Source of the DNA: Nitrosospira sp. Nsp11
GTDB lineage: Bacteria; Pseudomonadota; Gammaproteobacteria; Burkholderiales; Nitrosomonadaceae
Direction: 5' to 3'
Length of the DNA stretch: 64,000 nt
NCBI RefSeq assembly: GCF_900142705.1
Contig: NZ_FRBV01000004.1
Coordinates: 124,001 to 188,000 of the forward strand
Position numbers and translations under genes: made by a program. Of this stretch, positions 1-64,000 are shown in pieces (positions within the stretch are counted from its first letter, which is position 1; each line of letters starts with the position of its first letter). A model generated the notes under the pieces. The model was not told the origin of the DNA. It worked only from the letters and a program-made list of their open reading frames with translations, and did not search any database.

Positions 1-1
1 T

Positions 2-931
2 GTCGGCCAATACCAGCACGATGTTGCACAAACCCAACTGGCGCGCTCCCTCGACGCGGTGGTCGAAGACTGCGTCAACGCGGTTGGCGTGGATGTCAAC
101 ACGGCCTCATCGCTTCTTCTGGAAAGGGTCTCCGGACTTAACAGCACCGTGGCGCAAAGCATTGTCGCGTATCGGGACATGCAAGGCGTGTTCACCTCGC
201 GCGGGGCTTTGCGCAAGGTGCCGCGCCTGGGTGACAAAACCTTTGAACAGGCGGCAGGTTTTCTCCGCATCATGAACGGCGATAATCCGCTCGATGCCTC
301 CGCCGTGCATCCCGAGGCATATCCGCTCGTGGAAAAGATCATCGCCGACCTCAAGCAGGATATCAAGTCGCTCATCGGTAATGGCGAACTGCTGAAGTCA
401 TTGAATCCGGCCAGGTATACGGATGAGAAATACGGCATACCCACGATCAGCGATATTCTGGGTGAGCTTGAAAAGCCGGGCCGCGACCCCCGCCCGGAGT
501 TTACTACCGCGACATTCAAGGAGGGCGTGAACGAAATGAAGGACCTGCGCCCGGACATGATCCTGGAGGGCGTGGTGACCAATGTCGCCGCGTTCGGGGC
601 GTTCGTCGACGTTGGCGTGCATCAGGACGGGTTGGTGCATATTTCCGCACTTGCCGACAAATTCGTGAAAGACCCTCATACCGTGGTCAAGGTAGGGCAG
701 GTCGTCAAGGTCAAGGTGGTGGAGATAGATGAAAAGCGCAAGCGGATTGCGCTTACCATGCGCTTGAAGGAGGTTCCGTTGCAACGCGGGCAAGGCGCTG
801 ATAAACCTGAACAGCGTGAGGGGAAGGAGTATTTATCCCGGCCTCAACAACAGAAGCAAAAACAGCTACAAAAACGGGAGCCCGTGGTTAATACCGCAAT
901 GGCTGCTGCGTTTGCGAAGCTGAAAGGCTAA
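2..931 (+). CDS. tex: Tex family transcription accessory protein, C-terminal part
   Basis: The window opens inside this gene; 309 residues to the stop remain, and the start lies outside. Tex (YhgF) is a cytoplasmic nucleic-acid-binding protein of about 770 residues with helix-hairpin-helix and S1 RNA-binding domains. The fragment begins with the typical VGQYQHDV segment before [17 protein letters not shown], which belongs to the helix-hairpin-helix region. A clear S1 domain lies at about residues 185-258 of the fragment (core [19 protein letters not shown]). The C-terminal 45 residues are a low-complexity Gln/Lys/Arg tail ending in [10 protein letters not shown], as in other Tex proteins. The reading frame is open from base 2, so nothing suggests a pseudogene. 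Confidence 0.95.
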
Positions 932-1170
932 CTGTGCTTACGTATTAAGACTCACCACCAAGGGTCTCCTGGTTCGGAGGGAAATTTCATCCTGCCCCTT
1001 CATTAAATACGTTGCATCGACTGTGCCAAATGCTCCACCATGAAAACCTGCGTTTTTTGTGGAGCCGCATCTCATTTACATCGCCGAAGGCACAAGTACG
1101 TGTGATGTATCTAGTATGGGGAGCTATGCTTAAACCCCAACAAACTTAACTTTCCTTTTAAAACAAAGAA
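932..1170. other. Intergenic region
   Basis: This is the 239-base gap between the convergent ends of tex and the secreted-protein gene. I see no open frame, tRNA or strong T-tailed hairpin in it. Confidence 0.5.
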
Positions 1171-1635
1171 TTATTGGCTGCCTGAGGTGCGGTAAGACTC
1201 CGGGATGGAAACTGATTTGGCCCGGGCTTCAACACTGCTCGGCCTCTGCGGTTGGGAGGCATTCAAAGTTGCAAGTTGTATGGCCCTTTGCCGATGTAAT
1301 TCAGCTTGTCTTGCATGTTTTTTTGCGTCGTTATTATATTTGCGGGCCATCGCATGGGCATATCCCTGTAGATCCTGGGCTTTTCCACCGTAGAGGTAGC
1401 TTTTATCCTCATAATGTTCCAGCAGCCGTTTTTGTTCCTGAGCCTTGGCTTGCATTTCTCTGGCTGCATCTTCGTGAAACTTTGCCTTGGTTTCATAATC
1501 ATCCAGGGTAACAGCACTCTGGATTTCCGCATCAGCATCTGCCGCAGATACTGCGGATGAAAACAGTACTGCCACGAGTAGCGCTGCCGCCATGCCCGGG
1601 ACATATAAAAGGGCAATAACTTTTCCTGTTTTCAT
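1171..1635 (-). CDS. Secreted coiled-coil protein of unknown function
   Basis: This encodes 154 residues. The N-terminus is a Sec signal peptide: basic MKTGK, a hydrophobic stretch of about 20 residues and an AVSAADA cleavage region, so the mature protein should be periplasmic. Residues 45-120 are charged and rich in Lys, Glu, Gln and Ala (KFHEDAAREMQAKAQEQKRL, then repeated HARQAELHRQR-like runs), which predicts long helices or a coiled coil. The C-terminus is Ser-rich. The start at 1635 has a purine-rich GAGGAGAGG immediately upstream. I recognise no family. Its promoter region carries two tandem copies of a TCACA-N2-TGTGA inverted repeat (see 1671-1710), so it is probably transcriptionally regulated. 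Confidence 0.75.
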   Translation of the reverse strand: MKTGKVIALLYVPGMAAALLVAVLFSSAVSAADADAEIQSAVTLDDYETKAKFHEDAAREMQAKAQEQKRLLEHYEDKSYLYGGKAQDLQGYAHAMARKYNNDAKKHARQAELHRQRAIQLATLNASQPQRPSSVEARAKSVSIPESYRTSGSQ

Positions 1636-1670
1636 TCCTCTCCTCTATTTTTCCGTTCAAACCCGATATC

Positions 1671-1710
1671 GAAAGAATCACACTTGTGAAGAAAGAATCA
1701 CATCTGTGAA
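1671..1710 (-). promoter_or_regulatory. Tandem 20-bp repeat with two TCACA-N2-TGTGA operators
   Basis: Two adjacent 20-base units (1671-1690 and 1691-1710) differ at only two or three positions. Each contains the inverted repeat TCACA-NN-TGTGA (1678-1689 and 1698-1709), and a partial third half-site (CTGTGAAG) follows at 1714. The 20-base period puts the sites nearly two helical turns apart on the same DNA face. They lie 36-75 bases upstream of the start of the leftward secreted-protein gene. This looks like a cooperative repressor or activator site; the regulator is unknown. The half-sites resemble CRP half-sites, but the arms are in the opposite order and closer together. Confidence 0.55.
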
Positions 1711-2298
1711 GAAACTGTGAAGTTTTTGTGATTTTAATGTGAGGATGCCTTTTGAGCAACTGCGTTCTCAAAAATTTCTTTTAAAAAATGGCCGGCGAAG
1801 CATGAGGTTTTTGAGGGGTTGTTCCGTTGAGAGATGGCAATATGCAGCAGGCCGAGGAGGAACATACGGAACAGGAGCAGGACGGTGACCGGCGTCATCA
1901 GTCATAACCCAGACGATCATGCGGCGGGTGCAAGAGGTTAAAAGGGGAAAGAAGCGAGCAGGGCCTGAGCTAATTCCGACAAATTCAGGCACACAATAAG
2001 CTTTTGATATAAGGAGTGATTGTTGTAAGTGATTGCCAGATTTGGCTGGCAATAATCGAAAGGCCGGTTGTTGCAGAAGCAAGCGTGCCAGAAAGATCAC
2101 CGAATACCGTTCACGCTTGCTGGACGAATTCACCCGCGCCTGTTTAGGGACGGGTTGGTTTTTCCTGGCAACACCGATAGAGCAGGAAGGCGTCCCAATG
2201 CAGCAAGGCTGCCGTCTTTGCAATCCATGACAGGGCGGGTTCCGCGTTGCCCAGGCAATCAAAGGGTGGTTCTATATTTTTTATCCCGCCAACCGAGG
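1711..2298. other. Gene-poor region
   Basis: No convincing gene was found in about 590 bases. A 164-codon leftward frame at 1768-2262 exists, but it has no usable ribosome binding site and an odd composition rich in Arg, Pro and Cys, so I treat it as chance. Confidence 0.45.
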
Positions 2299-4959
2299 TC
2301 AGTTGCCTTCCTTGTGTGTTAACACGAGTTTACTCAGGGCAGGGAGGATAATAAATGTACAGACCATGATCCAGAATATGCCTATGGTAATGATCAAACC
2401 CATGCTGGAGATGCCGGCATGCGGCGAGAAAGCCAATCCGCCAAAGCTGGAGGAAGTGGTCAGGGCCCCATAAAATATGGCCCTGGCGGTGCTGGACTGA
2501 TAGATATTTTGCTCTTCGAAATCAGAAAGCGAATGGCGCAGCCTTGCGAGCATGTGGATGCCGTTATCGACCCCCAGTCCCAATAACAGCGGCAGGGCGA
2601 TGATGTTGGCAAAGTTAATGGGAGTGTGGGTGAGAACAGCGCTTGCCATGGTAAAGAGCCCGGCCAGTATGAGCGTTGCCATGATCAGGATGGTATCGAT
2701 AACACTGCGCCGGATGGCGAGCAAAACAAGCGTGATGGCGACCAGGGCAATCACGATAGCCTCTTGAAAAGCATCGACCACCACCTTCATGGATTCCCAG
2801 TATATGATCGGCAGGCCGGTTGTCTCCGGTGCGACCGATTGCACCTCGGTAATAAATTCCTTCAGATTGGTCAGATCATTCAGGTCTTTTTTAGGAAAAA
2901 TCTGGACACGGTACAGACCATCCTTGCTCAGCCATCGGTTCCGGATATCGGAAGGCAGATCGTCCAGGCTGATTTTTCTGGCTTCCAGACTGGCTGATAG
3001 CTCTTTCATGACCTGCGGTAATGTGCTGAGCAACGCGGTCTGGATTTTTTCAATGAAAATTGCCCGGCTAGGCTGTTGCCCTTCGTCAAGCTGGACCAAA
3101 ATTTCCTGCAATTCCTTTTTAAGGCGCGTTAATGACGCGCGATCCTGGACGTTGGTTTTTTGCGGTAGCAGTTTATCGATGGTTTCTACCAAGTGAGTGA
3201 GGCCGGGAGCCGGATCGACATCGGTTTTTAGTTGGGGGAAATGCTGCACTTGCGGCCCCAGCATCAGCCCGAGGTCTTCAATCAAGAACAGTTTTTCATC
3301 CTGGTCTGTGGGTTGAAGGTCAAAAAGGCTGATGGTTTTACCAACTGAAGCTAATGTCGACAGCTTTTGCTGCAGGGTTTTGGCGCTATTTCCATCCTTG
3401 GCCAGGACATCCAGCGTCAGTGGCGTGGTTTCTTCGTCTTCCATTAATTTTTTGAACGCGATAACTGATTCGGTACCGGGGTCGCGAAGGTCGATCGGAT
3501 TAAAATCGGTTTTCACATTAAGCGCCAGCACGATTGAAATCAGCGCCACAACGAGGGTGGCGACCGAGATTGGCTTGGCGTAACGGATCGGTAAAGCTGC
3601 CAGTTTCTTTGACAGATCCGAGACCAGATGCCGATTTTCCTTCGGCCTGAACTTTCCCGGTGCCGGCAGGATTTTTAACAGCGCCGGCAAGGTAACCAAA
3701 GTGATCAGCAGGCAAATAAATAGACTGGTCCCTGCCAGCAAGCCAAGCTCGGCGACGCCTTTGTAATCGGTGGGCATAAAGGCATAAAGCCCGATGGATG
3801 TCGTGCCGGCGGCCAGCAGCAGCGAAGGTCCAACGGTCATGAAGGTATCGCGTAGCGCTTGCTCTTTATCGACGTCATCGTTCAAATTATCTCGATAGCG
3901 TAAGCAAAAATGAATCGCATATTCCACGCCCAGGCCGATATTGGATACTGCAAAAGCGATTGAAATCAGGTTTAGTTCTGTAACGGCAATGGCTGCGAAT
4001 GCGCCGCAGAAAACCATGCCCAAGGTCAGGGTCAGCAAGGTGGCTACCGTAAGCAAAATGGACCGGTAGGCAACCAGTAAAATAAATAACACCAGGACAA
4101 CGGAGAAAACACTGGCGGTAAAGGTGCCGGTACTGATGCCTGCAAGCTCATCATCCTCCAGCCCGACTTCGCCCGTCACCCAGACCTTGACAACCGGCAG
4201 ACCGGGATCCTGGATATCGGCAGCGGCTTTGCGGATAGCCTCGATCGCGCTTTCGGCAGGACGGATATGCGAGTGATCGAGCTTGGGTGAGACAATAATG
4301 AACGCCTTGTTGGAATGCCTTCTCTTCTCGGCAATCAATGATTCCCAGGAGAGCAAAGCTTTTTCCCCATTGATCGTTTTATGCAAAACAGATGCTATTT
4401 TGTCGGCCAGCGAGGCTAAGTCGACAGGTACAACCTGGGCCTTGTCTGCTGCCTCCTTATCTGTAGCCTTGAGGGCATCCTCAAAAATAGAAAAAAAGCC
4501 GGCGAGATCGGGTTCCTGGGCAATTCTGCCGATAAACGGCTGGGCGATCGACAGGTTGTTGGATAGCGCCTGCAACTCGTCCGTATCCAGATAAAGCAGG
4601 CCGTTCTGGCGGAAAAATACGTTGTCATCGGGAATATAGGCGGAATGGAAGTGATCCCTGTTATTGCTGAGCAGGCCCAGCAGTCTTCTACTCGCGGACT
4701 TGGTCAGTTCAGGCGTGTCCGACTCGACCACCAGCAACAAAGTGCTCAAATCCTGGGAAAAAGCTTGCTCGGACAGGCGGCGATATTGCTGAAAAGGCGC
4801 ATCGGGCGCGATCAGCTTGCTGGTATCGGTATCGATGCGCAAATGATCGGCTGCGTAGTGTCCGGCCAAAATACCGAACATGATTATCATTGACAGTACG
4901 GTAAAAGGGTGGCGCAGTGTCCAGTTTCCCCAAAACGCGTAACTGCGGATTGTTGGCAT
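2299..4959 (-). CDS. hpnN: HpnN-like RND/MMPL-family hopanoid transporter
   Basis: This is an 886-residue inner-membrane protein with the classic duplicated RND/MMPL layout. Each half has one N-terminal helix, a large periplasmic domain and a block of five to six helices. The two matching motifs GVEYAIHFCLRYRDN (first half) and GVDNGIHMLARLRHS (second half) mark the proton-relay helices. The N-terminus (RSYAFWGNWTLRHPFTVLS, then IDTDTSKLIAPDAPFQQ) fits the hopanoid-associated HpnN group, which in Rhodopseudomonas moves hopanoids to the outer membrane. No other hopanoid gene is in this window, so the substrate is inferred from family resemblance. The length is normal for HpnN. No strong ribosome binding site precedes the start at 4959. 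Confidence 0.88.
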   Translation of the reverse strand: MPTIRSYAFWGNWTLRHPFTVLSMIIMFGILAGHYAADHLRIDTDTSKLIAPDAPFQQYRRLSEQAFSQDLSTLLLVVESDTPELTKSASRRLLGLLSNNRDHFHSAYIPDDNVFFRQNGLLYLDTDELQALSNNLSIAQPFIGRIAQEPDLAGFFSIFEDALKATDKEAADKAQVVPVDLASLADKIASVLHKTINGEKALLSWESLIAEKRRHSNKAFIIVSPKLDHSHIRPAESAIEAIRKAAADIQDPGLPVVKVWVTGEVGLEDDELAGISTGTFTASVFSVVLVLFILLVAYRSILLTVATLLTLTLGMVFCGAFAAIAVTELNLISIAFAVSNIGLGVEYAIHFCLRYRDNLNDDVDKEQALRDTFMTVGPSLLLAAGTTSIGLYAFMPTDYKGVAELGLLAGTSLFICLLITLVTLPALLKILPAPGKFRPKENRHLVSDLSKKLAALPIRYAKPISVATLVVALISIVLALNVKTDFNPIDLRDPGTESVIAFKKLMEDEETTPLTLDVLAKDGNSAKTLQQKLSTLASVGKTISLFDLQPTDQDEKLFLIEDLGLMLGPQVQHFPQLKTDVDPAPGLTHLVETIDKLLPQKTNVQDRASLTRLKKELQEILVQLDEGQQPSRAIFIEKIQTALLSTLPQVMKELSASLEARKISLDDLPSDIRNRWLSKDGLYRVQIFPKKDLNDLTNLKEFITEVQSVAPETTGLPIIYWESMKVVVDAFQEAIVIALVAITLVLLAIRRSVIDTILIMATLILAGLFTMASAVLTHTPINFANIIALPLLLGLGVDNGIHMLARLRHSLSDFEEQNIYQSSTARAIFYGALTTSSSFGGLAFSPHAGISSMGLIITIGIFWIMVCTFIILPALSKLVLTHKEGN

Positions 4960-5285
4960 AATCGGTCGGATCGGGCTCGATTAATTTGTTGGAGGATTAA
5001 TTTATTTGAGACTCGATTAATTTGAGAGCAGCTTTGCGGAAGACGCGACTACCGTATTCGATACGGTTGGGAATCTTGAATGGAGCCCAAGCGCAAACGA
5101 ATAAACAACGCTCGCTTCCATCTGTAATATATCGAAATCCTGTAAGACCGTTACGTGAACGACAGGTATCGATGCGGCGGCATGTCCGAACACCTTCAGT
5201 TTGTGGGAAATATTCCCTTGTCAGAACGACTTCTGAAAACAATTCAACCGAGGTCGTCCTATTCTTATATCGGAGGCGGATTTTC
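4960..5285. other. Intergenic region with GATTAATTT repeats
   Basis: No gene is supported here. Three near copies of GATTAATTT occur at about 4978, 4995 and 5014, just upstream of hpnN on its promoter side. They give an AT-rich stretch that may hold the hpnN promoter or a regulator site. The rest shows no clear structure. Confidence 0.4.
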
Positions 5286-6485
5286 TCAGTATAACGTGGT
5301 TTCCTGCTCGTTATGGGCGGTGTCGGCGGCGAGATCGGCAATATTGCCGCGTATGCTGCAGCTGATGACTTCGATGCAGCTTTTCCAGAAACCACCCGAA
5401 AGGAGTTGCAGGCCGCGGAAATACCGGTTCGAGACCTCCGTTGGTGCGGTATATCGACAGGTAATGCCCAGGCCCTCTTCATCGAGGTTGATTGTCTTGT
5501 GCCACATCCATGCGGGGAAAAACAAAACATCACCTGGGTGCAGGTCGAATTCATAGCGCGGCGCATATTCTGTCAGTGCATAAGCATCACGATCACTCGG
5601 TTCGCCATTCTCATCGGCGTTGAACTCTGCAAACCGCCGCATGCCGTTTCCACGCGCCGCCGGGTACAACAGCCAGGAGTATTCAGACTCGATCAGCGTC
5701 CAATGTTTGGACCCGGATACGGCCAGATACCAATTGGGACCTTCCTCGCAGTGGTAGTTCGCATTCAAACCCGCTCCCAAGCCCAGAATCAGAAAACTCA
5801 GAACGGGTTTCGACGGCCGCCCCATGACAGGAAAATATCCGTGTGACCGCGGGATGCCAAAATATTCGTAAAAAGTCGGGTTTTGGTCGAGCAGCAATTG
5901 TTGCGGGATGAAATTGCGGCGGCGATCCTCGGCGATCCGGCGCAGGGAGGTATTGACCATCTTCTTGGTACCCTTGTCCAAAGCCTGCACCACCGTGTTC
6001 GGAAATCGTTCCGCGAGCCTTGTAAGTGTCCAGTCTTCGGAGGCATTTTCCACAAATCCGCGCAGCACGCAGGGAATGGATCGTTTGACGTGCTCGCGGT
6101 AAAATCGTTGCGGATCAATCTCACCAGGCCCATACTCGGAAATTGCCAGAACTTGCTTGCGCGGTACGCCGTAGTTTTGCAATCGCCGTAGTATCCGCTG
6201 CTCCCTGCGCCGACGAACGTCTCGCAACAAGTCGGGATTATGGGATAGGTGCTGACACAACATGATGCTTTTCAGCGCCAGCACATTGCCGTATCCCAGG
6301 GGCAGTTTCGCTACCCCGCGTTTGCCTATTCGCTCAATAAGAAATGTGTGCAGGAAAAGTTGCTGCTCCACCACCAATTGCCACATAACATATAGAATCG
6401 TGGCCACTCCAGCTAGCGGTGTGGCAAGCAGATTTCTCGCATACGCCAAGGTCGTTCTTTTTTTTGTCTTGCCTGTACTCGCCAT
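5286..6485 (-). CDS. JmjC-like/cupin-8 Fe(II)-2-oxoglutarate dioxygenase family protein
   Basis: This encodes 399 residues. Residues 15-45 form a hydrophobic segment that may anchor the protein to the membrane. The second half is a cupin-8/JmjC fold: YHCEEGPNWYLAVSGSKHWT followed about 80 residues later by HPGDVLFFPAWMWHKTINL. These provide the expected HxD/E...H iron-binding triad (His-Cys-Glu and the His of WMWHK) and the Lys that usually binds 2-oxoglutarate. Such enzymes hydroxylate proteins or small molecules; the substrate is unknown. The variant HCE in place of HxD is less common but allowed in the superfamily. The gene runs in the same direction as hpnN but 326 bases upstream of it, so co-transcription is unclear. 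Confidence 0.75.
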   Translation of the reverse strand: MASTGKTKKRTTLAYARNLLATPLAGVATILYVMWQLVVEQQLFLHTFLIERIGKRGVAKLPLGYGNVLALKSIMLCQHLSHNPDLLRDVRRRREQRILRRLQNYGVPRKQVLAISEYGPGEIDPQRFYREHVKRSIPCVLRGFVENASEDWTLTRLAERFPNTVVQALDKGTKKMVNTSLRRIAEDRRRNFIPQQLLLDQNPTFYEYFGIPRSHGYFPVMGRPSKPVLSFLILGLGAGLNANYHCEEGPNWYLAVSGSKHWTLIESEYSWLLYPAARGNGMRRFAEFNADENGEPSDRDAYALTEYAPRYEFDLHPGDVLFFPAWMWHKTINLDEEGLGITCRYTAPTEVSNRYFRGLQLLSGGFWKSCIEVISCSIRGNIADLAADTAHNEQETTLY

Positions 6486-7218
6486 CGGATGCCTCCTTTG
6501 GTTCGCTTCTCTACGTTTAATTTCACCTTGAGAATTAGTTCATGCAAAACTGCGTTATTTGTTCAGCCAAGTCTGATTCCGGTTTGATATGGCGATGAAA
6601 TGATGGAAAGATACAAATTAAGATTTCCGCCGGCGAATTAATTCAGTTGTCTCGATCGAGCTAGGGGTGGCGGAAATCGATTCTAATTAATTTCAGCACT
6701 GGAGCCATGCGCCCTACGATGAAGCACGTCCATCTTATGCTGCCTGGTACGCCCTTCACATTAGACAACGCTGCGGCAATCGTCAAGCCCGCTTTTTCAT
6801 CGATGAAGATTATGTCACCTGCGTTGATCGGTTGGCGGAAAGTGCCGGCAGGGTGGGATTTGCGACTCATTCCTGTTTACTGTGAGAGTCCATGACAGCG
6901 GCTGACTTCAAAAACGGGGAAAGTAGTTCGGCCAGTTAAATTAAACCGAGCAAATTGCTGCATGCGGAGCGTCCCGTTTACCCGCCCATCTGTTTTTGCG
7001 AGCTCGATGAATTGCAGGTGTGGGTTGTCTTGGCTGGCGCGGTATCGCACCTTTCGAATATAGCTATGGAAAATATTTGCCCTCAGCAAATGACAAGGGA
7101 GGGGTTAGTCTCTCACATTGCTTATTAGCGCATCGTGATTGAGGAAATGGAGAGCAGGACCGGCAATGAGAGATCGATGAAATAGAAAACCGACGGAAGG
7201 CACTTGTCGCGTTTTGAT
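6486..7218. other. Gene-poor region with a decayed resolvase fragment
   Basis: About 730 bases with no convincing intact gene. A 69-codon leftward frame at 6661-6870 has only a marginal start. The one interpretable element is the resolvase remnant at 6908-6956. Confidence 0.45.
6908..6956 (+). pseudogene. Remnant of a serine resolvase gene
   Basis: This 49-base segment matches part of the intact resolvase gene at 30507-31073. AAAACGGGGAAAG at 6911-6923 equals 30902-30914, a 20-base run at 6928-6947 is identical to 30923-30942, and GAGCAAATT at 6948-6956 equals 30945-30953. Small deletions between these blocks break the frame. In the intact gene the segment encodes the RKRGKHLGRPVKLNQEQ linker before the DNA-binding domain. 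It marks the site of an older, mostly erased copy of the same mobile element. Confidence 0.75.
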
Positions 7219-7494
7219 TCAGGCAGTGATAACGTCCCGCCTTGGCATACAAGAACACCAACCTTCTGTTGTCGAACAGAAGCACTCGAGCCACGCGGTC
7301 TGGAAGTGAAAATCGGCAACCGAAATTTCTGGTCTACGCGCAGACATCTCCACCCGCATTGGAGCAGTCCGATTTTGCGCGGCTTCAACGATATTGAATG
7401 GCTTACTTACCCCATCAGCTCTGATCGGGTTGCGATGGCCAGAGCTGTAGACACTCGCTTCAGCGGTAAATCCCGGCATATTACAAATGCTCAT
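7219..7494 (-). CDS. Small PGFTAEASVY-motif protein
   Basis: This encodes 91 residues. The N-terminus MSICNMPGFTAEASVY matches a short motif I know from the first 20 residues of many small uncharacterised proteins of proteobacteria and cyanobacteria. The rest is unlike anything I recognise and includes a short Cys-rich patch (LECFCSTTEGWCSC). A good GGGGAGG ribosome binding site lies about six bases before the ATG, which supports translation. The tail may have drifted or been frameshifted, since family members are usually shorter after the motif. Function unknown. Confidence 0.55.
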   Translation of the reverse strand: MSICNMPGFTAEASVYSSGHRNPIRADGVSKPFNIVEAAQNRTAPMRVEMSARRPEISVADFHFQTAWLECFCSTTEGWCSCMPRRDVITA

Positions 7495-7710
7495 TACACA
7501 CCTCCCCTGATCCTTGCCTCGAAGTTAAATGCAAAGTTTGCTTCGGCTTAAAAAGTGCAGAGACTAGATAGAGACTAGATTTTAATTATCGATGTCTCTG
7601 TACGTTTTCGCACATAGCCCCTGCGGCGAACCCTGTTCACTTGTCTGTCGGCGAAGGGAATCCCGATGCTCGCTAACCTCTGCATGGCTCTTGCGGTTCG
7701 ATTCCTTCTC

Positions 7711-8157
7711 TTACGGTTCGATTCCTTTTTTGCGCAGCTCCGCTTTCGCTTCTTCGCTTTTATCCAGGTTCAGCCCCATGAACTTCAGCACCGCCGGCGT
7801 CTTCGTGAATTGCAGGTCACGGTATTCGACCACCTGGATGCGATTGCCCCACGGGTCGAGAAAGTCCAGGAAGCCGCCTTCCAGAATTTTTGCGCCTGCC
7901 GCTTTTGCCAGTTCACGCACTCGGGACCGATCATCGACCACGAGACCGAAATGCCTGTCGTCGTCCGCACCCTGGGTTCGACCTTCGGTTAATGCGATGA
8001 ATTGATCACCCATGTCGATGAAAGCTGATTTCTGGCCGCGGCCGCGCAATTCGAAAGTGAAGATGCGGCCATAGAAGGCGAGCGCTTCATCGATATTTCC
8101 GACTTCGAGCGCGATATGGTTGATGCCGACCAAGCGCGGTTTTGTATTTTCGTCCAT
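7711..8157 (-). CDS. VOC-family (glyoxalase/bleomycin-resistance fold) protein
   Basis: This encodes 148 residues with one vicinal-oxygen-chelate domain. NHIALEVGNIDEALAFYGRI supplies the first metal-ligand His and the helix that follows it. DRHFGLVVDD supplies the second His, and IQVVEYRDL supplies the Glu ligand. DPWGNRIQVVEY is the standard VOC signature, so a divalent-metal enzyme is likely; the substrate cannot be told. The start at 8157 has a GGAGGAAACAG ribosome binding site. The last codons are partly duplicated just after the stop (two copies of CGGTTCGATTCCTT at about 7693 and 7713), which suggests a recent small tandem duplication. Confidence 0.88.
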   Translation of the reverse strand: MDENTKPRLVGINHIALEVGNIDEALAFYGRIFTFELRGRGQKSAFIDMGDQFIALTEGRTQGADDDRHFGLVVDDRSRVRELAKAAGAKILEGGFLDFLDPWGNRIQVVEYRDLQFTKTPAVLKFMGLNLDKSEEAKAELRKKGIEP

Positions 8158-8290
8158 GCTGTTTCCTCCGGATGATTAACTGGTTTTATTGCCGGAATCC
8201 TTTTGGGCTGCCGTGTGGGTCGGGATGACTGGGCCATCCTTCCAACCGAGCCCAACTTTATCAAATGGTTCTTGATTTGCAACACTCTGC

Positions 8291-9550
8291 TTATTTCGCG
8301 CGCCGCTTGACAGCATAGCCGTAGGGGGTCGGCCAGGCAGGCTCCACCCCCATTGCATGTTGCGCCTTGAGAGCCCAGTACGGTTCCCGCAGCAATTCCC
8401 GCCCGATAAAGACGAGATCCGCCTGGCCGCTGGTAATGATTTCATCTGCGTATTGCGAGTCGGTAATCAGGCCCACGCCACCCGTTCGGATTTCCGCCCC
8501 GGCGCGGATGCGGCCGGCAAATGGAACCTGGTAGCCTCTGGCGACAGGAATCGTCGCATCGGGCGTCGTTCCACCGGAGGAGACGTCAATTAGATCCGCC
8601 CCCAGCGCCTTGAGTTCTCTGCAGAGAACGACGGATTGATCGATATCCCAGCCTCCATCCGCCCAGTCGGTTGCCGAGATGCGTACGAAAAAAGGCAGCT
8701 CCTGAGGGATAACTTCGCGCAGTCGTCCCGCGACCCGCAGCAGTAGCCGCATGCGGTTTTCCAGACTGCCGCCATATTCATCCGTGCGGTGGTTGCTGAT
8801 CGGCGACAGAAATTCATGCATCAGGTAACCGTGAGCGGCGTGCAACTCGATCACTTTGAAGCCTGCCTGGAGCGCACGTCGCGCGGCTGATTCCCATGCA
8901 TCGATGCAATGCTCGATATCCGCTTCAGACATGGATGCTGGAACCGGGTCTCCTGCATCGAAGGGCAGGGGGCTGGGACCGATAACCGGCCAACCACCTT
9001 CAGCGGCTGTTTTCAGGCTGTTTCCACCAGTCCACGGGGCATTGCAACTCGCCTTGCGCCCGGCATGAGCGAGCTGTATACCGGAAACCGCGCCTTGTGC
9101 CTCAACGAATCTCGCGATCCGGGCCAATGGTTCAATATGATCATCTTTCCAGATTCCCATATCACCCGGCGAAATGCGTCCCTCGGCGGTAACTGCCGTG
9201 GCCTCCACCATTACAAGCCCTACACCGCCTATCGCCCGACTGCCAAGGTGAACCAGATGGAAATCATTGGCAAAACCATCCTGCGCCGAATACATGCACA
9301 TGGGTGACATTGCGATCCGGTTGCGGAAAGTGACGCTGCGAATGGTCAACGGCGATAGCAGGTCAACCTCCGGGACTTCGCGGTCGTGTTCGCTCTGGCA
9401 TTGGGTCTGGATGGCGCTTGGGCCAGCGCTTCTGTGAGCGGGCGAAGTGGCGCTTTGGCGCAAAGTCGTGGTAGCCATCAGATTTTCGGTTTCGCTTACG
9501 GACGGGGGACCTTCGGATTTGTCGCGTTTGCTCTGATCATAATAGGGCAT
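8291..9550 (-). CDS. Old Yellow Enzyme-family NADH:flavin oxidoreductase (YqjM type)
   Basis: This encodes 419 residues from the ATG at 9550, chosen because AAAGGA lies eight bases upstream; a start at 9592 would add 14 poorly placed residues. The first 60-70 residues are a polar extension not typical of the family. From LLSPLTIRSVTFRNRIAMSP onward it is a full TIM-barrel ene-reductase with bound FMN. PMCMYSAQDGFANDFHLVHL carries the Cys and Tyr of the YqjM-like class. HAAHGYLMHEFLSP and NHRTDEYGGSLENR are the family signatures, and VFIGRELLREPYW ends the phosphate-binding loop. It reduces activated C=C bonds with NAD(P)H. It stands just upstream of the VOC gene in the same direction. Confidence 0.92.
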   Translation of the reverse strand: MPYYDQSKRDKSEGPPSVSETENLMATTTLRQSATSPAHRSAGPSAIQTQCQSEHDREVPEVDLLSPLTIRSVTFRNRIAMSPMCMYSAQDGFANDFHLVHLGSRAIGGVGLVMVEATAVTAEGRISPGDMGIWKDDHIEPLARIARFVEAQGAVSGIQLAHAGRKASCNAPWTGGNSLKTAAEGGWPVIGPSPLPFDAGDPVPASMSEADIEHCIDAWESAARRALQAGFKVIELHAAHGYLMHEFLSPISNHRTDEYGGSLENRMRLLLRVAGRLREVIPQELPFFVRISATDWADGGWDIDQSVVLCRELKALGADLIDVSSGGTTPDATIPVARGYQVPFAGRIRAGAEIRTGGVGLITDSQYADEIITSGQADLVFIGRELLREPYWALKAQHAMGVEPAWPTPYGYAVKRRAK

Positions 9551-9700
9551 GATTTTTCCTTTATTGAAAAAGTACCTGTTGACCCTGTGCAACTTCGTGG
9601 ATTCGGCCGGTTGCTTGATCCGTACATTAAATCTACACCGTGACGCTATTCAGGGGCGCATTAACGTAATGTAGCTTAAGGGATCGCTGTTGCAATGCTA

Positions 9701-9940
9701 TTAATGCAGGAGAATCAGCGCTGGATTGGACTGGGTGACGCCACGAAACCAGATGCTTTTAGATATGCCGCCGATGGTTACAGTTTCCATGGTTGCAATG
9801 CTGCCGGGAATGATGTGATTCTTCGCATCCGTGAATGGAACGGTATGAACGCAGCCGGTGCACAAAAGGAACAACGCAACGGTGGCAACGTGCCCGAATG
9901 ATAAAGGGCGAATAATCCAGAAAGATTTCTTCCAAACCAT
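9701..9940 (-). pseudogene. Truncated lipoprotein alpha/beta hydrolase (N-terminal fragment)
   Basis: Only 79 residues remain. The start is a lipoprotein signal peptide (FLLCTGCVHTVPF, with Cys as lipid site). It is followed by SIWFRGVTQSNPALILLH, the first strand of an alpha/beta hydrolase just before the expected HGGPG oxyanion motif. The frame stops exactly there, and no hydrolase sequence continues in the 100 bases downstream. I read this as a gene cut off by deletion, leaving a dead 5' end. Confidence 0.6.
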
Positions 9941-10061
9941 GTGTCAATGTCTCTTGCTTTCAGAGTATAGAGTGCTATACCTGTAAAAAGCTCTGGAAAA
10001 GTTCGGCGCTTTTTTCGTGGAAATATTCATAAACAGCTTCTTAGGGAAAAGGAGATTTATC

Positions 10062-10970
10062 ATGCGCTCAATCAAGATGATTGCCGGAGCAATGGCTGCT
10101 ACTGCCAGTCTTTACATTCCGTCCGCATTGTCCGCGCCGCCTGTGGTCTACAGCGGATCTGGCGCTGACGCCACCACTGCCCTCGACGCTTTCCGCGCCG
10201 CGATTGGCGGGGCCAAGAATACCGCTGGGCCTGAAGCGAGTGGACGCCGTGAAATCAGCTGGGATGGTGTCAAACTTGATGGCACCGACGCAAATCCGAA
10301 TACGCAGGTGGTGGACTCCGGCCATACGGTCGTCATCCCCGTCGACCGTTTTCGGGCGCAGGGGGCATTATTCGAAGACCCCTATGCAGTGAGCGGTGAC
10401 GGTTTTGCCAGCGTTAACCCGGGCACCGCCGGACAATTCCCCGCTTTTAGCCCCAACAATACCTTCGTCATGCAGGATCAGACACCGTACCAGTTCGACG
10501 ATCGCTTCATCGGTCAAAGCTTTACCATTCCCGGCACGGCAACGGCGGCAGGCACACGTGGTTTCGGTGCAATTTTTATCGATGTGGAAAAAGCCGGAAG
10601 CAGCAGCATTGAATACTTCGGTCATGATGCCGGCGGACACGAGGTCAGCCTCGGTACATTCGCAGTGCCCACCGGCGCAAGCGGCGAACCCCAATTTCTC
10701 GGCGTGCTGTTCGATAACCCTGTTGTGACTGATGTCAATTTGACCGTCGGAACCAATACCCTGTTCAACTTCGACGGTACCAGCTTCCAGTCGTTTGGTC
10801 CGGAAAACCTCAGTGGTAATACTGATCTTGCCGTCACCGACGATTTCGTCTTTGCCGAACCGACCATGGCGGCTGCTGTGCCGGAGCCATCATCATACGC
10901 CTTGATGCTAGCTGGCCTGTGCCTGCTTGGTTTCGCTGCGCATCGCAAAACAAGGCTTAACCTGGTTTAG
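10062..10970 (+). CDS. PEP-CTERM sorting-domain exported protein
   Basis: This encodes 302 residues. The ATG at 10062 is chosen because AAGGAG lies nine bases before it and it begins a clean signal peptide (MRSIKMIAGAMAATAS... SALSA). The C-terminus carries the PEP-CTERM tag: VPEPSSYALMLAGLCLLGFA followed by the basic AHRKTR. Such proteins are exported, processed by an exosortase in the inner membrane and delivered to the cell surface or matrix. The mature body is rich in Gly, Ser, Thr and Asp, with predicted beta structure and no catalytic motif I can name. The exosortase genes are elsewhere. A strong terminator follows 11 bases after the stop, so it is monocistronic. Confidence 0.9.
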   Translation: MRSIKMIAGAMAATASLYIPSALSAPPVVYSGSGADATTALDAFRAAIGGAKNTAGPEASGRREISWDGVKLDGTDANPNTQVVDSGHTVVIPVDRFRAQGALFEDPYAVSGDGFASVNPGTAGQFPAFSPNNTFVMQDQTPYQFDDRFIGQSFTIPGTATAAGTRGFGAIFIDVEKAGSSSIEYFGHDAGGHEVSLGTFAVPTGASGEPQFLGVLFDNPVVTDVNLTVGTNTLFNFDGTSFQSFGPENLSGNTDLAVTDDFVFAEPTMAAAVPEPSSYALMLAGLCLLGFAAHRKTRLNLV

Positions 10971-10981
10971 CTGTGTCGGAC

Positions 10982-11010
10982 AACCCCGTCATGATGACGG
11001 GGTTTGTTTT
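10982..11010 (+). terminator. Rho-independent terminator of the PEP-CTERM gene
   Basis: A perfect 9-bp stem (AACCCCGTC / GACGGGGTT) with a five-base loop at 10982-11004 is followed by TGTTTT. Confidence 0.9.
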
Positions 11011-11082
11011 CTATGGAAATGAAGTAACACCCATTCTTGCGACGTTTGCCAATAAGGTAGTTTGCTCCCACGTGGTCGAGCT

Positions 11083-12066
11083 TCAAATTTCTTCCAAGGA
11101 ATGAGCATTTACACCGGCAATAAGAGTGTAGTTGATGGTTCCGGTTGTGCCCTTTTTTATCGATGCCGGCACCTGCTGGAACGCCCAGAGGCCGAGGTTG
11201 TCATGGCGCAGGTTCTGGCTGTTGTTGAAAAATGCGCGGACCATAATGGGGCCTGCTGTCGGGCCTGTGGTTGAATTTATCCTGATTCTGTAGCTCGGCG
11301 TATTTCCGTTGGGCCACCCGGCATCATCTGTATGGATAGAGTCGAACATTGGCTTTGCAGGGTTCAGTGCGTGGGGCGTCACTGGCAGCAGCAGATTTGC
11401 CAATGAGGAATCGTAGGATGACGTCGCGGTATCGTTTTCGGTATGCAAACGAAGCGCGTCAACATCATGCCGGACATTATCAATAAACATGCTGGAAATC
11501 TGAAGGAGCCGCATCGACTCGAATGTTTTTGTTTGCATGGGATCCGGTATCACGTCCTCTGTGAATTCAAACGTTCCCGCCACATGGAGTGTGCTGGCAA
11601 GCTCATGTGGCTCTTCCAGTGCCAACAGCCAGGTGAGATCCATGATCTGATTAGTCGTTCCGCTGTCTCGTAAACGATTTGCAGGGGAGTTCGTAATGCG
11701 GATCAGCATCCTGCCCGTGCTACCTTGATTGAGCTGGGAGGTGTCAATGGCAACGCGCTTTAACTGGGGATGGAAGAATAAGGTCTTTTTCGGGCATGAA
11801 GCCGATGTGCCGGAGATTGCAGGGCCGAGGACCAGACTCTGACCGAACGGCAGTGGCGGCGTTGGATCAGCCCCCGCCTTAAGCCGCAGATAACCGGAAG
11901 AGTAGATGACAAGAACCTGGGGAAAACGGCTTGTATTGGATACGCGTTTCGCAAAGGATAAAAGCTTTGTCCTCCCCATTGATTCTCCGTTGATCAGGAC
12001 TTCGAATGGATCTTCGGGAATGAACGCCCGCAGCTTTTTAATCACCCACACGCCGTCGTTAAACAT
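11083..12066 (-). CDS. Conserved-looking protein of unknown function
   Basis: This encodes 327 residues from the ATG at 12066, which has GGAG and AAGG just upstream. An upstream in-frame start at 12213 is possible but adds an unnatural Arg-rich stretch. The protein is soluble, with no signal peptide and no membrane helix. It has alternating short strands (LVIYSSGYLRLKAG, RMLIRITNSPANRL, YRIRINSTTGPTAGPIMVRA), suggesting a beta-sandwich fold. I cannot name a family. It lies alone, convergent with the PEP-CTERM gene. Confidence 0.65.
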   Translation of the reverse strand: MFNDGVWVIKKLRAFIPEDPFEVLINGESMGRTKLLSFAKRVSNTSRFPQVLVIYSSGYLRLKAGADPTPPLPFGQSLVLGPAISGTSASCPKKTLFFHPQLKRVAIDTSQLNQGSTGRMLIRITNSPANRLRDSGTTNQIMDLTWLLALEEPHELASTLHVAGTFEFTEDVIPDPMQTKTFESMRLLQISSMFIDNVRHDVDALRLHTENDTATSSYDSSLANLLLPVTPHALNPAKPMFDSIHTDDAGWPNGNTPSYRIRINSTTGPTAGPIMVRAFFNNSQNLRHDNLGLWAFQQVPASIKKGTTGTINYTLIAGVNAHSLEEI

Positions 12067-12101
12067 CCTTAAGCTCCGTACCCTTTTTCCAGGAAAATGC
12101 C

Positions 12102-12302
12102 ATGAAAGGCTTTTTTGGCGTCGTCGATAATTGCACCTGCTTCTATTCCATAATTGAACCGGTTCATGACAGCGCAAAACTGGCCGATGAGCTTCACTAC
12201 GTGATGAATACACCCCGACTGCAAAGCAGGCGGCATCTAAAATTCTGGGAGGATTACTTCATGGATGCGAACCGTCGACCCAGGTCCGTATCCACCTCAT
12301 AG
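12102..12302 (+). CDS. Possible small protein
   Basis: A 66-codon frame begins with MKGFFGVVDNCTCFYS and has AGGA eight bases before the ATG. It fits between two divergent genes without overlap. The N-terminal half has two Cys, and the C-terminal half is aromatic and then basic. There is no family match from memory; it may be chance. Confidence 0.3.
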   Translation: MKGFFGVVDNCTCFYSIIEPVHDSAKLADELHYVMNTPRLQSRRHLKFWEDYFMDANRRPRSVSTS

Positions 12303-12376
12303 ATTTGAGGAGCAGCGAGATTCGGGATATTGTGCGTTAATTCAGGCGTCCGGGGAGCGAAAAAAACAGGAAGAAA

Positions 12377-12838
12377 ATGCCAAAAATCTACAATTCAATT
12401 ATCGTTCCCGCTCCGATAGAGCAAGTATGGTCGAGAATACGCGACTTCCACGACTTTTCCTGGGCGCCATCCCTCATTGGTTCTTGCGAGAAGGTCGGCG
12501 AGAGCAATGGATATTGCGTGGGTGCGCGGCGGCTATTGAACGGCGTGTTTCTGGATACCCTGATCGCCTATAACCAGATCGAAAAACGCATCATGTATTC
12601 CATGGATGAGGGGCCATCTCCAGTCTCGTCAAGAGAGATTCACGATTACCTAGGAAATCTGCACCTGCTACCCGTTACGTCCGATAACACGACGTTTGCC
12701 GAGTGGTCCGCATCCTGGGAGTCGAAAAATACCGACGCGATTGAATACATGAACCTTGTATACCGGTCGCTCCTCAGCGATCTCGCCGTGGGGTTTGGTG
12801 CGGAGAATCGTTACGGTACGCCGGACAATGCCGAATAG
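12377..12838 (+). CDS. SRPBCC-family (START-like) protein
   Basis: This encodes 153 residues. PKIYNSIIVPAPIEQVWSRI followed by RDFHDFSWAP is the classic opening of the polyketide-cyclase/START-like SRPBCC fold: a beta strand, then the ...PIEQVWSRIRDF helix. It continues with the alternating strands that form the hydrophobic ligand cavity. Members bind or transform hydrophobic ligands; no catalytic residue can be assigned. It reads toward the leftward cupin gene at 12872, with which it converges. Confidence 0.8.
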   Translation: MPKIYNSIIVPAPIEQVWSRIRDFHDFSWAPSLIGSCEKVGESNGYCVGARRLLNGVFLDTLIAYNQIEKRIMYSMDEGPSPVSSREIHDYLGNLHLLPVTSDNTTFAEWSASWESKNTDAIEYMNLVYRSLLSDLAVGFGAENRYGTPDNAE

Positions 12839-12871
12839 CGCAAAAGCGGATCGCTGGCAATTCCGGCTGGG

Positions 12872-13330
12872 CTATTTGTCGTAGGTGGTCAGTTGTGCGC
12901 CCGTCGGAGCGATAATCGTGGCGAGTAGGCGCGCAGGTAGCGTCCTGCTGGGATTCTCCATGAATGAATGCACGGTCCCGTGCGGTTCGCTCCAGCTTTG
13001 ACCGGCGCGATACTCTATCAGCTCGCCACTGTCGAGCTGCGAACGAACAATCCCTTCAAGCACATAGACGAAGACGATGCCTGCATGACGATGGCTGGCG
13101 CTTCTGGCGTCAGGCGCCAGATTCACGATGACTGCTGTCAGTGTCTGCCCAGGATCATTGGGAAGCACCTCCGCCGTGACAGGCGTGAGAGTAATTCCAT
13201 CGGACGTGTCCCCGGCTTGTGCACCTCCAGCGCCGGCCAGACATCCAATACTCAGGAAGGCAGCGGCAAGAAATATTTTAACGACGCGCTCCAGGCCCAT
13301 GATTGAATCGAACTTCATTGTCATTCCCAT
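12872..13330 (-). CDS. Secreted cupin-domain protein
   Basis: This encodes 152 residues. A signal peptide (FLAAAFLSIGCLAGAGGAQA) precedes a single cupin barrel. SASHRHAGIVFVYVLEG holds two His and is the first cupin motif. EPHGTVHSFMENPS is the second, with His ligands for a metal. So it is a small periplasmic metal-binding cupin, substrate unknown. A GAGGA ribosome binding site precedes the first of three closely spaced ATGs; a start at the second or third would change only four residues. Confidence 0.85.
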   Translation of the reverse strand: MGMTMKFDSIMGLERVVKIFLAAAFLSIGCLAGAGGAQAGDTSDGITLTPVTAEVLPNDPGQTLTAVIVNLAPDARSASHRHAGIVFVYVLEGIVRSQLDSGELIEYRAGQSWSEPHGTVHSFMENPSRTLPARLLATIIAPTGAQLTTYDK

Positions 13331-13593
13331 CGATAATGTTCCTCATGAATGCGAATCGTGCAATCGTGCTTGAAACTGCGAAAAGCCGCTGTTTGCGCCG
13401 CTAAAGAGCGCAATATAGCAACTATTTGCAGGGATGTCAGGAATCTCGAGTACGAACCTACCTGTAGAACGTACCGCAGAGGCGTTCATATTCTTTGCAA
13501 ACCTGCTTCCTTCTGTTCGTGGCCGGGCACGTGCCGAGGCCGCTGCGCATGGATACTGGCGGCTCTTGAAACCCATGAAAAGTGGTTAGTAGT

Positions 13594-13845
13594 TTATCGA
13601 GGCTTCGAGCGGTTGCGTTTACCATAAATGGGTGATGGATAGGCTCCGCGTTTGTTCTCGCCGGGTGTGAGATAAACCCAGGTGCCGCCGCCACCTCCCC
13701 AGGTCTGCACGTCATCGGACGCGTCCAACAGTTTTAAATACAGTGAGGAAAGCCATTTTGCCTTATAACGTGCTTTGGCGAGATCCACGTAACCGCTTAA
13801 ATAATAGAGTGCCCATGAACCCGCCCAACCGACAGTCTGACGCAT
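13594..13845 (-). CDS. Small protein of unknown function
   Basis: This encodes 83 residues from the ATG at 13845, with GGAGG nine bases upstream. The composition is protein-like: aromatic N-terminus (GWAGSWALYYLSGYVDLAKA), a Gly run (WGGGGGTW) and a basic tail. There is no signal peptide and no known family. Confidence 0.45.
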   Translation of the reverse strand: MRQTVGWAGSWALYYLSGYVDLAKARYKAKWLSSLYLKLLDASDDVQTWGGGGGTWVYLTPGENKRGAYPSPIYGKRNRSKPR

Positions 13846-14151
13846 GATTATCTGCCTCCGGAATTGTACTTGCCGCAAGTAAGCGTGATGTACGCGCACT
13901 GGCAGCTGCAAGCGCACATCTTACGAGCTTGATCGGCGTTAGCAATTGGACTCTGGTACTAGCTTGTCACGCCGCATCCCGCCAACAGCGCGGGGCGCCA
14001 TGCAGCTTCTGCCAGCTTCTGCCGAAGCGCGAACTGTTGAGGCTTTAAAAAGGCGGTTGAGTCGTTACCAAAAAGCTGACCGCAAATCCATCAGCCTGGT
14101 ACTGGTGGGAAGGTTTCGAAGGAACAACCGTTGGAGGGGAAAAAGAAAACA
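13846..14151. other. Intergenic region
   Basis: About 300 bases without a supported gene. A short tandem repeat (CTTCTGCCAG / CTTCTGCCGA, about 14007-14026) is the only pattern seen. Confidence 0.4.
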
Positions 14152-14186
14152 GATCGGGTTAAACCTGACTGTCCCGATCCGTTTTT
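14152..14186. terminator. Bidirectional terminator
   Basis: The stem GATCGGG (14152-14158) / CCCGATC (14173-14179) is followed by GTTTTT on the plus strand. On the minus strand it is followed by TGTTTTCTTTTT. It sits just downstream of the leftward DUF4198 gene and probably ends it. Confidence 0.7.
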
Positions 14187-14202
14187 ATTTATTATGTGAT
14201 CT

Positions 14203-14928
14203 TTATTTCTCGTTACTTGCCTTATTTTCGTGCGACCCTGCCGGGATATCGAATGTCAGCGTTGCACGATGGCGAAGCGCTTCAAATTTATTCCCTTGAA
14301 ATTCTCCCGGCTGCCTTTCCAGGTGTATGACTTCCAGGACGTACTGGCCGGGCCAGGGCGTTTTTATGTTGATCTTGCCGTTTTCGTCAGCCGTGTATTC
14401 CTGCATCCAGAAATTGGGGGCGTAGACCATCACTTTGGCTTTTGCCAGCGGCGCATTCTGAAAATAAACAGTGAATGCGTTAGGGGATCCATTCTCCGGG
14501 ACTATATCCAGCATGAGTTCCAGTTTATGGGCTGTATGTTCCGCCAGCGGACTGAAGCGCGTGTAAAACATTGGCTTCACGATACCGATACCTTGTTTGG
14601 TCCAATTCTTGACCTCATAGGCAAGCTCTTCGGCAATAATCGGTGATTTATGATCTGAAATCACGCCGAGATCGAAGTGAGTCTCTTTTCGTACTACTTT
14701 AATCTCATTCCGATTCCCGGCCGCGTCGAGTATCCATACTCGTGGTCCTTTTATCTCATCAAGTCTGCCCGGACTCGTCTCTCTTTCCTGTTCCTGGTAT
14801 TCCCCGAAATAAAGCCGTGCATGATGCGACTTGTCCTGTTCGATCCAGATGTAATGCGCAGCCGCGGGGAATGCGAGGGTCAGTCCGGTTAGAACCAGGG
14901 CGGCATGAACAAGCAGTTTCTTAAACAT
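14203..14928 (-). CDS. DUF4198-family periplasmic protein
   Basis: This encodes 241 residues from the ATG at 14928 (AAGGGA upstream), giving a clean signal peptide MFKKLLVHAALVLTGLTLAF ending in PAAAHYIW. The mature start AHYIWIE is the hallmark of DUF4198 proteins, annotated as periplasmic components linked to nickel/cobalt uptake. The second half (FTVYFQNAPLAKAKVMVYAP ... DENGKINIKTPWPGQYVLEV) is a carboxypeptidase-regulatory-like beta-sandwich, also typical. No metal transporter gene is adjacent, so the metal role is only a family inference. Confidence 0.8.
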   Translation of the reverse strand: MFKKLLVHAALVLTGLTLAFPAAAHYIWIEQDKSHHARLYFGEYQEQERETSPGRLDEIKGPRVWILDAAGNRNEIKVVRKETHFDLGVISDHKSPIIAEELAYEVKNWTKQGIGIVKPMFYTRFSPLAEHTAHKLELMLDIVPENGSPNAFTVYFQNAPLAKAKVMVYAPNFWMQEYTADENGKINIKTPWPGQYVLEVIHLERQPGEFQGNKFEALRHRATLTFDIPAGSHENKASNEK

Positions 14929-15255
14929 GATGTAATTCCCTTGAAAATAAAAGATAAAGTAATTCAAACCAATACCATTAACAAGTAGCGATTAAAGTAA
15001 AGTTAAACGACGACACTCGAGTTGATCTGCTCATTGCTTTGCATCCTTTGCACCCAACCCGCGCCGCGCTGTGCTGGGAGGCGAACACCCTGTTACGCTA
15101 TATGTCGTAGATAGCAGCCAAATCTGCTTCTCATGATTCACGTAAATTACTTTGACCGTGTGGATGCCGAGTCCGTATGCACACGTGGCGTCGTAAATCC
15201 ATTGCTGACTAACTGCGTATGTGTCTACAATTGTCGCTAAAGTAGAGGAGCTTAC

Positions 15256-17220
15256 ATGAAATTGGTGCGTGCACGAATTCAGAATTTCCGAAATATCGAG
15301 GATTCCGGGGAGTTCAGCCTTGATGAGCACATAACCTGCCTGGTCGGGAAGAATGAATCGGGCAAGACAACGCTGTTGACGGCACTTTATCGGCTCAATC
15401 CTATCTTCAGGGACGCGGGTTTCCAGTGGCAAATAGACTACCCCCGACGCCACTTATCGGACTACGAAGAACGCCACGATGGCAAGGATGCGGATGTAAT
15501 CACAACATGGTGGACAATCGAACCCGCCGAAAAACAGGCTATCGCCAATGCGTTCGGCGCTGGAGCACTGCAGAGCGACGAAGTCGTGGTAAAAAAGGAC
15601 TATGGCAACGTAATCCGCTGGACAATCAGGTTCGATGAAGCGGCCATCGTTCAACATCTCATTGATACCAGCAGTCTCCATGATGAAAAAGCGCATATCG
15701 GTTCAGTTCAAACGATGGCGGAACTGAAGGCAAAAACAGAATCGCTTCATGAATCGTCACCGGGCAGATGGCAATGCATCCAGAAAATTGACCTTGATTT
15801 TCCGGAGGCCTCGGTTTCCCAGGCTATTGTAAAACTGCTGGACCTGCCGGAATTCATGCTGTTCTCCCAATATCAACGGATGCAAGGTCAGGTCAGTCTT
15901 GAGCAGATTCAGCAGAGGGAATCAAGCAACACGCTTGAAGCGGCGGACCAGGTGTTCATTGCGCTCTGCAAAATGGCAGGCACCACGATTGCACAAGTTG
16001 CCTCCATTCAGGATTTCGAAAGCATGGTTTCGCGTTTCGAAAGCGCATCCAATAAGATTTCCGCTGAAATGTTCCGTTACTGGAGCCAGAATAAATTCCT
16101 CAAGGTAATTTTCCGGCTGGACCATGCCCTGCCCGGTGACCCGCCTCCTTTCAATAGTGGCCGCATCTTCCGGACTCGCATTTTAAATGAGCTTCACGAT
16201 GTGACGGTTCCGTTCGACGATCGCAGCACGGGTTTTGTCTGGTTTTTCTCCTTTCTTGTGCTGTTCTCACAGATGAAGAAGCAACACCAGAAAAGGATGG
16301 TGTTGTTGCTGGATGAACCGGGGCTGAGCTTGCATGGCAAGGCGCAGGCCGACCTTCTGCGCTACTTCCGGGAGCGTCTTGCGCCCGACCATCAAGTCAT
16401 CTACACGACGCATTCGCCATTCATGGTGCCGTCCGACAACCTGCTCTCGGTGCGCACTGTCGAGGATATGGTTGTTTATCTTGAGAATGGGGAGCCCGAA
16501 GTTAAAGGTACCAAAGTCGGCAGCGAGGTGCTCAGTACCGATCCGGATACGCTGTTTCCACTGCAGAGTGCGCTGGGTTACGAGATGACCCAATCGCTGT
16601 TTGTCGGTGAACATACATTGCTGGTGACGAGACCGTCCGATCTTCTTTTCTTGCGGGCAATGTCGGAAGTACTGCGTTCTCACAAGCGCATACCGCTTGA
16701 TCCGCGTTGGACCATCTGCCCGGCTGGCGGCATTGAGAAAGTTAGTGCTTTCATGAGTTTTTTTGGCGGTAACCGTTTGCACGTTGCGGTGCTGACAGAT
16801 TTTGCATCAGATCACGAGAGGGTCGAAAACCTGCGCCGATGGAATACCTTGCGCGATACGCATATTTTTTCGATGGGCGCCACGACAGGCCAGCAGGAGG
16901 CGGATGTCGAAGATATGCTGGGTGCCGGGCTTTACGTGGAGATCGTGAATGCGTGTTATGGCCTTAAGGGGCGGCAGGCCCTGCCTGTCCCTTCAGCTGG
17001 TGCGGGGGCGCGCATTGTCGTGTACGTGGAAGAACATTTCCGTACGCAACAAGATGTTGTCCCGGGCGTGAATCCCAAGTTCGACCGTTACGCCCCCGCC
17101 GTCTATTTCACGGAGCACCAATCCGAAATCATCAAGAAATTGTTTGGCGCGGATCTGAAAGCCACTCTTACCCGGTTTGAAAAATTATTCACCGAGTTGA
17201 ATGCGCTGTTGCCGGAATAG
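15256..17220 (+). CDS. OLD-family ATPase with altered TOPRIM domain
   Basis: This encodes 654 residues. The N-terminal ABC/SMC-like ATPase has Walker A GKNESGKT at residues 31-38 and Walker B VLLLDEPG with Asp353-Glu354. A TOPRIM region follows from about residue 448 (LFVGEHTLLVTRPSDLLFLR, later VAVLTDFASDHERV and QQEADVEDMLG). OLD proteins are ATP-dependent nucleases, some in anti-phage systems. Here the usual catalytic Glu of the VEGPSD motif is Thr458 (VTRPSD), so nuclease activity may be lost or changed. No UvrD-like helicase (GajB) or other partner is adjacent; the neighbours are ordinary genes. The start at 15256 follows AGAGGAG. Confidence 0.85.
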   Translation: MKLVRARIQNFRNIEDSGEFSLDEHITCLVGKNESGKTTLLTALYRLNPIFRDAGFQWQIDYPRRHLSDYEERHDGKDADVITTWWTIEPAEKQAIANAFGAGALQSDEVVVKKDYGNVIRWTIRFDEAAIVQHLIDTSSLHDEKAHIGSVQTMAELKAKTESLHESSPGRWQCIQKIDLDFPEASVSQAIVKLLDLPEFMLFSQYQRMQGQVSLEQIQQRESSNTLEAADQVFIALCKMAGTTIAQVASIQDFESMVSRFESASNKISAEMFRYWSQNKFLKVIFRLDHALPGDPPPFNSGRIFRTRILNELHDVTVPFDDRSTGFVWFFSFLVLFSQMKKQHQKRMVLLLDEPGLSLHGKAQADLLRYFRERLAPDHQVIYTTHSPFMVPSDNLLSVRTVEDMVVYLENGEPEVKGTKVGSEVLSTDPDTLFPLQSALGYEMTQSLFVGEHTLLVTRPSDLLFLRAMSEVLRSHKRIPLDPRWTICPAGGIEKVSAFMSFFGGNRLHVAVLTDFASDHERVENLRRWNTLRDTHIFSMGATTGQQEADVEDMLGAGLYVEIVNACYGLKGRQALPVPSAGAGARIVVYVEEHFRTQQDVVPGVNPKFDRYAPAVYFTEHQSEIIKKLFGADLKATLTRFEKLFTELNALLPE

Positions 17221-17430
17221 TCGCATACCGATGGCAGAGCGATGCCGTTGCATAAAAGACCAATCCGATGGTTTGGTCCGGGTCTGGTAGCGGTGGAGCC
17301 CCAATAGGCGACTCCTTTCCGGATTTCAGTACTTCTATGCAGCAGAGATGTTTATTCGGGAAGCCCAGGAATTTGGTATGTACCAAGTAACCTGGTTGAG
17401 TCCGATGAAAGTAATGGAAGGGCCGTAAAA

Positions 17431-17841
17431 TCAGGCAAACCAGCGTAAGAAAGCGGCTGCGGTCAGCGCCGTTACGCCCAGCGCAATAAGCAGTTTCCAG
17501 GCAGCGCGGCGTTTTTCTTCAGTCCAACCAGCGCCCTGGCGCAGATACATTACGGCAATGCTGAGGCCGCCCACCGCACACATGATTTTGATCAGCAGCG
17601 CGGCAAAGGCTACTCCGTGCAAGTCGGGCAGCTTTTCGTAAAAATAATAGCTGACTGCGCTGAACCCCATGCCGCTCAATGCTTGAGCTGCCCAGCCTAA
17701 CCCGACCAGCCACGCAAACTTGCGCTGGACGGGGACGGGCTGTGCTGCCGGGTAGAGCGCAAAAATTGCAACGCCTACCACGGCAGCGGCGCCAAAATTG
17801 TGCACGAGTTGCACAATGGCGTAGTCGAGGTTTTCAAACAC
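17431..17841 (-). CDS. Four-helix membrane protein of unknown function
   Basis: This encodes 136 residues from a GTG at 17841, which lies only two bases after the stop of the upstream gene. A longer frame exists, but it overlaps that gene and starts with a polar, unnatural stretch. Four hydrophobic helices are visible (AAAVVGVAIFALYPA, LVGLGWAAQALSGMGFSAVS, FAALLIKIMCAVGGLSIAVM, LLIALGVTALTAAAFLRWF). It is probably co-transcribed with, and translationally coupled to, the secreted protein before it. No family is recognised. Confidence 0.6.
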   Translation of the reverse strand: MFENLDYAIVQLVHNFGAAAVVGVAIFALYPAAQPVPVQRKFAWLVGLGWAAQALSGMGFSAVSYYFYEKLPDLHGVAFAALLIKIMCAVGGLSIAVMYLRQGAGWTEEKRRAAWKLLIALGVTALTAAAFLRWFA

Positions 17842-17843
17842 AA

Positions 17844-18206
17844 TTATGTGGTTGGCTCTACGCTGACATTGATGCATTTCTGCGCGCCGATCGGGGTGTG
17901 CGCCTTGTTGACCACCTTGATGCATATCTCGTGCTGGCCCGCCGGAAGTGTTCCCAGTGCGTGGGTGCCTTTTAATCCGCGTAACGTCACAGCTTCGTTG
18001 CTGTCGAGGTAAAGATGCGTATGATCACCTTTTTTTCCCAGTGACACCTCGTAGTCGATATTGACATCGCCTTTCGGGCTAATTTTGGCGCCATCCGGAG
18101 GTGACGAAATCGCGACGGAAGCGTCGGCCGAAGCGCCGGCGGCAAATGAAACCGGGACATAGCAGCCAAGAACAAGTGAAGCTGCCAGAACGTAAGATAT
18201 ACGCAT
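17844..18206 (-). CDS. Secreted DUF4399-like protein
   Basis: This encodes 120 residues. A signal peptide (SYVLAASLVLGCYVPVSFA) precedes a small beta domain: VAISSPPDGAKISPKGDVNI, then HTHLYLDSNEAV, GTHALGTLPAGQHEICIKVV and NKAHTPIGAQKCINV. The His- and Gly-containing pattern matches the DUF4399 domain of periplasmic proteins; function unknown. It is the first gene of a two-gene leftward unit with the membrane protein at 17431. Confidence 0.75.
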   Translation of the reverse strand: MRISYVLAASLVLGCYVPVSFAAGASADASVAISSPPDGAKISPKGDVNIDYEVSLGKKGDHTHLYLDSNEAVTLRGLKGTHALGTLPAGQHEICIKVVNKAHTPIGAQKCINVSVEPTT

Positions 18207-18570
18207 CGTTATTCTCCTTGAAATATTAAATTGAAGTGGCCATAAAAAAGACGGGAAATAGTTTATTCAGCGCAAAGTCACATAAACCGGAAACTTGTAG
18301 ATTCCAGGCGAACTCTACATTTCGAATTCTACCCTTGAAGTATGTCCCAGCCCAGTTTCGTTTTGCGCCATCGGCCGGCTTCAGCGACCTTGGAGCCCAC
18401 CCCGCTTTCGCGTGAATGGAAAAACCGGCTGACCACTGAATGGCCTGCATAGTCTAGCTCAGAATGCCCCGTCTTGCAGAGCTACAGTTGAACAAGATTT
18501 GAATGGTGGATGGAAATTATCCTGAATCCGGCAGTTGGACGGGTGACGTGTGTTCGCCAATCAGTGATAT

Positions 18571-18595
18571 GCCAGTTGTACCTGGTACAACTGGC
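18571..18595. promoter_or_regulatory. 25-bp perfect palindrome
   Basis: GCCAGTTGTACC and its exact reverse complement flank a single central T. Related half-sites occur nearby: TACAGTTG at 18483-18490, ACAACTGG at 18656-18663 and TACAGTTG at 18671-18678, the last two forming a spaced inverted pair. This looks like an operator array for a dimeric regulator rather than a terminator, since no T-run follows. Candidate targets are the divergent genes at 18206 and 18912. Confidence 0.55.
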
Positions 18596-18819
18596 CAGCA
18601 CGTCGCGAATTTCGGTTAAGCCGATTTTCAGGAATGCGATTTTCGCAAAGCGAATACAACTGGACTCAAGTACAGTTGCGCTAGCGATAGCGCGTGCAGG
18701 ATCGACGCTTTGGTGGAGACATTCGCTCACTAGAATTGGCAGTTTGCTTACCGAGAAAAAAGATATCCTGTAAAGCTTGTCTACGGATGTGCTTGAATAT
18801 TGCTGTCGAGTCGACTGAA

Positions 18820-18855
18820 TAACTTGTGATTACCGGCTAACTTGTGATTACCGGC
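18820..18855. repeat. Perfect 18-bp tandem repeat
   Basis: Two identical adjacent copies of TAACTTGTGATTACCGGC lie 57-92 bases upstream of the yhaO start. The repeat could be a duplicated binding site or a replication-slippage product. Confidence 0.8.
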
Positions 18856-18911
18856 AGGGGAGGACAGCAAGCGCGGCCCGGTCGTAACGATCGAAATAGG
18901 GGAATTTATAG

Positions 18912-20207
18912 ATGCGTTTTATCCATGCGGCTGATTTGCATATCGATAGCCCGCTACGCGGTTTAAGCCGCTATGACGGGGCGCCTGTTGACCGCTTGCG
19001 CAATGCCACCCGCCGGGCGCTGGTGCAACTGGTGGACCTGGCGCTGGATGAGCAGGTAAATTTTGTGCTGCTGGCTGGGGATCTCTACGATTGCGATTGG
19101 TCGGATTTTCATACCGGCCTATTTTTCCGCGAGCAGATGGTGCGGTTGGGGCGTGCCAATATTCGGGTGTTTATCGTGCAGGGCAATCACGATGCGCAGG
19201 GCGTCATCAGCCGCCAGTTACCCCTGCCGGAAAATGTAACGACGTTTTCCAGCAAGAAATCCGAAACAGTGCGGCTCGATGATCTGGCGGTGGCCATCCA
19301 CGGGCGCAGCTTTCCGGATCGGGAAGTGCCGGATGATCTGGTGCCGCTTTACCCGGAGCCTGTGCACGGTCTGTTCAATATCGGCGTGCTGCATACGAGC
19401 TTGACCGGCGCCATGGGCCACGATACTTATGCCCCGACCAGTCCTGGCGTGCTCATGGCCAAGGGCTACGACTACTGGGCATTGGGCCATGTCCATGCCC
19501 GGCAGGTCGTGTCCGAGAAAGCGCCTCGCATCGTGTTTCCCGGGAATTTGCAAGGGCGTCATGCTAACGAAACCGGCCCCAAAGGCTGCGAACTGGTCAC
19601 GGTAAATGCGGGCACTGTCGAAGCAAGTTTTATTGAACTTGATGTCGTGCGCTGGCATCAAGTGACGGTGCAACTCGATGGCGTGGATGATGTTGCGCAA
19701 GCGGCCGAGCAGGCGCGGAAAGCACTGGCAGCCGCCATAGCGGGTGCAACCACTCTCCTGCACGCGGTCAGGGTCAATCTGATCGGACAAACCCATCTAT
19801 ACGAGTTGGAAGCGGAGCAGCCGGGGACGTTGGCCGCCACAGTACAGGCTGCGGCACAGGATATTAATGATTGCGAAGTCTGGATCGAGCAAGTGCGCCT
19901 CGCCATCAGCTCGCCGATTGATCGTGCCCAGGCTATGGAAGGGCAAGACGCCATTGCAGAGTTGGTCCGCCTGGTAGATGAGCTGGCTGCGGATGATGCC
20001 ATGCTGGCGGATTGGTCGAAGCAGGCGCTGGGAGACGTACTCGCCAAGCTACCGGCAGAAGTACAGGCCGATGCGGAAAGTGACAGTCTTCCCCGGCTTG
20101 ATGATCCGGCCGCGCTGCGAAGCCTGCTGGCGGATGCCGAGGCAACGTTGCTGGCGCGCCTGAACGTGGAACGTGCCAATGGTGCCGATGGACGTGGCGG
20201 CCGATGA
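18912..20207 (+). CDS. yhaO: YhaO/SbcD-type DNA repair exonuclease
   Basis: This encodes 431 residues. The N-terminal 220 residues are a calcineurin-like Mn-dependent phosphodiesterase with all metal motifs: HAADLHIDSPL (DxH), LLAGDLYD (GD), VQGNHDAQG (GNHD) and ALGHVHARQVV (GHxH). This places it with SbcD/Mre11 nucleases of the YhaO branch. The C-terminal part is the capping and partner-binding region. Its partner is encoded immediately downstream with a four-base ATGA overlap, so the two are translationally coupled. Together they should form a cytoplasmic Mre11-Rad50-like complex that processes DNA ends. The ribosome binding site is AGGGGAA, eight bases before the ATG. Confidence 0.92.
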   Translation: MRFIHAADLHIDSPLRGLSRYDGAPVDRLRNATRRALVQLVDLALDEQVNFVLLAGDLYDCDWSDFHTGLFFREQMVRLGRANIRVFIVQGNHDAQGVISRQLPLPENVTTFSSKKSETVRLDDLAVAIHGRSFPDREVPDDLVPLYPEPVHGLFNIGVLHTSLTGAMGHDTYAPTSPGVLMAKGYDYWALGHVHARQVVSEKAPRIVFPGNLQGRHANETGPKGCELVTVNAGTVEASFIELDVVRWHQVTVQLDGVDDVAQAAEQARKALAAAIAGATTLLHAVRVNLIGQTHLYELEAEQPGTLAATVQAAAQDINDCEVWIEQVRLAISSPIDRAQAMEGQDAIAELVRLVDELAADDAMLADWSKQALGDVLAKLPAEVQADAESDSLPRLDDPAALRSLLADAEATLLARLNVERANGADGRGGR

Positions 20208-23200
20208 GAATAGAGAAGCTATTTTTGTCCGCCTTCGGTCCGTTCACGGATCGCGAGCTGGATTTCGCGGCGACGCCCGCCAATTTCCACCTGATCTATG
20301 GCCCGAACGAGGCCGGGAAGTCATCGGCTTTACGCGCGATGGGCGACCTGCGGTTTGGCATCCACCCGCGTAGCACGGACGATTTCATTCATGAATACAG
20401 ACGTATACTGCTCGGAGGCGTATTCGCGAATACTGGCGGCGAACGCGTTGCCCTGGCGCGCCGCAAAGGAAACAAGCAGACGCTACTCTATGCCGATCCA
20501 GGAAACGGTAAGCCGATCGGCGGTACCGCCGTCGCTTCCGCCGTTGAGCGTGCGCTGACCGGAGGCCTGGATCGGAAACAGTTTGAGGTTATGTTTGGAA
20601 TCGATCATGAACGCCTGCGCGAAGGCGGCAAGCTGCTGTTGAGCGCGGATGGCGAGCTTGGCTCGGCATTGTTCGAAGCCAGCGCCGGAACGCGAGGTGT
20701 AACGGCTCTATTGGCTTCGCTACAGGAGGATAGCCGCCGCTATTTTATCCCCCGCTCCAAACAGGCCACTCTCAACGAAGCCAGCCTCCAGATTGATGAA
20801 TACAAGCGCGCCTATCGCGCAGCGCTCACCAGGCCTGCTGAGTGGAAAGACCGCCAGCGCACCCATGCGGATGCAAAGGCAAAGCTTGCTGAACTGAGGG
20901 ACCGATTGGTTAAACTGCGGCTCAGGGAAAACGAGTTGACTGAATTGCGGGCAGTTCAGCCGCTGCTGAAGCAATATGATGACGCTCTGGCTGCGCTGGA
21001 CGGCTTGACGGAGATCCCGTTATTACCCACAGATGCAAGAGAAAATCGCCTGGCCGCCGAACAGTCGCTGCAGGCAGCACGAAAAGCTATTTCCCGGGCG
21101 GATGCCGAGTTGGTGGAATATGCTCAGGAAAAGGCGCAACTCATGACCGAACCAGCATTGTTGAGGCATGCCGCCGCGATTGAGCGCTTGATCAAAGATC
21201 GGGATGTGGCGAGCTATACGTATGTTGAATTACGGAAAACCCGGGCTGAGGCTGATAGCGGCCGGCTCACGCTGGCTGAGATGACAGCCAAAATTGCAGG
21301 AGGTCGTGCAATTGATGATGTGCTGGCAGCCGTTCCCTCCATGGCCGACCGGGTGATGCTGAATGAGCATCTTGCTCAGTGCGATACCTTGGAAGGACGT
21401 TTGAGTTCGCGCCACGAGCGGGTCGCGGACATTCGGAAAAAACTGCAACAGCAGCCGGAAGGCAATCGGCCAATGGCGGATGCGGCCTTGCGGCAAGCAA
21501 TTGAAGAAGCATTGCATACCGCACAAACAATGGGTGATTTCACAAAGCGCCACGAGAAGCTGCAAGGCGAAATAGAGGATCATGCGCGGCGGGTGCGGCA
21601 GGGCTTGGCTGACCTTGGGCTGTCTGCCGTGGAACAACTGCAAGGCAGCCAGCTATTATTGGGTGCGGAAATAACCTCTGCGGAAAACGAATTCGCTCGG
21701 CTTGAAACCGAAATCAATAGCTTGCACAAGGAGGAAACAGCGCTCAAACACGACCTGCAAGCTCAACAACGGCGTCAACATGAATTTGCGGCGGCGGGTG
21801 AAGTGGTCACCGCGCAAACTTTGCGCGCAGCCCGCGTGCATCGCGACCATGGTTGGGAGTTGATACGCAAGGCATTTATTCAGCGTAGCGAAAATCCGGA
21901 ATCGCTTGCCGCCCAATTTGATTCGAACTACCCCTTGCCTGAAGCATTCGAGAATTCGCAGAACGAGGCAGACCGTCAGGCGGATCTGTTGCGCGAAGGC
22001 GCCGAGCGAGCCACCAAGGTGGCTGAGTGCGAGATGCGTATCGCTGAAATGGAAGCACGATGGAAAAAAATGATTTTGTTGAAGCAAGCCAATGCACTGG
22101 CGCAAGAGCAGGCTCAGTCAGCTTGGCTTAGCAGGCTCTCCGCAGCCAACTTGCCTGTCCATCAACCGGCTGCGCTGCGGGAATGGTTGAATCTGCGCAG
22201 TGCGGTTCTGGAGCGGGTCACCCATCACGTTAAGGTATTGGATGAGCGGTCTCGTCTTCTCGCTGAAGCGGAACAGGCTGCATCGAAGCTTGGCATGGCG
22301 CTGTCCGCCGTGGGGGAAGTGGTCCAGGCTGATGTACATAGCCTCAGCCCAATGATTGCGCGGGCTTCGGATTGGATTCGAGCCATGATCAAGGTGGCTG
22401 CGGACGAAGCGGCTCGTCAAAATGCAATAAAGAGCCTCGAAAACGACCTCAATGCGGCATATCAGGATATCAGGAAGTTCGGTGATGCACTGTCTGTGCA
22501 TATGGGCAAGCTGGCTGCCTGGCATACACGGCTGTTCCTTGCCGAAGACAGTTCGCCGGCGGCAATCAAGGCCAGGCTCGATGAACTCGATGCGGTGCAA
22601 AACGCCAGAATTGCTCAGGATGACCGGTTGTCGCGTATCCGTGCTCTTGTTGCGATCCAGGATTCCTTGTTGGACCAGGCAAACCGGCTTGCGGCATTAC
22701 TGGGCGAGCCTGAGTGCCGCCACGTGGATGATTTCGTTGATCGTTTGCAAGACCGCTTAACAGGATCCCGTTCAGCGGAAAGGAGCAATAGCGAACTCGA
22801 TCGCCGGGCTGAGGCTGCTCAGCGCAAGAAACGTGAAGCTGAAGCGGAGCAGTCGGCGAGCGAAGCGGCGCTTCTCGCCCTGTGCCATGCAGCGGGTGAC
22901 GTGGATGCAAATAATCTAAGCGAGGTCGAGGAACAGTCGGCCAAAAAACGGCTATTACAGGAAAAGGCTGAATCGCTGATTGGGCAGTTGCGTGAAGCGT
23001 CGACCTCAACGCTTCCGGAATTGCGAGAGGCCTTGTCGGGGCTCGATATCGCGGAAACAGACGTTGAGCGGGAGCAATGCCGGGCATCCATCAAACAACT
23101 TGAAGAGGAGGTTAACGCAGCGGCAGATGCAGAGCAATCGGCACGACGTTCACTGGATGAGATCGATACTTCCGATCATGCTGCGGAAGCCAGAGAGCAG

Positions 23201-23716
23201 ATGGAGTCGGCTATTGCGCGTTATCGCGCTGGAGTAAAACCATGGGCGCAGCTGAAGCTGGCCGAATCGCTCCTGCGCGAGGCGTTAAGGCGCTTTCGCG
23301 ACAAGGCGCAAGCACCCATGGTGACGCTGGCCTCCGAGTATTTCAGGCTGATCACGAATGGCCGCTATCGACGTCTGATCGTGGATGACTCGGCTGAGCA
23401 GCCTGCGTTGCAGGCGGAGCGCGACGATGGCAGGCATATTGGCGTATCGGCCATGAGCGAGGGTACTGCAGACCAGCTTTATCTCGCCCTGCGCCTGGCT
23501 GCACTGGAACTGCAACGCAACGAGCAGCGGCAAATGCCGTTGATTCTTGATGATGTTCTGATTACTTCCGATGATCATCGCGCCGCGAACGTATTCAGCG
23601 CGCTGGCACGTTTTTCCGAGGGCGGGCAGGTGATGCTGTTCACGCATCATCGCCATCTCATCGAGATAGCCAGCAGGGTTTTGCAGACCGATGTTTTGGC
23701 GATTCACTCACTATGA
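20204..23716 (+). CDS. yhaN: YhaN/Rad50-like SMC-family ATPase
   Basis: This encodes 1170 residues. The N-terminus MRIEKLFLSAFGPFTDREL with LIYGPNEAGKSSALRAM (Walker A GPNEAGKS) begins the ATPase head. The YhaN-specific FGIHPRSTDDFIHEYRRILL and EVMFGIDHERLREGGK follow. Residues of about 230-1020 are long charged coiled coils. The second half of the head lies at the C-terminus: VSAMSEGTADQLYLALRLAA is the ABC signature and QMPLILDDVLITSDD is Walker B. It is the arm and motor of the nuclease encoded by yhaO. There is no CXXC zinc hook in the middle of the coil, as is usual for YhaN. The gene is complete and normal in length. Confidence 0.93.
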   Translation: MRIEKLFLSAFGPFTDRELDFAATPANFHLIYGPNEAGKSSALRAMGDLRFGIHPRSTDDFIHEYRRILLGGVFANTGGERVALARRKGNKQTLLYADPGNGKPIGGTAVASAVERALTGGLDRKQFEVMFGIDHERLREGGKLLLSADGELGSALFEASAGTRGVTALLASLQEDSRRYFIPRSKQATLNEASLQIDEYKRAYRAALTRPAEWKDRQRTHADAKAKLAELRDRLVKLRLRENELTELRAVQPLLKQYDDALAALDGLTEIPLLPTDARENRLAAEQSLQAARKAISRADAELVEYAQEKAQLMTEPALLRHAAAIERLIKDRDVASYTYVELRKTRAEADSGRLTLAEMTAKIAGGRAIDDVLAAVPSMADRVMLNEHLAQCDTLEGRLSSRHERVADIRKKLQQQPEGNRPMADAALRQAIEEALHTAQTMGDFTKRHEKLQGEIEDHARRVRQGLADLGLSAVEQLQGSQLLLGAEITSAENEFARLETEINSLHKEETALKHDLQAQQRRQHEFAAAGEVVTAQTLRAARVHRDHGWELIRKAFIQRSENPESLAAQFDSNYPLPEAFENSQNEADRQADLLREGAERATKVAECEMRIAEMEARWKKMILLKQANALAQEQAQSAWLSRLSAANLPVHQPAALREWLNLRSAVLERVTHHVKVLDERSRLLAEAEQAASKLGMALSAVGEVVQADVHSLSPMIARASDWIRAMIKVAADEAARQNAIKSLENDLNAAYQDIRKFGDALSVHMGKLAAWHTRLFLAEDSSPAAIKARLDELDAVQNARIAQDDRLSRIRALVAIQDSLLDQANRLAALLGEPECRHVDDFVDRLQDRLTGSRSAERSNSELDRRAEAAQRKKREAEAEQSASEAALLALCHAAGDVDANNLSEVEEQSAKKRLLQEKAESLIGQLREASTSTLPELREALSGLDIAETDVEREQCRASIKQLEEEVNAAADAEQSARRSLDEIDTSDHAAEAREQMESAIARYRAGVKPWAQLKLAESLLREALRRFRDKAQAPMVTLASEYFRLITNGRYRRLIVDDSAEQPALQAERDDGRHIGVSAMSEGTADQLYLALRLAALELQRNEQRQMPLILDDVLITSDDHRAANVFSALARFSEGGQVMLFTHHRHLIEIASRVLQTDVLAIHSL

Positions 23717-23788
23717 TCCGAACGAGATGAATTCACTACCACGGCGGAAAGCGAGTTGATCATTCCGTGACCCCAACCCTGTTCATGC

Positions 23789-24574
23789 TCAGTTCGATGG
23801 CTTGTCCGCAGGTTCTTCTTCCAACTGATCATTGTAACTTTCGGGTGGGGGGTTGCCGTCGTATATCACATGTTTTCGCTGCTGCAAGTAAGCGTCGCGC
23901 ACAAATAAGTAAGGATCCAGCGCAGCCTGGTCGCGAAGCGACATGGGGCCGGATAGTCGCGCGCGCAGGTCGATGATGCCGAGTATGGAGAGCGGTATCG
24001 CGATGGCGTTGCCAATCGCATAAGGGCCCAGAAAAGTGCCCACATAAAAGAGCATATTGGTCAATACGCTCACGGGAATGCTCGTGGCGTCACGATAGCT
24101 GCTGGGTCCGAATAAAGGAATAAAAAGATAAGTGTTTGAATCGACACCCCACACAGCCAGCGTTTGTCCAAAGTCTTCGCTGTGCAGCGGCAAACCCATA
24201 GGTGAGGCCACATCAAAAAGTCCAGCTATTCCGATCGTCGAATTGATACCCAAACGCATGGTATCCCGGAACCCCTGCCGTACCTTGCCCTGTAAAAAAT
24301 CGTTCAGGATTGTTTCCGGATATCCGAGATTGTCATAAAAATTTCCCACGGAGCGCCGCACTGGCTGGGGCACATGGTCGACATAGGCGTCCGCGACCGG
24401 CTTCAGAACGTTCCGGTCGACCATATCGGTGAAATCATAAGACTTGCGATTGATGTGCTCATGAGGATCCATTGCGTCTGCGCTCTGGTCGTGCGGACGC
24501 ACGGTCGCGCAACCGGCAAACAGAATCGTGCATATCAACAACAACAGGACTTGTGCGGGATAGCTATGCTTCAT
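23789..24574 (-). CDS. mlaA: MlaA/VacJ outer-membrane lipoprotein
   Basis: This encodes 261 residues from the ATG at 24574, chosen because it starts a lipoprotein signal (VLLLLICTILFAGCATV, Cys as lipid site). DPHEHINRKSYDFTDMVDRN is the MlaA N-terminal signature, and NNLGYPETILN-like, SEDFGQTLAVWGV and LFIPLFGPSSYRD are the family's conserved blocks. MlaA sits in the outer membrane and removes phospholipids from its outer leaflet, handing them to the MlaBCDEF system, whose genes are not here. A Pro/Glu-rich tail follows the domain. The ribosome binding site is weak. Confidence 0.93.
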   Translation of the reverse strand: MKHSYPAQVLLLLICTILFAGCATVRPHDQSADAMDPHEHINRKSYDFTDMVDRNVLKPVADAYVDHVPQPVRRSVGNFYDNLGYPETILNDFLQGKVRQGFRDTMRLGINSTIGIAGLFDVASPMGLPLHSEDFGQTLAVWGVDSNTYLFIPLFGPSSYRDATSIPVSVLTNMLFYVGTFLGPYAIGNAIAIPLSILGIIDLRARLSGPMSLRDQAALDPYLFVRDAYLQQRKHVIYDGNPPPESYNDQLEEEPADKPSN

Positions 24575-24732
24575 AGTCAGGTAATGAATGGACGGCAGTT
24601 TATCGAGATTTATATACACCGAAGCCCACTGCCGCTCGGCACCCGCAATGCTCTGGAACGCCCAGTTGGCAGTTCCAACCAACTCATCCAAAACTATACG
24701 CTAAAGCCAGAGAACATCAAACGTTTCGCTAA

Positions 24733-25095
24733 ATGGAAACGATTAGAGGCTCTTGCTCGATCGACGTCGAGACGATCCTGTCATTGATGGCGGATGACGT
24801 CGTCTTTCTTGTGCCAGGCCAGCCCGTCATGCGCAAGGCTGAATTCGCCGTGGCGGCACGTGCTCAATCAGGCAAGGAGGCTCCGCAATACGACTGCAGA
24901 AGCGAGATTCAGGAGATCAGGGTTCTCGGGGAGTGGGCCTTTATGTGGACGAAGCTCACCGTCGTCGTTACGCCACCCGGCGGCGCGCGATCCATGACGC
25001 GCGCAGGCCATACGCTGTCCATTTTCAAGAAGCAAAGCGGAAAATGGATGCTGGCACGCGATGCCAACATGCTGGCGCCTGTGCCGGGCAGATGA
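24733..25095 (+). CDS. SnoaL/NTF2-like protein, N-terminally shortened
   Basis: This encodes 120 residues. ETILSLMADDVVFLVPGQPV, then IQEIRVLGEWAFMWTKLTVV and FKKQSGKWMLARDANM are the typical blocks of the small SnoaL/DUF4440 proteins of the NTF2 fold. Family members begin with a helix of about 30 residues (pattern IR..V..W..A...GD.E..L); here only IRG...DVETIL is left, so about 15-20 residues seem deleted. The gene may be non-functional. No clear ribosome binding site precedes the ATG. Confidence 0.6.
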   Translation: METIRGSCSIDVETILSLMADDVVFLVPGQPVMRKAEFAVAARAQSGKEAPQYDCRSEIQEIRVLGEWAFMWTKLTVVVTPPGGARSMTRAGHTLSIFKKQSGKWMLARDANMLAPVPGR

Positions 25096-25316
25096 CAGCG
25101 GGCGCCGTGAAAACGAGGGCGGCGGGCAAAATGACCCGGTGAAATTATCAGGCCGATGTATGCCGATGGGAGTTTTGCGGCAAGCAGGAATTCCAGTCCG
25201 TTTTACCCGAAGAAAACCATTCAAGCAAACCCAAGTCATTCTCAATGTTTTCATTATTGTCGCGCTATAGTTTGATATCATAACGCGTCGATTAAAACGT
25301 GGAATGGATCATCTGG

Positions 25317-26720
25317 ATGAAATCTAATCACAAGAAAAGAATAATTTCATGGGGCCGCTTGCTGCCACTAACAATGGCCTTGGGACTGGTCGCGTGTGGT
25401 GGTGATGGCAGCGGACCCGCCGCGAGCAATGGCAGCGGCGACAATAGCGCCGCAACCGCCGAAAAAGGTCCGGCTACGGGGAGGCTGCTGGATGCCGCCG
25501 TGAGCGGCGTGGCTTACCTGGCGTCTTCAGGCGCCGCCGGCAATACAGATGAGAGTGGAATCTACAAATACAGCCACGGGGATACGATTGAATTCAAGCT
25601 GGGCAGCCTGATTCTCGGGAAACCGAAGGGCGCGGCTATCATTACCCCTATGGAACTGGCCGGTGACAGTGAAACAAGGTTGCAAAACCTGCTTATCCTG
25701 TTGCAATCGCTGGATGCGGATGGCAATGCCGTAAATGGCATAACCATTCCGGCTGCCGCCGCGGCGGCTATCCCTGCCTCAATCAATCTGGATAGCGAAC
25801 CTGCTGCGTTTGTCGCATCGGCCGAATTGCAGAAGGCAAGAGAGGCGGGCGGCGTTACGGGTGCCGTGAAGACGGCGGAACAGGCCAAGGCTCACTTCCT
25901 TTCGCAGGGGATACCTTTGCTCAGTACCAATATCTGGGTCAGAAACGATGACGCGACCGCTTCCGTCATCCGTATTTCAGCCGCTAACGGCGGCGAATAT
26001 CTGAACGGAGAAGCCACACCTGACGATTCGTGCGATACCAACCGTGTGTGCGGCGGCAAACTGCTGAGCAAAGCTGGAGTGGAATACGGAGCAGCGAGGG
26101 TATCCGAGTTTGAGACAAGAGGATTCAAGTTTGTCGGCAAGCCCACAATCGATACCAACCTTCATGCGGGTTTATCAAACCCAAGGCCCGCCTGGCGCGT
26201 TCGCACCGATGGCCCCGAGCTGATTACCTCGGATATCATGACAGTACAAAGACCGAGGAAACAAGCCAGTCTCTTCGGCGAGCTCTTCCATATTGCCGGC
26301 ACGCTCGAGGTAAGCTCTTCGAAGGAACCTATCAAGACCGAGGTCAAGGAGATCCGGTATTCCAAAATGGAGAATGACCCAAAAGGCATCATCGGGGCTT
26401 GGGTGCCTGACCCGGCTGCCATCAAGATACAAACCTACTTTTTCTTTTCCAACGGAAAGTTCATGATGGTTGATCCTATCGGGGATCCGGAACGTGCCGG
26501 CCATGAAAGTTGTGGTGACCCGGGTATCGAATTCGCTTCATACACTTACGATGCCGGCAGCAAGGGTTTAACGATTAAAGGATTCACCTATGATAACAAT
26601 GGCTGCGCGGGTTTTTCCGACACCGAGACAACCGCGTTCAAACTGAATGCGGACGGCAATACAGCGACGCTTGAAACAAAGGGTGGTCCTGCATTGACGT
26701 TGCATCGGATATCAAAGTAG
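25317..26720 (+). CDS. Large secreted lipoprotein of unknown function
   Basis: This encodes 467 residues. The start at 25317 gives a lipoprotein signal (KKRIISWGRLLPLTMALGLV then ACGGDGSG); a GTG at 25299 would add six residues. After a flexible Gly/Ser/Asn linker, residues 50-100 form a carboxypeptidase-regulatory-like beta domain (GRLLDAAVSGVAY ... GIYKYSHGDTIEFKLGSLIL). This pattern is seen in cell-surface proteins. A middle helical segment and a C-terminal beta domain with four Cys follow. It is probably outer-membrane or surface anchored. The blc gene follows 16 bases later, so they are probably one operon. Confidence 0.7.
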   Translation: MKSNHKKRIISWGRLLPLTMALGLVACGGDGSGPAASNGSGDNSAATAEKGPATGRLLDAAVSGVAYLASSGAAGNTDESGIYKYSHGDTIEFKLGSLILGKPKGAAIITPMELAGDSETRLQNLLILLQSLDADGNAVNGITIPAAAAAAIPASINLDSEPAAFVASAELQKAREAGGVTGAVKTAEQAKAHFLSQGIPLLSTNIWVRNDDATASVIRISAANGGEYLNGEATPDDSCDTNRVCGGKLLSKAGVEYGAARVSEFETRGFKFVGKPTIDTNLHAGLSNPRPAWRVRTDGPELITSDIMTVQRPRKQASLFGELFHIAGTLEVSSSKEPIKTEVKEIRYSKMENDPKGIIGAWVPDPAAIKIQTYFFFSNGKFMMVDPIGDPERAGHESCGDPGIEFASYTYDAGSKGLTIKGFTYDNNGCAGFSDTETTAFKLNADGNTATLETKGGPALTLHRISK

Positions 26721-26736
26721 CTTGGAGGGGTTGGGA

Positions 26737-27300
26737 ATGCGTACATTACTCTTTTCATTCTCCATGATGGCCGTGGTGGCATTGACCGGGTGTGCCGGAG
26801 TCCCGCAGGTGAGGCTTCCGCAGGGGGTTGCCCCGGTCACGAACTTTGATACGCAGAAGTATCTTGGTGTATGGTATGAGATCGCACGCCTGGAGCATTC
26901 TTTCGAAAAAGGCCTGAGCGATATCACCGCTACTTACAGCCTGCTTGATGATGGTGGCATCAAGGTCGTAAACCGAGGATACGACGCTAAGAAAGACGAA
27001 TGGCGCGTCGCCGAGGGGAAGGCTTATCCTGTGGAAAGCCCCGATACGGGCTATTTGAAAGTGTCTTTTTTCGGGCCATTTTACGGTTCGTACGTAGTCT
27101 TCGATCTGGACAGGATTGACTACCAGTATTCCTTCGTCACCGGGCCGGACAAGAATTACCTATGGCTCCTTTCGCGCACTCCACGCGCTTCAGATGAAGT
27201 GTTGACCCGGTTCATAAGCGAAGCGGGTAAGCATGGGTACGACATCGACAAGCTTATCTATGTAGACCAAAGTCGAGCACTCTCTTCAATGCCGCGATAA
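26737..27300 (+). CDS. blc: Lipocalin-family outer-membrane lipoprotein (Blc)
   Basis: This encodes 187 residues from the ATG at 26737 with GGAGG upstream. The lipobox is VVALTGCAG. The lipocalin signature is YLGVWYEIARLEHSFEKG with the invariant Gly-X-Trp. Further conserved blocks are VEGKAY-like RVAEGKAYPVES, LKVSFFGPFYGSYVVFDLD and NYLWLLSRTPRASDEV. Blc binds lysophospholipids or fatty acids at the outer membrane and is often stress induced. The length is normal. It shares a transcript with the lipoprotein at 25317 and converges with the DUF2383 gene, with only two bases between the stops. Confidence 0.93.
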   Translation: MRTLLFSFSMMAVVALTGCAGVPQVRLPQGVAPVTNFDTQKYLGVWYEIARLEHSFEKGLSDITATYSLLDDGGIKVVNRGYDAKKDEWRVAEGKAYPVESPDTGYLKVSFFGPFYGSYVVFDLDRIDYQYSFVTGPDKNYLWLLSRTPRASDEVLTRFISEAGKHGYDIDKLIYVDQSRALSSMPR

Positions 27301-27302
27301 CT

Positions 27303-27767
27303 TCAGATCGGGCTGGAGTTGCCATGCCTGGCGGTGTCGCGCAGTTGGCGCACCCTGTCATGGTTACGTTTTGCGCCTTCGTATTGCTGGTCGAGGAGGG
27401 CACGCAGTTCGCCCGGTAATTCTTCCCTCAACGCATTTTCATAGGCCACCACGGCAGCCGCTTCGCCGCGTTCGCATTCTTCAAGCACCGCCAGATTATC
27501 ATTGCTCGTCAAAGTGGTCTTCAGGTCGACCCAGGCGCGATGCAATATGCCCGTTACCGTCCCGCCGGTATCGGGGTCCCCGCCGTACCGCCTGACTTCG
27601 GCACTCAACGTGTTGACGGCCTGCGCGCAACTCTGCGCCCGGTTTTCAAAATATGACTTCAGCGCGGCGTCATGCGCATCCGCCGCACAAGTCCTGAAGC
27701 CATTTGCGCCGTCGCGCGAGATTTCAATCAAGCCGTTCAGCACGCTTACGATTTTATCGTTGTCCAT
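27303..27767 (-). CDS. PA2169-family four-helix-bundle protein (DUF2383)
   Basis: This encodes 154 residues from the ATG at 27767 (GGAGAAG upstream); a longer frame starts with an Arg-rich stretch and is rejected. MDNDKIVSVLNGLIEISRDG, then FRTCAADAHDAALKSYFENR and EVRRYGGDPDTGGTVTG are the hallmarks of the PA2169/DUF2383 ferritin-like four-helix bundle. YEGAKRNHDRVRQLRD ends the last helix. Such proteins are usually stress linked; the exact role is unknown. Confidence 0.9.
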   Translation of the reverse strand: MDNDKIVSVLNGLIEISRDGANGFRTCAADAHDAALKSYFENRAQSCAQAVNTLSAEVRRYGGDPDTGGTVTGILHRAWVDLKTTLTSNDNLAVLEECERGEAAAVVAYENALREELPGELRALLDQQYEGAKRNHDRVRQLRDTARHGNSSPI

Positions 27768-27907
27768 TTCGCTTCTCCGGAAAATAATGCGTAGTCCCAA
27801 CGATAGAAGGATGCTGGACCTGCGTCTGTACGTTGGCACACGTTCTGCTACAACGTTGAGAATAGATATTGGCTCTCATTGCCTGGTCTTCCATCCGGTT
27901 TGAATAA

Positions 27908-28471
27908 AAAAAAGAAACCGCCTGTCGAGCCGCTGGTAATGAAGTACAGCACCTGATTATCAAGCTCATGGATACCGGCCTGGAAACGTCCCTGATCGTT
28001 ACCACCGACCGGCGCACCTACCACTTGCGGCTGCGCTCGCACCGCACCGAATTCATGCCGCGGGTGGCGTTCATCTACCCGCAAGACGCGATGGCAAAGT
28101 GGGATGAAATCAAGAAAAATGATGCCAGAAACCACAGCCGGCAAATATTGCCTGGTACCGGCGAATACCTGGGCGACCTCAATTTCGACTACACCATCGA
28201 CGGCGCCAATGCCGCGTGGAAGCCGTTGCGCGTTTATAACGATGGCGTCAAGACCATTATCCAGATGCCCGCCGCCTTGAGCCAGTCGGAAGCGCCGATC
28301 CTGCTGGTAGTGCGGAAAGACGGGGGCCTTTTCACCGACGAGGAGTCGGTGCAGGTCAACTACCGTCTGCAGGGCAACCGCTACATCGTTGACAGTATTT
28401 TCGACAAGGCCATTCTGGTCGCAGGCGTGGGTTCCAGCCAGGATCGCGTCACCATCCAGCGAGGGAAATAA
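27908..28471 (+). pseudogene. trbG: 5'-truncated trbG (VirB9-like conjugation protein)
   Basis: The frame is open from just after a stop at 27905 to 28471, but the first ATG is at 27968, and recognisable TrbG sequence begins before it (VQHLIIKLMDTGLETSLIVT). TrbG/VirB9 is the outer-membrane-ring protein of conjugative type IV secretion, normally about 300 residues. Only the C-terminal domain remains (TYHLRLRSHRTEFMPRVAFI ... NYRLQGNRYIVDSIFDKAIL). The N-terminal half and signal peptide are gone, so it should not function. The break at about 27908 is the left edge of the mobile-element debris. trbH follows two bases later, as in intact trb operons. Confidence 0.85.
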
Positions 28472-28473
28472 AA

Positions 28474-28962
28474 ATGCGTATCCTCCTTTCCGCCTTTCTG
28501 TGCGCATGCCTTGGCGCCTGTGCATTCCAGCCCTTGACGAAGGGGAATCCCTTCGCCGCCCTTGACGAAAAGATTGCTTCCGATACCGTCAACCAGCTGG
28601 CGCGGCTCTATCCGCCGGCCAAGACGCAATTCAGCCTCGTGGTCTCCGAGCCTAAGAGTTTTGGGGCGCTGCTGTCGGACCGGCTGCGCGCCAAAGGCTA
28701 TGCGCTGTCCAAGAAGGAAGAGAAAACCCGGCTCATGCCGCCGGATACCTTTGGCGCGGTATTTTCGCCAAAGCCGGCAGACGAGGGCAATAAGCCGATA
28801 AAAACACCTGCGCCCGAGGGGATCGAGCTGCGCTACGTGCTTAACCATTCGGCAGACCTTTCCCGCGTCACGATGGTAGTCGGGCACGCCGTGCTGGCCC
28901 GTGCCTATCTGGTTGAAAATGGCGCCATTGCCCCTGCCGGGCCCTGGACGTTCAAGGAATAG
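28474..28962 (+). CDS. trbH: TrbH conjugal transfer lipoprotein
   Basis: This encodes 162 residues and is intact. The lipoprotein signal is MRILLSAFLCACLGACAFQP. The body (NPFAALDEKIASDTVNQLAR ... AKTQFSLVVSEPKSFGALL ... GYALSKKEEK) matches the TrbH family of IncP-like conjugation systems. It lies between trbG' and trbI' in the canonical order. With both neighbours broken, it is a stranded passenger. Confidence 0.85.
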   Translation: MRILLSAFLCACLGACAFQPLTKGNPFAALDEKIASDTVNQLARLYPPAKTQFSLVVSEPKSFGALLSDRLRAKGYALSKKEEKTRLMPPDTFGAVFSPKPADEGNKPIKTPAPEGIELRYVLNHSADLSRVTMVVGHAVLARAYLVENGAIAPAGPWTFKE

Positions 28963-28966
28963 CGCC

Positions 28967-29929
28967 ATGAGCCAGACAATGCCGCCGTCAGTCTCGCCCG
29001 GCCAGGCACGAACCGGAGGCGGGCGCCGGGTCAATAACCTGCCGCTGTACCTGATAGGAATAGTGGTGGCCATGTTCCTTCTCATCGTAGGATTGGTGGC
29101 AATGGACCGCGCCAACCCGAAGCAAACAGAAGAAGAAACACCCAGGCGCCAGGGCAACACGTCGCTCTTTGCCAAGGAACTTGCCGGGGACCGCCCGGAC
29201 GGGATCATTCCGGCATCCAGTCCCGTTCTTCCGGAAGAGGCCGATTTCCGTCCCGCGAATCCCGACCTGCCGCCGGTGCCGCCGTCCCTGCCGGTCTCTC
29301 AGCATCAAACGGACATGGAGCGCATCCGGCAAATGAAGCAGCAACGGTTCGAGGAAGCGCTGAAAGCCAAAACGGGCGTGCAAATAGCGCAGCCGGGCGA
29401 GCGTTCTGCGCCGGATGCGGCGAGTGGGCGGCCGGCGGACCTTCCCGCTAATACAGACCCGGCTGCGGTCTACCGTGCGCGGCTGGCGCAACTGCGAAAA
29501 GCGGGCATGGGTGGCAATGAGGATAGGGAAGATAGCGAAGAAACACGGCAAAGCGAATCCGGCCAGCCAGGAAAACCCAGAAATAATTACGAGGATTTCG
29601 CGGGCGGGGGAGAGGATAAGTGGAAGCTCGATTCGCGCCTGCTCCCGCCGCGCTTGCCCTATACCGTGCAAACCACTTTTGTGATTCCGGTCACGCTGAT
29701 CACCGGCATCAATTCCACGCTCCCGGGCAAAATCTTCGCGCAGGTCAGCCAGGATGTGTACGACACCGCCACGGGCAAGCACCTGCTTGTGCCGCAAGCC
29801 ACCAAGCTCGAAGGGGATTACTCCAGCGATGTGGCGTATGGACAGGCAATCGGAGCGTTCAACCCGGTTGTTTGTCGTTGCAGGGATCATGCTTGCGGTG
29901 CTTTCCGGCTGCGACCAGTTTCCATCTGA
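28967..29929 (+). pseudogene. trbI: 3'-truncated trbI (VirB10-like) with chimeric tail
   Basis: It begins normally at the ATG at 28967, four bases after the trbH stop: a cytoplasmic tail, one transmembrane helix (LPLYLIGIVVAMFLLIVGLV), a Pro-rich linker and the start of the VirB10 beta barrel (TVQTTFVIPVTLITGINSTL ... LLVPQATKLEGDYSSDVAYG). At about 29848 homology ends, and the last 25 or so codons are out-of-frame trbK sequence. TrbI is normally 420-480 residues; only 320 codons are left, so the core of the channel barrel is missing. The join marks a rearrangement. Confidence 0.85.
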
Positions 29930-30068
29930 GAAAAGGACAAAGATAGCCAACCCGACCTGTGAAGACCTGGGAAAGATAACCGATAACGCCGAGCACAAGG
30001 CACTATTGGAAAAATGCCCGGATTACATGGCAGGGGGGACAAAGAAAAGTGTCCCCTACGAATGGTAG
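29865..30068 (+). pseudogene. trbK: 5'-clipped trbK (entry-exclusion lipoprotein)
   Basis: The sequence RLFVVAGIMLAVLSGCDQFP is a TrbK lipoprotein signal whose first few residues are lost at the junction with trbI'. The rest (NPTCEDLGKITDNAEHKALL, then EKCPD) is typical TrbK. An internal ATG at 29889 could still start translation, but with a shortened signal. In IncP-like operons trbK lies upstream of trbL and well before trbG-H-I; here it follows trbI. Confidence 0.75.
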
Positions 30069-30073
30069 CGGCC

Positions 30074-30463
30074 ATGAGGACACCAGCAGGATCAACTCTG
30101 GTTATGTTGTCGGTGTTCTTCTGCACGGTGCTTTTTGTCTCTGAAGCGCATGCGGCGATTGAAAACGCAAATGTACTTGACGACATTTTATTTCGTTACA
30201 AAGGTGCGGCATCCGCGTGGGCCGCAACCATCACCGATCGAGCATCCTGGCTTTTCTGGCTATTGGTGGTCATCAGCATGGTATGGACATTCGGTTTGAT
30301 GGCGGTGCGGCGGGCCGATCTGGGGGAATTCTTTGCCGAATTCATCCGTTTTACAGTATTCACAGGCTTCTTCTGGTGGCTGCTGATTATCTGTAGCAAA
30401 ATGGTTCCATTTTGCTACACTGAAATGGACAACGCTAATATGTTGTTTTTTTTGTCTTCCTAG
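30074..30463 (+). pseudogene. trbL: 3'-truncated trbL (conjugation membrane protein)
   Basis: A signal-like start (LVMLSVFFCTVLFVSEAHAA) is followed by NVLDDILFRYKGAASAWAAT and two membrane helices (WLFWLLVVISMVWTFGLMAV, FTVFTGFFWWLLII), which is the N-terminal part of TrbL. TrbL homology ends at about 30391, exactly where a 13-bp inverted repeat begins. The remaining codons are foreign. TrbL is normally over 400 residues, so it has been cut by insertion of the resolvase element. Confidence 0.8.
30392..30419. repeat. 13-bp inverted repeat at the trbL break point
   Basis: TGTAGCAAAATGG (30392-30404) and its exact reverse complement (30407-30419) are separated by TT. It begins at the base where trbL homology ends and lies 88 bases before the resolvase gene. 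It could be the element end, or a subsite of the recombination (res) site bound by the resolvase. Confidence 0.65.
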
Positions 30464-30506
30464 TGTGGCGAAAGGCTGTGGCAAAATAGATGGGGGGAAA
30501 TAAAGC

Positions 30507-31073
30507 ATGAAAATTGGCTATGTGCGGGTATCAACTGATGATCAAAATCTAGATTTACAAATGGATGCACTGAACAAGGCCGGATGTGAAAAAATTTTTA
30601 CCGATTATGGCGTGAGCGGAATCGCCATTAATCGCGCCGGCCTTTTTCAAGCTATTGCAGCGGTCGGTGCCGGTGATGTTCTGGTGGTCTGGAAACTCGA
30701 CCGGCTGGGCCGGTCGCTGAGTTTCCTAATTGAGTTGATCGATAAGTTACGAAAAGACCAGGCGGGATTTGAAAGCCTCTCGGATGGTATCAACACCACG
30801 ACCGCGGGCGGGAAACTGGTTTTTCATATCATGGGCGCACTGGCCGAGTTCGAGCGTGCGCTGATTTCCGAACGATCAAAAGCCGGAATGCAGGCTGCAA
30901 GAAAACGGGGAAAGCATTTAGGTCGGCCAGTTAAATTAAACCAGGAGCAAATTAATCACGCGGCGGGGATGGTCAAGGAAGGGCGGGAAACAGTATCCGG
31001 TATGGCCGAGTTGTTGAAGGTGGATCGTACTACTTTGCATCGAGCGCTAAAGCGGAAAGTCAAAGCGGCTTAA
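30507..31073 (+). CDS. Serine recombinase (resolvase/invertase family)
   Basis: This encodes 188 residues, full length for small serine recombinases. The catalytic Ser9 lies in KIGYVRVSTDDQNLDLQ, and the active-site Args are in WKLDRLGRSLSFLIELIDKL. GKLVFHIMGALAEFERALIS is the conserved dimer and E-helix region. The end (NHAAGMVKEGRETVSGMAEL, LKVDRTTLHRALKRK) is the helix-turn-helix DNA-binding domain. It should catalyse cointegrate resolution or inversion. No transposase is next to it. Decayed pieces of the same gene are at 6908-6956 and 34808-34879. The start has only GGGG-rich purines as ribosome binding site. Confidence 0.95.
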   Translation: MKIGYVRVSTDDQNLDLQMDALNKAGCEKIFTDYGVSGIAINRAGLFQAIAAVGAGDVLVVWKLDRLGRSLSFLIELIDKLRKDQAGFESLSDGINTTTAGGKLVFHIMGALAEFERALISERSKAGMQAARKRGKHLGRPVKLNQEQINHAAGMVKEGRETVSGMAELLKVDRTTLHRALKRKVKAA

Positions 31074-31222
31074 CCTGGCAGTGATCTAGTTTAAGTTAAA
31101 AGTGGCAGGCTACTAGTACCTAAGTCGGATGGGCTAAAAAAGACAAATCCAGTAACATACTGCTCGCCTCTGCTTTGGAGCAGTTGCGCTCATAATCTTC
31201 CAGTGAGCGCAGTGTTAGCTAA

Positions 31223-31585
31223 ATGGGCTGCTTCGGGTCGGATGGGAAAACTTACGAGCTAGTGCTAGGGGCGCCACCCTGCAAGGTGTCACTCAATCGG
31301 ATTGTCGTCATGAAGTGGAAGAACAGAAATCTCAGGGCACTCGCCCACATTGTTTGCGGTGATGCCGAACATTTTCGATATCGGTCGAGCAGCTACATCA
31401 CAGAGTTCTTTGAGGACTGTGATCTTGATTACGTCCACGACGGTTCGACCCGATGGGCTTGGGTCGCTAGCAAGTTGGAGGAAGTACTGGCACTACCACA
31501 TCCCAACCCTTCTGTTCCGCCGGATGCCTTCATCCGAATCATTCGCACCACCGATGTCTGGTGGAACGCAGCAGCTTCAGACTAG
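31223..31585 (+). CDS. AbiJ-like N-terminal-domain fragment
   Basis: This frame has 120 codons. NLRALAHIVCGDAEHFRYRS, then SYITEFFEDCDLDY and GSTRWAWVASKLEEVLALPH follow the pattern of the small helical N-terminal domains of AbiJ-type abortive-infection proteins (YRSG..L..FF ... SRW......L). In those proteins a larger effector region follows; here the frame stops. After a one-base frame change, protein-like sequence continues (PFAFVNVNPQQEVLQDAYIT) to about 31656, so the gene may be frameshifted. There is no ribosome binding site at 31223; 31310 is another possible start. The family call is from motif memory. Confidence 0.45.
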   Translation: MGCFGSDGKTYELVLGAPPCKVSLNRIVVMKWKNRNLRALAHIVCGDAEHFRYRSSSYITEFFEDCDLDYVHDGSTRWAWVASKLEEVLALPHPNPSVPPDAFIRIIRTTDVWWNAAASD

Positions 31586-31711
31586 GATTTTCACCATTTG
31601 CTTTTGTGAATGTGAATCCTCAACAAGAAGTTCTTCAGGATGCTTATATTACCGTTGCAATCTGATACAACGGTCTTTGATTTATAGCAATGGGATAATT
31701 TAGGAGATTCA

Positions 31712-32704
31712 ATGGCTGAGACAAGCAAGATCGCCAAAATGGCTAGTAAGCTCTCAGATGAACTCTTTGCGGAGTTCTTTTGGACAAAAGTGGGACCGGA
31801 AGACGCTAACTGGCCTTGCGAGGACCAAGCGCATCATGGCGTTACCACACACCCCGCAGACGTCGTATTTTGGTATGACGAACCATATACGTCAAAACGT
31901 ACATTCGTGCACTGTGATCTTAAAAGCTATGCTAAAGGGACAATAAATACGGCCACAGTCCAGGGCGCCCTGACGAGCTTGTGTAAGCAAGTTGCCTGCG
32001 CTGAGAAGAGCGAAGGTTGGCGAGATCTTTATATGCATGGCAACGTCACACCGGATGTCTGTGGTCTACTTTTTGTTTACAATCATGATGGTGGGTATGA
32101 CAAAGATTTCGCAGCCCATTTTGTCAATATTAAAAATGACAAGCTTCCACTTCCTAAAGGTTCTCGTGCATTCGTTTTGGGACCTAAAGACATCGCATGG
32201 CTCGACAATGTTCGGTATGAAATACGTCAAATGCGAGGGACCGCCGGCCCAACGGCCCTTCCCGGTGCTGCAAACTGCAAATATTTTTACCCACAGTTAG
32301 ACGGGCGTGCGAACCTGCACCCGGAGAAGGCACGGGCTGCCACCCTAGAAATGTTAACTTCGCCTTGGATTGTTCTCGAGTATGAGGTGGGGGCAAGTGC
32401 GAAGCGCGGATTCGTCGTGTTTTATCGCCGCTTGGGAGAAACGGAAGAAGAATTTATGTACTTGCTGGACTATCTCAGACATTACCAAGTGTTGGAGCAT
32501 GGAACAACGATCGCAATTAAGTCTTTTCAAGCAGCGGCGCATGCTACAACTACATTTCAAAAAGCGACGCAACGGTACATAGAGGGGCTTGGGGGCGGGG
32601 ATAATTCCGAGTTGGCAACTAAATTGCGTGCAATAAAATATTCAAAGATGACGCAGACGGTGAGCGATTTTTCTGAAATTGATTTGGGTATGGATTATGA
32701 GTAG
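31712..32704 (+). CDS. Putative PD-(D/E)XK nuclease, first gene of a three-gene operon
   Basis: This encodes 330 residues with an AGGAG ribosome binding site five bases before the ATG. After an N-terminal helix with Glu residues (KLSDELFAEFF), HHGVTTHPADVVFWYDE and FVHCDLKSYAKGTI supply Asp50 and Asp69-Leu-Lys71. That spacing is characteristic of the PD-(D/E)XK nuclease core; a helix with Gln follows (TATVQGALTSLCKQVACAE). The C-terminal 150 residues, with several aromatic strands, are unfamiliar. The gene overlaps the next by eight bases. Its place among mobile debris, the AT-rich composition and the tight overlap suggest a defence or toxin function, with this as DNA- or RNA-cleaving effector. 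This is inference. Confidence 0.7.
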   Translation: MAETSKIAKMASKLSDELFAEFFWTKVGPEDANWPCEDQAHHGVTTHPADVVFWYDEPYTSKRTFVHCDLKSYAKGTINTATVQGALTSLCKQVACAEKSEGWRDLYMHGNVTPDVCGLLFVYNHDGGYDKDFAAHFVNIKNDKLPLPKGSRAFVLGPKDIAWLDNVRYEIRQMRGTAGPTALPGAANCKYFYPQLDGRANLHPEKARAATLEMLTSPWIVLEYEVGASAKRGFVVFYRRLGETEEEFMYLLDYLRHYQVLEHGTTIAIKSFQAAAHATTTFQKATQRYIEGLGGGDNSELATKLRAIKYSKMTQTVSDFSEIDLGMDYE

Positions 32705-33827
32705 TACTGGTCAACTATACTTTGCCTCTAACAAAGAAATCCACGATCTTCTGCTTTCAGCAAAACTACGCATCACTGAGAGTGTTCTCCATGAATTGTT
32801 AAGAGACCGAGGGATTTTTTACCCTCCCAACGAGGAGCGCGAAGTTCTCGTAGACCGCTTATCAATTCTTCCGCATGATTATAAGGACATCTGCGGTCTT
32901 ATTGAGGCGACGGAGCAGGGTCACAGGGGAGAAAAGACAACCGCCGTGCGACTCAATTTGGCACTCAACGGCGAAGAACTAAAAGCGGTAATAACAACCT
33001 ATCAAACCGAGGCGACAACCGAGAAGGTTCATTCGTTCAAGAAAAGTGAAGACGAGTATTTCATGAATGTGGAGTATTCAGAATACGATTATTCTAAGAC
33101 GAAATTGGTGCAGAGACGGCTTCGTGATGCTTCGTTCGAGTTTATTCAAAAAGATGGCTGGACCGAGATTCGTTTCCCAGCGACGGAGAAAGGCCGTGCC
33201 ATTGTCGACAAGATTATTGGGAAAATAGAGGAGAAGAAGAAGATCCAAGTGAAGATTGAGGAAATTGAGTTGACAAACCTAACTGCATCCGAGGATAGAA
33301 CAACGTTTTTTACAAAGCTCATTTCTTCGCTGCCAAACTTTCCACTAGAAAACGTATCGCGGCTTAGAGTAGCTCATGCAGATGCTGCTAGCAACCCATC
33401 TTTAGATTTGGAAACCGAAGGAGAAGAAGAGGCGGAAGAGAAGATGCTAAGTGTTGTTCGTAAAGTAGCGTTGGCGGGGGATAATCTAGTTGCCTCATCA
33501 ATGTATAAAGAACTGAAGGCTGGAGGTTTCTTTATCACATCAATTACTTGGCGCGTAAAACAAAATATTGCCCCATATTCCATTGTGGAGTTTGATGCGG
33601 GTTTCGAGGACGGGCAGGATGCCAGGAAGTTTCGTTATTCCGTTCGTGGTGTGCTTCGTTTCAACAATGGCAAATATCCAAAACATTTCCGCGCCGCGGA
33701 AGACAAAGAAAAGGCAGCTTTACTTTCGATTCTCGAGGATACGGCGCGGAGTGTTTTGGTAAGTTTGCTTGTGAGTGGCAACATTCCCAAATTAGCCGAC
33801 ACGCCCCCTGAAGCGGTTGCGGTATGA
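32697..33827 (+). CDS. Second protein of the three-gene operon, unknown family
   Basis: This encodes 376 residues from the ATG at 32697, inside the last codons of the previous gene. Residues 15-60 form a helical module (LLSAKLRITESVLHELLRDR, GIFYPPNEEREVLVDRLSIL, then PHDYKDICGLIEATEQ) that resembles a winged-helix or SAP-like nucleic-acid-binding domain. The middle is a mixed beta region with an acidic, Glu-rich stretch (residues of about 235-250). The C-terminal part has strand-helix repeats. There are no Walker, TIR or protease motifs. It could be the sensor or DNA-recognition subunit. It ends with a four-base ATGA overlap with the third gene. Confidence 0.7.
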   Translation: MSSTGQLYFASNKEIHDLLLSAKLRITESVLHELLRDRGIFYPPNEEREVLVDRLSILPHDYKDICGLIEATEQGHRGEKTTAVRLNLALNGEELKAVITTYQTEATTEKVHSFKKSEDEYFMNVEYSEYDYSKTKLVQRRLRDASFEFIQKDGWTEIRFPATEKGRAIVDKIIGKIEEKKKIQVKIEEIELTNLTASEDRTTFFTKLISSLPNFPLENVSRLRVAHADAASNPSLDLETEGEEEAEEKMLSVVRKVALAGDNLVASSMYKELKAGGFFITSITWRVKQNIAPYSIVEFDAGFEDGQDARKFRYSVRGVLRFNNGKYPKHFRAAEDKEKAALLSILEDTARSVLVSLLVSGNIPKLADTPPEAVAV

Positions 33828-34534
33828 GGCGGCACCGTTGGTTCGCGGTTGATTGGCCTTTCTCCATGGACATTCTCGCAAAGAGGCTCAAAACAAAAGC
33901 ATTTCAAAGCGAGTTAACCGATGGTTTTGTGCTCGACCGAGTGCGGGACGAGTTTGTCGAGGCCCGCTTTGTCGAACGGATAGAATATGACGATACGGTT
34001 ACGGACCCCTTCGGTGCCGAAGTCGTGTTTCATCGCGTGGAGTATCGTCAGTGCGAATTTCGAGCCACAAAAGATGGCCCGGGACTAGAACTTCTCGATG
34101 CACCGCGAAGTATTCAAACGATGGTGAGTAGATTGCTGGAGATTTCTGACTTCTCGCTCGCTATAAATCCAGTTTCAGTCGACGTTTTAGCATGGGCTGT
34201 CGCAGTACAAAAACATCTCAGCACACCGGGAATGGTTGACTCGCTTCAGATTTCCGACCTTAGCCTAAACCTAGGAATTACTGTCAATGCTGTAGTCAAA
34301 GGATCGTCGGACGTTTTGGAAGCGACAACTATTTTGATCGGCGGCCGCAAGCATACGATAGAAAAGCTTCAACTCACTCTTCCTGGCGCCAAACAGTCAA
34401 GGATGATATTGACGAATGCAGCCGGAGTGAAACTTCACAAAGGTGCGCCGGACCAAGTGCTGGATGCAATTCGTCTGGCGCTCAGAAATTTGATTTTACG
34501 GAGTAATAAAAAGCCGATTTCTCGCTTCGCCTGA
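33824..34534 (+). CDS. Third protein of the three-gene operon, unknown family
   Basis: This encodes 236 residues, starting at the ATGA overlap with the upstream gene. It is soluble, with alternating charged strands (FVEARFVERIEYDD, VVFHRVEYRQCEFRAT) followed by two helical regions and a basic C-terminus (RLALRNLILRSNKKPISRFA). I find no motif of a known enzyme. Because it is translationally coupled to the two genes before it, its product probably works in the same complex. The transcript seems to end within the AT-rich stretch after 34534. Confidence 0.65.
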   Translation: MRRHRWFAVDWPFSMDILAKRLKTKAFQSELTDGFVLDRVRDEFVEARFVERIEYDDTVTDPFGAEVVFHRVEYRQCEFRATKDGPGLELLDAPRSIQTMVSRLLEISDFSLAINPVSVDVLAWAVAVQKHLSTPGMVDSLQISDLSLNLGITVNAVVKGSSDVLEATTILIGGRKHTIEKLQLTLPGAKQSRMILTNAAGVKLHKGAPDQVLDAIRLALRNLILRSNKKPISRFA

Positions 34535-34922
34535 GGTAAAAATAACACCACCAAAAAATCCTAAAAACGTAAACAAATAATGTAAAAAGCCGTTATTAGA
34601 CATACATTGTTAACATTGTTGCCGGTGTTTCTCTTAATTAAAAATAGAAATTTAATTGAATATAGTGGCTTACATCATTAAAATTCGTTTTTTTACTAAA
34701 AGGGTATACACAACCGTTTTAGGATGTACGGGATTAAATGCAGGTTGCTACAAGTAGATTGGTTTTCGGTACTAGGCGGTTTTTGCAGCTATGTACACAC
34801 TATCCCAACAAAATAGTCACGCAGCCGTATGGTCTGTGAAGGGCAAGAAACGGTGTCTGGCATGGCCGGACTGCTTTGAACGTTTTGATTGATTTTCCCA
34901 CTTCTTCTGTTTTTGCATTTAA
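34535..34922. other. AT-rich spacer ending the three-gene module
   Basis: About 390 bases, clearly richer in A and T than the flanks, with no intact gene. It contains the decayed resolvase tail at 34808-34879. Confidence 0.6.
34808..34879 (+). pseudogene. Second decayed resolvase tail
   Basis: The translation from 34829 reads MVCEGQETVSGMAGLL and then a stop. It aligns with MVKEGRETVSGMAELL of the intact resolvase at 30507-31073. The homology extends upstream through AGTCACGCAGCC, which corresponds to AATCACGCGGCG. Direction is the same as the intact gene. The AbiJ-like fragment and the three-gene operon are therefore bracketed by an intact resolvase and a resolvase tail in direct orientation. 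Confidence 0.8.
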
Positions 34923-34977
34923 GCCGCCTGCCGAAAAGCAGGCGGTTAGGCGCGGTCAAGGCCGCGTTGCGTTTTTT
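34923..34977 (+). terminator. Two hairpins with T-run
   Basis: Stem GCCGCCTGC / GCAGGCGG (34923-34945) is followed by stem CGCGG / CCGCG (34951-34966), and then GTTTTTTATT. The second, with the T-run at 34972-34977, is a plausible rightward terminator. It closes the resolvase/three-gene side and abuts the end of the leftward DUF2442 gene. Confidence 0.6.
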
Positions 34978-35305
34978 ATTTCAACCTCCATACTCCGTTT
35001 TTCTTGATCTCGTCGTGCATGGCGTCCGGTGCCAAGTCAAGTTCACCCGGCCAGGTTACCGCGCCAAGTTCGACGTACACCTGGGCGAATAAATCCGGGT
35101 CGGCCAGCATGGCAAAAACACCGGCATCGGGTGCGCGTACAAACTCGGACATATCGACTTCGCCTTCCAGCCCATCGATGAAGCGAACGTGTAGCCGATA
35201 GCCGTCAAGTGCTTCTACTGCCTTCACCCGCCAAGGTGCCTTTACTTGTATAGGCGGAACTACAGAAGAGGCGATATTTTCTTTGGTGATTGCCTGAGTT
35301 GACAT
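34976..35305 (-). CDS. DUF2442-domain protein
   Basis: This encodes 109 residues from the ATG at 35305 with GGAGGATT upstream. An N-terminal arm (MSTQAITKENIASSVVPPIQ) is followed by the DUF2442 fold: RVKAVEALDGYRLHVRFIDG, LEGEVDMSEFVRAPDAGVFA and GAVTWPGELDLAPDAMHDEI. DUF2442 proteins form pairs with DUF4160 proteins in what look like toxin-antitoxin modules. That arrangement is present here: the DUF4160 gene overlaps its start by 46 bases. Biochemical roles are not established. Confidence 0.88.
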   Translation of the reverse strand: MSTQAITKENIASSVVPPIQVKAPWRVKAVEALDGYRLHVRFIDGLEGEVDMSEFVRAPDAGVFAMLADPDLFAQVYVELGAVTWPGELDLAPDAMHDEIKKNGVWRLK

Positions 35306-35520
35306 AATTCCCAATCCTCCATGAGTTCTTCGCGGTGTTCCTGCGCCCATTCCAGCACCAGCGCCAGCGCCCGCCGTGACATGTTTCCTCTTAATACGCC
35401 TAAAGTGCGTATGTCGATTACTACTTCATCTTCCGCATAGACTGCGTGAAAATGCGGCGGTGAATGATCTCGCCAATACATCTGAATTATAATGCCATAA
35501 AACGTGCTTATGATTGGCAT
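35260..35520 (-). CDS. DUF4160-domain protein
   Basis: This encodes 86 residues from the ATG at 35520 (GGAGAGAGAA upstream). MPIISTFYGIIIQMYWRDHS, then PPHFHAVYAEDEVVIDI is the unmistakable DUF4160 start. WAQEHREELMEDWELCQ is its usual C-terminal block, extended by RQSPKKISPLL. Together with the overlapping DUF2442 gene it forms a probable toxin-antitoxin-like pair. It starts 17 bases after the ardC stop, so ardC, DUF4160 and DUF2442 may be one transcript. A decayed copy of the end of this gene plus the start of its partner lies at 56050-56219. Confidence 0.92.
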   Translation of the reverse strand: MPIISTFYGIIIQMYWRDHSPPHFHAVYAEDEVVIDIRTLGVLRGNMSRRALALVLEWAQEHREELMEDWELCQLRQSPKKISPLL

Positions 35521-35537
35521 GGGTTCTCTCTCCTTGG

Positions 35538-36428
35538 TTAAGCGGCTTTCTGTTCGCTTTGGTTGCCTTCCACTAAATCTATGATATAGCGGTGTGCCTT
35601 GCTGGCTTGGTTGGCTGCGGTGAATATTGCTCGTTTGTCGCTTTTCAGCACCTTCAGCCATGATTCGATATACCCGGCATGATTCGGGATCATTGATGCG
35701 GCAAAGCCAAGTTCCGCATTCAGGAAAGCACTTCCAAGCTCAGCAATCAATTCCTCGAAAGCGTAGGATTCTGTACCAAAGCGGCTGGCGAAGTCACGCG
35801 CTAAACGGTGCTTGGCTCCGGTCCAATGCGTCAGCTCGTGCAGGGCTACGCTGTAGAACTCGATCTCGGAAGCAAAGCGGTTTCGTTCCGGTAGGTAAAT
35901 CTCATCGGTCGAAGGACGGTAAAACGCTTTCTCGCCTTGTTCGCGGATAACTGCGCCTGAATGCCTTAAAACGCTCTCGGCTGCATCGATCTGCTGAAAC
36001 TCGTTAAGTGGCGCAATGACCTGTGGCTTTTCAATACCGTCTATCTGGTCAAGATTGAACAACCAGAACGGGCTGATTATCCGTGCTGATTCGGTTTTCT
36101 CGGTGTCGCCTTTGCCTGAATCGCGTTCAATCGTCTTGAAAAAAACACACGAAACGCTTTTTTCACCTTTGCGAACTTGGCCGCCCATGTCTGCGGCTTG
36201 CTTGTAGGTCAACCACCGGTCGCTTGAGTAGCCGTGAGTCATGGCCGCTGTCCACAACAAAAGCACGTTTACGCCCTGATAGGCTGCGCCGGTCTTGTGG
36301 TTGCGGGGCAAGCCGTTGCCGGTTCGTGCCCAAGTAATATTACTTTTTTTACCGCTTTCCAACATGGCGATAATCTCTTCCGTGATCTGTGCGTACATAT
36401 CTTTCTTAGGGGTGCTGGTAGTTTTCAT
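35538..36428 (-). CDS. ardC: ArdC-like antirestriction/ssDNA-binding zincin protein
   Basis: This encodes 296 residues from the ATG at 36428. The N-terminal half matches the ArdC ssDNA-binding domain (DMYAQITEEIIAMLESGKK, GVNVLLLWTAAMTHGYSSDR, WLTYKQAADMGGQVRKGEKS). The C-terminal half is a zincin metalloprotease-like domain with SVALHELTHWTGAKHRLAR, providing the HExxH zinc site and the third ligand region (AFEELIAELGSAFL). ArdC proteins enter with conjugative plasmids and protect incoming DNA from restriction. Here it supports the idea that 27.9-37 kb is plasmid or ICE debris. The gene looks intact. Confidence 0.92.
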   Translation of the reverse strand: MKTTSTPKKDMYAQITEEIIAMLESGKKSNITWARTGNGLPRNHKTGAAYQGVNVLLLWTAAMTHGYSSDRWLTYKQAADMGGQVRKGEKSVSCVFFKTIERDSGKGDTEKTESARIISPFWLFNLDQIDGIEKPQVIAPLNEFQQIDAAESVLRHSGAVIREQGEKAFYRPSTDEIYLPERNRFASEIEFYSVALHELTHWTGAKHRLARDFASRFGTESYAFEELIAELGSAFLNAELGFAASMIPNHAGYIESWLKVLKSDKRAIFTAANQASKAHRYIIDLVEGNQSEQKAA

Positions 36429-36519
36429 GCTTCTGGAATCCTCGCGATTTCGGGTTGATAAACACATCCTTTCGCTCGGACTTCCTCGGGCCGCCCTGGG
36501 GCGGCGGTGGTGGGGACAG

Positions 36520-36541
36520 CCCTTGCCTTCACGGGCAAGGG
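36520..36541. repeat. Hairpin upstream of ardC
   Basis: CCCTTGCC / GGCAAGGG form a perfect 8-bp stem with a six-base loop. It lies on the promoter side of ardC, about 92 bases before its start. Another short stem (GCCGCC / GGCGGC) is just upstream at about 36490-36505. Confidence 0.6.
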
Positions 36542-36593
36542 TTGGGAATGGGTGGGGTAGGTTGACGGTGAAGCAACGAGCCGCTAATTCCTG

Positions 36594-36670
36594 CCCGTTG
36601 CATTCTGGTTATCCCCCCCAAGTCCCCCTCGCAGAGGTTCGGGGGACTTGGGGGGGGATAACGCAACGGG
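36594..36670. repeat. Long G/C-tract hairpin
   Basis: Inverted arms are CCCGTTG (36594-36600) with a C-rich tract and AAGTCCCCC (to 36628), against GGGGGACTT with a G-rich tract (from 36641) and CAACGGG (to 36670). The loop is about 12 bases. The whole is a 77-base near-perfect stem-loop with runs of seven or more C or G. It may be a plasmid origin/transfer structure, an element end, or a replication barrier. Confidence 0.7.
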
Positions 36671-37362
36671 TAGAGCTGGCTGCACCGTCTTGGATGGGTT
36701 TGAGTTGCCTGCGGCCTGCACCTGGTACAGGGGCGGGATCACAGACCATGACAGGCAAAGCGTACCGCGTAGCGGCTGGCGTGGTCTGTGACAGTCGGGC
36801 AATGCTGGCCGTGGATAGCGGGATGATGGCACCAGCCATGATCCCAAGAATGCAAACGGAGTGCGCAACGGATGAGCGAAGCTGAGCCGTTAAGTAGAGA
36901 GGATTGAAAGGGCGGCAAAGCCGTTCCGAAGGAATAAAGCGAAGCGCAACCCGGTAAAGCCCGTGTTCGTGCAGCGAACTCTCAAGCGTTAAAAGTTTCG
37001 CATGCGAAACTAAAGATTCATTTCCCCGATCTCGGAATCGACTTTGGAACTGACCAGGTAGTCATGTGTTTAGCTGCGGAATCCGCGTTGTAATCCATCC
37101 GACCACGCTGGCCGAGTTTGTCCTAATCCAACACATCATAAAATATGTTATTAAGGGTAAATTAGAGGAAGTTGAAGGACTTTAGTCCTGCTAAATCGCA
37201 TGATTATTTCCCCCTTTCAATACGGCTCTCTTGGTCTACCGAAGATTCAATTAAGCTACCAACTAATTCTATGAGATGGGTCAAATGCGGAGGCATAATA
37301 GCCCGGACACGGCGAACAACCTCCTTAAACCGGAGGTCGAACATCCGGCAATCCGGTTGGTC
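36671..37362. other. Non-coding right flank of the mobile block
   Basis: About 690 bases without a supported gene. It contains the 18-bp palindrome at 36994-37011 and probably the right edge of the mobile-element debris. Confidence 0.45.
36994..37011. promoter_or_regulatory. 18-bp perfect palindrome
   Basis: AGTTTCGCATGCGAAACT is identical to its reverse complement, with no spacer. This suits a dimeric regulator or recombinase site better than a terminator. No gene starts within 300 bases. Confidence 0.6.
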
Positions 37363-39714
37363 CTATTGCGGCTGCCTTTGCGGTACCAGCCGCCAAGTTA
37401 CTCGTCCCACTTCTTCTCCTTCGTAAATCTGCTGCGCAAAAAGCTCGAACTCGTGCTTTCGCATTGCTTCCGGTATTTTTACCAAGAGCCGCAGAGGAAT
37501 TCTCGCCTTTGCGCAGAAGGCAATTTCAGGAAGTCTAAGGCGGCTGCAATGGTTGAGAGGGACGTGAACAACGCGCGGGCGATCTTTTGAGCCAAGTAGC
37601 GCGAATGGCATGGAATGCGGGCGCACGCGCAGCCTTTCGGCAAATTCCGGAGATAGTTCGAGTATGATCTCGGCCCCGGCGGGCAACCGCGGCACGATTT
37701 CAAGATGCATGCGCCGTGCTTTATCCGGCGCGCCTGCCGCGATAAAGGGCAAGGCGACATAGTCCCTTGGTTCCGACCCAGGGGGCGGCACATTATTGAC
37801 CACGTTGAAGTTGCGCCAGGTCACGTTATTATTGTTGCGGATGAAGTTGGTGAAATTGTCCCAATCCAGAAAATCGGCGGGTATGGGACCAGGGTCGCGA
37901 GGCGCGTCTAGAATGCCGACGAAGCAATAATGCCCCGTTGCGGGTATGTCTGCAGATGGCCAGGTAATGCCATTTGAAACGGTCAGCAGGTCGCCAGTCG
38001 GCACGTTTGCCAAGGTGGTCGATCCCAGCAGTGTCCACAGGTCGGGCGCGAGAAGCGTGGAAGGCGGCGCCCAATAGACAGTAGCTGCCACATCGGTTGC
38101 AGCCGAGCCACCCCGGTTGCGCACACGCACGTAAACGAAATTATCCTGCCCCGCTTCCGCTTCGTAACCCAGTGTCATGTCGTTCTCGGTCCCGCTGCCC
38201 GCGCCAAAAGCAGCTTGGGGATCGACGACAGCCAGCCGCCGCAGAATGATATCCGGACTGGATGAGATCGCGCCCAGGTGAGGATCGCCGTTGTCGCCGA
38301 TGAAATCCCTCAGATAGATGTCGGGAGCGAGGTTGAGTACTGTTCCATCAATGATCGCGCGTAGATTGGGCATCACTCCGATGCGGTCTACAGCCGGATC
38401 TGCAGACAAGGTTCCATATGCGGCATCCGACAGAATCATGCGCAGTTGCCACGGGGCAAGGCGGTCGCCTGAAGCCGCTTCCACCAGACCCTGCACCGCG
38501 AGCGCTGCGCCCGTGACGATGGGGGTAGCACTGGATGTGCCGTTGAAGCCGGTCGTATAGAGGTTTGTAGCCGTATTGGCGGCATCGGAAGAAAGGGTGT
38601 CCACGTTCTCGCCCCATCCATAGCAGTCGATACGGCTGCCATGACATGAAAAGCCGAGGCGCACGTGCGGCGCGGTGGAACTTGCCGCCCCCACCATGAT
38701 GGCGCCTGAATCGAGAAAATCCGGGCTGGCGCGGTTGAATATCTGCTGGCCGCCGGGATTCACCACTGTATCAAGGTCGACGCCGCCATTGCCGGCCGCC
38801 TCGACCACCGCGATGCCAAGCGATGTCGCGAGGAGGATCACGTCGAAAACGGCTGGGTCGATCTCGACCGGGACCAGGCTGTAACCAAACAGATTCGTCT
38901 GTGCTTCAAGCAGCAACACGTCACCAAAGCTCATGACGCCAATCGCGTCGAGTATTGGTTGGGCCGTGCTATAACCGCCTCCCGGCAGATGCTGGCCCAC
39001 GCAGCGGACAGATGCCAGCGCGGGCGTGATGCCAACGCAACCCACGGCATTATCTACCGCAGCGATTTCCCCGAGCACGCCGCTGCCATGAAAATAATAG
39101 GAATGATTCAGGCCCGAGATCAGCGTGATACCGTGCGCGGCGAGATCTTCATGATCAAAAGTCCAACCCCACTCCATATCCACCAGTGCCTGTCCAGCGC
39201 CATCGCCGCCAGGAAAATTCCAGGCATACTCCGCATCGATGCCGTCGGGCGCGGGGTCGAGATAGCCTTGGTTAGCGCTGCGTGGGTCATCCGCAGCGTT
39301 GACAAATGGCGGCTCGACAGGCGGCGGCTCGACGTAAGCCATGGCCACCGACTCCCACTGGGAGAGTTGCTTCACCAGTTCTTCGGCATTCATGCCGGGC
39401 GGCAGGTTGATCGCGAAATAGGCGCCCAGATTGGCCGGCCGAAATGCGGAATTCAACGCCCTGGCGCGTTCCGCCAGCGCGTTGAACTGATCGGATTCAA
39501 ACGACAGGAGAGGTTCAAGTGTGATGCCTTCAAACTGTGCCGCCACCGCGTTCCACGGGCCGACACCGAGCGATTCCACCATTCGTGCGGTATCTTGACG
39601 GGGAAGCTGGACGTGATCCTTGAATTTGACGATTACGCGGCGGCGATAGCCGGGCCCGGGCCTCGCTCGTTCCATGCCCGGCGTCGCGGCGCTTTCATTC
39701 TCGTTGGTAGCCAT
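37363..39714 (-). CDS. S8-family (subtilisin-like) serine peptidase
   Basis: This encodes 783 residues. After an inhibitor-like N-terminal region (YRRRVIVKFKDHVQLPRQD) comes a subtilase domain. Asp179 lies in VDMEWGWTFDHEDL, His209 in YYFHGSGVLGEIAAV and the nucleophile Ser394 in FNGTSSATPIVTGAALA. The oxyanion Asn is in VEAAGNGGVDLD. The catalytic triad is complete, although HGSG replaces the usual HGTH/HGT. A C-terminal beta-sandwich region of about 300 residues follows (DNFVYVRVRNRGGSAATDVA and others), likely for substrate or surface binding. No signal peptide is obvious, so the secretion route is unclear. The gene stands alone and may be cargo of the neighbouring mobile block. Confidence 0.88.
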   Translation of the reverse strand: MATNENESAATPGMERARPGPGYRRRVIVKFKDHVQLPRQDTARMVESLGVGPWNAVAAQFEGITLEPLLSFESDQFNALAERARALNSAFRPANLGAYFAINLPPGMNAEELVKQLSQWESVAMAYVEPPPVEPPFVNAADDPRSANQGYLDPAPDGIDAEYAWNFPGGDGAGQALVDMEWGWTFDHEDLAAHGITLISGLNHSYYFHGSGVLGEIAAVDNAVGCVGITPALASVRCVGQHLPGGGYSTAQPILDAIGVMSFGDVLLLEAQTNLFGYSLVPVEIDPAVFDVILLATSLGIAVVEAAGNGGVDLDTVVNPGGQQIFNRASPDFLDSGAIMVGAASSTAPHVRLGFSCHGSRIDCYGWGENVDTLSSDAANTATNLYTTGFNGTSSATPIVTGAALAVQGLVEAASGDRLAPWQLRMILSDAAYGTLSADPAVDRIGVMPNLRAIIDGTVLNLAPDIYLRDFIGDNGDPHLGAISSSPDIILRRLAVVDPQAAFGAGSGTENDMTLGYEAEAGQDNFVYVRVRNRGGSAATDVAATVYWAPPSTLLAPDLWTLLGSTTLANVPTGDLLTVSNGITWPSADIPATGHYCFVGILDAPRDPGPIPADFLDWDNFTNFIRNNNNVTWRNFNVVNNVPPPGSEPRDYVALPFIAAGAPDKARRMHLEIVPRLPAGAEIILELSPEFAERLRVRPHSMPFALLGSKDRPRVVHVPLNHCSRLRLPEIAFCAKARIPLRLLVKIPEAMRKHEFELFAQQIYEGEEVGRVTWRLVPQRQPQ

Positions 39715-40147
39715 GATCTTCTTCCTCGGACCGGTCGTTACATATAACGAATAGCATGGAATACGAAATATTCAAGCTGAGCAGAGGGTCCCTTTACAAA
39801 ATCGGCATTAATCCAACAAATATTCCCCAAAGATGAAAAAAGCTGGTTTGCTCAGATAGGGCGACCCTGATCATCTGTTTTGAATGCAGCCTTGAGACCA
39901 ATAGCCCGACGGTGTACCTGCGCCCAAAACCACATACCGAGCTGAGCTCTTCCGGTATTTCCTGATCTGTCGGAAAGCTATTGCTTTTTACCGCTATGCG
40001 GATTACGCTGGAATTTAGCGGTGTCGTGGATGTCGCGTCTCGTATGAACGCGCATAAGAACCATGAAGATCTGGTCGAGTTGCTAGTATCTTTCGGACGT
40101 TCACTGGTGCACCAGGAATCCCGGCGCCGCTTCCAAACTACCTGGAA
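39715..40147. other. Intergenic region between divergent genes
   Basis: About 430 bases. Long frames on the minus strand here are composition artefacts. I see no RNA gene or strong repeat. It must hold promoters for the subtilase and for the 618-residue protein. Confidence 0.4.
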
Positions 40148-42004
40148 ATGGCCATGTCTGATCATGCCGACTTTGCCGCCGCGGTGACCGTACGCGAGCA
40201 TGTCCTCAACGTCGCGCTGTTGGCGGCATACGCGAATGGATCCTTCCCTAAGGTGCTGGCGGCGAATCTGCCGGGCGGACCGCCCGAGGTCGCCCCCAAT
40301 CTGTTCCTGGGCCAACCTGAGATCAAATGCGAAGGTGCCACGAATCTGCTTGTGTTGACTTTGGCGACGTGGGGTCCGTTGCGTATCACCCTCGATGGTA
40401 CGGAGCACGTTGCCCAGATCGCTAGCGAAATAGAGGCGACCATCAGGCCGGTGTTTGCACCCGGGTCGAACTTGCAGCTGGATCCAGCGGCCGACGACAT
40501 CGTCGTCCGCCGCTGGACGGCCTCGGTCACGTCAGAGGGCACGCCGGCCAATGTCGTCTCCTACGTAGTCGGCGATCAGTTCAAGGCCCGGTTACAGCAG
40601 GCAATCCGGGTCGCCATCGCATTCCGGCTGATCAAGTTGCCCGCCATTGACGCGAGCTTCTTCGGCCCACTCGCGCGCCTTTCGACATCGGTCGCCGCCC
40701 GGGTGCGAGACGGTGTGTTACTGCTGGGCCTGAATGTCGAAAATGAGAGCGAATCGATCGTGGGCAACGTGGACGCACTAGTTGACTTCGCGCGCAGTAA
40801 CGACGTCGCTGGTGTAGTCAACGCGGCCGCTACGGCGCTCCTGCTCAACGACTTGCATACACGCATAGTCACCTCCATTGAAAACGCGGGCGCGAGCCTG
40901 GACCGGTTCTCGGTAACGTCCGCGGCGGGGTACTTTCAGGTGAGCGGTGCGGCAAGGAAGTCATCCGGCACCGTGAACTTCTCGTTCCTGGTTGTTCCGA
41001 GCATGTTCCACACCCGACCCGGCAAGTTTTTCACCTTCCTGCCTAAGAACAGGTGGGTGAACAGCCGCATCTGGCCCGCGCTCGAGTTCCACCTTGAGGG
41101 TGTCCACACCGACGTGGACCGGTCGTGGTGGGTAATCGTCCTCGAAGTGTTTCTCGGCGTCCTGACCGTCGGGTTCGCGACGCTCTACATCGAAGATCTG
41201 GTGAGTGCAGCCGCCGAGAACTTCAGTGGAAAGGTCAAAGCGGCCAAGCCGGGTGCGCCGGCAGCCCGCGTTCGGCGGACGATTCCTCCACCGAGCGGTG
41301 TGGGCGTGCGCATCGGCGTCGAACAGTTCGAGATCACCACCGCAGGCACCTACTTCGGAATCTCCACTCGGGCGACCTCCACCCCGGTTGCTCTGCTCGG
41401 ACCGACGGCGGTGCCCAGCAACTACGCAGGCGACGTCCTGCGCTACCTGATGCGGCTTCCGTCGGGAGTATCAGAGGCTGACCCCGCACTGCACATCCGC
41501 TGGATACTCGAGGATAGGACCAACGACGTCCTCTTGGTCGACGAGGATGGATCGGCTGCGAGCCGGCTACGATTCGACTTTTTGCCAGCCGGGCGCGCCA
41601 ACGCGAGCGAGTTCGGCATCATCGCGCGGCTGTACCGCCGGCTGGGCCCTAACATAACCGACGTGATCGAGTTGGGGACCACCTCCCTCCATGTGCAAAT
41701 GCGCGGGCCGCTCCCGCCTCGTGCGTACGTTCGCTGGCGCTCCGAGGTGAAAAACCCGCAGATCACTGTCGACGAGGCTACCGACACATGGACCTACCTC
41801 GGTGAGGTGCGAGTGCAGCGGTGGTCGGAATGGCACCGCACCGACTTGCCCTGCCGCGCGGTCAACGCACCCAACGGCTACCGGTTTTCTGAACAGACCG
41901 CCGACCGACTGCCCTTTCCCCTGCGGCTTCTGGAGAGCCACCGCAAGGGTTTGTGCCCCTATTGCTTTTATGGCGGCCCAGCGGGGCTCAATGCGGCGTT
42001 GTGA
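40148..42004 (+). CDS. Large protein of unknown family, probably acquired
   Basis: This encodes 618 residues (616 if the ATG at 40154 is used, which is better spaced from GGAA). The N-terminal 330 residues look like long amphipathic strands and helices (VREHVLNVALLAAYANGSFP, ATIRPVFAPGSNLQLDP, VVSYVVGDQFKARLQQAIRV), vaguely like TULIP-type lipid-binding folds. A hydrophobic helix follows (WWVIVLEVFLGVLTVGFATL), and then a C-terminal beta-rich domain. The last residues include CPYC, and a second CxxxC occurs just after the stop in another frame, so a zinc ribbon may have been cut by a frameshift. Codon use is more GC-rich than in neighbours, closer to actinobacterial genes. Function unknown. 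Confidence 0.65.
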   Translation: MAMSDHADFAAAVTVREHVLNVALLAAYANGSFPKVLAANLPGGPPEVAPNLFLGQPEIKCEGATNLLVLTLATWGPLRITLDGTEHVAQIASEIEATIRPVFAPGSNLQLDPAADDIVVRRWTASVTSEGTPANVVSYVVGDQFKARLQQAIRVAIAFRLIKLPAIDASFFGPLARLSTSVAARVRDGVLLLGLNVENESESIVGNVDALVDFARSNDVAGVVNAAATALLLNDLHTRIVTSIENAGASLDRFSVTSAAGYFQVSGAARKSSGTVNFSFLVVPSMFHTRPGKFFTFLPKNRWVNSRIWPALEFHLEGVHTDVDRSWWVIVLEVFLGVLTVGFATLYIEDLVSAAAENFSGKVKAAKPGAPAARVRRTIPPPSGVGVRIGVEQFEITTAGTYFGISTRATSTPVALLGPTAVPSNYAGDVLRYLMRLPSGVSEADPALHIRWILEDRTNDVLLVDEDGSAASRLRFDFLPAGRANASEFGIIARLYRRLGPNITDVIELGTTSLHVQMRGPLPPRAYVRWRSEVKNPQITVDEATDTWTYLGEVRVQRWSEWHRTDLPCRAVNAPNGYRFSEQTADRLPFPLRLLESHRKGLCPYCFYGGPAGLNAAL

Positions 42005-42252
42005 CTGTCGTGGTTCGTGCGCTCGGCGTTTCAAGGGCGAGGACGGGGTATACCAGGATGGCGTTCTGCCGTTTAATTTTCCCCAGGCCAGTCAATGGGT
42101 TGACGTGTTTTTGAAGTTCCAGTCCCAGACCTGGCAATACCGATGATAAGACCGGACATCAAATTCATACCGAAAAAGCGGCGGAATATGAACCGCTCAG
42201 ATGCTTTGCGCTTTTGCAGCCGATTTCCTTCAAGTCCGACAGGCTACTAGCG
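42005..42252. other. Intergenic region
   Basis: About 250 bases. A frame in a different phase (DCRGSCARRFKGEDG, then PFNFPQASQWVDVFLKFQSQ) runs from about 42003 to 42146 and may be the lost C-terminus of the 618-residue protein. Confidence 0.35.
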
Positions 42253-44454
42253 CTACCTCACACGCTCCAATCGCAAATATTGGACTTCATTTGGCGAGCT
42301 GAAATGTACATGGACACCGCTTCTGAAGATGTCATTGGCCGTTCGTGGTTCAGGCCATAAGACAGCAGCCGGATCATCAGCGACAAGGTTGCGCACTTGA
42401 TAACGCACTGCAGGGTTGGCATCCAGCGGAACATTACCGGGAACCGCAAAGGTTTCCGGGCCCACTTGTTGATCTCGCAGATTCACGAATACGAGCAGAA
42501 CGTTATCATCCTGCCACCTCGCGACTGAAAATATTGCCTCATTAAATCCGCCTCCCCGCTGTTTAGTCAGGAAGAAACGGTTGGTTGAACGCAATGCCGC
42601 ATTCTGGTCGCGCACGGTATTAATCCTGTGGTACATCTCGAAGACCTTTGCATTGCTCCGGCTCCAATAGTCCGCAAGGTTCTGCCATGAATATTGAAAA
42701 TCCACCTTATTGCCAACCCCCAAGGGCTGGCTCATATAAACCATTGGGGCGCCAGGCAGAGCCGCAGCAACGGCATAGCGTGACATCATCAGCCATGCAT
42801 TCGGATTTCCTTCTTCATCATGGCTCGTTCCATTGCGAAGAACTGGCGCGTTGTATCCATAAATATTTGCTTCCTGTTCGAGGCTGCGGACGAGTTGACT
42901 CATCGTAACGGCACTGTTTCTATATAACCAGTGGTCGACAGTGGTCAAGAGATCAAAGTGACGGGCGACGCGATAACGAATGGGATCGGGATCCAGAGCC
43001 TCGGCAAGAAAGATGAAATCCCACTTCTTCTGGCGAGTTTTGTTAATGATGTACTCCCAGGCCTGCGGAGGTAGTCCCTGAGCGAAGTCGGCCCTGATAC
43101 CGTCCAGCTTGTTATCAGTCTTGTCGAGCCAGTAAGGGAAGAGATAAGCAAAGTAGTTCCAGATATTCTCAACCTCGAAATCATGGCCGCCAGTCGGATC
43201 GAGATCGGTATACAAGAGATCGCGCTCATCCTCGGCACTGCCACGGCTCGTATCATGTCCTTGGCCGCGCTTTGGGCCTAGAGAAGAATAGTCGCCAAAG
43301 TACCAGTCAATCCCAGCGTCATACCATTGGTGCTCGCCCAAACGATCAGCCGGTGCGTACTCGGCAATATCCCTTTCATCGCTTGCGTGGGAACGGTAGT
43401 TGGATTTGCTCGTACTCCATGACGGACGAGCACGGGCAACCGGCTGCCGCGCCTCATTTTGGGAAACAAGCCCTAGATCGGCCGCTCCTTGCCCAAAGAT
43501 GACATCACGCCCCGCATGGTTGAGTGCAACGTCGATAAAAACGTTCAAATCGAGGTCTTCAGCTTTGCCAACCAGATACCCAAACTCACGCAGAGCAGAC
43601 TCAGAGGTGCCTCCTTCCGAAAGTCGCTCACTGACCGACCAATAATCCCGCGCCGCATATGGACTGCCTGGGGAGTAATTCTCCACGCGTCGCCCCTGGC
43701 CCGGGTCGAGGCGTTCTTTTGTATTGGGGAATATCGGCATCAGCCAGAGTGTATTAAACCCCAGTGTGTTACGAACATAGTGAAGGTTGAAAGGATCGTA
43801 ACCATCCCGATCGTGATCGGTGAAATCCTCGAGCGTACTGTGCTGCTGACCCGTCCCGCCCGGCGTGGCTTCCACCACATAGGGATTGGCTTCGTAAAGC
43901 GTCAGGTCCAAGACTTTTCGCGGGGAAACGACAACGGCACAATCCCTTTGCATTTGACCATCAGTTTTGAAATCGTTATGCCAGCGCCACGGGCCATTAC
44001 CAATGCGGAACCGTCCAGTCAGCCTGTAGGCGCCCGCTCGGGTTGCAGCCAGCGTTGTTTTATATAGCTCATTGTTGCCCACGCGGCCGACATGGGTCAT
44101 CGGATAGGTCATATAGTAGCTGCTAGGGCGGCCTGCATCATTTATATTCTCCCAGACTTTGGCATAGTTACGCCTGTTCAGGTTTGTAAAGACTTCTACC
44201 TCCAGCTCGGATGGCGGGTGTCCATCGGCATTAACTTGAATCAACACATCGAAGGGAACCTGCTCGTTTCGATCCTCATCAAGAAAGTAATGGACTGTCC
44301 CATAATTGCCAGGTCTCGCGTCGCGCCATACCACATCATCCCGGATAGCCAGCCCCCCCATCCAGGGTTCCGCCTTCCCGACGATCGGTAGTAAGAGAAA
44401 GATGCCGAGACCGAACAGAGTCGCATTCAACCACCTGATGCATTTGGACTTCAT
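42253..44454 (-). CDS. Secreted GH13 alpha-amylase-family glycosidase
   Basis: This encodes 733 residues with a signal peptide (LFGLGIFLLLPIVGKAEPW). An N-terminal beta domain of about 190 residues precedes the GH13 TIM barrel. Region I is VFIDVALNHAG. Region II is DGIRADFAQG with nucleophile Asp456. Region III is FIFLAEALDPDP with acid/base Glu485. Region IV is NGTSHDEEGN with Asp546. All three catalytic carboxylates are present. A C-terminal beta domain follows (NVLLVFVNLRDQQVGPETFA). It should hydrolyse or transfer alpha-glucans in the periplasm or outside. Some sequence features recall maltosyltransferase-like enzymes, so the exact reaction is open. No sugar-transport genes are adjacent. 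Confidence 0.9.
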   Translation of the reverse strand: MKSKCIRWLNATLFGLGIFLLLPIVGKAEPWMGGLAIRDDVVWRDARPGNYGTVHYFLDEDRNEQVPFDVLIQVNADGHPPSELEVEVFTNLNRRNYAKVWENINDAGRPSSYYMTYPMTHVGRVGNNELYKTTLAATRAGAYRLTGRFRIGNGPWRWHNDFKTDGQMQRDCAVVVSPRKVLDLTLYEANPYVVEATPGGTGQQHSTLEDFTDHDRDGYDPFNLHYVRNTLGFNTLWLMPIFPNTKERLDPGQGRRVENYSPGSPYAARDYWSVSERLSEGGTSESALREFGYLVGKAEDLDLNVFIDVALNHAGRDVIFGQGAADLGLVSQNEARQPVARARPSWSTSKSNYRSHASDERDIAEYAPADRLGEHQWYDAGIDWYFGDYSSLGPKRGQGHDTSRGSAEDERDLLYTDLDPTGGHDFEVENIWNYFAYLFPYWLDKTDNKLDGIRADFAQGLPPQAWEYIINKTRQKKWDFIFLAEALDPDPIRYRVARHFDLLTTVDHWLYRNSAVTMSQLVRSLEQEANIYGYNAPVLRNGTSHDEEGNPNAWLMMSRYAVAAALPGAPMVYMSQPLGVGNKVDFQYSWQNLADYWSRSNAKVFEMYHRINTVRDQNAALRSTNRFFLTKQRGGGFNEAIFSVARWQDDNVLLVFVNLRDQQVGPETFAVPGNVPLDANPAVRYQVRNLVADDPAAVLWPEPRTANDIFRSGVHVHFSSPNEVQYLRLERVR

Positions 44455-44957
44455 GTTTCCTCCTCTGGATAAGAAACCCGGCCACCATTTGAATTTACTC
44501 CTGACAACCCATCTATTCGTCGCATTTCCAAATCATAGGCACGCCCGCGTTTACTTTAGTGAGATGGTTGGGCTTTGAGCTCTTCTAACCTTATAGAACA
44601 ATAGAAGATTTCTCGCTATTTTGCTTTTGCAAGAAGCTCAGGAATTCTGCACGCATATTTCATAGCCACCGTCTTGACCCATGCGATCAATGGTAGGGTT
44701 AACGGTTAGTCTGCGGTAAAATCCGTGGAAAACACGATATCCGTTGTCTGAAATGCTGCGCCGCTGACTCAACAACAGCGATAATCTCTATTTAGCTGTC
44801 AATCTAGAGAGCCATCACATTTAAAATCACAGGCACGGGAAAACTTGGGTTCTTTTTCGAAGCGGACGGTTCAGGTGGTGCAGACAACGCACAACACAGT
44901 TGACCGTCAGTTGCCCTCGGGTTTGCACCGTTATTCCTGGGAGCAATAACAATACTC
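44455..44957. other. Intergenic region upstream of the Mrp operon
   Basis: About 500 bases between divergent genes with no supported gene. A short inverted repeat (TCTTCTA 44581-44587 / TAGAAGA 44602-44608) is present. The region must hold promoters for both the amylase-like gene and the Mrp operon. Confidence 0.45.
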
Positions 44958-47906
44958 ATGTCACCAATCTGGATTGTCATCCTGCCTTTTGCCGGCAGCC
45001 TCTGCGCGGCATTCCTGCCGTCTCACGCACGCAATGCGGCGGTATGGCTCGCGGGCGCGGTTGCGGTTGCCTGCGTCACGCTGACGTTTCAGCTCTACCC
45101 GCAGGTGGCCAGCGAGGGCGTGGTGCGCGCAGTCTTGCCCTGGGTGCCGGAACTGGGCCTGGATTTTACGTTTCGCGTAGATGGTTTCGCCTGGCTGTTT
45201 GCCATGCTGGTGTCCGTGATGGGGGCGCTGGTCATACTGTACGCGCGCTACTACATGGCGGCGCAAGATCCCGTGCCGCGCTTTTTCGCGTTCTTTCTGG
45301 CTTTCATGGGCGCCATGCTAGGGGTTGTGCTCTCGGGTAATCTCATTCAGCTAGTGGTTTTCTGGGAACTGACCAGCCTGACGTCGTTCATGCTCATCGC
45401 TTACTGGTACCACCGGGTGGATGCGCGCCGTGGCGCCCGCATGGCACTCACCGTGACAGCGGCCGGTGGTTTATGCCTGCTTGCGGGCATGCTGATACTG
45501 GGGCATATCGTCGGCAGTTATGACCTGGATGTAGTGCTGGCTTCTGGCGACCTCATCCGCGCGGATGTATGGTATCTGCCGGCGCTGGTCCTGGTCGCGC
45601 TGGGTGCACTCACCAAAAGCGCCCAGTTTCCGTTTCACTTCTGGCTACCGCACGCGATGGCGGCGCCGACGCCGGTATCCGTTTACCTTCATTCGGCGAC
45701 CATGGTCAAGGCAGGAGTATTTCTACTGGTGCGGCTCTGGCCTGTGCTCGCCGGTACGCAAGCCTGGTTCTGGATCATTGGTACCTCGGGTCTCATTACG
45801 CTTGTGTTGGGCGCCTATGCGGCGATTTTCCAGCGGGACATGAAGGGTGTGCTGGCGTATTCGACTATCAGCCATCTGGGGCTGATCACGCTGCTGCTGG
45901 GTCTGAACAGCTCGCTGGCATTGATCGCGGCTATTTTTCACATCATGAATCATGCGACGTTCAAAGCGTCGCTATTCATGGCGGCCGGTATGGTCGACCA
46001 CGAGACCGGCACGCGAGACCTTACGCGACTGAGCGGGTTGTATCGCGCCATGCCCATCACTGCGACGCTGGCCATGGTTGCAGCGGCATCGATGGCGGGT
46101 GTCCCGCTGCTCAATGGTTTCCTTTCAAAAGAAATGTTCTTCGCGGAAACGATGTTTGTCAGCGGCCACGCGGTCACACGTATTGGCTTGCCCGTGCTGG
46201 CTGTGATCTGGGGAATATTCAGCGTTGCTTATTCGTTGCGTTTTATCCTGCAGGTATTTTTCGGGCCGCCTGCACAGGATTTACCAAGAAAGCCGCACGA
46301 GCCGCCACGCTGGATGCTGCTGCCCAGCGCACTGCTTGTACTGGCTTGCCTGGTGGTCGGCATGTTTCCAGCCGCGACCATGGGGCCTTTCCTGGATACG
46401 GCGGCCCGTTCGGTGTTGGGCGCATACATGCCGTCCTATAGCCTGGCCGTCTGGCATGGGCTGAATCTCCCGCTGGTGATGAGCCTGGTGGCAATGGTTG
46501 TCGGAACCGGGCTCTATCTGGCGCTCGGCAAATACCAGCAGGGCGCGGCGGTAGTACCGCTGATCAACCGCTTCGACGGCAGGCGCCTTTTTGAATTTAC
46601 GATCCAGAAGCTCGATGGAGTGGCGGCCTGGCTGATGCGGTGGCTTTCAACAGAACGTTTGCAAGTCCAGTTGCTGCTCCTGATTTGCGCGGTGTTCGCC
46701 ATTGCATTGATCCCCTTGCACAAGGGGCTGCCGGCGGGCAATATGGCCGGGTCGGCGTTCCAGCCGGCATTCGCGCTGCTGTGGTTGGTGGGCGCGGCGT
46801 GCGCAATCGGTGCAGCGACTCAGGCCAAATACCATCGTCTTGCTGCGCTTAGCCTTGCAGGTGGCGCGGGGCTCGCCACAGCCATGACATTCGTCTGGTT
46901 TTCGGCGCCCGACCTGGCCCTGACGCAACTGGTTGTAGAGGTTGTGACGGTTGTCCTGATCCTGCTTGGCCTGCGCTGGCTTCCGCCCCGGTACGCCTGG
47001 ATCGATGATGCACTGGATTCATTTGGGGCACGGGTGCGAGCGCGTAGCCGGCGCCTGCGGGACCTGGCGCTTGCAAGCATTGCCGGCGCCAGCCTGGCCA
47101 TGTTGAGCTATGCGGTACTGACGCGGCAGGCTGGAAAAGGAATCTCCCATTTCTTCATCGAAAATTCGTTGCCGCTGGGCGGCGGCTCCAACGTGATCAA
47201 TGTGATACTCGTCGACTTCCGAGGTTTCGATACGCTGGGTGAAATTACGGTGGTTGGAATCGTTGCGCTGACTGTGTTCGCTCTGCTGCGCCGGTTCCGC
47301 CCCGCGCCAGAGAGCATGGAACCGCCGCAGCAGCAGCGCGAGCAGGATGCGCAGACGGGCATTGCCGCGCCCGACCCGCATGCGCCGCTGCCGCCGGGCC
47401 CGATGATGGTGCCGGGTACGCTCGTTCAGCTACTGCTGCCCGTTGCGGGCATGGTATCGGTATTTTTTCTGCTGCGCGGGCATAATGAGCCCGGCGGCGG
47501 GTTCGTGGGCGGGCTCATCATGGCGACGGCAATTATTCTGCAATACCTCGTCGGCGGCACGGCCTGGGCGGAGTCGCGCACGCGTATTCGCCCGCATTAC
47601 TGGATCGGGGCAGGACTTTTGTGCGCGGCGGGCGCGGGTTTATCGGCATGGGTGGCAACACGTCCCTTTCTCTCCGCCCTGGCGTGGCACGGAACGTTGC
47701 CGGTAATCGGCGAACTGCATCTTTCCACGGTACTGTTGTTCGACCTGGGCGTCTATTTTCTGGTGATCGGATCAACGGTGCTGATCCTGGTGGCGCTCGC
47801 GCACCAATCGTTACGGGCCCATCGGAAAAGCGCGGCCCAGGCACGGCCCGAGGCGGCCACGGTCAGCGTGGCAGCGCTTCCTGCACAGGCGGGACCGGAG
47901 GCTTGA
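44958..47906 (+). CDS. mrpA: Mrp/Pha cation:proton antiporter subunit A fused to B
   Basis: This encodes 982 residues. The N-terminal 500 residues are the NuoL-like proton channel with the conserved Lys/Glu helices (FWELTSLTSFMLIAYWYHR, LTKSAQFPFHFWLPHAMAAP, FHIMNHATFKASLFMAAGMV). The MrpA-specific extension follows. From about residue 815 the MnhB domain begins (PGTLVQLLLPVAGMVSVFFL, RGHNEPGGGFVGGLIMATAI). Such A-B fusions are typical of PhaAB in proteobacteria. The complex exports Na+ or K+ in exchange for protons and supports pH and salt tolerance in the inner membrane. It is the first gene of a six-gene operon whose members all overlap by one to four bases. Confidence 0.96.
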   Translation: MSPIWIVILPFAGSLCAAFLPSHARNAAVWLAGAVAVACVTLTFQLYPQVASEGVVRAVLPWVPELGLDFTFRVDGFAWLFAMLVSVMGALVILYARYYMAAQDPVPRFFAFFLAFMGAMLGVVLSGNLIQLVVFWELTSLTSFMLIAYWYHRVDARRGARMALTVTAAGGLCLLAGMLILGHIVGSYDLDVVLASGDLIRADVWYLPALVLVALGALTKSAQFPFHFWLPHAMAAPTPVSVYLHSATMVKAGVFLLVRLWPVLAGTQAWFWIIGTSGLITLVLGAYAAIFQRDMKGVLAYSTISHLGLITLLLGLNSSLALIAAIFHIMNHATFKASLFMAAGMVDHETGTRDLTRLSGLYRAMPITATLAMVAAASMAGVPLLNGFLSKEMFFAETMFVSGHAVTRIGLPVLAVIWGIFSVAYSLRFILQVFFGPPAQDLPRKPHEPPRWMLLPSALLVLACLVVGMFPAATMGPFLDTAARSVLGAYMPSYSLAVWHGLNLPLVMSLVAMVVGTGLYLALGKYQQGAAVVPLINRFDGRRLFEFTIQKLDGVAAWLMRWLSTERLQVQLLLLICAVFAIALIPLHKGLPAGNMAGSAFQPAFALLWLVGAACAIGAATQAKYHRLAALSLAGGAGLATAMTFVWFSAPDLALTQLVVEVVTVVLILLGLRWLPPRYAWIDDALDSFGARVRARSRRLRDLALASIAGASLAMLSYAVLTRQAGKGISHFFIENSLPLGGGSNVINVILVDFRGFDTLGEITVVGIVALTVFALLRRFRPAPESMEPPQQQREQDAQTGIAAPDPHAPLPPGPMMVPGTLVQLLLPVAGMVSVFFLLRGHNEPGGGFVGGLIMATAIILQYLVGGTAWAESRTRIRPHYWIGAGLLCAAGAGLSAWVATRPFLSALAWHGTLPVIGELHLSTVLLFDLGVYFLVIGSTVLILVALAHQSLRAHRKSAAQARPEAATVSVAALPAQAGPEA

Positions 47907-48250
47907 TGGAAATTGTCTACGCTCTTGCGATTGGCGTGCTGACCGGATCTGGCGTATGGCTGCTGCTGCGGCCGCGTACCTTTCAGGTCATTATCGGGTT
48001 CTCACTGCTGTCTTACGCGGTCAATCTGTTCATTTTTGGCATGGGGCGACTGGCTGTCCATCTCCCGCCTATCATTGCCACGCTCGACCCCGACCCATCG
48101 CTCTTTGACGATCCTGTGCCCCAGGCGCTGGTGCTGACAGCAATCGTGATCAGTTTTGCCACGACGGCACTGTTTCTGGTTGTTTTGCTCGCATCCAGGG
48201 GCTTGACCGGCACGGATCACGTCGATGGCGAGGAGGAGCCTGAACCGTGA
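47906..48250 (+). CDS. mrpC: Mrp antiporter subunit C
   Basis: This encodes 114 residues from the ATG at 47906, which overlaps the mrpA stop by one base. It is a NuoK-like protein with three helices: EIVYALAIGVLTGSGVWLLL, FQVIIGFSLLSYAVNLFIFG and QALVLTAIVISFATTALFLV, the last with the conserved ALVLTAIVIS block. It ends with an acidic tail. Subunit C lies between the A and D channels. Confidence 0.95.
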   Translation: MEIVYALAIGVLTGSGVWLLLRPRTFQVIIGFSLLSYAVNLFIFGMGRLAVHLPPIIATLDPDPSLFDDPVPQALVLTAIVISFATTALFLVVLLASRGLTGTDHVDGEEEPEP

Positions 48251-49890
48251 GCTGGCTACAGCATTTGCCGGTATTACCGGTAGTCATACCGCTCGTCGCC
48301 GGAGCGGTAATGTTGCTGTTTGCCGAATCCCGGCGCACCACCCGCACGTTCATCGCACTCAGCGCCACGCTGGCAAACCTCACGGTGGCTGCCTTGCTCG
48401 TATATATGGCCAATCGCGGCATGCCGGAGATTTGGCCGGGAGGAATCGCGGTATATCTGCTAGGCGGCTGGGAAGCGCCGTTTGGTATCGTGCTGGTGGC
48501 GGATCGCCTGTCGGCTGTGATGCTGATGCTGACCGCGGTATTGGCACTGGCATCGCTGGTATATGCGCTGGCGCGCTGGAAACGGATGGGGCCTCATTTC
48601 CAGTCACTGTTCCAGTTTTTGATCATGGGCGTGAATGGCGCTTTTCTCACCGGCGACCTGTTCAACCTGTTCGTGTTTGTCGAAGTGTTGCTGGCTGCGT
48701 CGTACGGTTTGCTCCTGCATGGTCTGGGCGCTGCTCGCGTCAAGGCAGGCTTGCATTACATCGCCATTAATCTGGCGGCTTCGCTTGTTTTTCTGATCGG
48801 TGTATCGCTGATTTATGGTGCAAGCGGAACACTGAACATGGCGGATCTGGCCGTGCGCGTGCCGGGACTGGACGACGGCGACCGTATTTTATTCGAAGCG
48901 GGTGCTGCGATCCTCGGTGTGGCATTTCTGGTCAAGGCTGGCGCATGGCCATTGAACTTCTGGCTGCCCGCGGCTTATGGCGCTGCGGCGGCGCCGGTGG
49001 CGGCGGCCTTTTCAATCCTGACCAAAGTAGGGATTTATGCGCTGCTGCGATTGGGGTCGCTGCTGTCTGTCTCGGGCGCACCTGCGCCGTTTAACGATGG
49101 GTGGCTGTTCGGCATCGGCATGGTCACGCTTGCACTCGGTACCGCAGGCATGCTCAGCGTACAGCAACCACAGCGGTTGGCTGCGTATTGTGTCATCGTG
49201 TCAGCCGGCACGCTATTGGCGGCGCTTGGGTTGGGGGGAGAGGGGATGAAAGGCGCGGCGATGTTTTATTTGGTCAGTTCTGTGTTGGCGACCGGCGCTT
49301 TTTTCATGCTGAGCGAAATGATCGAGCGTACCCAGCGATTTGGCGACAACGCGATAGACGTGTCGCTGGAATCATTCGGCCTCGACGATCCGCTCGACCC
49401 TGCCCGTCCGGATGAAGTGGTGGGTATTGTGCTACCCGCAGCCATGGCGTTTCTGGGCCTGAGCTTCGTATCGTGTGCGCTGCTGGTAACGGGATTGCCG
49501 CCGCTATCCGGCTTCGTCGGCAAATTCATGATTCTTTCGGCCGCGCTGGGAACCGCGCCGCTCGAGACTGTGTCGGCCTCGACCTGGGCGTTATGGGCAG
49601 CGATATTAGGGTCCGGGCTGGCCGGCATCATTGCATTGTGCAGAATGGGCATGCGCCTGTTCTGGAGTTCGGATGAGATCGTTACGCCGCGGCTGCATCT
49701 GACCGAAGCCGCCCCGGTGGCCATGTTGCTGCTGCTGAGCATGGGGCTCACGGCGGGAGCCGGGCCGGCTGCCAATTATCTCGCACTTACCGAGATTTCG
49801 TTGTCGTCACCGCAAGTATATATTGATGCCGTGCTGGGGAACGGCCTTTTATCATCCCCGTCATTTGGGACTGGGGAACCTGAGCGATGA
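48247..49890 (+). CDS. mrpD: Mrp antiporter subunit D
   Basis: This encodes 547 residues and starts at a GTG overlapping the mrpC stop by four bases. It is a NuoN/NuoM-like 14-helix channel. Conserved stretches include NLFVFVEVLLAASYGLLLHG (with the key Glu), FLVKAGAWPLNFWLPAAYGA (key Lys) and LLVTGLPPLSGFVGKFMILS. It is the second proton-translocating subunit of the complex. The length is slightly over the usual 490-500, owing to loops near residue 375 (DVSLESFGLDDPLDPARPDE). Confidence 0.96.
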   Translation: MSWLQHLPVLPVVIPLVAGAVMLLFAESRRTTRTFIALSATLANLTVAALLVYMANRGMPEIWPGGIAVYLLGGWEAPFGIVLVADRLSAVMLMLTAVLALASLVYALARWKRMGPHFQSLFQFLIMGVNGAFLTGDLFNLFVFVEVLLAASYGLLLHGLGAARVKAGLHYIAINLAASLVFLIGVSLIYGASGTLNMADLAVRVPGLDDGDRILFEAGAAILGVAFLVKAGAWPLNFWLPAAYGAAAAPVAAAFSILTKVGIYALLRLGSLLSVSGAPAPFNDGWLFGIGMVTLALGTAGMLSVQQPQRLAAYCVIVSAGTLLAALGLGGEGMKGAAMFYLVSSVLATGAFFMLSEMIERTQRFGDNAIDVSLESFGLDDPLDPARPDEVVGIVLPAAMAFLGLSFVSCALLVTGLPPLSGFVGKFMILSAALGTAPLETVSASTWALWAAILGSGLAGIIALCRMGMRLFWSSDEIVTPRLHLTEAAPVAMLLLLSMGLTAGAGPAANYLALTEISLSSPQVYIDAVLGNGLLSSPSFGTGEPER

Positions 49891-50375
49891 AAAGATGGCC
49901 ATCTCTGTCGCTGTTTACGATAGTTCTGTTCGCGATCTGGCTCCTGCTCAATGATTCGCTGGCGCCGGGCCAGATCGTGCTGGGCCTCGCCATGACGATA
50001 ACTGTCTCCCTTGCGACTGCTGCAATGCTGCGATCGCGCGCGCGTCCCGGTCACCTCCTGGTTGCGGTCAAGCTGATGTTCGTTGTGTTGCTTGATATCA
50101 CCCTCTCCAATATCGCGGTTGCACGTATTATTTTCGGGTCGGCGAAAGCACGCTCGAATTCCGGCTTCATGCAAATCCCTATTGATATGCGCGATCCGTA
50201 TGGGCTCGCCACGCTTGCCTGTATAGTGACTGCGACACCTGGCACCATCTGGGCGGGACTGGCGCCGGATGGTGCTGCCTTGACGATCCATGTCCTCGAC
50301 CTGCAAGATGAGGAGGCCTGGGTCCGTACGATCAAAGACCGTTATGAACGCCCCCTGATGGAGATTTTCGAATGA
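49887..50375 (+). CDS. mrpE: Mrp antiporter subunit E
   Basis: This encodes 162 residues; its ATG overlaps the mrpD stop (ATGA). Membrane helices at the N-terminus (LSLFTIVLFAIWLLLNDSLA, PGQIVLGLAMTITVSLATAA) precede the MnhE signature (YGLATLACIVTATPGTIWAG, then HVLDLQDEEAW). Length and order are normal. Confidence 0.95.
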   Translation: MKRWPSLSLFTIVLFAIWLLLNDSLAPGQIVLGLAMTITVSLATAAMLRSRARPGHLLVAVKLMFVVLLDITLSNIAVARIIFGSAKARSNSGFMQIPIDMRDPYGLATLACIVTATPGTIWAGLAPDGAALTIHVLDLQDEEAWVRTIKDRYERPLMEIFE

Positions 50376-50653
50376 ATACCCTGCTACCCTGGGCCCTGTC
50401 CTTCGCGCTGATTGCTTTTGCACTGGCCATGATTTGCGCGGCTATCCGGCTACTGCGTGGGCCGGCTGCGGAAGATCGCGTGCTGGCGCTGGATACGCTC
50501 TATGTTAATTCCATGCTGACTGTGCTGACGCTCGGCATCCAGTTCGGGTCCAGAATATATTTCGATATTGCCCTGCTGATTGCGCTGTTCGGCTTTGTCG
50601 GTTCGGCAGCCATGGCAAAATTTCTGCTGCGCGGAGAGGTAATCGAGTCATGA
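50372..50653 (+). CDS. mrpF: Mrp antiporter subunit F
   Basis: This encodes 93 residues, coupled to mrpE by ATGA. It has three helices, and the conserved RLLRGPAAEDRVLALDTLY carries the ion-path Asp residues. FDIALLIALFGFVGSAAMAK ends it. Confidence 0.95.
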   Translation: MNTLLPWALSFALIAFALAMICAAIRLLRGPAAEDRVLALDTLYVNSMLTVLTLGIQFGSRIYFDIALLIALFGFVGSAAMAKFLLRGEVIES

Positions 50654-51024
50654 TGACAACGGATATTCCCGTATGGGCGGATGTGCTGGCTTCCTTGCTG
50701 CTGATCTCGGGCGCGGTGCTCGCGCTGACGGGCTCCTTCGGCCTGCTCAGGCTGCCTGATCTGTTTTCGCGGATACATGCGCCTACCATGGGCAATACGC
50801 TCGGCCTCGGTTGCGTATTGCTGGCATCGATATTGATCGCTTCCTTGCATGCGCAACGGTTCGTCTTTCAGGAACTGCTGATTTCGCTATTTGTCGTAAC
50901 GACATCTCCGGTGACCTCGATGCTGCTCATACGGGCGGGAATATACCGGGACCGCAGAGATGCGCGCAAAAATGCGATGGGCCAGCCGAGTGAGGCGCTC
51001 AAGCAAATCCAGCGGATGCAATAA
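50650..51024 (+). CDS. mrpG: Mrp antiporter subunit G
   Basis: This encodes 124 residues, coupled to mrpF by ATGA, and is the last gene of the operon. The MnhG signature LTGSFGLLRLPDLFSRIHAP, then TMGNTLGLGCVLLAS is intact. The cytoplasmic tail (RDRRDARKNAMGQPSEALK) is polar. Confidence 0.95.
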   Translation: MMTTDIPVWADVLASLLLISGAVLALTGSFGLLRLPDLFSRIHAPTMGNTLGLGCVLLASILIASLHAQRFVFQELLISLFVVTTSPVTSMLLIRAGIYRDRRDARKNAMGQPSEALKQIQRMQ

Positions 51025-51040
51025 TGCCGCGAGTCGGATT

Positions 51041-51070
51041 GAAGCTCAAGCGCAACCAGGCTTAAGCTTC
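51041..51070. terminator. Possible bidirectional terminator hairpin after mrpG
   Basis: GAAGCTCAAGC (51041-51051) pairs with GCTTAAGCTTC (51060-51070) except for one mismatch. It lies between two convergent genes. No T-run follows, so termination efficiency is uncertain. Confidence 0.4.
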
Positions 51071-51392
51071 ATTGACGCAGCCAATAGGTTATGCCGCCGA
51101 AATCAACGGGACGGAAGGGTACTTCACCCGTATTCGCCGTACCCCGTAGCGTTTGTACGGCTTTTTTATATTCCTCCAGATAACTGTCGCGAACCAGGTC
51201 CGAGCCCGGTTCATAGGTCGAAACCGTGGCGGCGGCTTCAACGTTTCTCTCCAGTATTTTCAGCGCCTTCAGCTCTTTTGAATATTCATCGGAACAGTGG
51301 TAATTCAGTTCCTGTTCCAGCCGTTTGATACGCGTGAACAATTCCTTGGTAGTAATTATGTTTTCGGTGTTGATGATGGCCCTGGATTCCAT
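51069..51392 (-). CDS. Small protein of unknown function
   Basis: This encodes 107 residues, soluble and helical in the first two thirds (TKELFTRIKRLEQELNYHCS, KELKALKILERNVEAAATVS). It ends in a beta-like FRPVDFGGITYWLRQ. The ATG at 51392 has AAGGA about 12 bases before it. I recognise no family. Confidence 0.55.
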   Translation of the reverse strand: MESRAIINTENIITTKELFTRIKRLEQELNYHCSDEYSKELKALKILERNVEAAATVSTYEPGSDLVRDSYLEEYKKAVQTLRGTANTGEVPFRPVDFGGITYWLRQ

Positions 51393-51607
51393 GGATTTGT
51401 TTTTCCTTGTTCATCAAAAGACAAAGACGGTGTCGAGCGTTTTTTGATCGGGGGCCCGCATGGGCAAGTGATCTCTTCGAATCCGTGAGGATGCCTGACC
51501 TCGCGAGTGTCGTTTAGTTGTTTGCAACCTGATAAAGTATATACGCTACAACCACAAAAACGTTCTTTCCATCTCAACCTGTTCCAAGCTTCGACAGGAG
51601 AAACAAC

Positions 51608-52618
51608 ATGACCAACAAGGCCATTTACGTGCAGCCAGGCGGGGGGTTTGATCGTGTAACGCTGGGCACAAGCGATCCTTTACCGCCGAAACCGGGCGAG
51701 ATCACGGTCCGCATCCAGGCGAGTTCGCTTAATTATCATGATTACGCAGTGGTCAGCGGGATGTGGGCCCCCTCCGTTGCGCGTATCCCCATGTCGGATG
51801 GAGCGGGAGAGGTTGTCGCGACGGGTGAGGGCGTGACTGAATTCGCGTCGGGTGATCATGTCGTCAGTACTTTCTGTCCGGTGTGGCTGGACGGTGAGCC
51901 TGAGATTGATGATATGAGCACCGTTCCAGGCGATGGCATCGATGGTTTTGCGCGCCAGCAGGTAACCATGCCTGCCACTGCGTTCACCCGTGCGCCCAAG
52001 GGATATAGCCACGCCGAGGCGGCCACGCTTACCTGCGCGGGATTGACAGCCTGGCGCGCATTGATGGTGGATGGCGCGTTGAAGCCCGGCGAGACCGTGT
52101 TGATCCAGGGCACCGGCGGCGTTTCGGTATTTGCTTTGCAATTCGCCAGGATGGCGGGCGCGACGGTAATCGCCACCTCATCCAGCGATGAGAAGCTTGG
52201 CCGGCTGGAAGCGCTAGGCGCAGACTACCTGATCAACTATCGGAAAGACCAGAATTGGGGCGACTCGGTGCGCCGCTTGACGGCGGGTCGCGGGGTTGAT
52301 CATGTCATAGAGGTAGGCGGACCTTCGACATTGGCGCAATCCATGGTAGCGGCACGCATCGGTGGGCACATCGCGATCATCGGCATCCTCTCCGGCGTGA
52401 CGGGAACGCTGCCGTTGCTCCCGGTTCTCACGCGCCAGTTGTGCCTCAAGGGACTGGTCGTCGGCAGCCGCCGCCAACAGATGGAAATGATCCGCGCCAT
52501 TGATGCTAATGGAATGCGCCCGATGATCGATCGGCATTTTCCGTTGGAACAACTTGTGGAGGCTTTCCGCTATCAGGAATCCAACCGGCACTTCGGTAAG
52601 ATATGTCTTGATATTTGA
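51608..52618 (+). CDS. Zinc-independent MDR-family reductase (quinone oxidoreductase-like)
   Basis: This encodes 336 residues, preceded by AGGAG. The N-terminal GroES-like domain (PPKPGEITVRIQASSLNYHD ... GAGEVVATGEGVTEFASGDH) joins a Rossmann domain with QGTGGVSVFALQFARMAGAT, then GADYLINYRKDQNWGD. The four structural-zinc Cys residues of classical alcohol dehydrogenases are absent, so it should be a zinc-independent NADPH quinone or enone reductase. It lies 28 bases before ndh in the same direction, which suggests a redox operon. Confidence 0.92.
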   Translation: MTNKAIYVQPGGGFDRVTLGTSDPLPPKPGEITVRIQASSLNYHDYAVVSGMWAPSVARIPMSDGAGEVVATGEGVTEFASGDHVVSTFCPVWLDGEPEIDDMSTVPGDGIDGFARQQVTMPATAFTRAPKGYSHAEAATLTCAGLTAWRALMVDGALKPGETVLIQGTGGVSVFALQFARMAGATVIATSSSDEKLGRLEALGADYLINYRKDQNWGDSVRRLTAGRGVDHVIEVGGPSTLAQSMVAARIGGHIAIIGILSGVTGTLPLLPVLTRQLCLKGLVVGSRRQQMEMIRAIDANGMRPMIDRHFPLEQLVEAFRYQESNRHFGKICLDI

Positions 52619-52646
52619 GCTTCCTGTCATTCTCGGCATATAAAAA

Positions 52647-53921
52647 ATGCAAAAAGAAGTTGTCATCATCGGCGGCGGCTTTGCAGGGCTTAACCTGGTG
52701 AAGCACCTGGCTGAAGAACCCGGTTTTCATGTCATGCTAGTCGATATGAATAATTACAACTTCTTTCCGCCGCTTTTGTATCAGGTTGCGACGGGTTTTC
52801 TTGAGGTATCCAATATCTGTTATCCATTTCGCAAATTCTTTCATGGCAGAAGGAACGTAAGTTTCCGTCTGGGCGACCTGCAAAAGGTTATTGCGGAAGA
52901 CAACAAGGTTCTTTTGTCTACCGGAGAGCTGTCTTATGATTATCTTGTTCTCGCCACGGGCACGGAGACTAACTATTTTGGAATGGAAAATATCCGCAAG
53001 GCAGCCCTACCGATGAAAACAGTGGATGATGCAATAGAAATCCGCAACGACATGATCCAGAAAATGGAGGAGGCAACGGTTGCCGCCGCCGGAGCGCAAA
53101 AGGTGCCGCTCTCGGTCGTCATCGCGGGTGGCGGACCCACCGGGGTTGAAATTGCGGGAATGTTCGCGGAGATGCGCGAGAATATCCTGCAAAAGGATTA
53201 TCCGGAATTGGCCGGCCACGAAGTAGATATCTACCTTGTCGATGCATCACCCGGGTTGCTGACCTCGATGAGCGAAAAATCGCAGCAATATGCTTATGAC
53301 CGGCTGGTTGAAATGGGCGTGAAAGTACAGCTGAACAAACTGGTGAAGGATTATGTAAACAATGCCGTCCTCTTTGCCGATGGCGAAACGATCAAGACCC
53401 GAATCCTGCTCTGGACCGCGGGGGTAACCGCAAAAGTGTTCGAAGGCGTTCCGCCGGATTGCTATGGTCGCGGCAACCGGCTTCTAGTGGACGAGCATAA
53501 CAGGGTGAAGGGCATCTCGAATATCTATGCTATCGGCGATACTTGCCTGATGGTTACCGACGGGAATTTTCCGCAGGGGCACCCGCAATTGGCGCAGGTA
53601 GCGCTTCAGCAGGGTAAAAACCTGGCCGGCAACCTGCTCGCCGTACTTTATGGCAGACCATTAAAGTCGTTTTTCTATCATGACAAGGGTTCGATGGCCA
53701 TAATCGGGCGAAATAAAGCCGTGGCAGACCTTCCCAAGCCCGAAATCCACTTCAACGGCTGGGCTGCCTGGATGACATGGCTGTTCATTCATCTTTTTTC
53801 CTTGATTACCTATCGAAACAGGATAATGACCTTGTTCAACTGGGGAGTCGCTTACTTTACCAAGGATCAATCGTTGAGGATGATCATCAGGCCAGCGGCA
53901 AGTCCCGGGCGCGAGGAGTAG
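52647..53921 (+). CDS. ndh: Type II NADH dehydrogenase (NDH-2)
   Basis: This encodes 424 residues. KEVVIIGGGFAGLNLVKHL binds FAD, and VIAGGGPTGVEIAGMFAEMR binds NADH. MNNYNFFPPLLYQVATGFLE and IYAIGDTCLM are the family blocks. The C-terminal part holds an amphipathic/hydrophobic segment (WAAWMTWLFIHLFSLITYRN) that docks the enzyme on the membrane. It moves electrons from NADH to quinone without pumping protons. The length is normal. Confidence 0.93.
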   Translation: MQKEVVIIGGGFAGLNLVKHLAEEPGFHVMLVDMNNYNFFPPLLYQVATGFLEVSNICYPFRKFFHGRRNVSFRLGDLQKVIAEDNKVLLSTGELSYDYLVLATGTETNYFGMENIRKAALPMKTVDDAIEIRNDMIQKMEEATVAAAGAQKVPLSVVIAGGGPTGVEIAGMFAEMRENILQKDYPELAGHEVDIYLVDASPGLLTSMSEKSQQYAYDRLVEMGVKVQLNKLVKDYVNNAVLFADGETIKTRILLWTAGVTAKVFEGVPPDCYGRGNRLLVDEHNRVKGISNIYAIGDTCLMVTDGNFPQGHPQLAQVALQQGKNLAGNLLAVLYGRPLKSFFYHDKGSMAIIGRNKAVADLPKPEIHFNGWAAWMTWLFIHLFSLITYRNRIMTLFNWGVAYFTKDQSLRMIIRPAASPGREE

Positions 53922-53958
53922 TCCAAGCAAAAGCGCTTCAACCATAAAAACTGGTTTA

Positions 53959-54513
53959 TCAGTCGGCCAGCTTTTTCACCCAGGCAACATAGTGGTCCAT
54001 CCAGTTTTGCAGGAATTTTCTCGTATCTTCAATCCCGATGCCTCCGTTCTCGTCGAACAATCCTTCTTTCACATGGATAAACGCTTCAGGCTGGCCGAGC
54101 GTCGGTACATCCAGGTAAGCGAGGGTATTGCGCAGGTGCTGTTGGGCCATGGCTGTGCCCGCCGCGCCAATGGAGGCACCCATCACGCCCGCGGGTTTTC
54201 CGGCCCAGGCATTCTCCCCGTAGGGACGCGAGGCGTGATCAATCGCGTTCTTGAGCACACCCGGCATCGAACGATTGTATTCGGGCGTGACGAACAGAAG
54301 CCCGTGGGCATTCGTAATTTCGCTCTTCAATCGCTTGACTGAGTCCGCCTGGTTTCCATCGTCGTCCTGATTGTAGAGCGGCAGATCGCCGATTTGGGAT
54401 TGTTTGAAAGTAAGCTCCGGCGGAGCCAGTCGCATCACTGCAGCAGCCAGTTTGCGGTTGAACGAATCATGGCGAAGGCTGCCGATCACTATGGCAATGC
54501 GATATTGGCTCAT
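53959..54513 (-). CDS. NADPH-dependent FMN reductase family protein
   Basis: This encodes 184 residues with TAAGGA before the ATG. It is a flavodoxin-like fold: VIGSLRHDSFNRKLAAAV binds the FMN phosphate, and TPEYNRSMPGVLKNAIDHAS is the conserved loop. GKPAGVMGASIGAAGTAMAQ is the third block. These enzymes reduce quinones, azo dyes or chromate (ChrR/YieF group). It is convergent with ndh. Confidence 0.92.
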   Translation of the reverse strand: MSQYRIAIVIGSLRHDSFNRKLAAAVMRLAPPELTFKQSQIGDLPLYNQDDDGNQADSVKRLKSEITNAHGLLFVTPEYNRSMPGVLKNAIDHASRPYGENAWAGKPAGVMGASIGAAGTAMAQQHLRNTLAYLDVPTLGQPEAFIHVKEGLFDENGGIGIEDTRKFLQNWMDHYVAWVKKLAD

Positions 54514-54818
54514 GTGAGATTTCCTTATAAAAAATTGCAGAAAATGAATATACGTGTTTCGCGTTCAGCAACCATACCTGGGAGACACCTCGAATATACC
54601 AAACTTGACTAGCTGCCAGCGTTGATCTAATAGTTAAAAAGGCTATCCAATGATAACGTTCTTTGTATCCATAACATAGCAGCAAAAAAATCACGGCTTC
54701 ATTCGGCCGCACTCCAGCGGGCGGCACCGGCGCAGGAGCAATACCTGGATTCAGGAACAGATGAGCCAGTGGCATGGCCAGGGTTGCGTTAATCATTCAT
54801 CTTATCGGGAGAATTAGA

Positions 54819-55415
54819 ATGCTGGGTGATGAAAAATCGGTAGTACTGTCGTTCGACGACGGGCCAGCGCCCCTGGCAGCACTTGAAAGCATCCTGCAGA
54901 CGCTACGACAGGAGGAAATCAAGGCGGAGTTTTATGTTCTGGGCGACGAGGTAAGGCAATATCCCGAAGCGGCAAGAATGATTGTCGATCAGGGGCATGA
55001 CATTCAGAACCATTCCTGGAGCCATTCAGATCTTGAACGGGCGTCGGAACAAAGCGTGCGCAGTGAACTGGAACGCACCCAAAACATAATCGAGAAAACG
55101 ACCGGCATAACGCCGACTAAAATCCGTCCGCCATACGGGGCGGGGGGATTCCGTGGTCACCTCGATCCGGAGTTGGTCGAGGTGGCACGGGATCTATCCC
55201 TGGCCATCGTAACCTGGGACATCGATACCGAGGATTGGAAAACCCCTCAAGGTCTGGGACCGGAAAAAATAAACAATATCGAGAGTCAGTTCGAGCAACA
55301 GCCGCGTAGGGAATCCTTCAGTATTCTCATGCATGTGCAAGCGGGGACTGCCAGGGACCTGCCGGCTTTTATCTCCCGGCTGAGGGAATGGGGATTTACC
55401 ATTGCGGAACCGTAA
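54819..55415 (+). CDS. Polysaccharide deacetylase (NodB/CE4 family)
   Basis: This encodes 198 residues from the ATG at 54819, which has GGGAG upstream. The NodB motifs are VVLSFDDGPAPL (catalytic Asp pair), IQNHSWSHSDL (HSxxH zinc ligands) and IRPPYGAGGFRG. VTWDIDTEDWK and ILMHVQAG complete the set, with MH in place of LH in the last motif. There is no signal peptide, so the substrate may be intracellular or the N-terminus different. The stop overlaps the ATG of the next gene by one base. Confidence 0.88.
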   Translation: MLGDEKSVVLSFDDGPAPLAALESILQTLRQEEIKAEFYVLGDEVRQYPEAARMIVDQGHDIQNHSWSHSDLERASEQSVRSELERTQNIIEKTTGITPTKIRPPYGAGGFRGHLDPELVEVARDLSLAIVTWDIDTEDWKTPQGLGPEKINNIESQFEQQPRRESFSILMHVQAGTARDLPAFISRLREWGFTIAEP

Positions 55416-55912
55416 TGGACCCCAGTGACGAGTGTCGGCGGGCGCATCATGGGCGCCGGGATGACGCCTTCTGCGGCTCCGCATTGTTGTCATTGTTGTC
55501 TATGCTGTCATCAAGCCCGGTGATCGCGGCTGGGCAGGAAAACCGGGAATATGATTGCAGGCCGGATATCAAATATGAGTGCACCATAGACCAGTGCGAA
55601 AAGATAGTCAGCGATTTCCAGCATGCCGAGTGGTTCGCCTACAGCACGGCAACCGGCGAGTTATCAGCTTGCCTATGGACGAACTGCTACGCAGCCAAGG
55701 CGACTGTATTCAGGGATCCGGCCTCGGGTAACCTTACGGCGATCGGTAAGCTCATACCAACTGCGCATCCCGGAAATGAGCCGATAATCGTTTCATTGAC
55801 AATCGATTCCGGAAATAACGACGATACCCGCAACTTTACCGCTGTCTGGGGGTATCGTAACGAGGGGTTGACGTTTGACATGGGCAAGTGCGCGCTTCGA
55901 AAATCTCGCTGA
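55415..55912 (+). CDS. Secreted Cys-rich protein of unknown function
   Basis: This encodes 165 residues, starting at the ATG that overlaps the deacetylase stop (TAATG). An N-terminal polar stretch leads into a hydrophobic segment (ALLSLLSMLSSSPVIAAG), probably a signal peptide, so a start nearer to it may be the true one. The mature part has several Cys (YECTIDQCEKIVSDFQHAEW, ACLWTNCYAAKA) and alternating strands. No family is recognised. Co-transcribed with the deacetylase. Confidence 0.6.
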   Translation: MDPSDECRRAHHGRRDDAFCGSALLSLLSMLSSSPVIAAGQENREYDCRPDIKYECTIDQCEKIVSDFQHAEWFAYSTATGELSACLWTNCYAAKATVFRDPASGNLTAIGKLIPTAHPGNEPIIVSLTIDSGNNDDTRNFTAVWGYRNEGLTFDMGKCALRKSR

Positions 55913-56049
55913 GGCCGGTCAGCCCCTAATTTACTTACAACGTGCGCGTTTTGCTGTAGGGTCGAATGTCCGGCCTTGGGGGTTTCCTGGCTCGCGTAAG
56001 GCTTCCCTTTTCGCTCGCGCAAGCTTTCGGAGTTGTAGTTCCCGCACGC

Positions 56050-56219
56050 GTGCGCGCGCAAGAATGGGCACAGGAACATCAAGATGAACTCATGGAGGAT
56101 TGGGAATTATGCCAACGCATGCATTCACCAAAAAAGATATCGCCGCTTCCATAGTACCGCCAATACAAATAGGCGGAACACCGTGGGACGTAATGGCCGT
56201 CAATAACCGACCTGCATGA
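56050..56219 (+). pseudogene. Decayed copy of the DUF4160/DUF2442 junction
   Basis: Translation gives QEWAQEHQDELMEDWELCQ and SPKKISPLP up to 56154, matching the C-terminus of the DUF4160 protein at 35260-35520. In the next frame from 56109, MPTHAFTKKDIAASIVPPIQ matches the start of the DUF2442 protein (MSTQAITKENIASSVVPPIQ) and stops after 36 codons. So both the end of the first gene and the start of the second are kept in their original overlapping order, on the opposite strand to the intact pair. The rest of both genes is gone. Confidence 0.85.
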
Positions 56220-56584
56220 GAGTGCGTTGCGTTTCACGGATAAGGTGGAGAACGGGTATGTTTTACCCAGCCATTCCGGGGGAGTCTGTTAACTGTCCCA
56301 CGTAAAGCGGAATCGTTAGTCCTAACGCGCTACTAGTGGCGGCAATGGCACTAGCAACCTCGTTCGTATGAACTATACTTCGGTGTCAGCGGTGCTAAGA
56401 AACCGGTTAAAAACGAAATGAAGCGGGGCCTGGATCAGGTTTAACGCCACTCATTTTAGTTACTCGCATTAAGGAGGAATTGTCCGAGTTGATGTCTCGT
56501 TGTGCGAGAAAAATTTCTCACTCTTTAAATCGCTTCTAGTAACGTTTCCCTGCAAGTGTCCAACTAAAGATTGAGGAGACTGAA
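56220..56584. other. Intergenic region
   Basis: About 365 bases without a supported gene. Short repeats of the type CGCTACTAG / GGCACTAG occur, but I see no RNA gene or terminator. Confidence 0.4.
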
Positions 56585-57073
56585 ATGGAAGAATACGAAC
56601 CTGAGTTTACAATTACCATCACATATGACAACTTCCTCACCCGTTTCGATTTAGATGAAATCCTGTCTTGGATTGACACGCTAATCGAAGATGAGCTTTT
56701 GTCCAGGTGGCACCCTCATTTATGCCTGCCCTCGTTCTATTTATTTCCCCTTCGGAAAGCCTCGGAACTTTCTTTCATAGGAATTAGGTCCACCGATAAA
56801 GGTGCCCTCACGCTGAACGTTGCCTTTAGCACTGCAGTGGCGGTTTATGTCGGACGCCGTTTCAAACCAAGTGTGGGTAAGAGTTTTTTAGCTGATCAGC
56901 TTGACCTTACGGGGGGGGTTGCCAACGGCGTGATTGAGCCCGTCATGACGAGAATAAACGAGTGGGCTACGCAATATGTGCCGAAACAACGGGAGTTGGG
57001 GGGGCAAGTTACCGATATTCAAGTAAAGAGGTGCCACGTTAAACGAAAGAACGGAAATTCGAAAACGGTATAG
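56585..57073 (+). CDS. Small soluble protein of unknown function
   Basis: This encodes 162 residues with TTGAGGAGA before the ATG. It starts EEYEPEFTITITYDNFLTRF, continues with a helix (EILSWIDTLIEDELLSRW) and a hydrophobic strand region (ALTLNVAFSTAVAVYVGRRF), and ends basic (VKRCHVKRKNGNSKTV). No family is recognised. Its codon use is more AT-rich than that of most neighbours, and it lies next to decayed mobile material, so it may be acquired. Confidence 0.6.
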   Translation: MEEYEPEFTITITYDNFLTRFDLDEILSWIDTLIEDELLSRWHPHLCLPSFYLFPLRKASELSFIGIRSTDKGALTLNVAFSTAVAVYVGRRFKPSVGKSFLADQLDLTGGVANGVIEPVMTRINEWATQYVPKQRELGGQVTDIQVKRCHVKRKNGNSKTV

Positions 57074-57377
57074 CAGTAACGATACGATTGCATCGTATAA
57101 AACCTCATGGCTGGGTGCGTTCACAAGCGAGAAGGCTGCGTGGAATTTAACTTGGACGGGTCCGCCACGCGTCGCAGGCTAACCGAGCAGTTGGCCTACC
57201 TTGACGGGCGCTACGACCTGGATGAGCGCATCCCAAAAACGGGAACATACATTCCAGAAAACGACCGCTTCGAGCGCCCTCCTGCGCATTATCGCCCAAA
57301 CTGAACGGTTGCGACTTGCTTCGTGGCGCCGGCTTCCACTCGGAAGCTGGAAATGCCAGGCCTGATCAGTATTCGAG

Positions 57378-58568
57378 CTACCCCTCTCCAGCGGCTTTCT
57401 TGCCGAGATAGGCAGCCTGACCCAAGCCGAATATGGAAAGCATGGTTGCGTCGACATCAGGCATCGTGACGAAACGGCGGAACTCGATGTGCTCCATGAA
57501 TTCGACCGCAGATATAGCGTAGATAATGACTGCCAGGATTGTAATTGCCACCATCTGGAAATCGCCCAGGTCGGTTTTATTGTTGTCATCAGTGATGAGG
57601 TCGGTTGCTCTCGGTGCAATGGCAGTAGTTTTCATGTCGGGCTTGCCTTCGACCTTTCCTGTTGTAATCGCCTTGGCAGCAGCAAAGGTGAGTACGCTGA
57701 TGCCGGAAAGGATGAGCAGGTTGGGCGGAATATCTACTCCGCCCACATAAGTCCAGCCGGCTGCCGCGATGCGGTGCGACACGATAGCTATATACGCGCT
57801 GATTACGAGCGTAAACCAGAGAACGGTCTGGAATTTCGAACTGCTGTAACGATTGTCCGTTCCGAGAAATAATGCTGTTGGATGGCCCTTCGTAAAAATG
57901 AAAGCGATAACCCAAAGTGATATCAGCGCACCGATGAGCGAGAACCATCGCGTGCCACGGCCGACCGGCTTGCTCTGCCATTCAAGAGATTTAACGTGAT
58001 TGATTCCCTCCATGGCGTCGACGCTTCCATCGCGCACGAATGTTGCATTGATCCCGTCTCCGGGGCGCATCGCAGAAACAAGGGGCTGGAATTGCTTGTC
58101 TACCTGGAGCGGTATATTGATCTCATTCTCCGGCTTATCCGGCTGCCGAGTCCGCACGACGAGCCACGACATATCGATGGCGATTTCCTTTATCGTGCCA
58201 CCAATGGTTCTACCGACTGCTTTGATTTCACCTTTGAGGATGTTGCCCTTGGAAGTATGTTCATAGGTCAGTTTGATCAGGTCGCCGGTTTTGAGCTCAG
58301 CAATTGAAGCCTCCTTTTCCTCGGTAAAAAACTGGCGTATCTCGCCGCTCATCGATTTTACCTCCAGCGGCATTACCTGAATAACAATGCCCTCGAAATT
58401 TAGTGGATTAGCACCAGGCGGGGAGGGTGTTTTTTCATCCTGTTGCTGTTGCTTGGCATTCTCGTTGACAACGGCTGGTTGGGGCGGGACCTGCGGCGGC
58501 TCCTGCGCAAAAGCGTGCGGCACGAGCAGCAGAAAAGCAAGGGTATAGGAAAGTTTTTTGCCAGGCAT
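57378..58568 (-). CDS. Exported membrane protein paired with the 1069-residue protein
   Basis: This encodes 396 residues from the ATG at 58568, which starts a signal peptide (KKLSYTLAFLLLVPHAFAQ). A Gln/Pro-rich linker leads to a periplasmic beta domain (NPLNFEGIVIQVMPLEVKSM, ELKTGDLIKLTYEHTSKGNI). Four membrane helices follow (WFSLIGALISLWVIAFIFTK, FQTVLWFTLVISAYIAIVSH, NLLILSGISVLTFAAAKAI, FQMVAITILAVIIYAISAVE). The C-terminus is cytoplasmic or short. It has no enzyme motif. It is 76 bases downstream of the 1069-residue gene in the same direction and probably part of the same unit. Confidence 0.7.
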   Translation of the reverse strand: MPGKKLSYTLAFLLLVPHAFAQEPPQVPPQPAVVNENAKQQQQDEKTPSPPGANPLNFEGIVIQVMPLEVKSMSGEIRQFFTEEKEASIAELKTGDLIKLTYEHTSKGNILKGEIKAVGRTIGGTIKEIAIDMSWLVVRTRQPDKPENEINIPLQVDKQFQPLVSAMRPGDGINATFVRDGSVDAMEGINHVKSLEWQSKPVGRGTRWFSLIGALISLWVIAFIFTKGHPTALFLGTDNRYSSSKFQTVLWFTLVISAYIAIVSHRIAAAGWTYVGGVDIPPNLLILSGISVLTFAAAKAITTGKVEGKPDMKTTAIAPRATDLITDDNNKTDLGDFQMVAITILAVIIYAISAVEFMEHIEFRRFVTMPDVDATMLSIFGLGQAAYLGKKAAGEG

Positions 58569-58644
58569 ATCAATAAAGTCCTGTATTGGGCGACTGTTGC
58601 TTGTGCGACTGCAACTGCAACCGCAAAACATTATTTCATTCGCT

Positions 58645-61600
58645 TCAGAAACCGGTTGCAAGATACTCCAGCAATAGCGCGAGTCCAAATCCACCTGAAG
58701 GCAGGGCTATCGCTGCCCCGAAGAACGGATGCTGCGTAAAGGGTAGGAAGGCTCCCCTCTGGTTGTTTTTGATTGCGCGAATCGCCCACTCAATCTGTTG
58801 CCTCTGCTTTATTTCGTCCGGTGTTTGACCGGGTAGCTGGATAAGTTTGCTTTCAAGGCGCTTGATGGCCTCTCGTTTGGCTATCTCGGCGGATTTTCGC
58901 AATGCCATGCTGTTGACAAAAATAAGTGTCGCGTTGAGCGTAAAAATAATGACGAGTGCAAGGGGGAAGTCCCAATTGTCAAGGTAGTTGTAACGTGCAA
59001 TACCTAAAAGAAACATGACGATGAAAGGGAAATAGATGAAATTGCCGATGACGGTTGTGCGCTCCGCGATCAATTCAATGCCTAGCCATTCGTCCAGATT
59101 CTCTTTGCCGATGCCGCGCTCGCCAGCTATTTTTGCCAAGGTGCCATCAGGCCATCGTACTTTACGCATGGCAATGCAGTTGACCCATCTACGGCAGAGC
59201 CGCGTGGCATCTATTACATAGAATATCAGGAGCATCATCGCTGTTACGCTCATGACGATGAGCGCGTCATTTATCGCGAAACAGCTCGAACCCCGACATG
59301 GCGTATTGGGAAAACCGAATAGCACCATCATCAGCCAGGCAACGCACAAAGCGACAGCTACCTGCGGCAAGCCCCTCATGCTGAAATTTTTCAATTCACC
59401 CATTATCGTGTATTCGCGCCAGAGACGAGTGGCATCGATCTGGCCTGCGGTATGCGGGCGCCACATATATAATCCTAAAGAGCGGCGAATGGCCCGAGTG
59501 AGCAACCCTGCTAAAGAATGTGCGCGGCCAAGTTCATCTCCGGACTTATCTTTGTCCTTGCCGTTTTTTTCTTCGAAGGCGAATTCGCGTGTCAGAATGT
59601 TTTCGTTACCTTTCATCTTTTGCCGCGAATACCAGAGAAAGAGCAAGCTCGTAACCAAAGCAAGCAGGCGAATTGCCGCCGTTGGCCATGCGCTGATTCC
59701 CTCGGTCAACGCAAGCGGCTCGTTCTCAGCAGCAGGCGGCATTCCTTCCACCAGGTCGAAAATTACCACGACCACGACGGCGAGGCCCAGCCAAAACAAT
59801 ATGTTTGAACCAAGTCGGAGGAAAATATCTGCCGCCGCGCTGCTGATCAGCATGATGCCCATAATAAATATAACAGCCATGGCGACTGCTACCGCCAGCC
59901 ATTTCAGATTCTGCCGTGTATTGAAATAGGTATTCATATCTGGCCGCACTGGATGGATGCTTGCGTAATTGGGCAGGTGGGGGTGGGTGGTACTGATGTC
60001 AAAAGCGCCGTGCCGCCCGATTTCATACAATCTCGGCCCTGTGTTCCTCAGGGAATTCTTTGGCTCCGGTTTTTTATTCATATCCGCGCTCAGCTGGACG
60101 CAATCCGGGCAGTTCGCCTTATCAGCAACAGCAACGACGTACTCCAACGCCATCAGAGCGGAATAAAACAACGATGTCTGGTAACTGTCGCGGAAAGGCG
60201 GAATGGGTGTTTGCAGCTCAGGTTGAAGTTCCAGCCCGAAGTGCGAAGCGATGATGAGATTGCGGGTCGACTTCCACTGGGCAGGAAAGGCCAGCCTGGC
60301 GTTAAGATCGGTCGTAAAAAAAATAGCGGTTGGAAACCTGTCACGTAAAGCTTGCAAAATCAAAAGCTTATCATACACATCACCACCCAGCACGCCGATT
60401 GCGCTGAATTTCCCATTCTTTGCTTCCTCTTGCTTCAAGGCCGTAGCCAGCCTGACGACATAATCCAGCTGGCTGCGGCCTTCAGGCCTTTGGCCGACAT
60501 TTTTCTCGACACCCTGAGGCTGGTTTCCGAACCACGCCTGACCTTTTACCTGAGCCTGTGCATTGGCTTTATCGTCCCCCTTATCGTAGCCCTTCGCCGG
60601 CAGTTCACCGTCAAGTCCTGCCAGGTATGAGTGTCGTGAGATCCACTCGGGCCAGTCATCTCCGAGCAGTTTGTCAATTTCAGCTTCCAATGCCGGGTTG
60701 GCCTCGCCAGAACCGTTGTTCATCGCAACCGCGGCAAACGTGCGCGGCAGCGCACGTCCATAAAGGGTATCCCATTCGGAAATCAGCGCGACTTTAGGAT
60801 TGCAATCTTTACCTGGGCAAGGTTTCAAATCCACTCGGCGGCGCTTTAGCTCTTGCAGAAGCTGCTCCGCAAGCACGGCATCCGTGTCGATGGTCCTGGT
60901 AAAGTTTTTGATTCCTGCGCAGTCGAATATTTCCTCGGTGGTTCTTCGCGACTCTTCTTTATTCTCAGGATCAGCGGAATGGTCCAACAAGAAAATATCC
61001 TTCGCTGTTGCCCAAGGAGAATAGAAACGCGTGTCTTTCAATTCGCTGAAGTGTGGGTTCGAGGCTGAACACCGGTGGCCGGACGGTGACGACTCGTCTC
61101 TAGACTCCCTATCCATTTCCTTCAGCATGGCGCTCAGGCCGGTGGAAAACCGGGGTCCCAGCACGCTATACGTCGAGGTTACATGAGGTGCGCCGGTTTT
61201 AAGCGCCTCATTGAATTCGGTTAGGAGCTCATTCAGAGACCTGAGTGGTTTCTGGCTGAAGTCCTGATCTTTTAACCATAAAACTAGAACGTAAGGCCGA
61301 TTTTGCTCATTCTGCATTTTCGACTTGGGAATGAACAATTCAACCGGAACTGTCAAGGCGGTTGTGCTTGCCGTCATGTCCTGACGAGTCCATTCGAAAA
61401 ACCGGATATATTCACCTGATTCAGGTACGTATCCCGCAGCTCCCAAAGCCGATACGACGGCATAACGATCGTTCAGCCGCGACTCGGCGCTACTGGAATA
61501 GGGGCTTCCATCGACAAATACCGGCACGACGCGAAGCCCGGATGAAATTCCCGATTCTGCAATGACCTTGATGAGGCCGGAAAGCGGGTAGGGAAGCTTC

Positions 61601-61854
61601 GCTTTATGGCTCGACATTTCCGGATTTTGTTTCTCGCTAAGCCGATGCGCTTCGACTGCTTCGAATGGGTCCTGCCAAAGGCGCGACTGTACAGTTCCCT
61701 TTTCCGCGAATATATGACTTGCGGTGTCCTTGTGGATCGGCCGGGAAGTCTGGAGTGACATTTGCTGATAGATGAAGAAGCTGCTTATCATCGAGATCAA
61801 CGCAAATATTCCCGCTAGCGGCAGCTTGGCTTTTTCGTCTTGTTGTTCCGCCAT
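58645..61854 (-). CDS. Very large membrane protein of unknown function
   Basis: This encodes 1069 residues; the ATG at 61854 is preceded by AAAGG. One N-terminal helix (LPLAGIFALISMISSFFIYQ) is followed by a periplasmic region of about 600 residues with a Rossmann-like section (SAIGVLGGDVYDKLLILQAL, FPTAIFFTTDLNARLAFP) reminiscent of type-1 periplasmic ligand-binding domains. At least seven membrane helices follow from about residue 655 (LKWLAVAVAMAVIFIMGIML, ILFWLGLAVVVVVIFDLVEG, VIGNFIYFPFIVMFLLGIAR among them), with cytoplasmic loops rich in Lys and Glu. I know no family with this layout. It could be a ligand-sensing membrane complex with the 396-residue partner. Confidence 0.75.
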   Translation of the reverse strand: MAEQQDEKAKLPLAGIFALISMISSFFIYQQMSLQTSRPIHKDTASHIFAEKGTVQSRLWQDPFEAVEAHRLSEKQNPEMSSHKAKLPYPLSGLIKVIAESGISSGLRVVPVFVDGSPYSSSAESRLNDRYAVVSALGAAGYVPESGEYIRFFEWTRQDMTASTTALTVPVELFIPKSKMQNEQNRPYVLVLWLKDQDFSQKPLRSLNELLTEFNEALKTGAPHVTSTYSVLGPRFSTGLSAMLKEMDRESRDESSPSGHRCSASNPHFSELKDTRFYSPWATAKDIFLLDHSADPENKEESRRTTEEIFDCAGIKNFTRTIDTDAVLAEQLLQELKRRRVDLKPCPGKDCNPKVALISEWDTLYGRALPRTFAAVAMNNGSGEANPALEAEIDKLLGDDWPEWISRHSYLAGLDGELPAKGYDKGDDKANAQAQVKGQAWFGNQPQGVEKNVGQRPEGRSQLDYVVRLATALKQEEAKNGKFSAIGVLGGDVYDKLLILQALRDRFPTAIFFTTDLNARLAFPAQWKSTRNLIIASHFGLELQPELQTPIPPFRDSYQTSLFYSALMALEYVVAVADKANCPDCVQLSADMNKKPEPKNSLRNTGPRLYEIGRHGAFDISTTHPHLPNYASIHPVRPDMNTYFNTRQNLKWLAVAVAMAVIFIMGIMLISSAAADIFLRLGSNILFWLGLAVVVVVIFDLVEGMPPAAENEPLALTEGISAWPTAAIRLLALVTSLLFLWYSRQKMKGNENILTREFAFEEKNGKDKDKSGDELGRAHSLAGLLTRAIRRSLGLYMWRPHTAGQIDATRLWREYTIMGELKNFSMRGLPQVAVALCVAWLMMVLFGFPNTPCRGSSCFAINDALIVMSVTAMMLLIFYVIDATRLCRRWVNCIAMRKVRWPDGTLAKIAGERGIGKENLDEWLGIELIAERTTVIGNFIYFPFIVMFLLGIARYNYLDNWDFPLALVIIFTLNATLIFVNSMALRKSAEIAKREAIKRLESKLIQLPGQTPDEIKQRQQIEWAIRAIKNNQRGAFLPFTQHPFFGAAIALPSGGFGLALLLEYLATGF

Positions 61855-62270
61855 ATCGTAAGCCTTTCGTTGGCGCTGCCCGGTTAAACCTAAGCATTCG
61901 AGGCGGTGATCTGAATGGAAGAGTTCACTTATTTATAGCATAAACGCCTAAAAAAACCCCATAAGAACCATAAAGCAAAACCCACTAAGGACCATAAAGC
62001 GGAAAGTTTATCCCTCATCAACCTGAAAATCGACGCAGACCTGCAGCAAGGCGACGTTTTAAATAGGCGAGGCGCTCCATTTAATGATGTCCGGTTATGT
62101 CCATGACTACTGCAAGCTTTGCAGCCCTCTCCAATACCTTTTTATCTTTCTGTGTGCGCCTGGGTTGTACTTCAGTCCAATTGGCGGCGCGTCCAGAACG
62201 AGTAATATTCAGCTGGGGAACAGCTAGCGGAATTCAATGCCGGCTTTTCCCTTGCAGCAAACGCCACGGG
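61855..62270. other. Intergenic region upstream of the 1069-residue gene
   Basis: About 416 bases with no supported gene. Two near copies of CCATAAAGC (about 61967 and 61991) occur on the promoter side of the membrane-protein gene. The plus-strand segment leading to the terminator at 62271 may be an untranslated RNA. Confidence 0.4.
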
Positions 62271-62304
62271 CCCGGCAGCAGTGATCCTGCTCCGGGTCTT
62301 TTTT
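62271..62304 (+). terminator. Strong terminator without an obvious gene
   Basis: CCCGGCAGCAG (62271-62281) pairs with CTGCTCCGGG (about 62286-62296) with a small bulge, and a T-run follows at 62298-62304. No protein gene ends just before it on this strand, so it may end a small RNA starting around 62080-62150. Confidence 0.7.
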
Positions 62305-62830
62305 CTCGACTCATCAATGCAGTTCCTAATATATGCGGGAAAAAGTAACTGTGCGCGTAAAAATCATCATCGTGGCGCTCATCATCGGCCTGGTATGGAG
62401 AGGAGAGCGTATTACCAGTGAAGAGGGCAGCAGAGTTATGCCTCCGGAGGCCTTATCCTTGCCGGAGGGGAGTGACAAGCAGGTTTACGTCCGCGCCGCT
62501 ACCCCCGACGGACTTCTGGACACTTCCAGGTCCCTGGAAATTGCGCCAACAACTCGTCACTAGTCAACAGCAGCGCCAATGACGCAACGCGTCCTTCCGC
62601 TGTCCTTACCCATCCCGTTCTTGAAAAGGCGAACTTCATAACTATGTGCGTGAGCGTACGGAAGCCCCGGCGATTTGAGTAGCATTGCAAAGCGATTGTA
62701 GAGTCTGCCAGCATCCCGAAGACGCGCAAAGCAGCATTATGCGAAATGAAGAAGGAAGAACTGCTTCGCGCGATTGTGGATAACGTCGGCAAGCGCAAGA
62801 CGGCGGATTGTGCCACAAGTTGCATGGTAG
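62305..62830. other. Region with no confident gene
   Basis: A 76-codon rightward frame at 62333-62563 (hydrophobic start VRVKIIIVALIIGLVW) has no good ribosome binding site. A leftward frame at 62499-62870 runs into the REP palindrome. Neither is convincing. Confidence 0.35.
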
Positions 62831-62877
62831 GTCGGGCTCCGCCCGACATCGTTATTTGGTTCCCGGGCATAGCCCGG
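62831..62877. repeat. REP palindromes
   Basis: GTCGGGCTCCGCCCGAC (62831-62847), preceded by GGTAG, is the classic REP stem, also seen at 63217. CCGGGCATAGCCCGG (62863-62877) is a second palindrome close by. REPs of this type are mobilised by RAYT transposases, a remnant of which lies 50 bases downstream. Confidence 0.85.
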
Positions 62878-62925
62878 TCTACTCGTTATATGGGGGTCGG
62901 TCGTCAACTCAGCATCGTTCCCGTC

Positions 62926-63159
62926 TTATTCGCCAAAAGGTCCGCCGTCATTTTCGCTTTCGGCAATGCCCCAATCGGGAGGATAGACACCGGCGGCAAC
63001 GAAACGGTGAAATGTCGAATAAGGCCATTCCGCTGCCCATCTGGCTAAGCCGTGTGTTTCACAGGCAGTGAAGCGCCAAAGGCAATGCAGGTGATCGGGC
63101 AATGATACCCTGGCATCGATATGAAACGGATGTTCCTTACTGATTCGCGCCTCGCGCAA
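62926..63159 (-). pseudogene. Gutted RAYT (REP-associated tyrosine transposase) gene
   Basis: The first part, REARISKEHPFHIDARVSLP then DHLHCLWRF, is the RAYT segment with the HxH-type catalytic His pair (DHLHC). It jumps directly to RWAAEWPYSTFHRFVAAGVY, then PPDWG, which is the C-terminal end of the same family. About 70-80 residues in the middle, including the catalytic Tyr region, are deleted, and the N-terminal start is missing. It is flanked on both sides by REP palindromes (62831 and 63212). Confidence 0.8.
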
Positions 63160-63211
63160 TTGATTGCTCAGGATCGCAAAAATGCATCAGTTGTAAATTG
63201 ACCAGGCGCCG

Positions 63212-63271
63212 GGTAGGTCGGGCTCCGCCCGACGATCGAAAAAACATGTCGGGCGAAGCCCGACCTACCGG
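63212..63271. repeat. REP pair in inverted orientation (BIME-like)
   Basis: GGTAGGTCGGGCTCC, then GCCCGAC (63212-63233), and the reverse-oriented GTCGGGCGAAGCCCGAC, then CTACCGG (63248-63271) form two REP stems facing each other, with about 14 bases between them. This is a typical BIME unit. Confidence 0.88.
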
Positions 63272-63369
63272 TTGTACGCGCATCCACCAGAGAACCAGTT
63301 TTGGTTAACCTGCTGTAATGCAACGGAAATTGTGGATATGAAAGACCGCCATCGGTTCAACCGGTCTTC

Positions 63370-63702
63370 TTACTTCGGCAAAAACCCGTACTCGACCGGG
63401 AATTTGACGTAAAAAAGGTCCAGGTTTTCCGCCTGCAGCAAATCCAGGAAGCGCCTTGCTTCCTCTTCGCTCGCGACAAAGCTAACTTCCACCGGCAGGT
63501 CTGCCGCGAGCTCGAGAAAAGTTTCTTCGTGCAATACCCCGTGCCGCCCAAAGCCCGCTAACGCGCGCATCGCGGTGCCGCCATGCAAGCCGCTTTTTTT
63601 GGCGCGCTCCAGCAACCATTCGTATAGCAGAATACCATTATGTTCCCGATATTCGCTGACAAAGAATTTGAGAAAGGTGCCTTTTGTGTCGTCCCCCCTC
63701 AT
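63370..63702 (-). CDS. DUF190-family protein
   Basis: This encodes 110 residues. GTFLKFFVSEYREHNGILLY, EWLLERAKKSGLHGGTAMRA and GFGRHGVLHEETFLELAADL make up the whole DUF190 fold, a small PII-like ferredoxin-fold protein. VEVSFVASEEEARRFLDLLQ ends it. These genes often sit next to crcB, as here, and are thought to bind nucleotides or aid fluoride resistance. It lies about 100 bases downstream of crcB in the same direction. Confidence 0.93.
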   Translation of the reverse strand: MRGDDTKGTFLKFFVSEYREHNGILLYEWLLERAKKSGLHGGTAMRALAGFGRHGVLHEETFLELAADLPVEVSFVASEEEARRFLDLLQAENLDLFYVKFPVEYGFLPK

Positions 63703-63805
63703 TTTCTTTCTCCCGTCATTTCGCTTTCGCGGTTGAATTCAGCCAGAGCCCGAACCGACACTGCGCAGCTTAAGCAGGCTAATCGGGCCAAGCGGGTCAA
63801 GCGGG

Positions 63806-64000
63806 TTAATGTTGCGCCAGCCATTTGACCGTCATGATTCCAAGCACTGTCATCGCCAGCGAGCCGGCCAGATGTGAAAAAATAATGAGACAAGCCCAGG
63901 CATATTGCTCGCGCAACAGCAGGTTGACTGTTTCAGCAGAAAAAGTGGAGAAGGTGGTCAATCCGCCGAGAAAACCGGTAAGGGCAAACAGCCGTGCTTC
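63806..64000 (-). CDS. crcB: Fluoride channel CrcB/FluC, C-terminal part
   Basis: The window ends inside this gene; the last 64 residues are visible, reading EARLFALTGFLGGLTTFSTF and onward. GGLTTFST is the invariant fluoride-channel motif, followed by the last helices (ACLIIFSHLAGSLAMTVLGI). CrcB exports fluoride from the cytoplasm as a dimer in the inner membrane. A short tandem repeat of GCGGGTCAA / GCGGGTTAA lies at and just past its stop. It probably forms an operon with the DUF190 gene. Confidence 0.93.
   Translation of the reverse strand, partial: EARLFALTGFLGGLTTFSTFSAETVNLLLREQYAWACLIIFSHLAGSLAMTVLGIMTVKWLAQH

What the first reader, a model, noticed from the sequence alone, without database searches (positions are those of the whole stretch)
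31712..34534. Tight three-gene operon with a PD-(D/E)XK-like protein: candidate undescribed defence system
Three genes overlap by 8 and 4 bases, so their products are made in fixed ratio. The first carries Asp50 and Asp69-Leu-Lys71 in a nuclease-like arrangement. The second has an N-terminal helical module like a nucleic-acid-binding domain. The third is unfamiliar. The block is AT-richer than its flanks, lies among plasmid and transposon debris and follows an AbiJ-like fragment. That is the classic setting of a phage-defence island. Two-gene systems with PD-(D/E)XK proteins such as GAPS4 are possible relatives, but I cannot establish homology.
Basis: partly seen in the sequence, partly recalled or inferred. 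Interest (0 to 1): 0.9.

Follow-up and report, generated by a model that had tools for sequence, protein, structure and literature searches.

The report
3HP phage defence: nuclease plus clamp
These three genes belong to a bacterial anti-virus system that is already known (3HP), and structure predictions suggest that it pairs a DNA-cutting enzyme with a DNA-gripping protein built like part of the machinery that holds our own chromosomes during cell division.

Summary
The operon is real; coordinates, overlaps (8 and 4 bases) and motif positions are right. It is not undescribed: the proteins match PADLOC Hp1, Hp2 and Hp3 (E 2.4e-58, 1.1e-35, 1.6e-17), and a homologous trio in a Vibrio phage is labelled Rst_3HP. 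A three-gene P2-phage system without clear domains protects E. coli against P1 (Rousset 2022); I take it to be 3HP. Of 171 sequences 163 hold all three genes, always in this order and strand. New here is the anatomy. Hp1 is probably a divergent PD-(D/E)XK nuclease: E3, D50, D69 and K71 are invariant in 97 of 97 non-redundant trios, though no fold match reaches E 0.001. Hp2's confident model matches kinetochore CENP-N/Chl4 and phage RdgC, domain by domain. Hp3 could not be folded; I infer that it is the RdgC/CENP-L-like partner. I propose a heterodimeric DNA clamp that recruits or licenses a nuclease. Membership in 3HP is nearly certain; the mechanism is inferred. No sequence-level link to CENP-N or CENP-L was found; common origin stays open.

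The parts
31702..31706 (+). Shine-Dalgarno-like AGGAG, 5 bases before the Hp1 start
   Evidence: read directly in the sequence
31712..32704 (+). Hp1, 330 aa, predicted PD-(D/E)XK-like nuclease; E3, D50, D69, K71 invariant
   Evidence: PADLOC Hp1 E 2.4e-58; PHROG 7059 E 1.7e-103; 97 of 97 conservation; AF2 pLDDT 91.3; weak Foldseek matches to restriction-like nucleases
32697..33827 (+). Hp2, 376 aa, helical module (12-72) plus two halves read as TBP-like; CENP-N/Chl4- and RdgC-like model
   Evidence: PADLOC Hp2 E 1.1e-35; PHROG 6531 E 9.4e-82; AF2 pLDDT 91.4; Foldseek PDB and BFVD
33824..34534 (+). Hp3, 236 aa, fast-evolving third subunit; probably the RdgC/CENP-L-like partner of Hp2 (inferred)
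   Evidence: PADLOC Hp3 E 1.6e-17; PHROG 5850 E 4.4e-35; depositors of one of two filamentous phages call a homologue 'RdgC-like exonuclease' ('hypothetical'); no structure made here

Best explanation
The trio is a member of the Rst_3HP anti-phage system. SHOWN: family match of all three proteins, constant gene order, invariant nuclease-type residues in Hp1, a confident CENP-N/RdgC-like model of Hp2. INFERRED: Hp2 and Hp3 form a heterodimer with the RdgC / RexA / Chl4-Iml3 type of fold, joined by an extended beta-sheet, that straddles or encircles double-stranded DNA. The Hp2 helical module, with near-invariant basic residues R38 and R48, adds DNA contacts, as the pyrin module of CENP-N does. 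Hp1, a PD-(D/E)XK-type nuclease, is recruited or switched on by the loaded clamp and cuts the phage DNA. What the clamp tells apart (free ends, an uncircularised genome, replication or recombination intermediates) is not known; incoming linear P1 DNA before circularisation is my first guess.
For: PADLOC and PHROG matches; record label Rst_3HP on a homologous trio; a P2-hotspot three-gene system protects against P1 (PMC9122126, section 3 part 3), and homologous trios lie between the portal and replication genes in a P2-like Klebsiella phage and on an E. coli plasmid record with P2-type genes. 163 of 171 sequences hold the trio, 163 of 163 in the same order and strand; in 97 non-redundant trios every gap is <= 50 bases. 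Distances between the three proteins correlate (rho 0.73, 0.49, 0.55; at most 0.18 in 200 permutations). In 398 genomes of the phylum Hp1 and Hp2 were each found in the same 3, the own genome included. Hp1: E3, D50, D69, K71 in 97 of 97, on a helix and strands as the fold would have them; of the 50 Foldseek rows shown (of 1064), 12 have probability 0.44 or more, and 11 of these are MspJI, R2, Cap4, EndoMS, Can2 or a Pyrococcus repair endonuclease (restriction-like nature of these recalled). Hp2: 8 of the top 10 PDB matches are CENP-N/Chl4 or Iml3 chains (E 4.4e-5 to 3.2e-3, prob 0.98-1.00); 5 of the top 10 viral matches are named RdgC or recombination-associated protein (best E 7.4e-7). Published: Chl4/Iml3 resemble RdgC and TBP (PMC4080450, passage); lambda RexA, a phage-exclusion protein, has the RdgC/Iml3/Chl4 fold and binds DNA (PMC11077077, passages).
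Against: No Foldseek match of Hp1 reaches E 0.001, and its best ranks by E-value are mostly low-probability non-nucleases. Hp2 matches have low TM-scores by query length (0.21-0.28 for the kinetochore chains, 0.32-0.38 for the named RdgC-type proteins) and rmsd of 9 A or more, so the domains agree better than the whole arrangement. Profile comparisons give nothing firm: Hp2-RdgC P 0.017, 0.021 and 0.038 (0 of 100 column shuffles and 5 of 100 block shuffles as good), Hp3-RdgC P 0.031, 0.28 and 0.068, while an implausible pair, Hp1-CENP-N, scores P 0.017, so these values are at noise level. Hp2-CENP-N P 0.22, Hp3-CENP-L 0.26. Known relatives score no better (0 of 6 reference pairs below P 0.04). 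Hp2 against Hp3 is not significant. Hp3 has no model. The Pfam CENP-L match of one of 90 Hp3 proteins looks like chance. Hp2 of the window is acidic (pI 5.6; helical module net charge -5). RexA DNA binding is not strictly needed for exclusion (PMC11077077, abstract text).
Confidence: 0.6

Rival explanations
1. Abortive infection: Hp2:Hp3 sense a phage product or DNA state and release or activate Hp1, which then cuts host and phage nucleic acid and kills or stalls the infected cell.
For: Effector nucleases such as Cap4 and Can2 (collateral action recalled) are among the weak fold matches of Hp1. Hp2 also resembles part of RnlA (7aex prob 0.97; 6y2p, titled RnlA-RnlB toxin-antitoxin system, 0.80).
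Against: Nothing direct. In the 163 complete loci no gene of the trio is missing, which fits both readings.
Confidence: 0.25
2. Interference without cutting: the RdgC-like clamp blocks recombination, circularisation or replication of incoming phage DNA, and the nuclease site is accessory.
For: RdgC reduces RecA-catalysed strand exchange and binds DNA as a ring-shaped dimer (PMC11077077, passages); the Hp2 model resembles phage RdgC.
Against: E3, D50, D69 and K71 of Hp1 do not vary in 97 of 97 trios, which a dispensable site would not be expected to show.
Confidence: 0.1
3. Not defence: a maintenance or superinfection module of phages and plasmids.
For: Many copies lie on phage, plasmid and viral-contig records (8 phage records, 21 plasmid records, 89 viral-contig relatives).
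Against: A P2-hotspot three-gene system, which I take to be this family, was validated against P1; DefenseFinder lists Rst_3HP among its systems, mostly on prophages (PMC9090908, passage).
Confidence: 0.04
4. A new system related to GAPS4.
For: Both would have a PD-(D/E)XK protein (GAPS4 recalled).
Against: Matches of all three proteins to Hp1, Hp2 and Hp3; three genes, not two.
Confidence: 0.01

Closest known systems
Rst_3HP (PADLOC Hp1/Hp2/Hp3; Rousset et al. 2022)
   Same: All three proteins, gene order, tight spacing, mobile-element setting
   Different: Identity to the trio of an E. coli plasmid record (L005) is 36, 25 and 21 percent for Hp1, Hp2 and Hp3; the window copy lies among plasmid conjugation genes and is untested against phage
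CENP-N:CENP-L (Chl4:Iml3) of the inner kinetochore
   Same: Hp2 model aligns with CENP-N/Chl4 (for instance 316 columns, gaps included, against a 318-residue human chain); helical module first; a partner of about Iml3 size is encoded next door
   Different: No sequence similarity detected; four helices against five in the pyrin module (PMC5777823, passage); low TM-scores; nuclease partner; Hp3 fold not shown
RdgC and lambda RexA
   Same: Hp2 model matches phage RdgC; RexA is a phage-exclusion protein with the RdgC/Iml3/Chl4 fold (PMC11077077, passages)
   Different: They are homodimers and no N-terminal helical module is described in the passages seen; lambda rexA stands beside rexB, E. coli rdgC between ykiD and mak
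PD-(D/E)XK nucleases (MspJI, Cap4, EndoMS)
   Same: Motif E...D...D-x-K on helix and strands; weak fold matches
   Different: Window Hp1 has no Pfam match, its family only scattered ones (25 families, at most 5 of 90 members, best E 0.0058), and no PDB sequence match by profile

Membership tests
Rst_3HP | Hp1, Hp2 and Hp3 profile matches | tested here: met
   E 2.4e-58 (2-328 of 330), 1.1e-35 (6-353 of 376), 1.6e-17 (1-188 of 236)
Rst_3HP | Three adjacent genes in the order Hp1-Hp2-Hp3 on one strand | tested here: met
Rst_3HP | Protection against phage | not testable with these tools
   shown for a three-gene P2-phage system against P1, not for this copy
PD-(D/E)XK nuclease | Invariant acidic and lysine residues in the motif | tested here: met
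   E3, D50, D69, K71 in 97 of 97
PD-(D/E)XK nuclease | Restriction-like core fold | tested here: inconclusive
   topology fits; Foldseek matches to such nucleases only at E above 0.001; no coordinates at hand to check the site
PD-(D/E)XK nuclease | Metal-dependent cleavage | not testable with these tools
   needs protein
CENP-N / CENP-L | Helical module, then CENP-L/N homology domain, then dimerisation domain (Hp2) | tested here: met
   order of elements and Foldseek prob 0.98-1.00 with low TM-scores; layout of CENP-N from PMC5777823 passages
CENP-N / CENP-L | Sequence-level homology | tested here: not met
   no significant profile match (CENP-N and CENP-L as single human sequences, so low power); none of the 6 places that Pfam CENP-L matched in 49 genomes lies at an Hp3 gene, judged by contig position
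CENP-N / CENP-L | Heterodimer of two proteins of the same fold | not tested
   Hp3 not folded (cap reached); no complex prediction available
RdgC / RexA fold | Globular plus dimerisation domain of this fold | tested here: met
   Hp2 against phage RdgC-type protein, E 7.4e-7, prob 1.00; TM 0.35 and rmsd 10.5 A, so domain-wise only
GAPS4 | Two-gene system with its own profiles | not testable with these tools
   Hp1 matched only the Hp1 profile in PADLOC at E <= 1; whether that library holds GAPS4 was not checked

The most novel reading that the evidence does not exclude
Hp2:Hp3 is a prokaryotic cousin of the CENP-N:CENP-L heterodimer, not just a protein of the same broad fold: the DNA-gripping part of the eukaryotic inner kinetochore and the sensor of an anti-phage operon descend from one two-gene clamp, which in bacteria still works with a nuclease.
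Probability: 0.12. Interest if true: 0.93.

Novelty: new member of a known kind. Interest (0 to 1): 0.52.

Why it matters
A three-gene P2-phage system, which I take to be 3HP, was described in 2022 as having no clear predicted domain. In the search listings that I saw no paper gave a mechanism for 3HP by title or abstract; most of the listed papers were not opened, and subscription papers are largely not held. A nuclease plus a CENP-N/RdgC-like clamp turns it into a testable machine, names the residues to change, and would place a second phage-exclusion system beside lambda RexA in a fold that also builds the inner kinetochore. If Hp3 proves to be the CENP-L-like half, bacteria hold a heterodimer of the same design as CENP-N:CENP-L.

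Tried and rejected
Rejected: 'undescribed system'. Rejected as evidence: one Pfam CENP-L match among 90 Hp3 proteins, E 0.0074 (which member was not identified), because Pfam CENP-L matched 6 places in 5 of 49 genomes, none at an Hp3 gene by contig position (one lies just past Hp3 if contig C23 of G078 is that of L047), and 3 of 14 control genomes rang. Not followed: Pfam DUF4518 in 15 or 16 of 90 Hp2 proteins. Rejected: an apparent match of the start of Hp3 to the start of RdgC (P 0.031), not the best match any more with trimmed or deeper alignments. Hp1 to PDB by sequence: one chance-level row with the single protein, none with the profile. Looked for Hp2 without Hp1: none in 398 genomes at E <= 0.01. 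RexA set small (6 sequences). A search with the wrong family (RexB in place of RexA) gave nothing and was not used. No paper with the word GAPS4 was among the 8 rows listed of 204. Rows dropped before counts: 171 sequences to 163 with three genes, to 160 with three unsplit genes (L001, the window's own copy, and L062 and L069 dropped), to 97 at 90 percent Hp1 identity; 90 of the 97 went into the alignments for structure, because loci of the fetch of an annotated region are not on the list of accepted sources. Yeast Chl4 and Iml3 sequences were not used, so the CENP comparisons rest on single human sequences.
Full report
WHAT IS THERE. Three genes run on the + strand at 31712-32704, 32697-33827 and 33824-34534, overlapping by 8 and 4 bases. 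An AGGAG lies 5 bases before the first ATG. The block has GC 0.473 against 0.538 for the window. The window is part of a 3.2 Mb genome in 35 contigs (G000, contig 15), in which the first gene occurs once. Upstream lie parts of conjugation genes (TrbI, TrbK, TrbL) and a resolvase. The 'AbiJ-like fragment' has no match at E <= 1 in PADLOC, Pfam or NCBIfam, only PHROG matches at E 0.08 and 0.15.

WHAT IT IS. The proteins match PADLOC Hp1, Hp2 and Hp3 (E 2.4e-58, 1.1e-35, 1.6e-17) and PHROGs 7059, 6531 and 5850, all of unknown function. Pfam has no match at E <= 1 and NCBIfam one, to Hp2 at E 0.066, far under its cut-off. A homologous trio in Vibrio phage 1F53_PE003 carries the notes Rst_3HP__Hp1, Hp2 and Hp3. 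DefenseFinder lists Rst_3HP among systems encoded in majority on prophages (PMC9090908, passages). Rousset et al. 2022 (PMC9122126; abstract, passages, and section 3 part 3; [quoted passage not shown] That this is 3HP rests on the name, on the hotspot and on the gene number (the legend of their Figure 5 explains HP as hypothetical protein); the main text does not use '3HP', and I did not compare accession numbers. Homologous trios sit in that region, between portal and replication endonuclease genes, in a Klebsiella P2-like phage and an E. coli plasmid record. In E. coli the trio of the latter is rare: 18 of 5426 complete genomes have a close DNA match, 17 over at least 80 percent of it.

HOW WIDESPREAD AND HOW FIXED. 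The genome collection gave 117 relatives of Hp1 (80 kept) and the viral collection 89 (80 kept). By record titles they come from several phyla (Pseudomonadota, Acidobacteriota, Verrucomicrobiota, Cyanobacteria, Campylobacterota and others; phyla assigned by me to titles, some of them of metagenome bins). With nine annotated records, the window and the window's own duplicate locus, 171 sequences were examined: 163 hold all three genes, and in 163 of 163 the order and strand are the same. The 8 others end early: 7 have at most 131 bases left after the last gene found, one of these (L089) with a shortened Hp1; L074 has 330 bases in which the Hp2 profile finds nothing better than E 0.05, so it may have a diverged or different second gene. 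Of 97 non-redundant trios, Hp1 and Hp2 overlap or touch in 70, Hp2 and Hp3 in 57, and no gap exceeds 50 bases. One redundant copy has 1326 bases between Hp2 and Hp3 (by its spacing, L146). Distances between the proteins go together (rho 0.73, 0.49, 0.55; maximum of 200 permutations 0.18); shared descent alone would also give this. Among 398 genomes of the phylum, Hp1 and Hp2 were each found in the same three, the own genome included.

HP1. In 97 of 97 trios E3, D50, D69, L70, K71 and S72 do not vary, nor do W24, C36, H47, P48, Y55, P58, C96, L120, F121, N124, P158 and P194 (same list in the 90-row alignment). The AlphaFold2 model (90 sequences) is confident (pLDDT 91.3, pTM 0.90): helix 2-20, strands 46-49 and 51-56 with D50 between them, strand 62-73 with D69 and K71, helix 80-97, strand 113-124. 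That order fits PD-(D/E)XK enzymes (established knowledge). Foldseek against the PDB gives no match at E <= 0.001, and the best ranks by E-value are mostly low-probability non-nucleases. Of the 50 rows shown (of 1064 matches) 12 have probability 0.44 or more: 11 are MspJI (0.75 and 0.44), R2 (0.69), Cap4 (0.60, 0.60, 0.54, 0.47), EndoMS (0.54, 0.47), a Pyrococcus repair endonuclease (0.47) and Can2 (0.44), all of which have restriction-like nuclease domains as I recall, and 1 is an ASFV RNA polymerase subunit (0.96). I read Hp1 as a divergent nuclease of this kind. I had no coordinates to check that the four residues meet. The invariant C36 and C96 (and H42, 100 percent but not in the list) might bind metal; not tested.

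HP2. The model is confident (pLDDT 91.4, pTM 0.85). DSSP gives four helices (12-72), then strand-helix-four strands-helix (81-181), then short strand and helix, then a second such half ending in a long helix (217-361). I read the two halves as TBP-type repeats. Of the top 10 PDB matches 8 are CENP-N/Chl4 or Iml3 chains: yeast kinetochore chains N and NN (E 4.4e-5, 2.8e-4, 3.7e-4), human CENP-N (2.1e-4, 3.1e-4, 9.5e-4, 2.2e-3) and Iml3 (3.2e-3), with probability 0.98-1.00 (human chains named Centromere protein N, yeast chain naming recalled). RnlA (0.97) and a TBP-like protein (0.90) follow lower down. In the viral library 5 of the top 10 are named RdgC or recombination-associated protein, best E 7.4e-7, the other 5 being uncharacterised. 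E. coli RdgC is not among the 50 PDB rows shown. TM-scores by query length are low (0.21-0.28 for the kinetochore chains, 0.32-0.38 for the named RdgC-type proteins), so the likeness is by domain. Near-invariant basic residues R38 (0.97 K/R) and R48 (0.99) lie in the helical module, although the module as a whole is acidic in the window (net charge -5); in CENP-N the pyrin module contacts DNA with R42, R44 and K45 among others (PMC5777823, passage). That the residues correspond is a comparison by eye.

HP3. Fast-evolving (identity to the window down to 10 percent), 211-240 aa. No model was possible (two predictions per session). The clues are indirect: the depositors of one filamentous phage call it RdgC-like exonuclease (those of a second, hypothetical), its size is near that of Iml3 (245 residues by the numbering), and its consensus can be read by eye as two halves of the same kind. 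Profile comparisons are not significant: with Hp2; with RdgC P 0.031, 0.28 and 0.068; with RexA, CENP-N and CENP-L P 0.73, 0.56 and 0.26. Noise reaches P 0.017 in the same call (Hp1 against CENP-N). The method finds nothing among RdgC, RexA, CENP-N and CENP-L either (0 of 6 pairs below P 0.04), although the papers report structural kinship among them, so this silence says little.

HOW IT MAY WORK. Chl4/Iml3 resemble RdgC and TBP (PMC4080450, passage). RdgC forms ring dimers on DNA; RexA and Iml3-Chl4 share the fold, dimerise through an extended antiparallel beta-sheet, and the Iml3-Chl4 horseshoe contacts centromeric DNA (PMC11077077, passages). By analogy Hp2:Hp3 should be a DNA clamp with an extra helical grip, and Hp1 the cutter that it positions or licenses. 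This would explain why three genes stay together. The trigger is unknown.

WHAT IS NEW. The system is known; the window holds a new member. The reading of Hp2 as CENP-N/RdgC-like and of 3HP as clamp plus nuclease I did not see in the listings of an open-licence library (searches; of the papers listed there I opened PMC9090908, PMC11291487, PMC4080450, PMC5777823, PMC7614391 and PMC11077077, passages only; PMC11291487 names 3HP in one list). The paper on kinetochore origins that I had in mind is not held. RexA already shows that a phage-exclusion protein can have this fold, which lowers the surprise. A specific common origin with CENP-N:CENP-L remains open.

Noticed in passing
window 28901-30463 (+): Run of conjugation genes before the resolvase: TrbI matching only part of its profiles, TrbK, and an N-terminal part of TrbL.
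   Followed up: no
window 35263-35661 (-), with 34976-35350 (-): DhiT-like toxin (NCBIfam E 1.8e-21, 76.5 bits, under the cut-off of 100) overlapping a small gene without NCBIfam match on the same strand: possible toxin-antitoxin pair near 3HP.
   Followed up: partly
window 35538-36467 (-): Gene 82 percent identical in DNA to one annotated as zincin-like metallopeptidase domain protein on a Nitrosospira plasmid; ArdC-type by my reading.
   Followed up: no
L003 and L009: Two filamentous Pseudomonas phages carry the trio near one end of their records, and both encode a DNA cytosine methyltransferase; a link to self-protection is possible but untested.
   Followed up: no
L074 8961-9314: Hp1 of a cyanobacterial bin followed by a reading frame that starts somewhat like Hp2 (FASDKN) but does not match its profile: possible variant second subunit, cut by the contig end.
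   Followed up: partly
L062 6173-6625, L069 8993-10106, L146: Extra Hp1 fragment upstream of a trio, an Hp2 split over two frames, and a wide Hp2-Hp3 spacing.
   Followed up: no
Hp2 family, alignment A5: 15 of 90 Hp2 proteins match Pfam DUF4518 at E <= 0.1 (best 1.6e-5; 16 at E <= 10); not explained.
   Followed up: no
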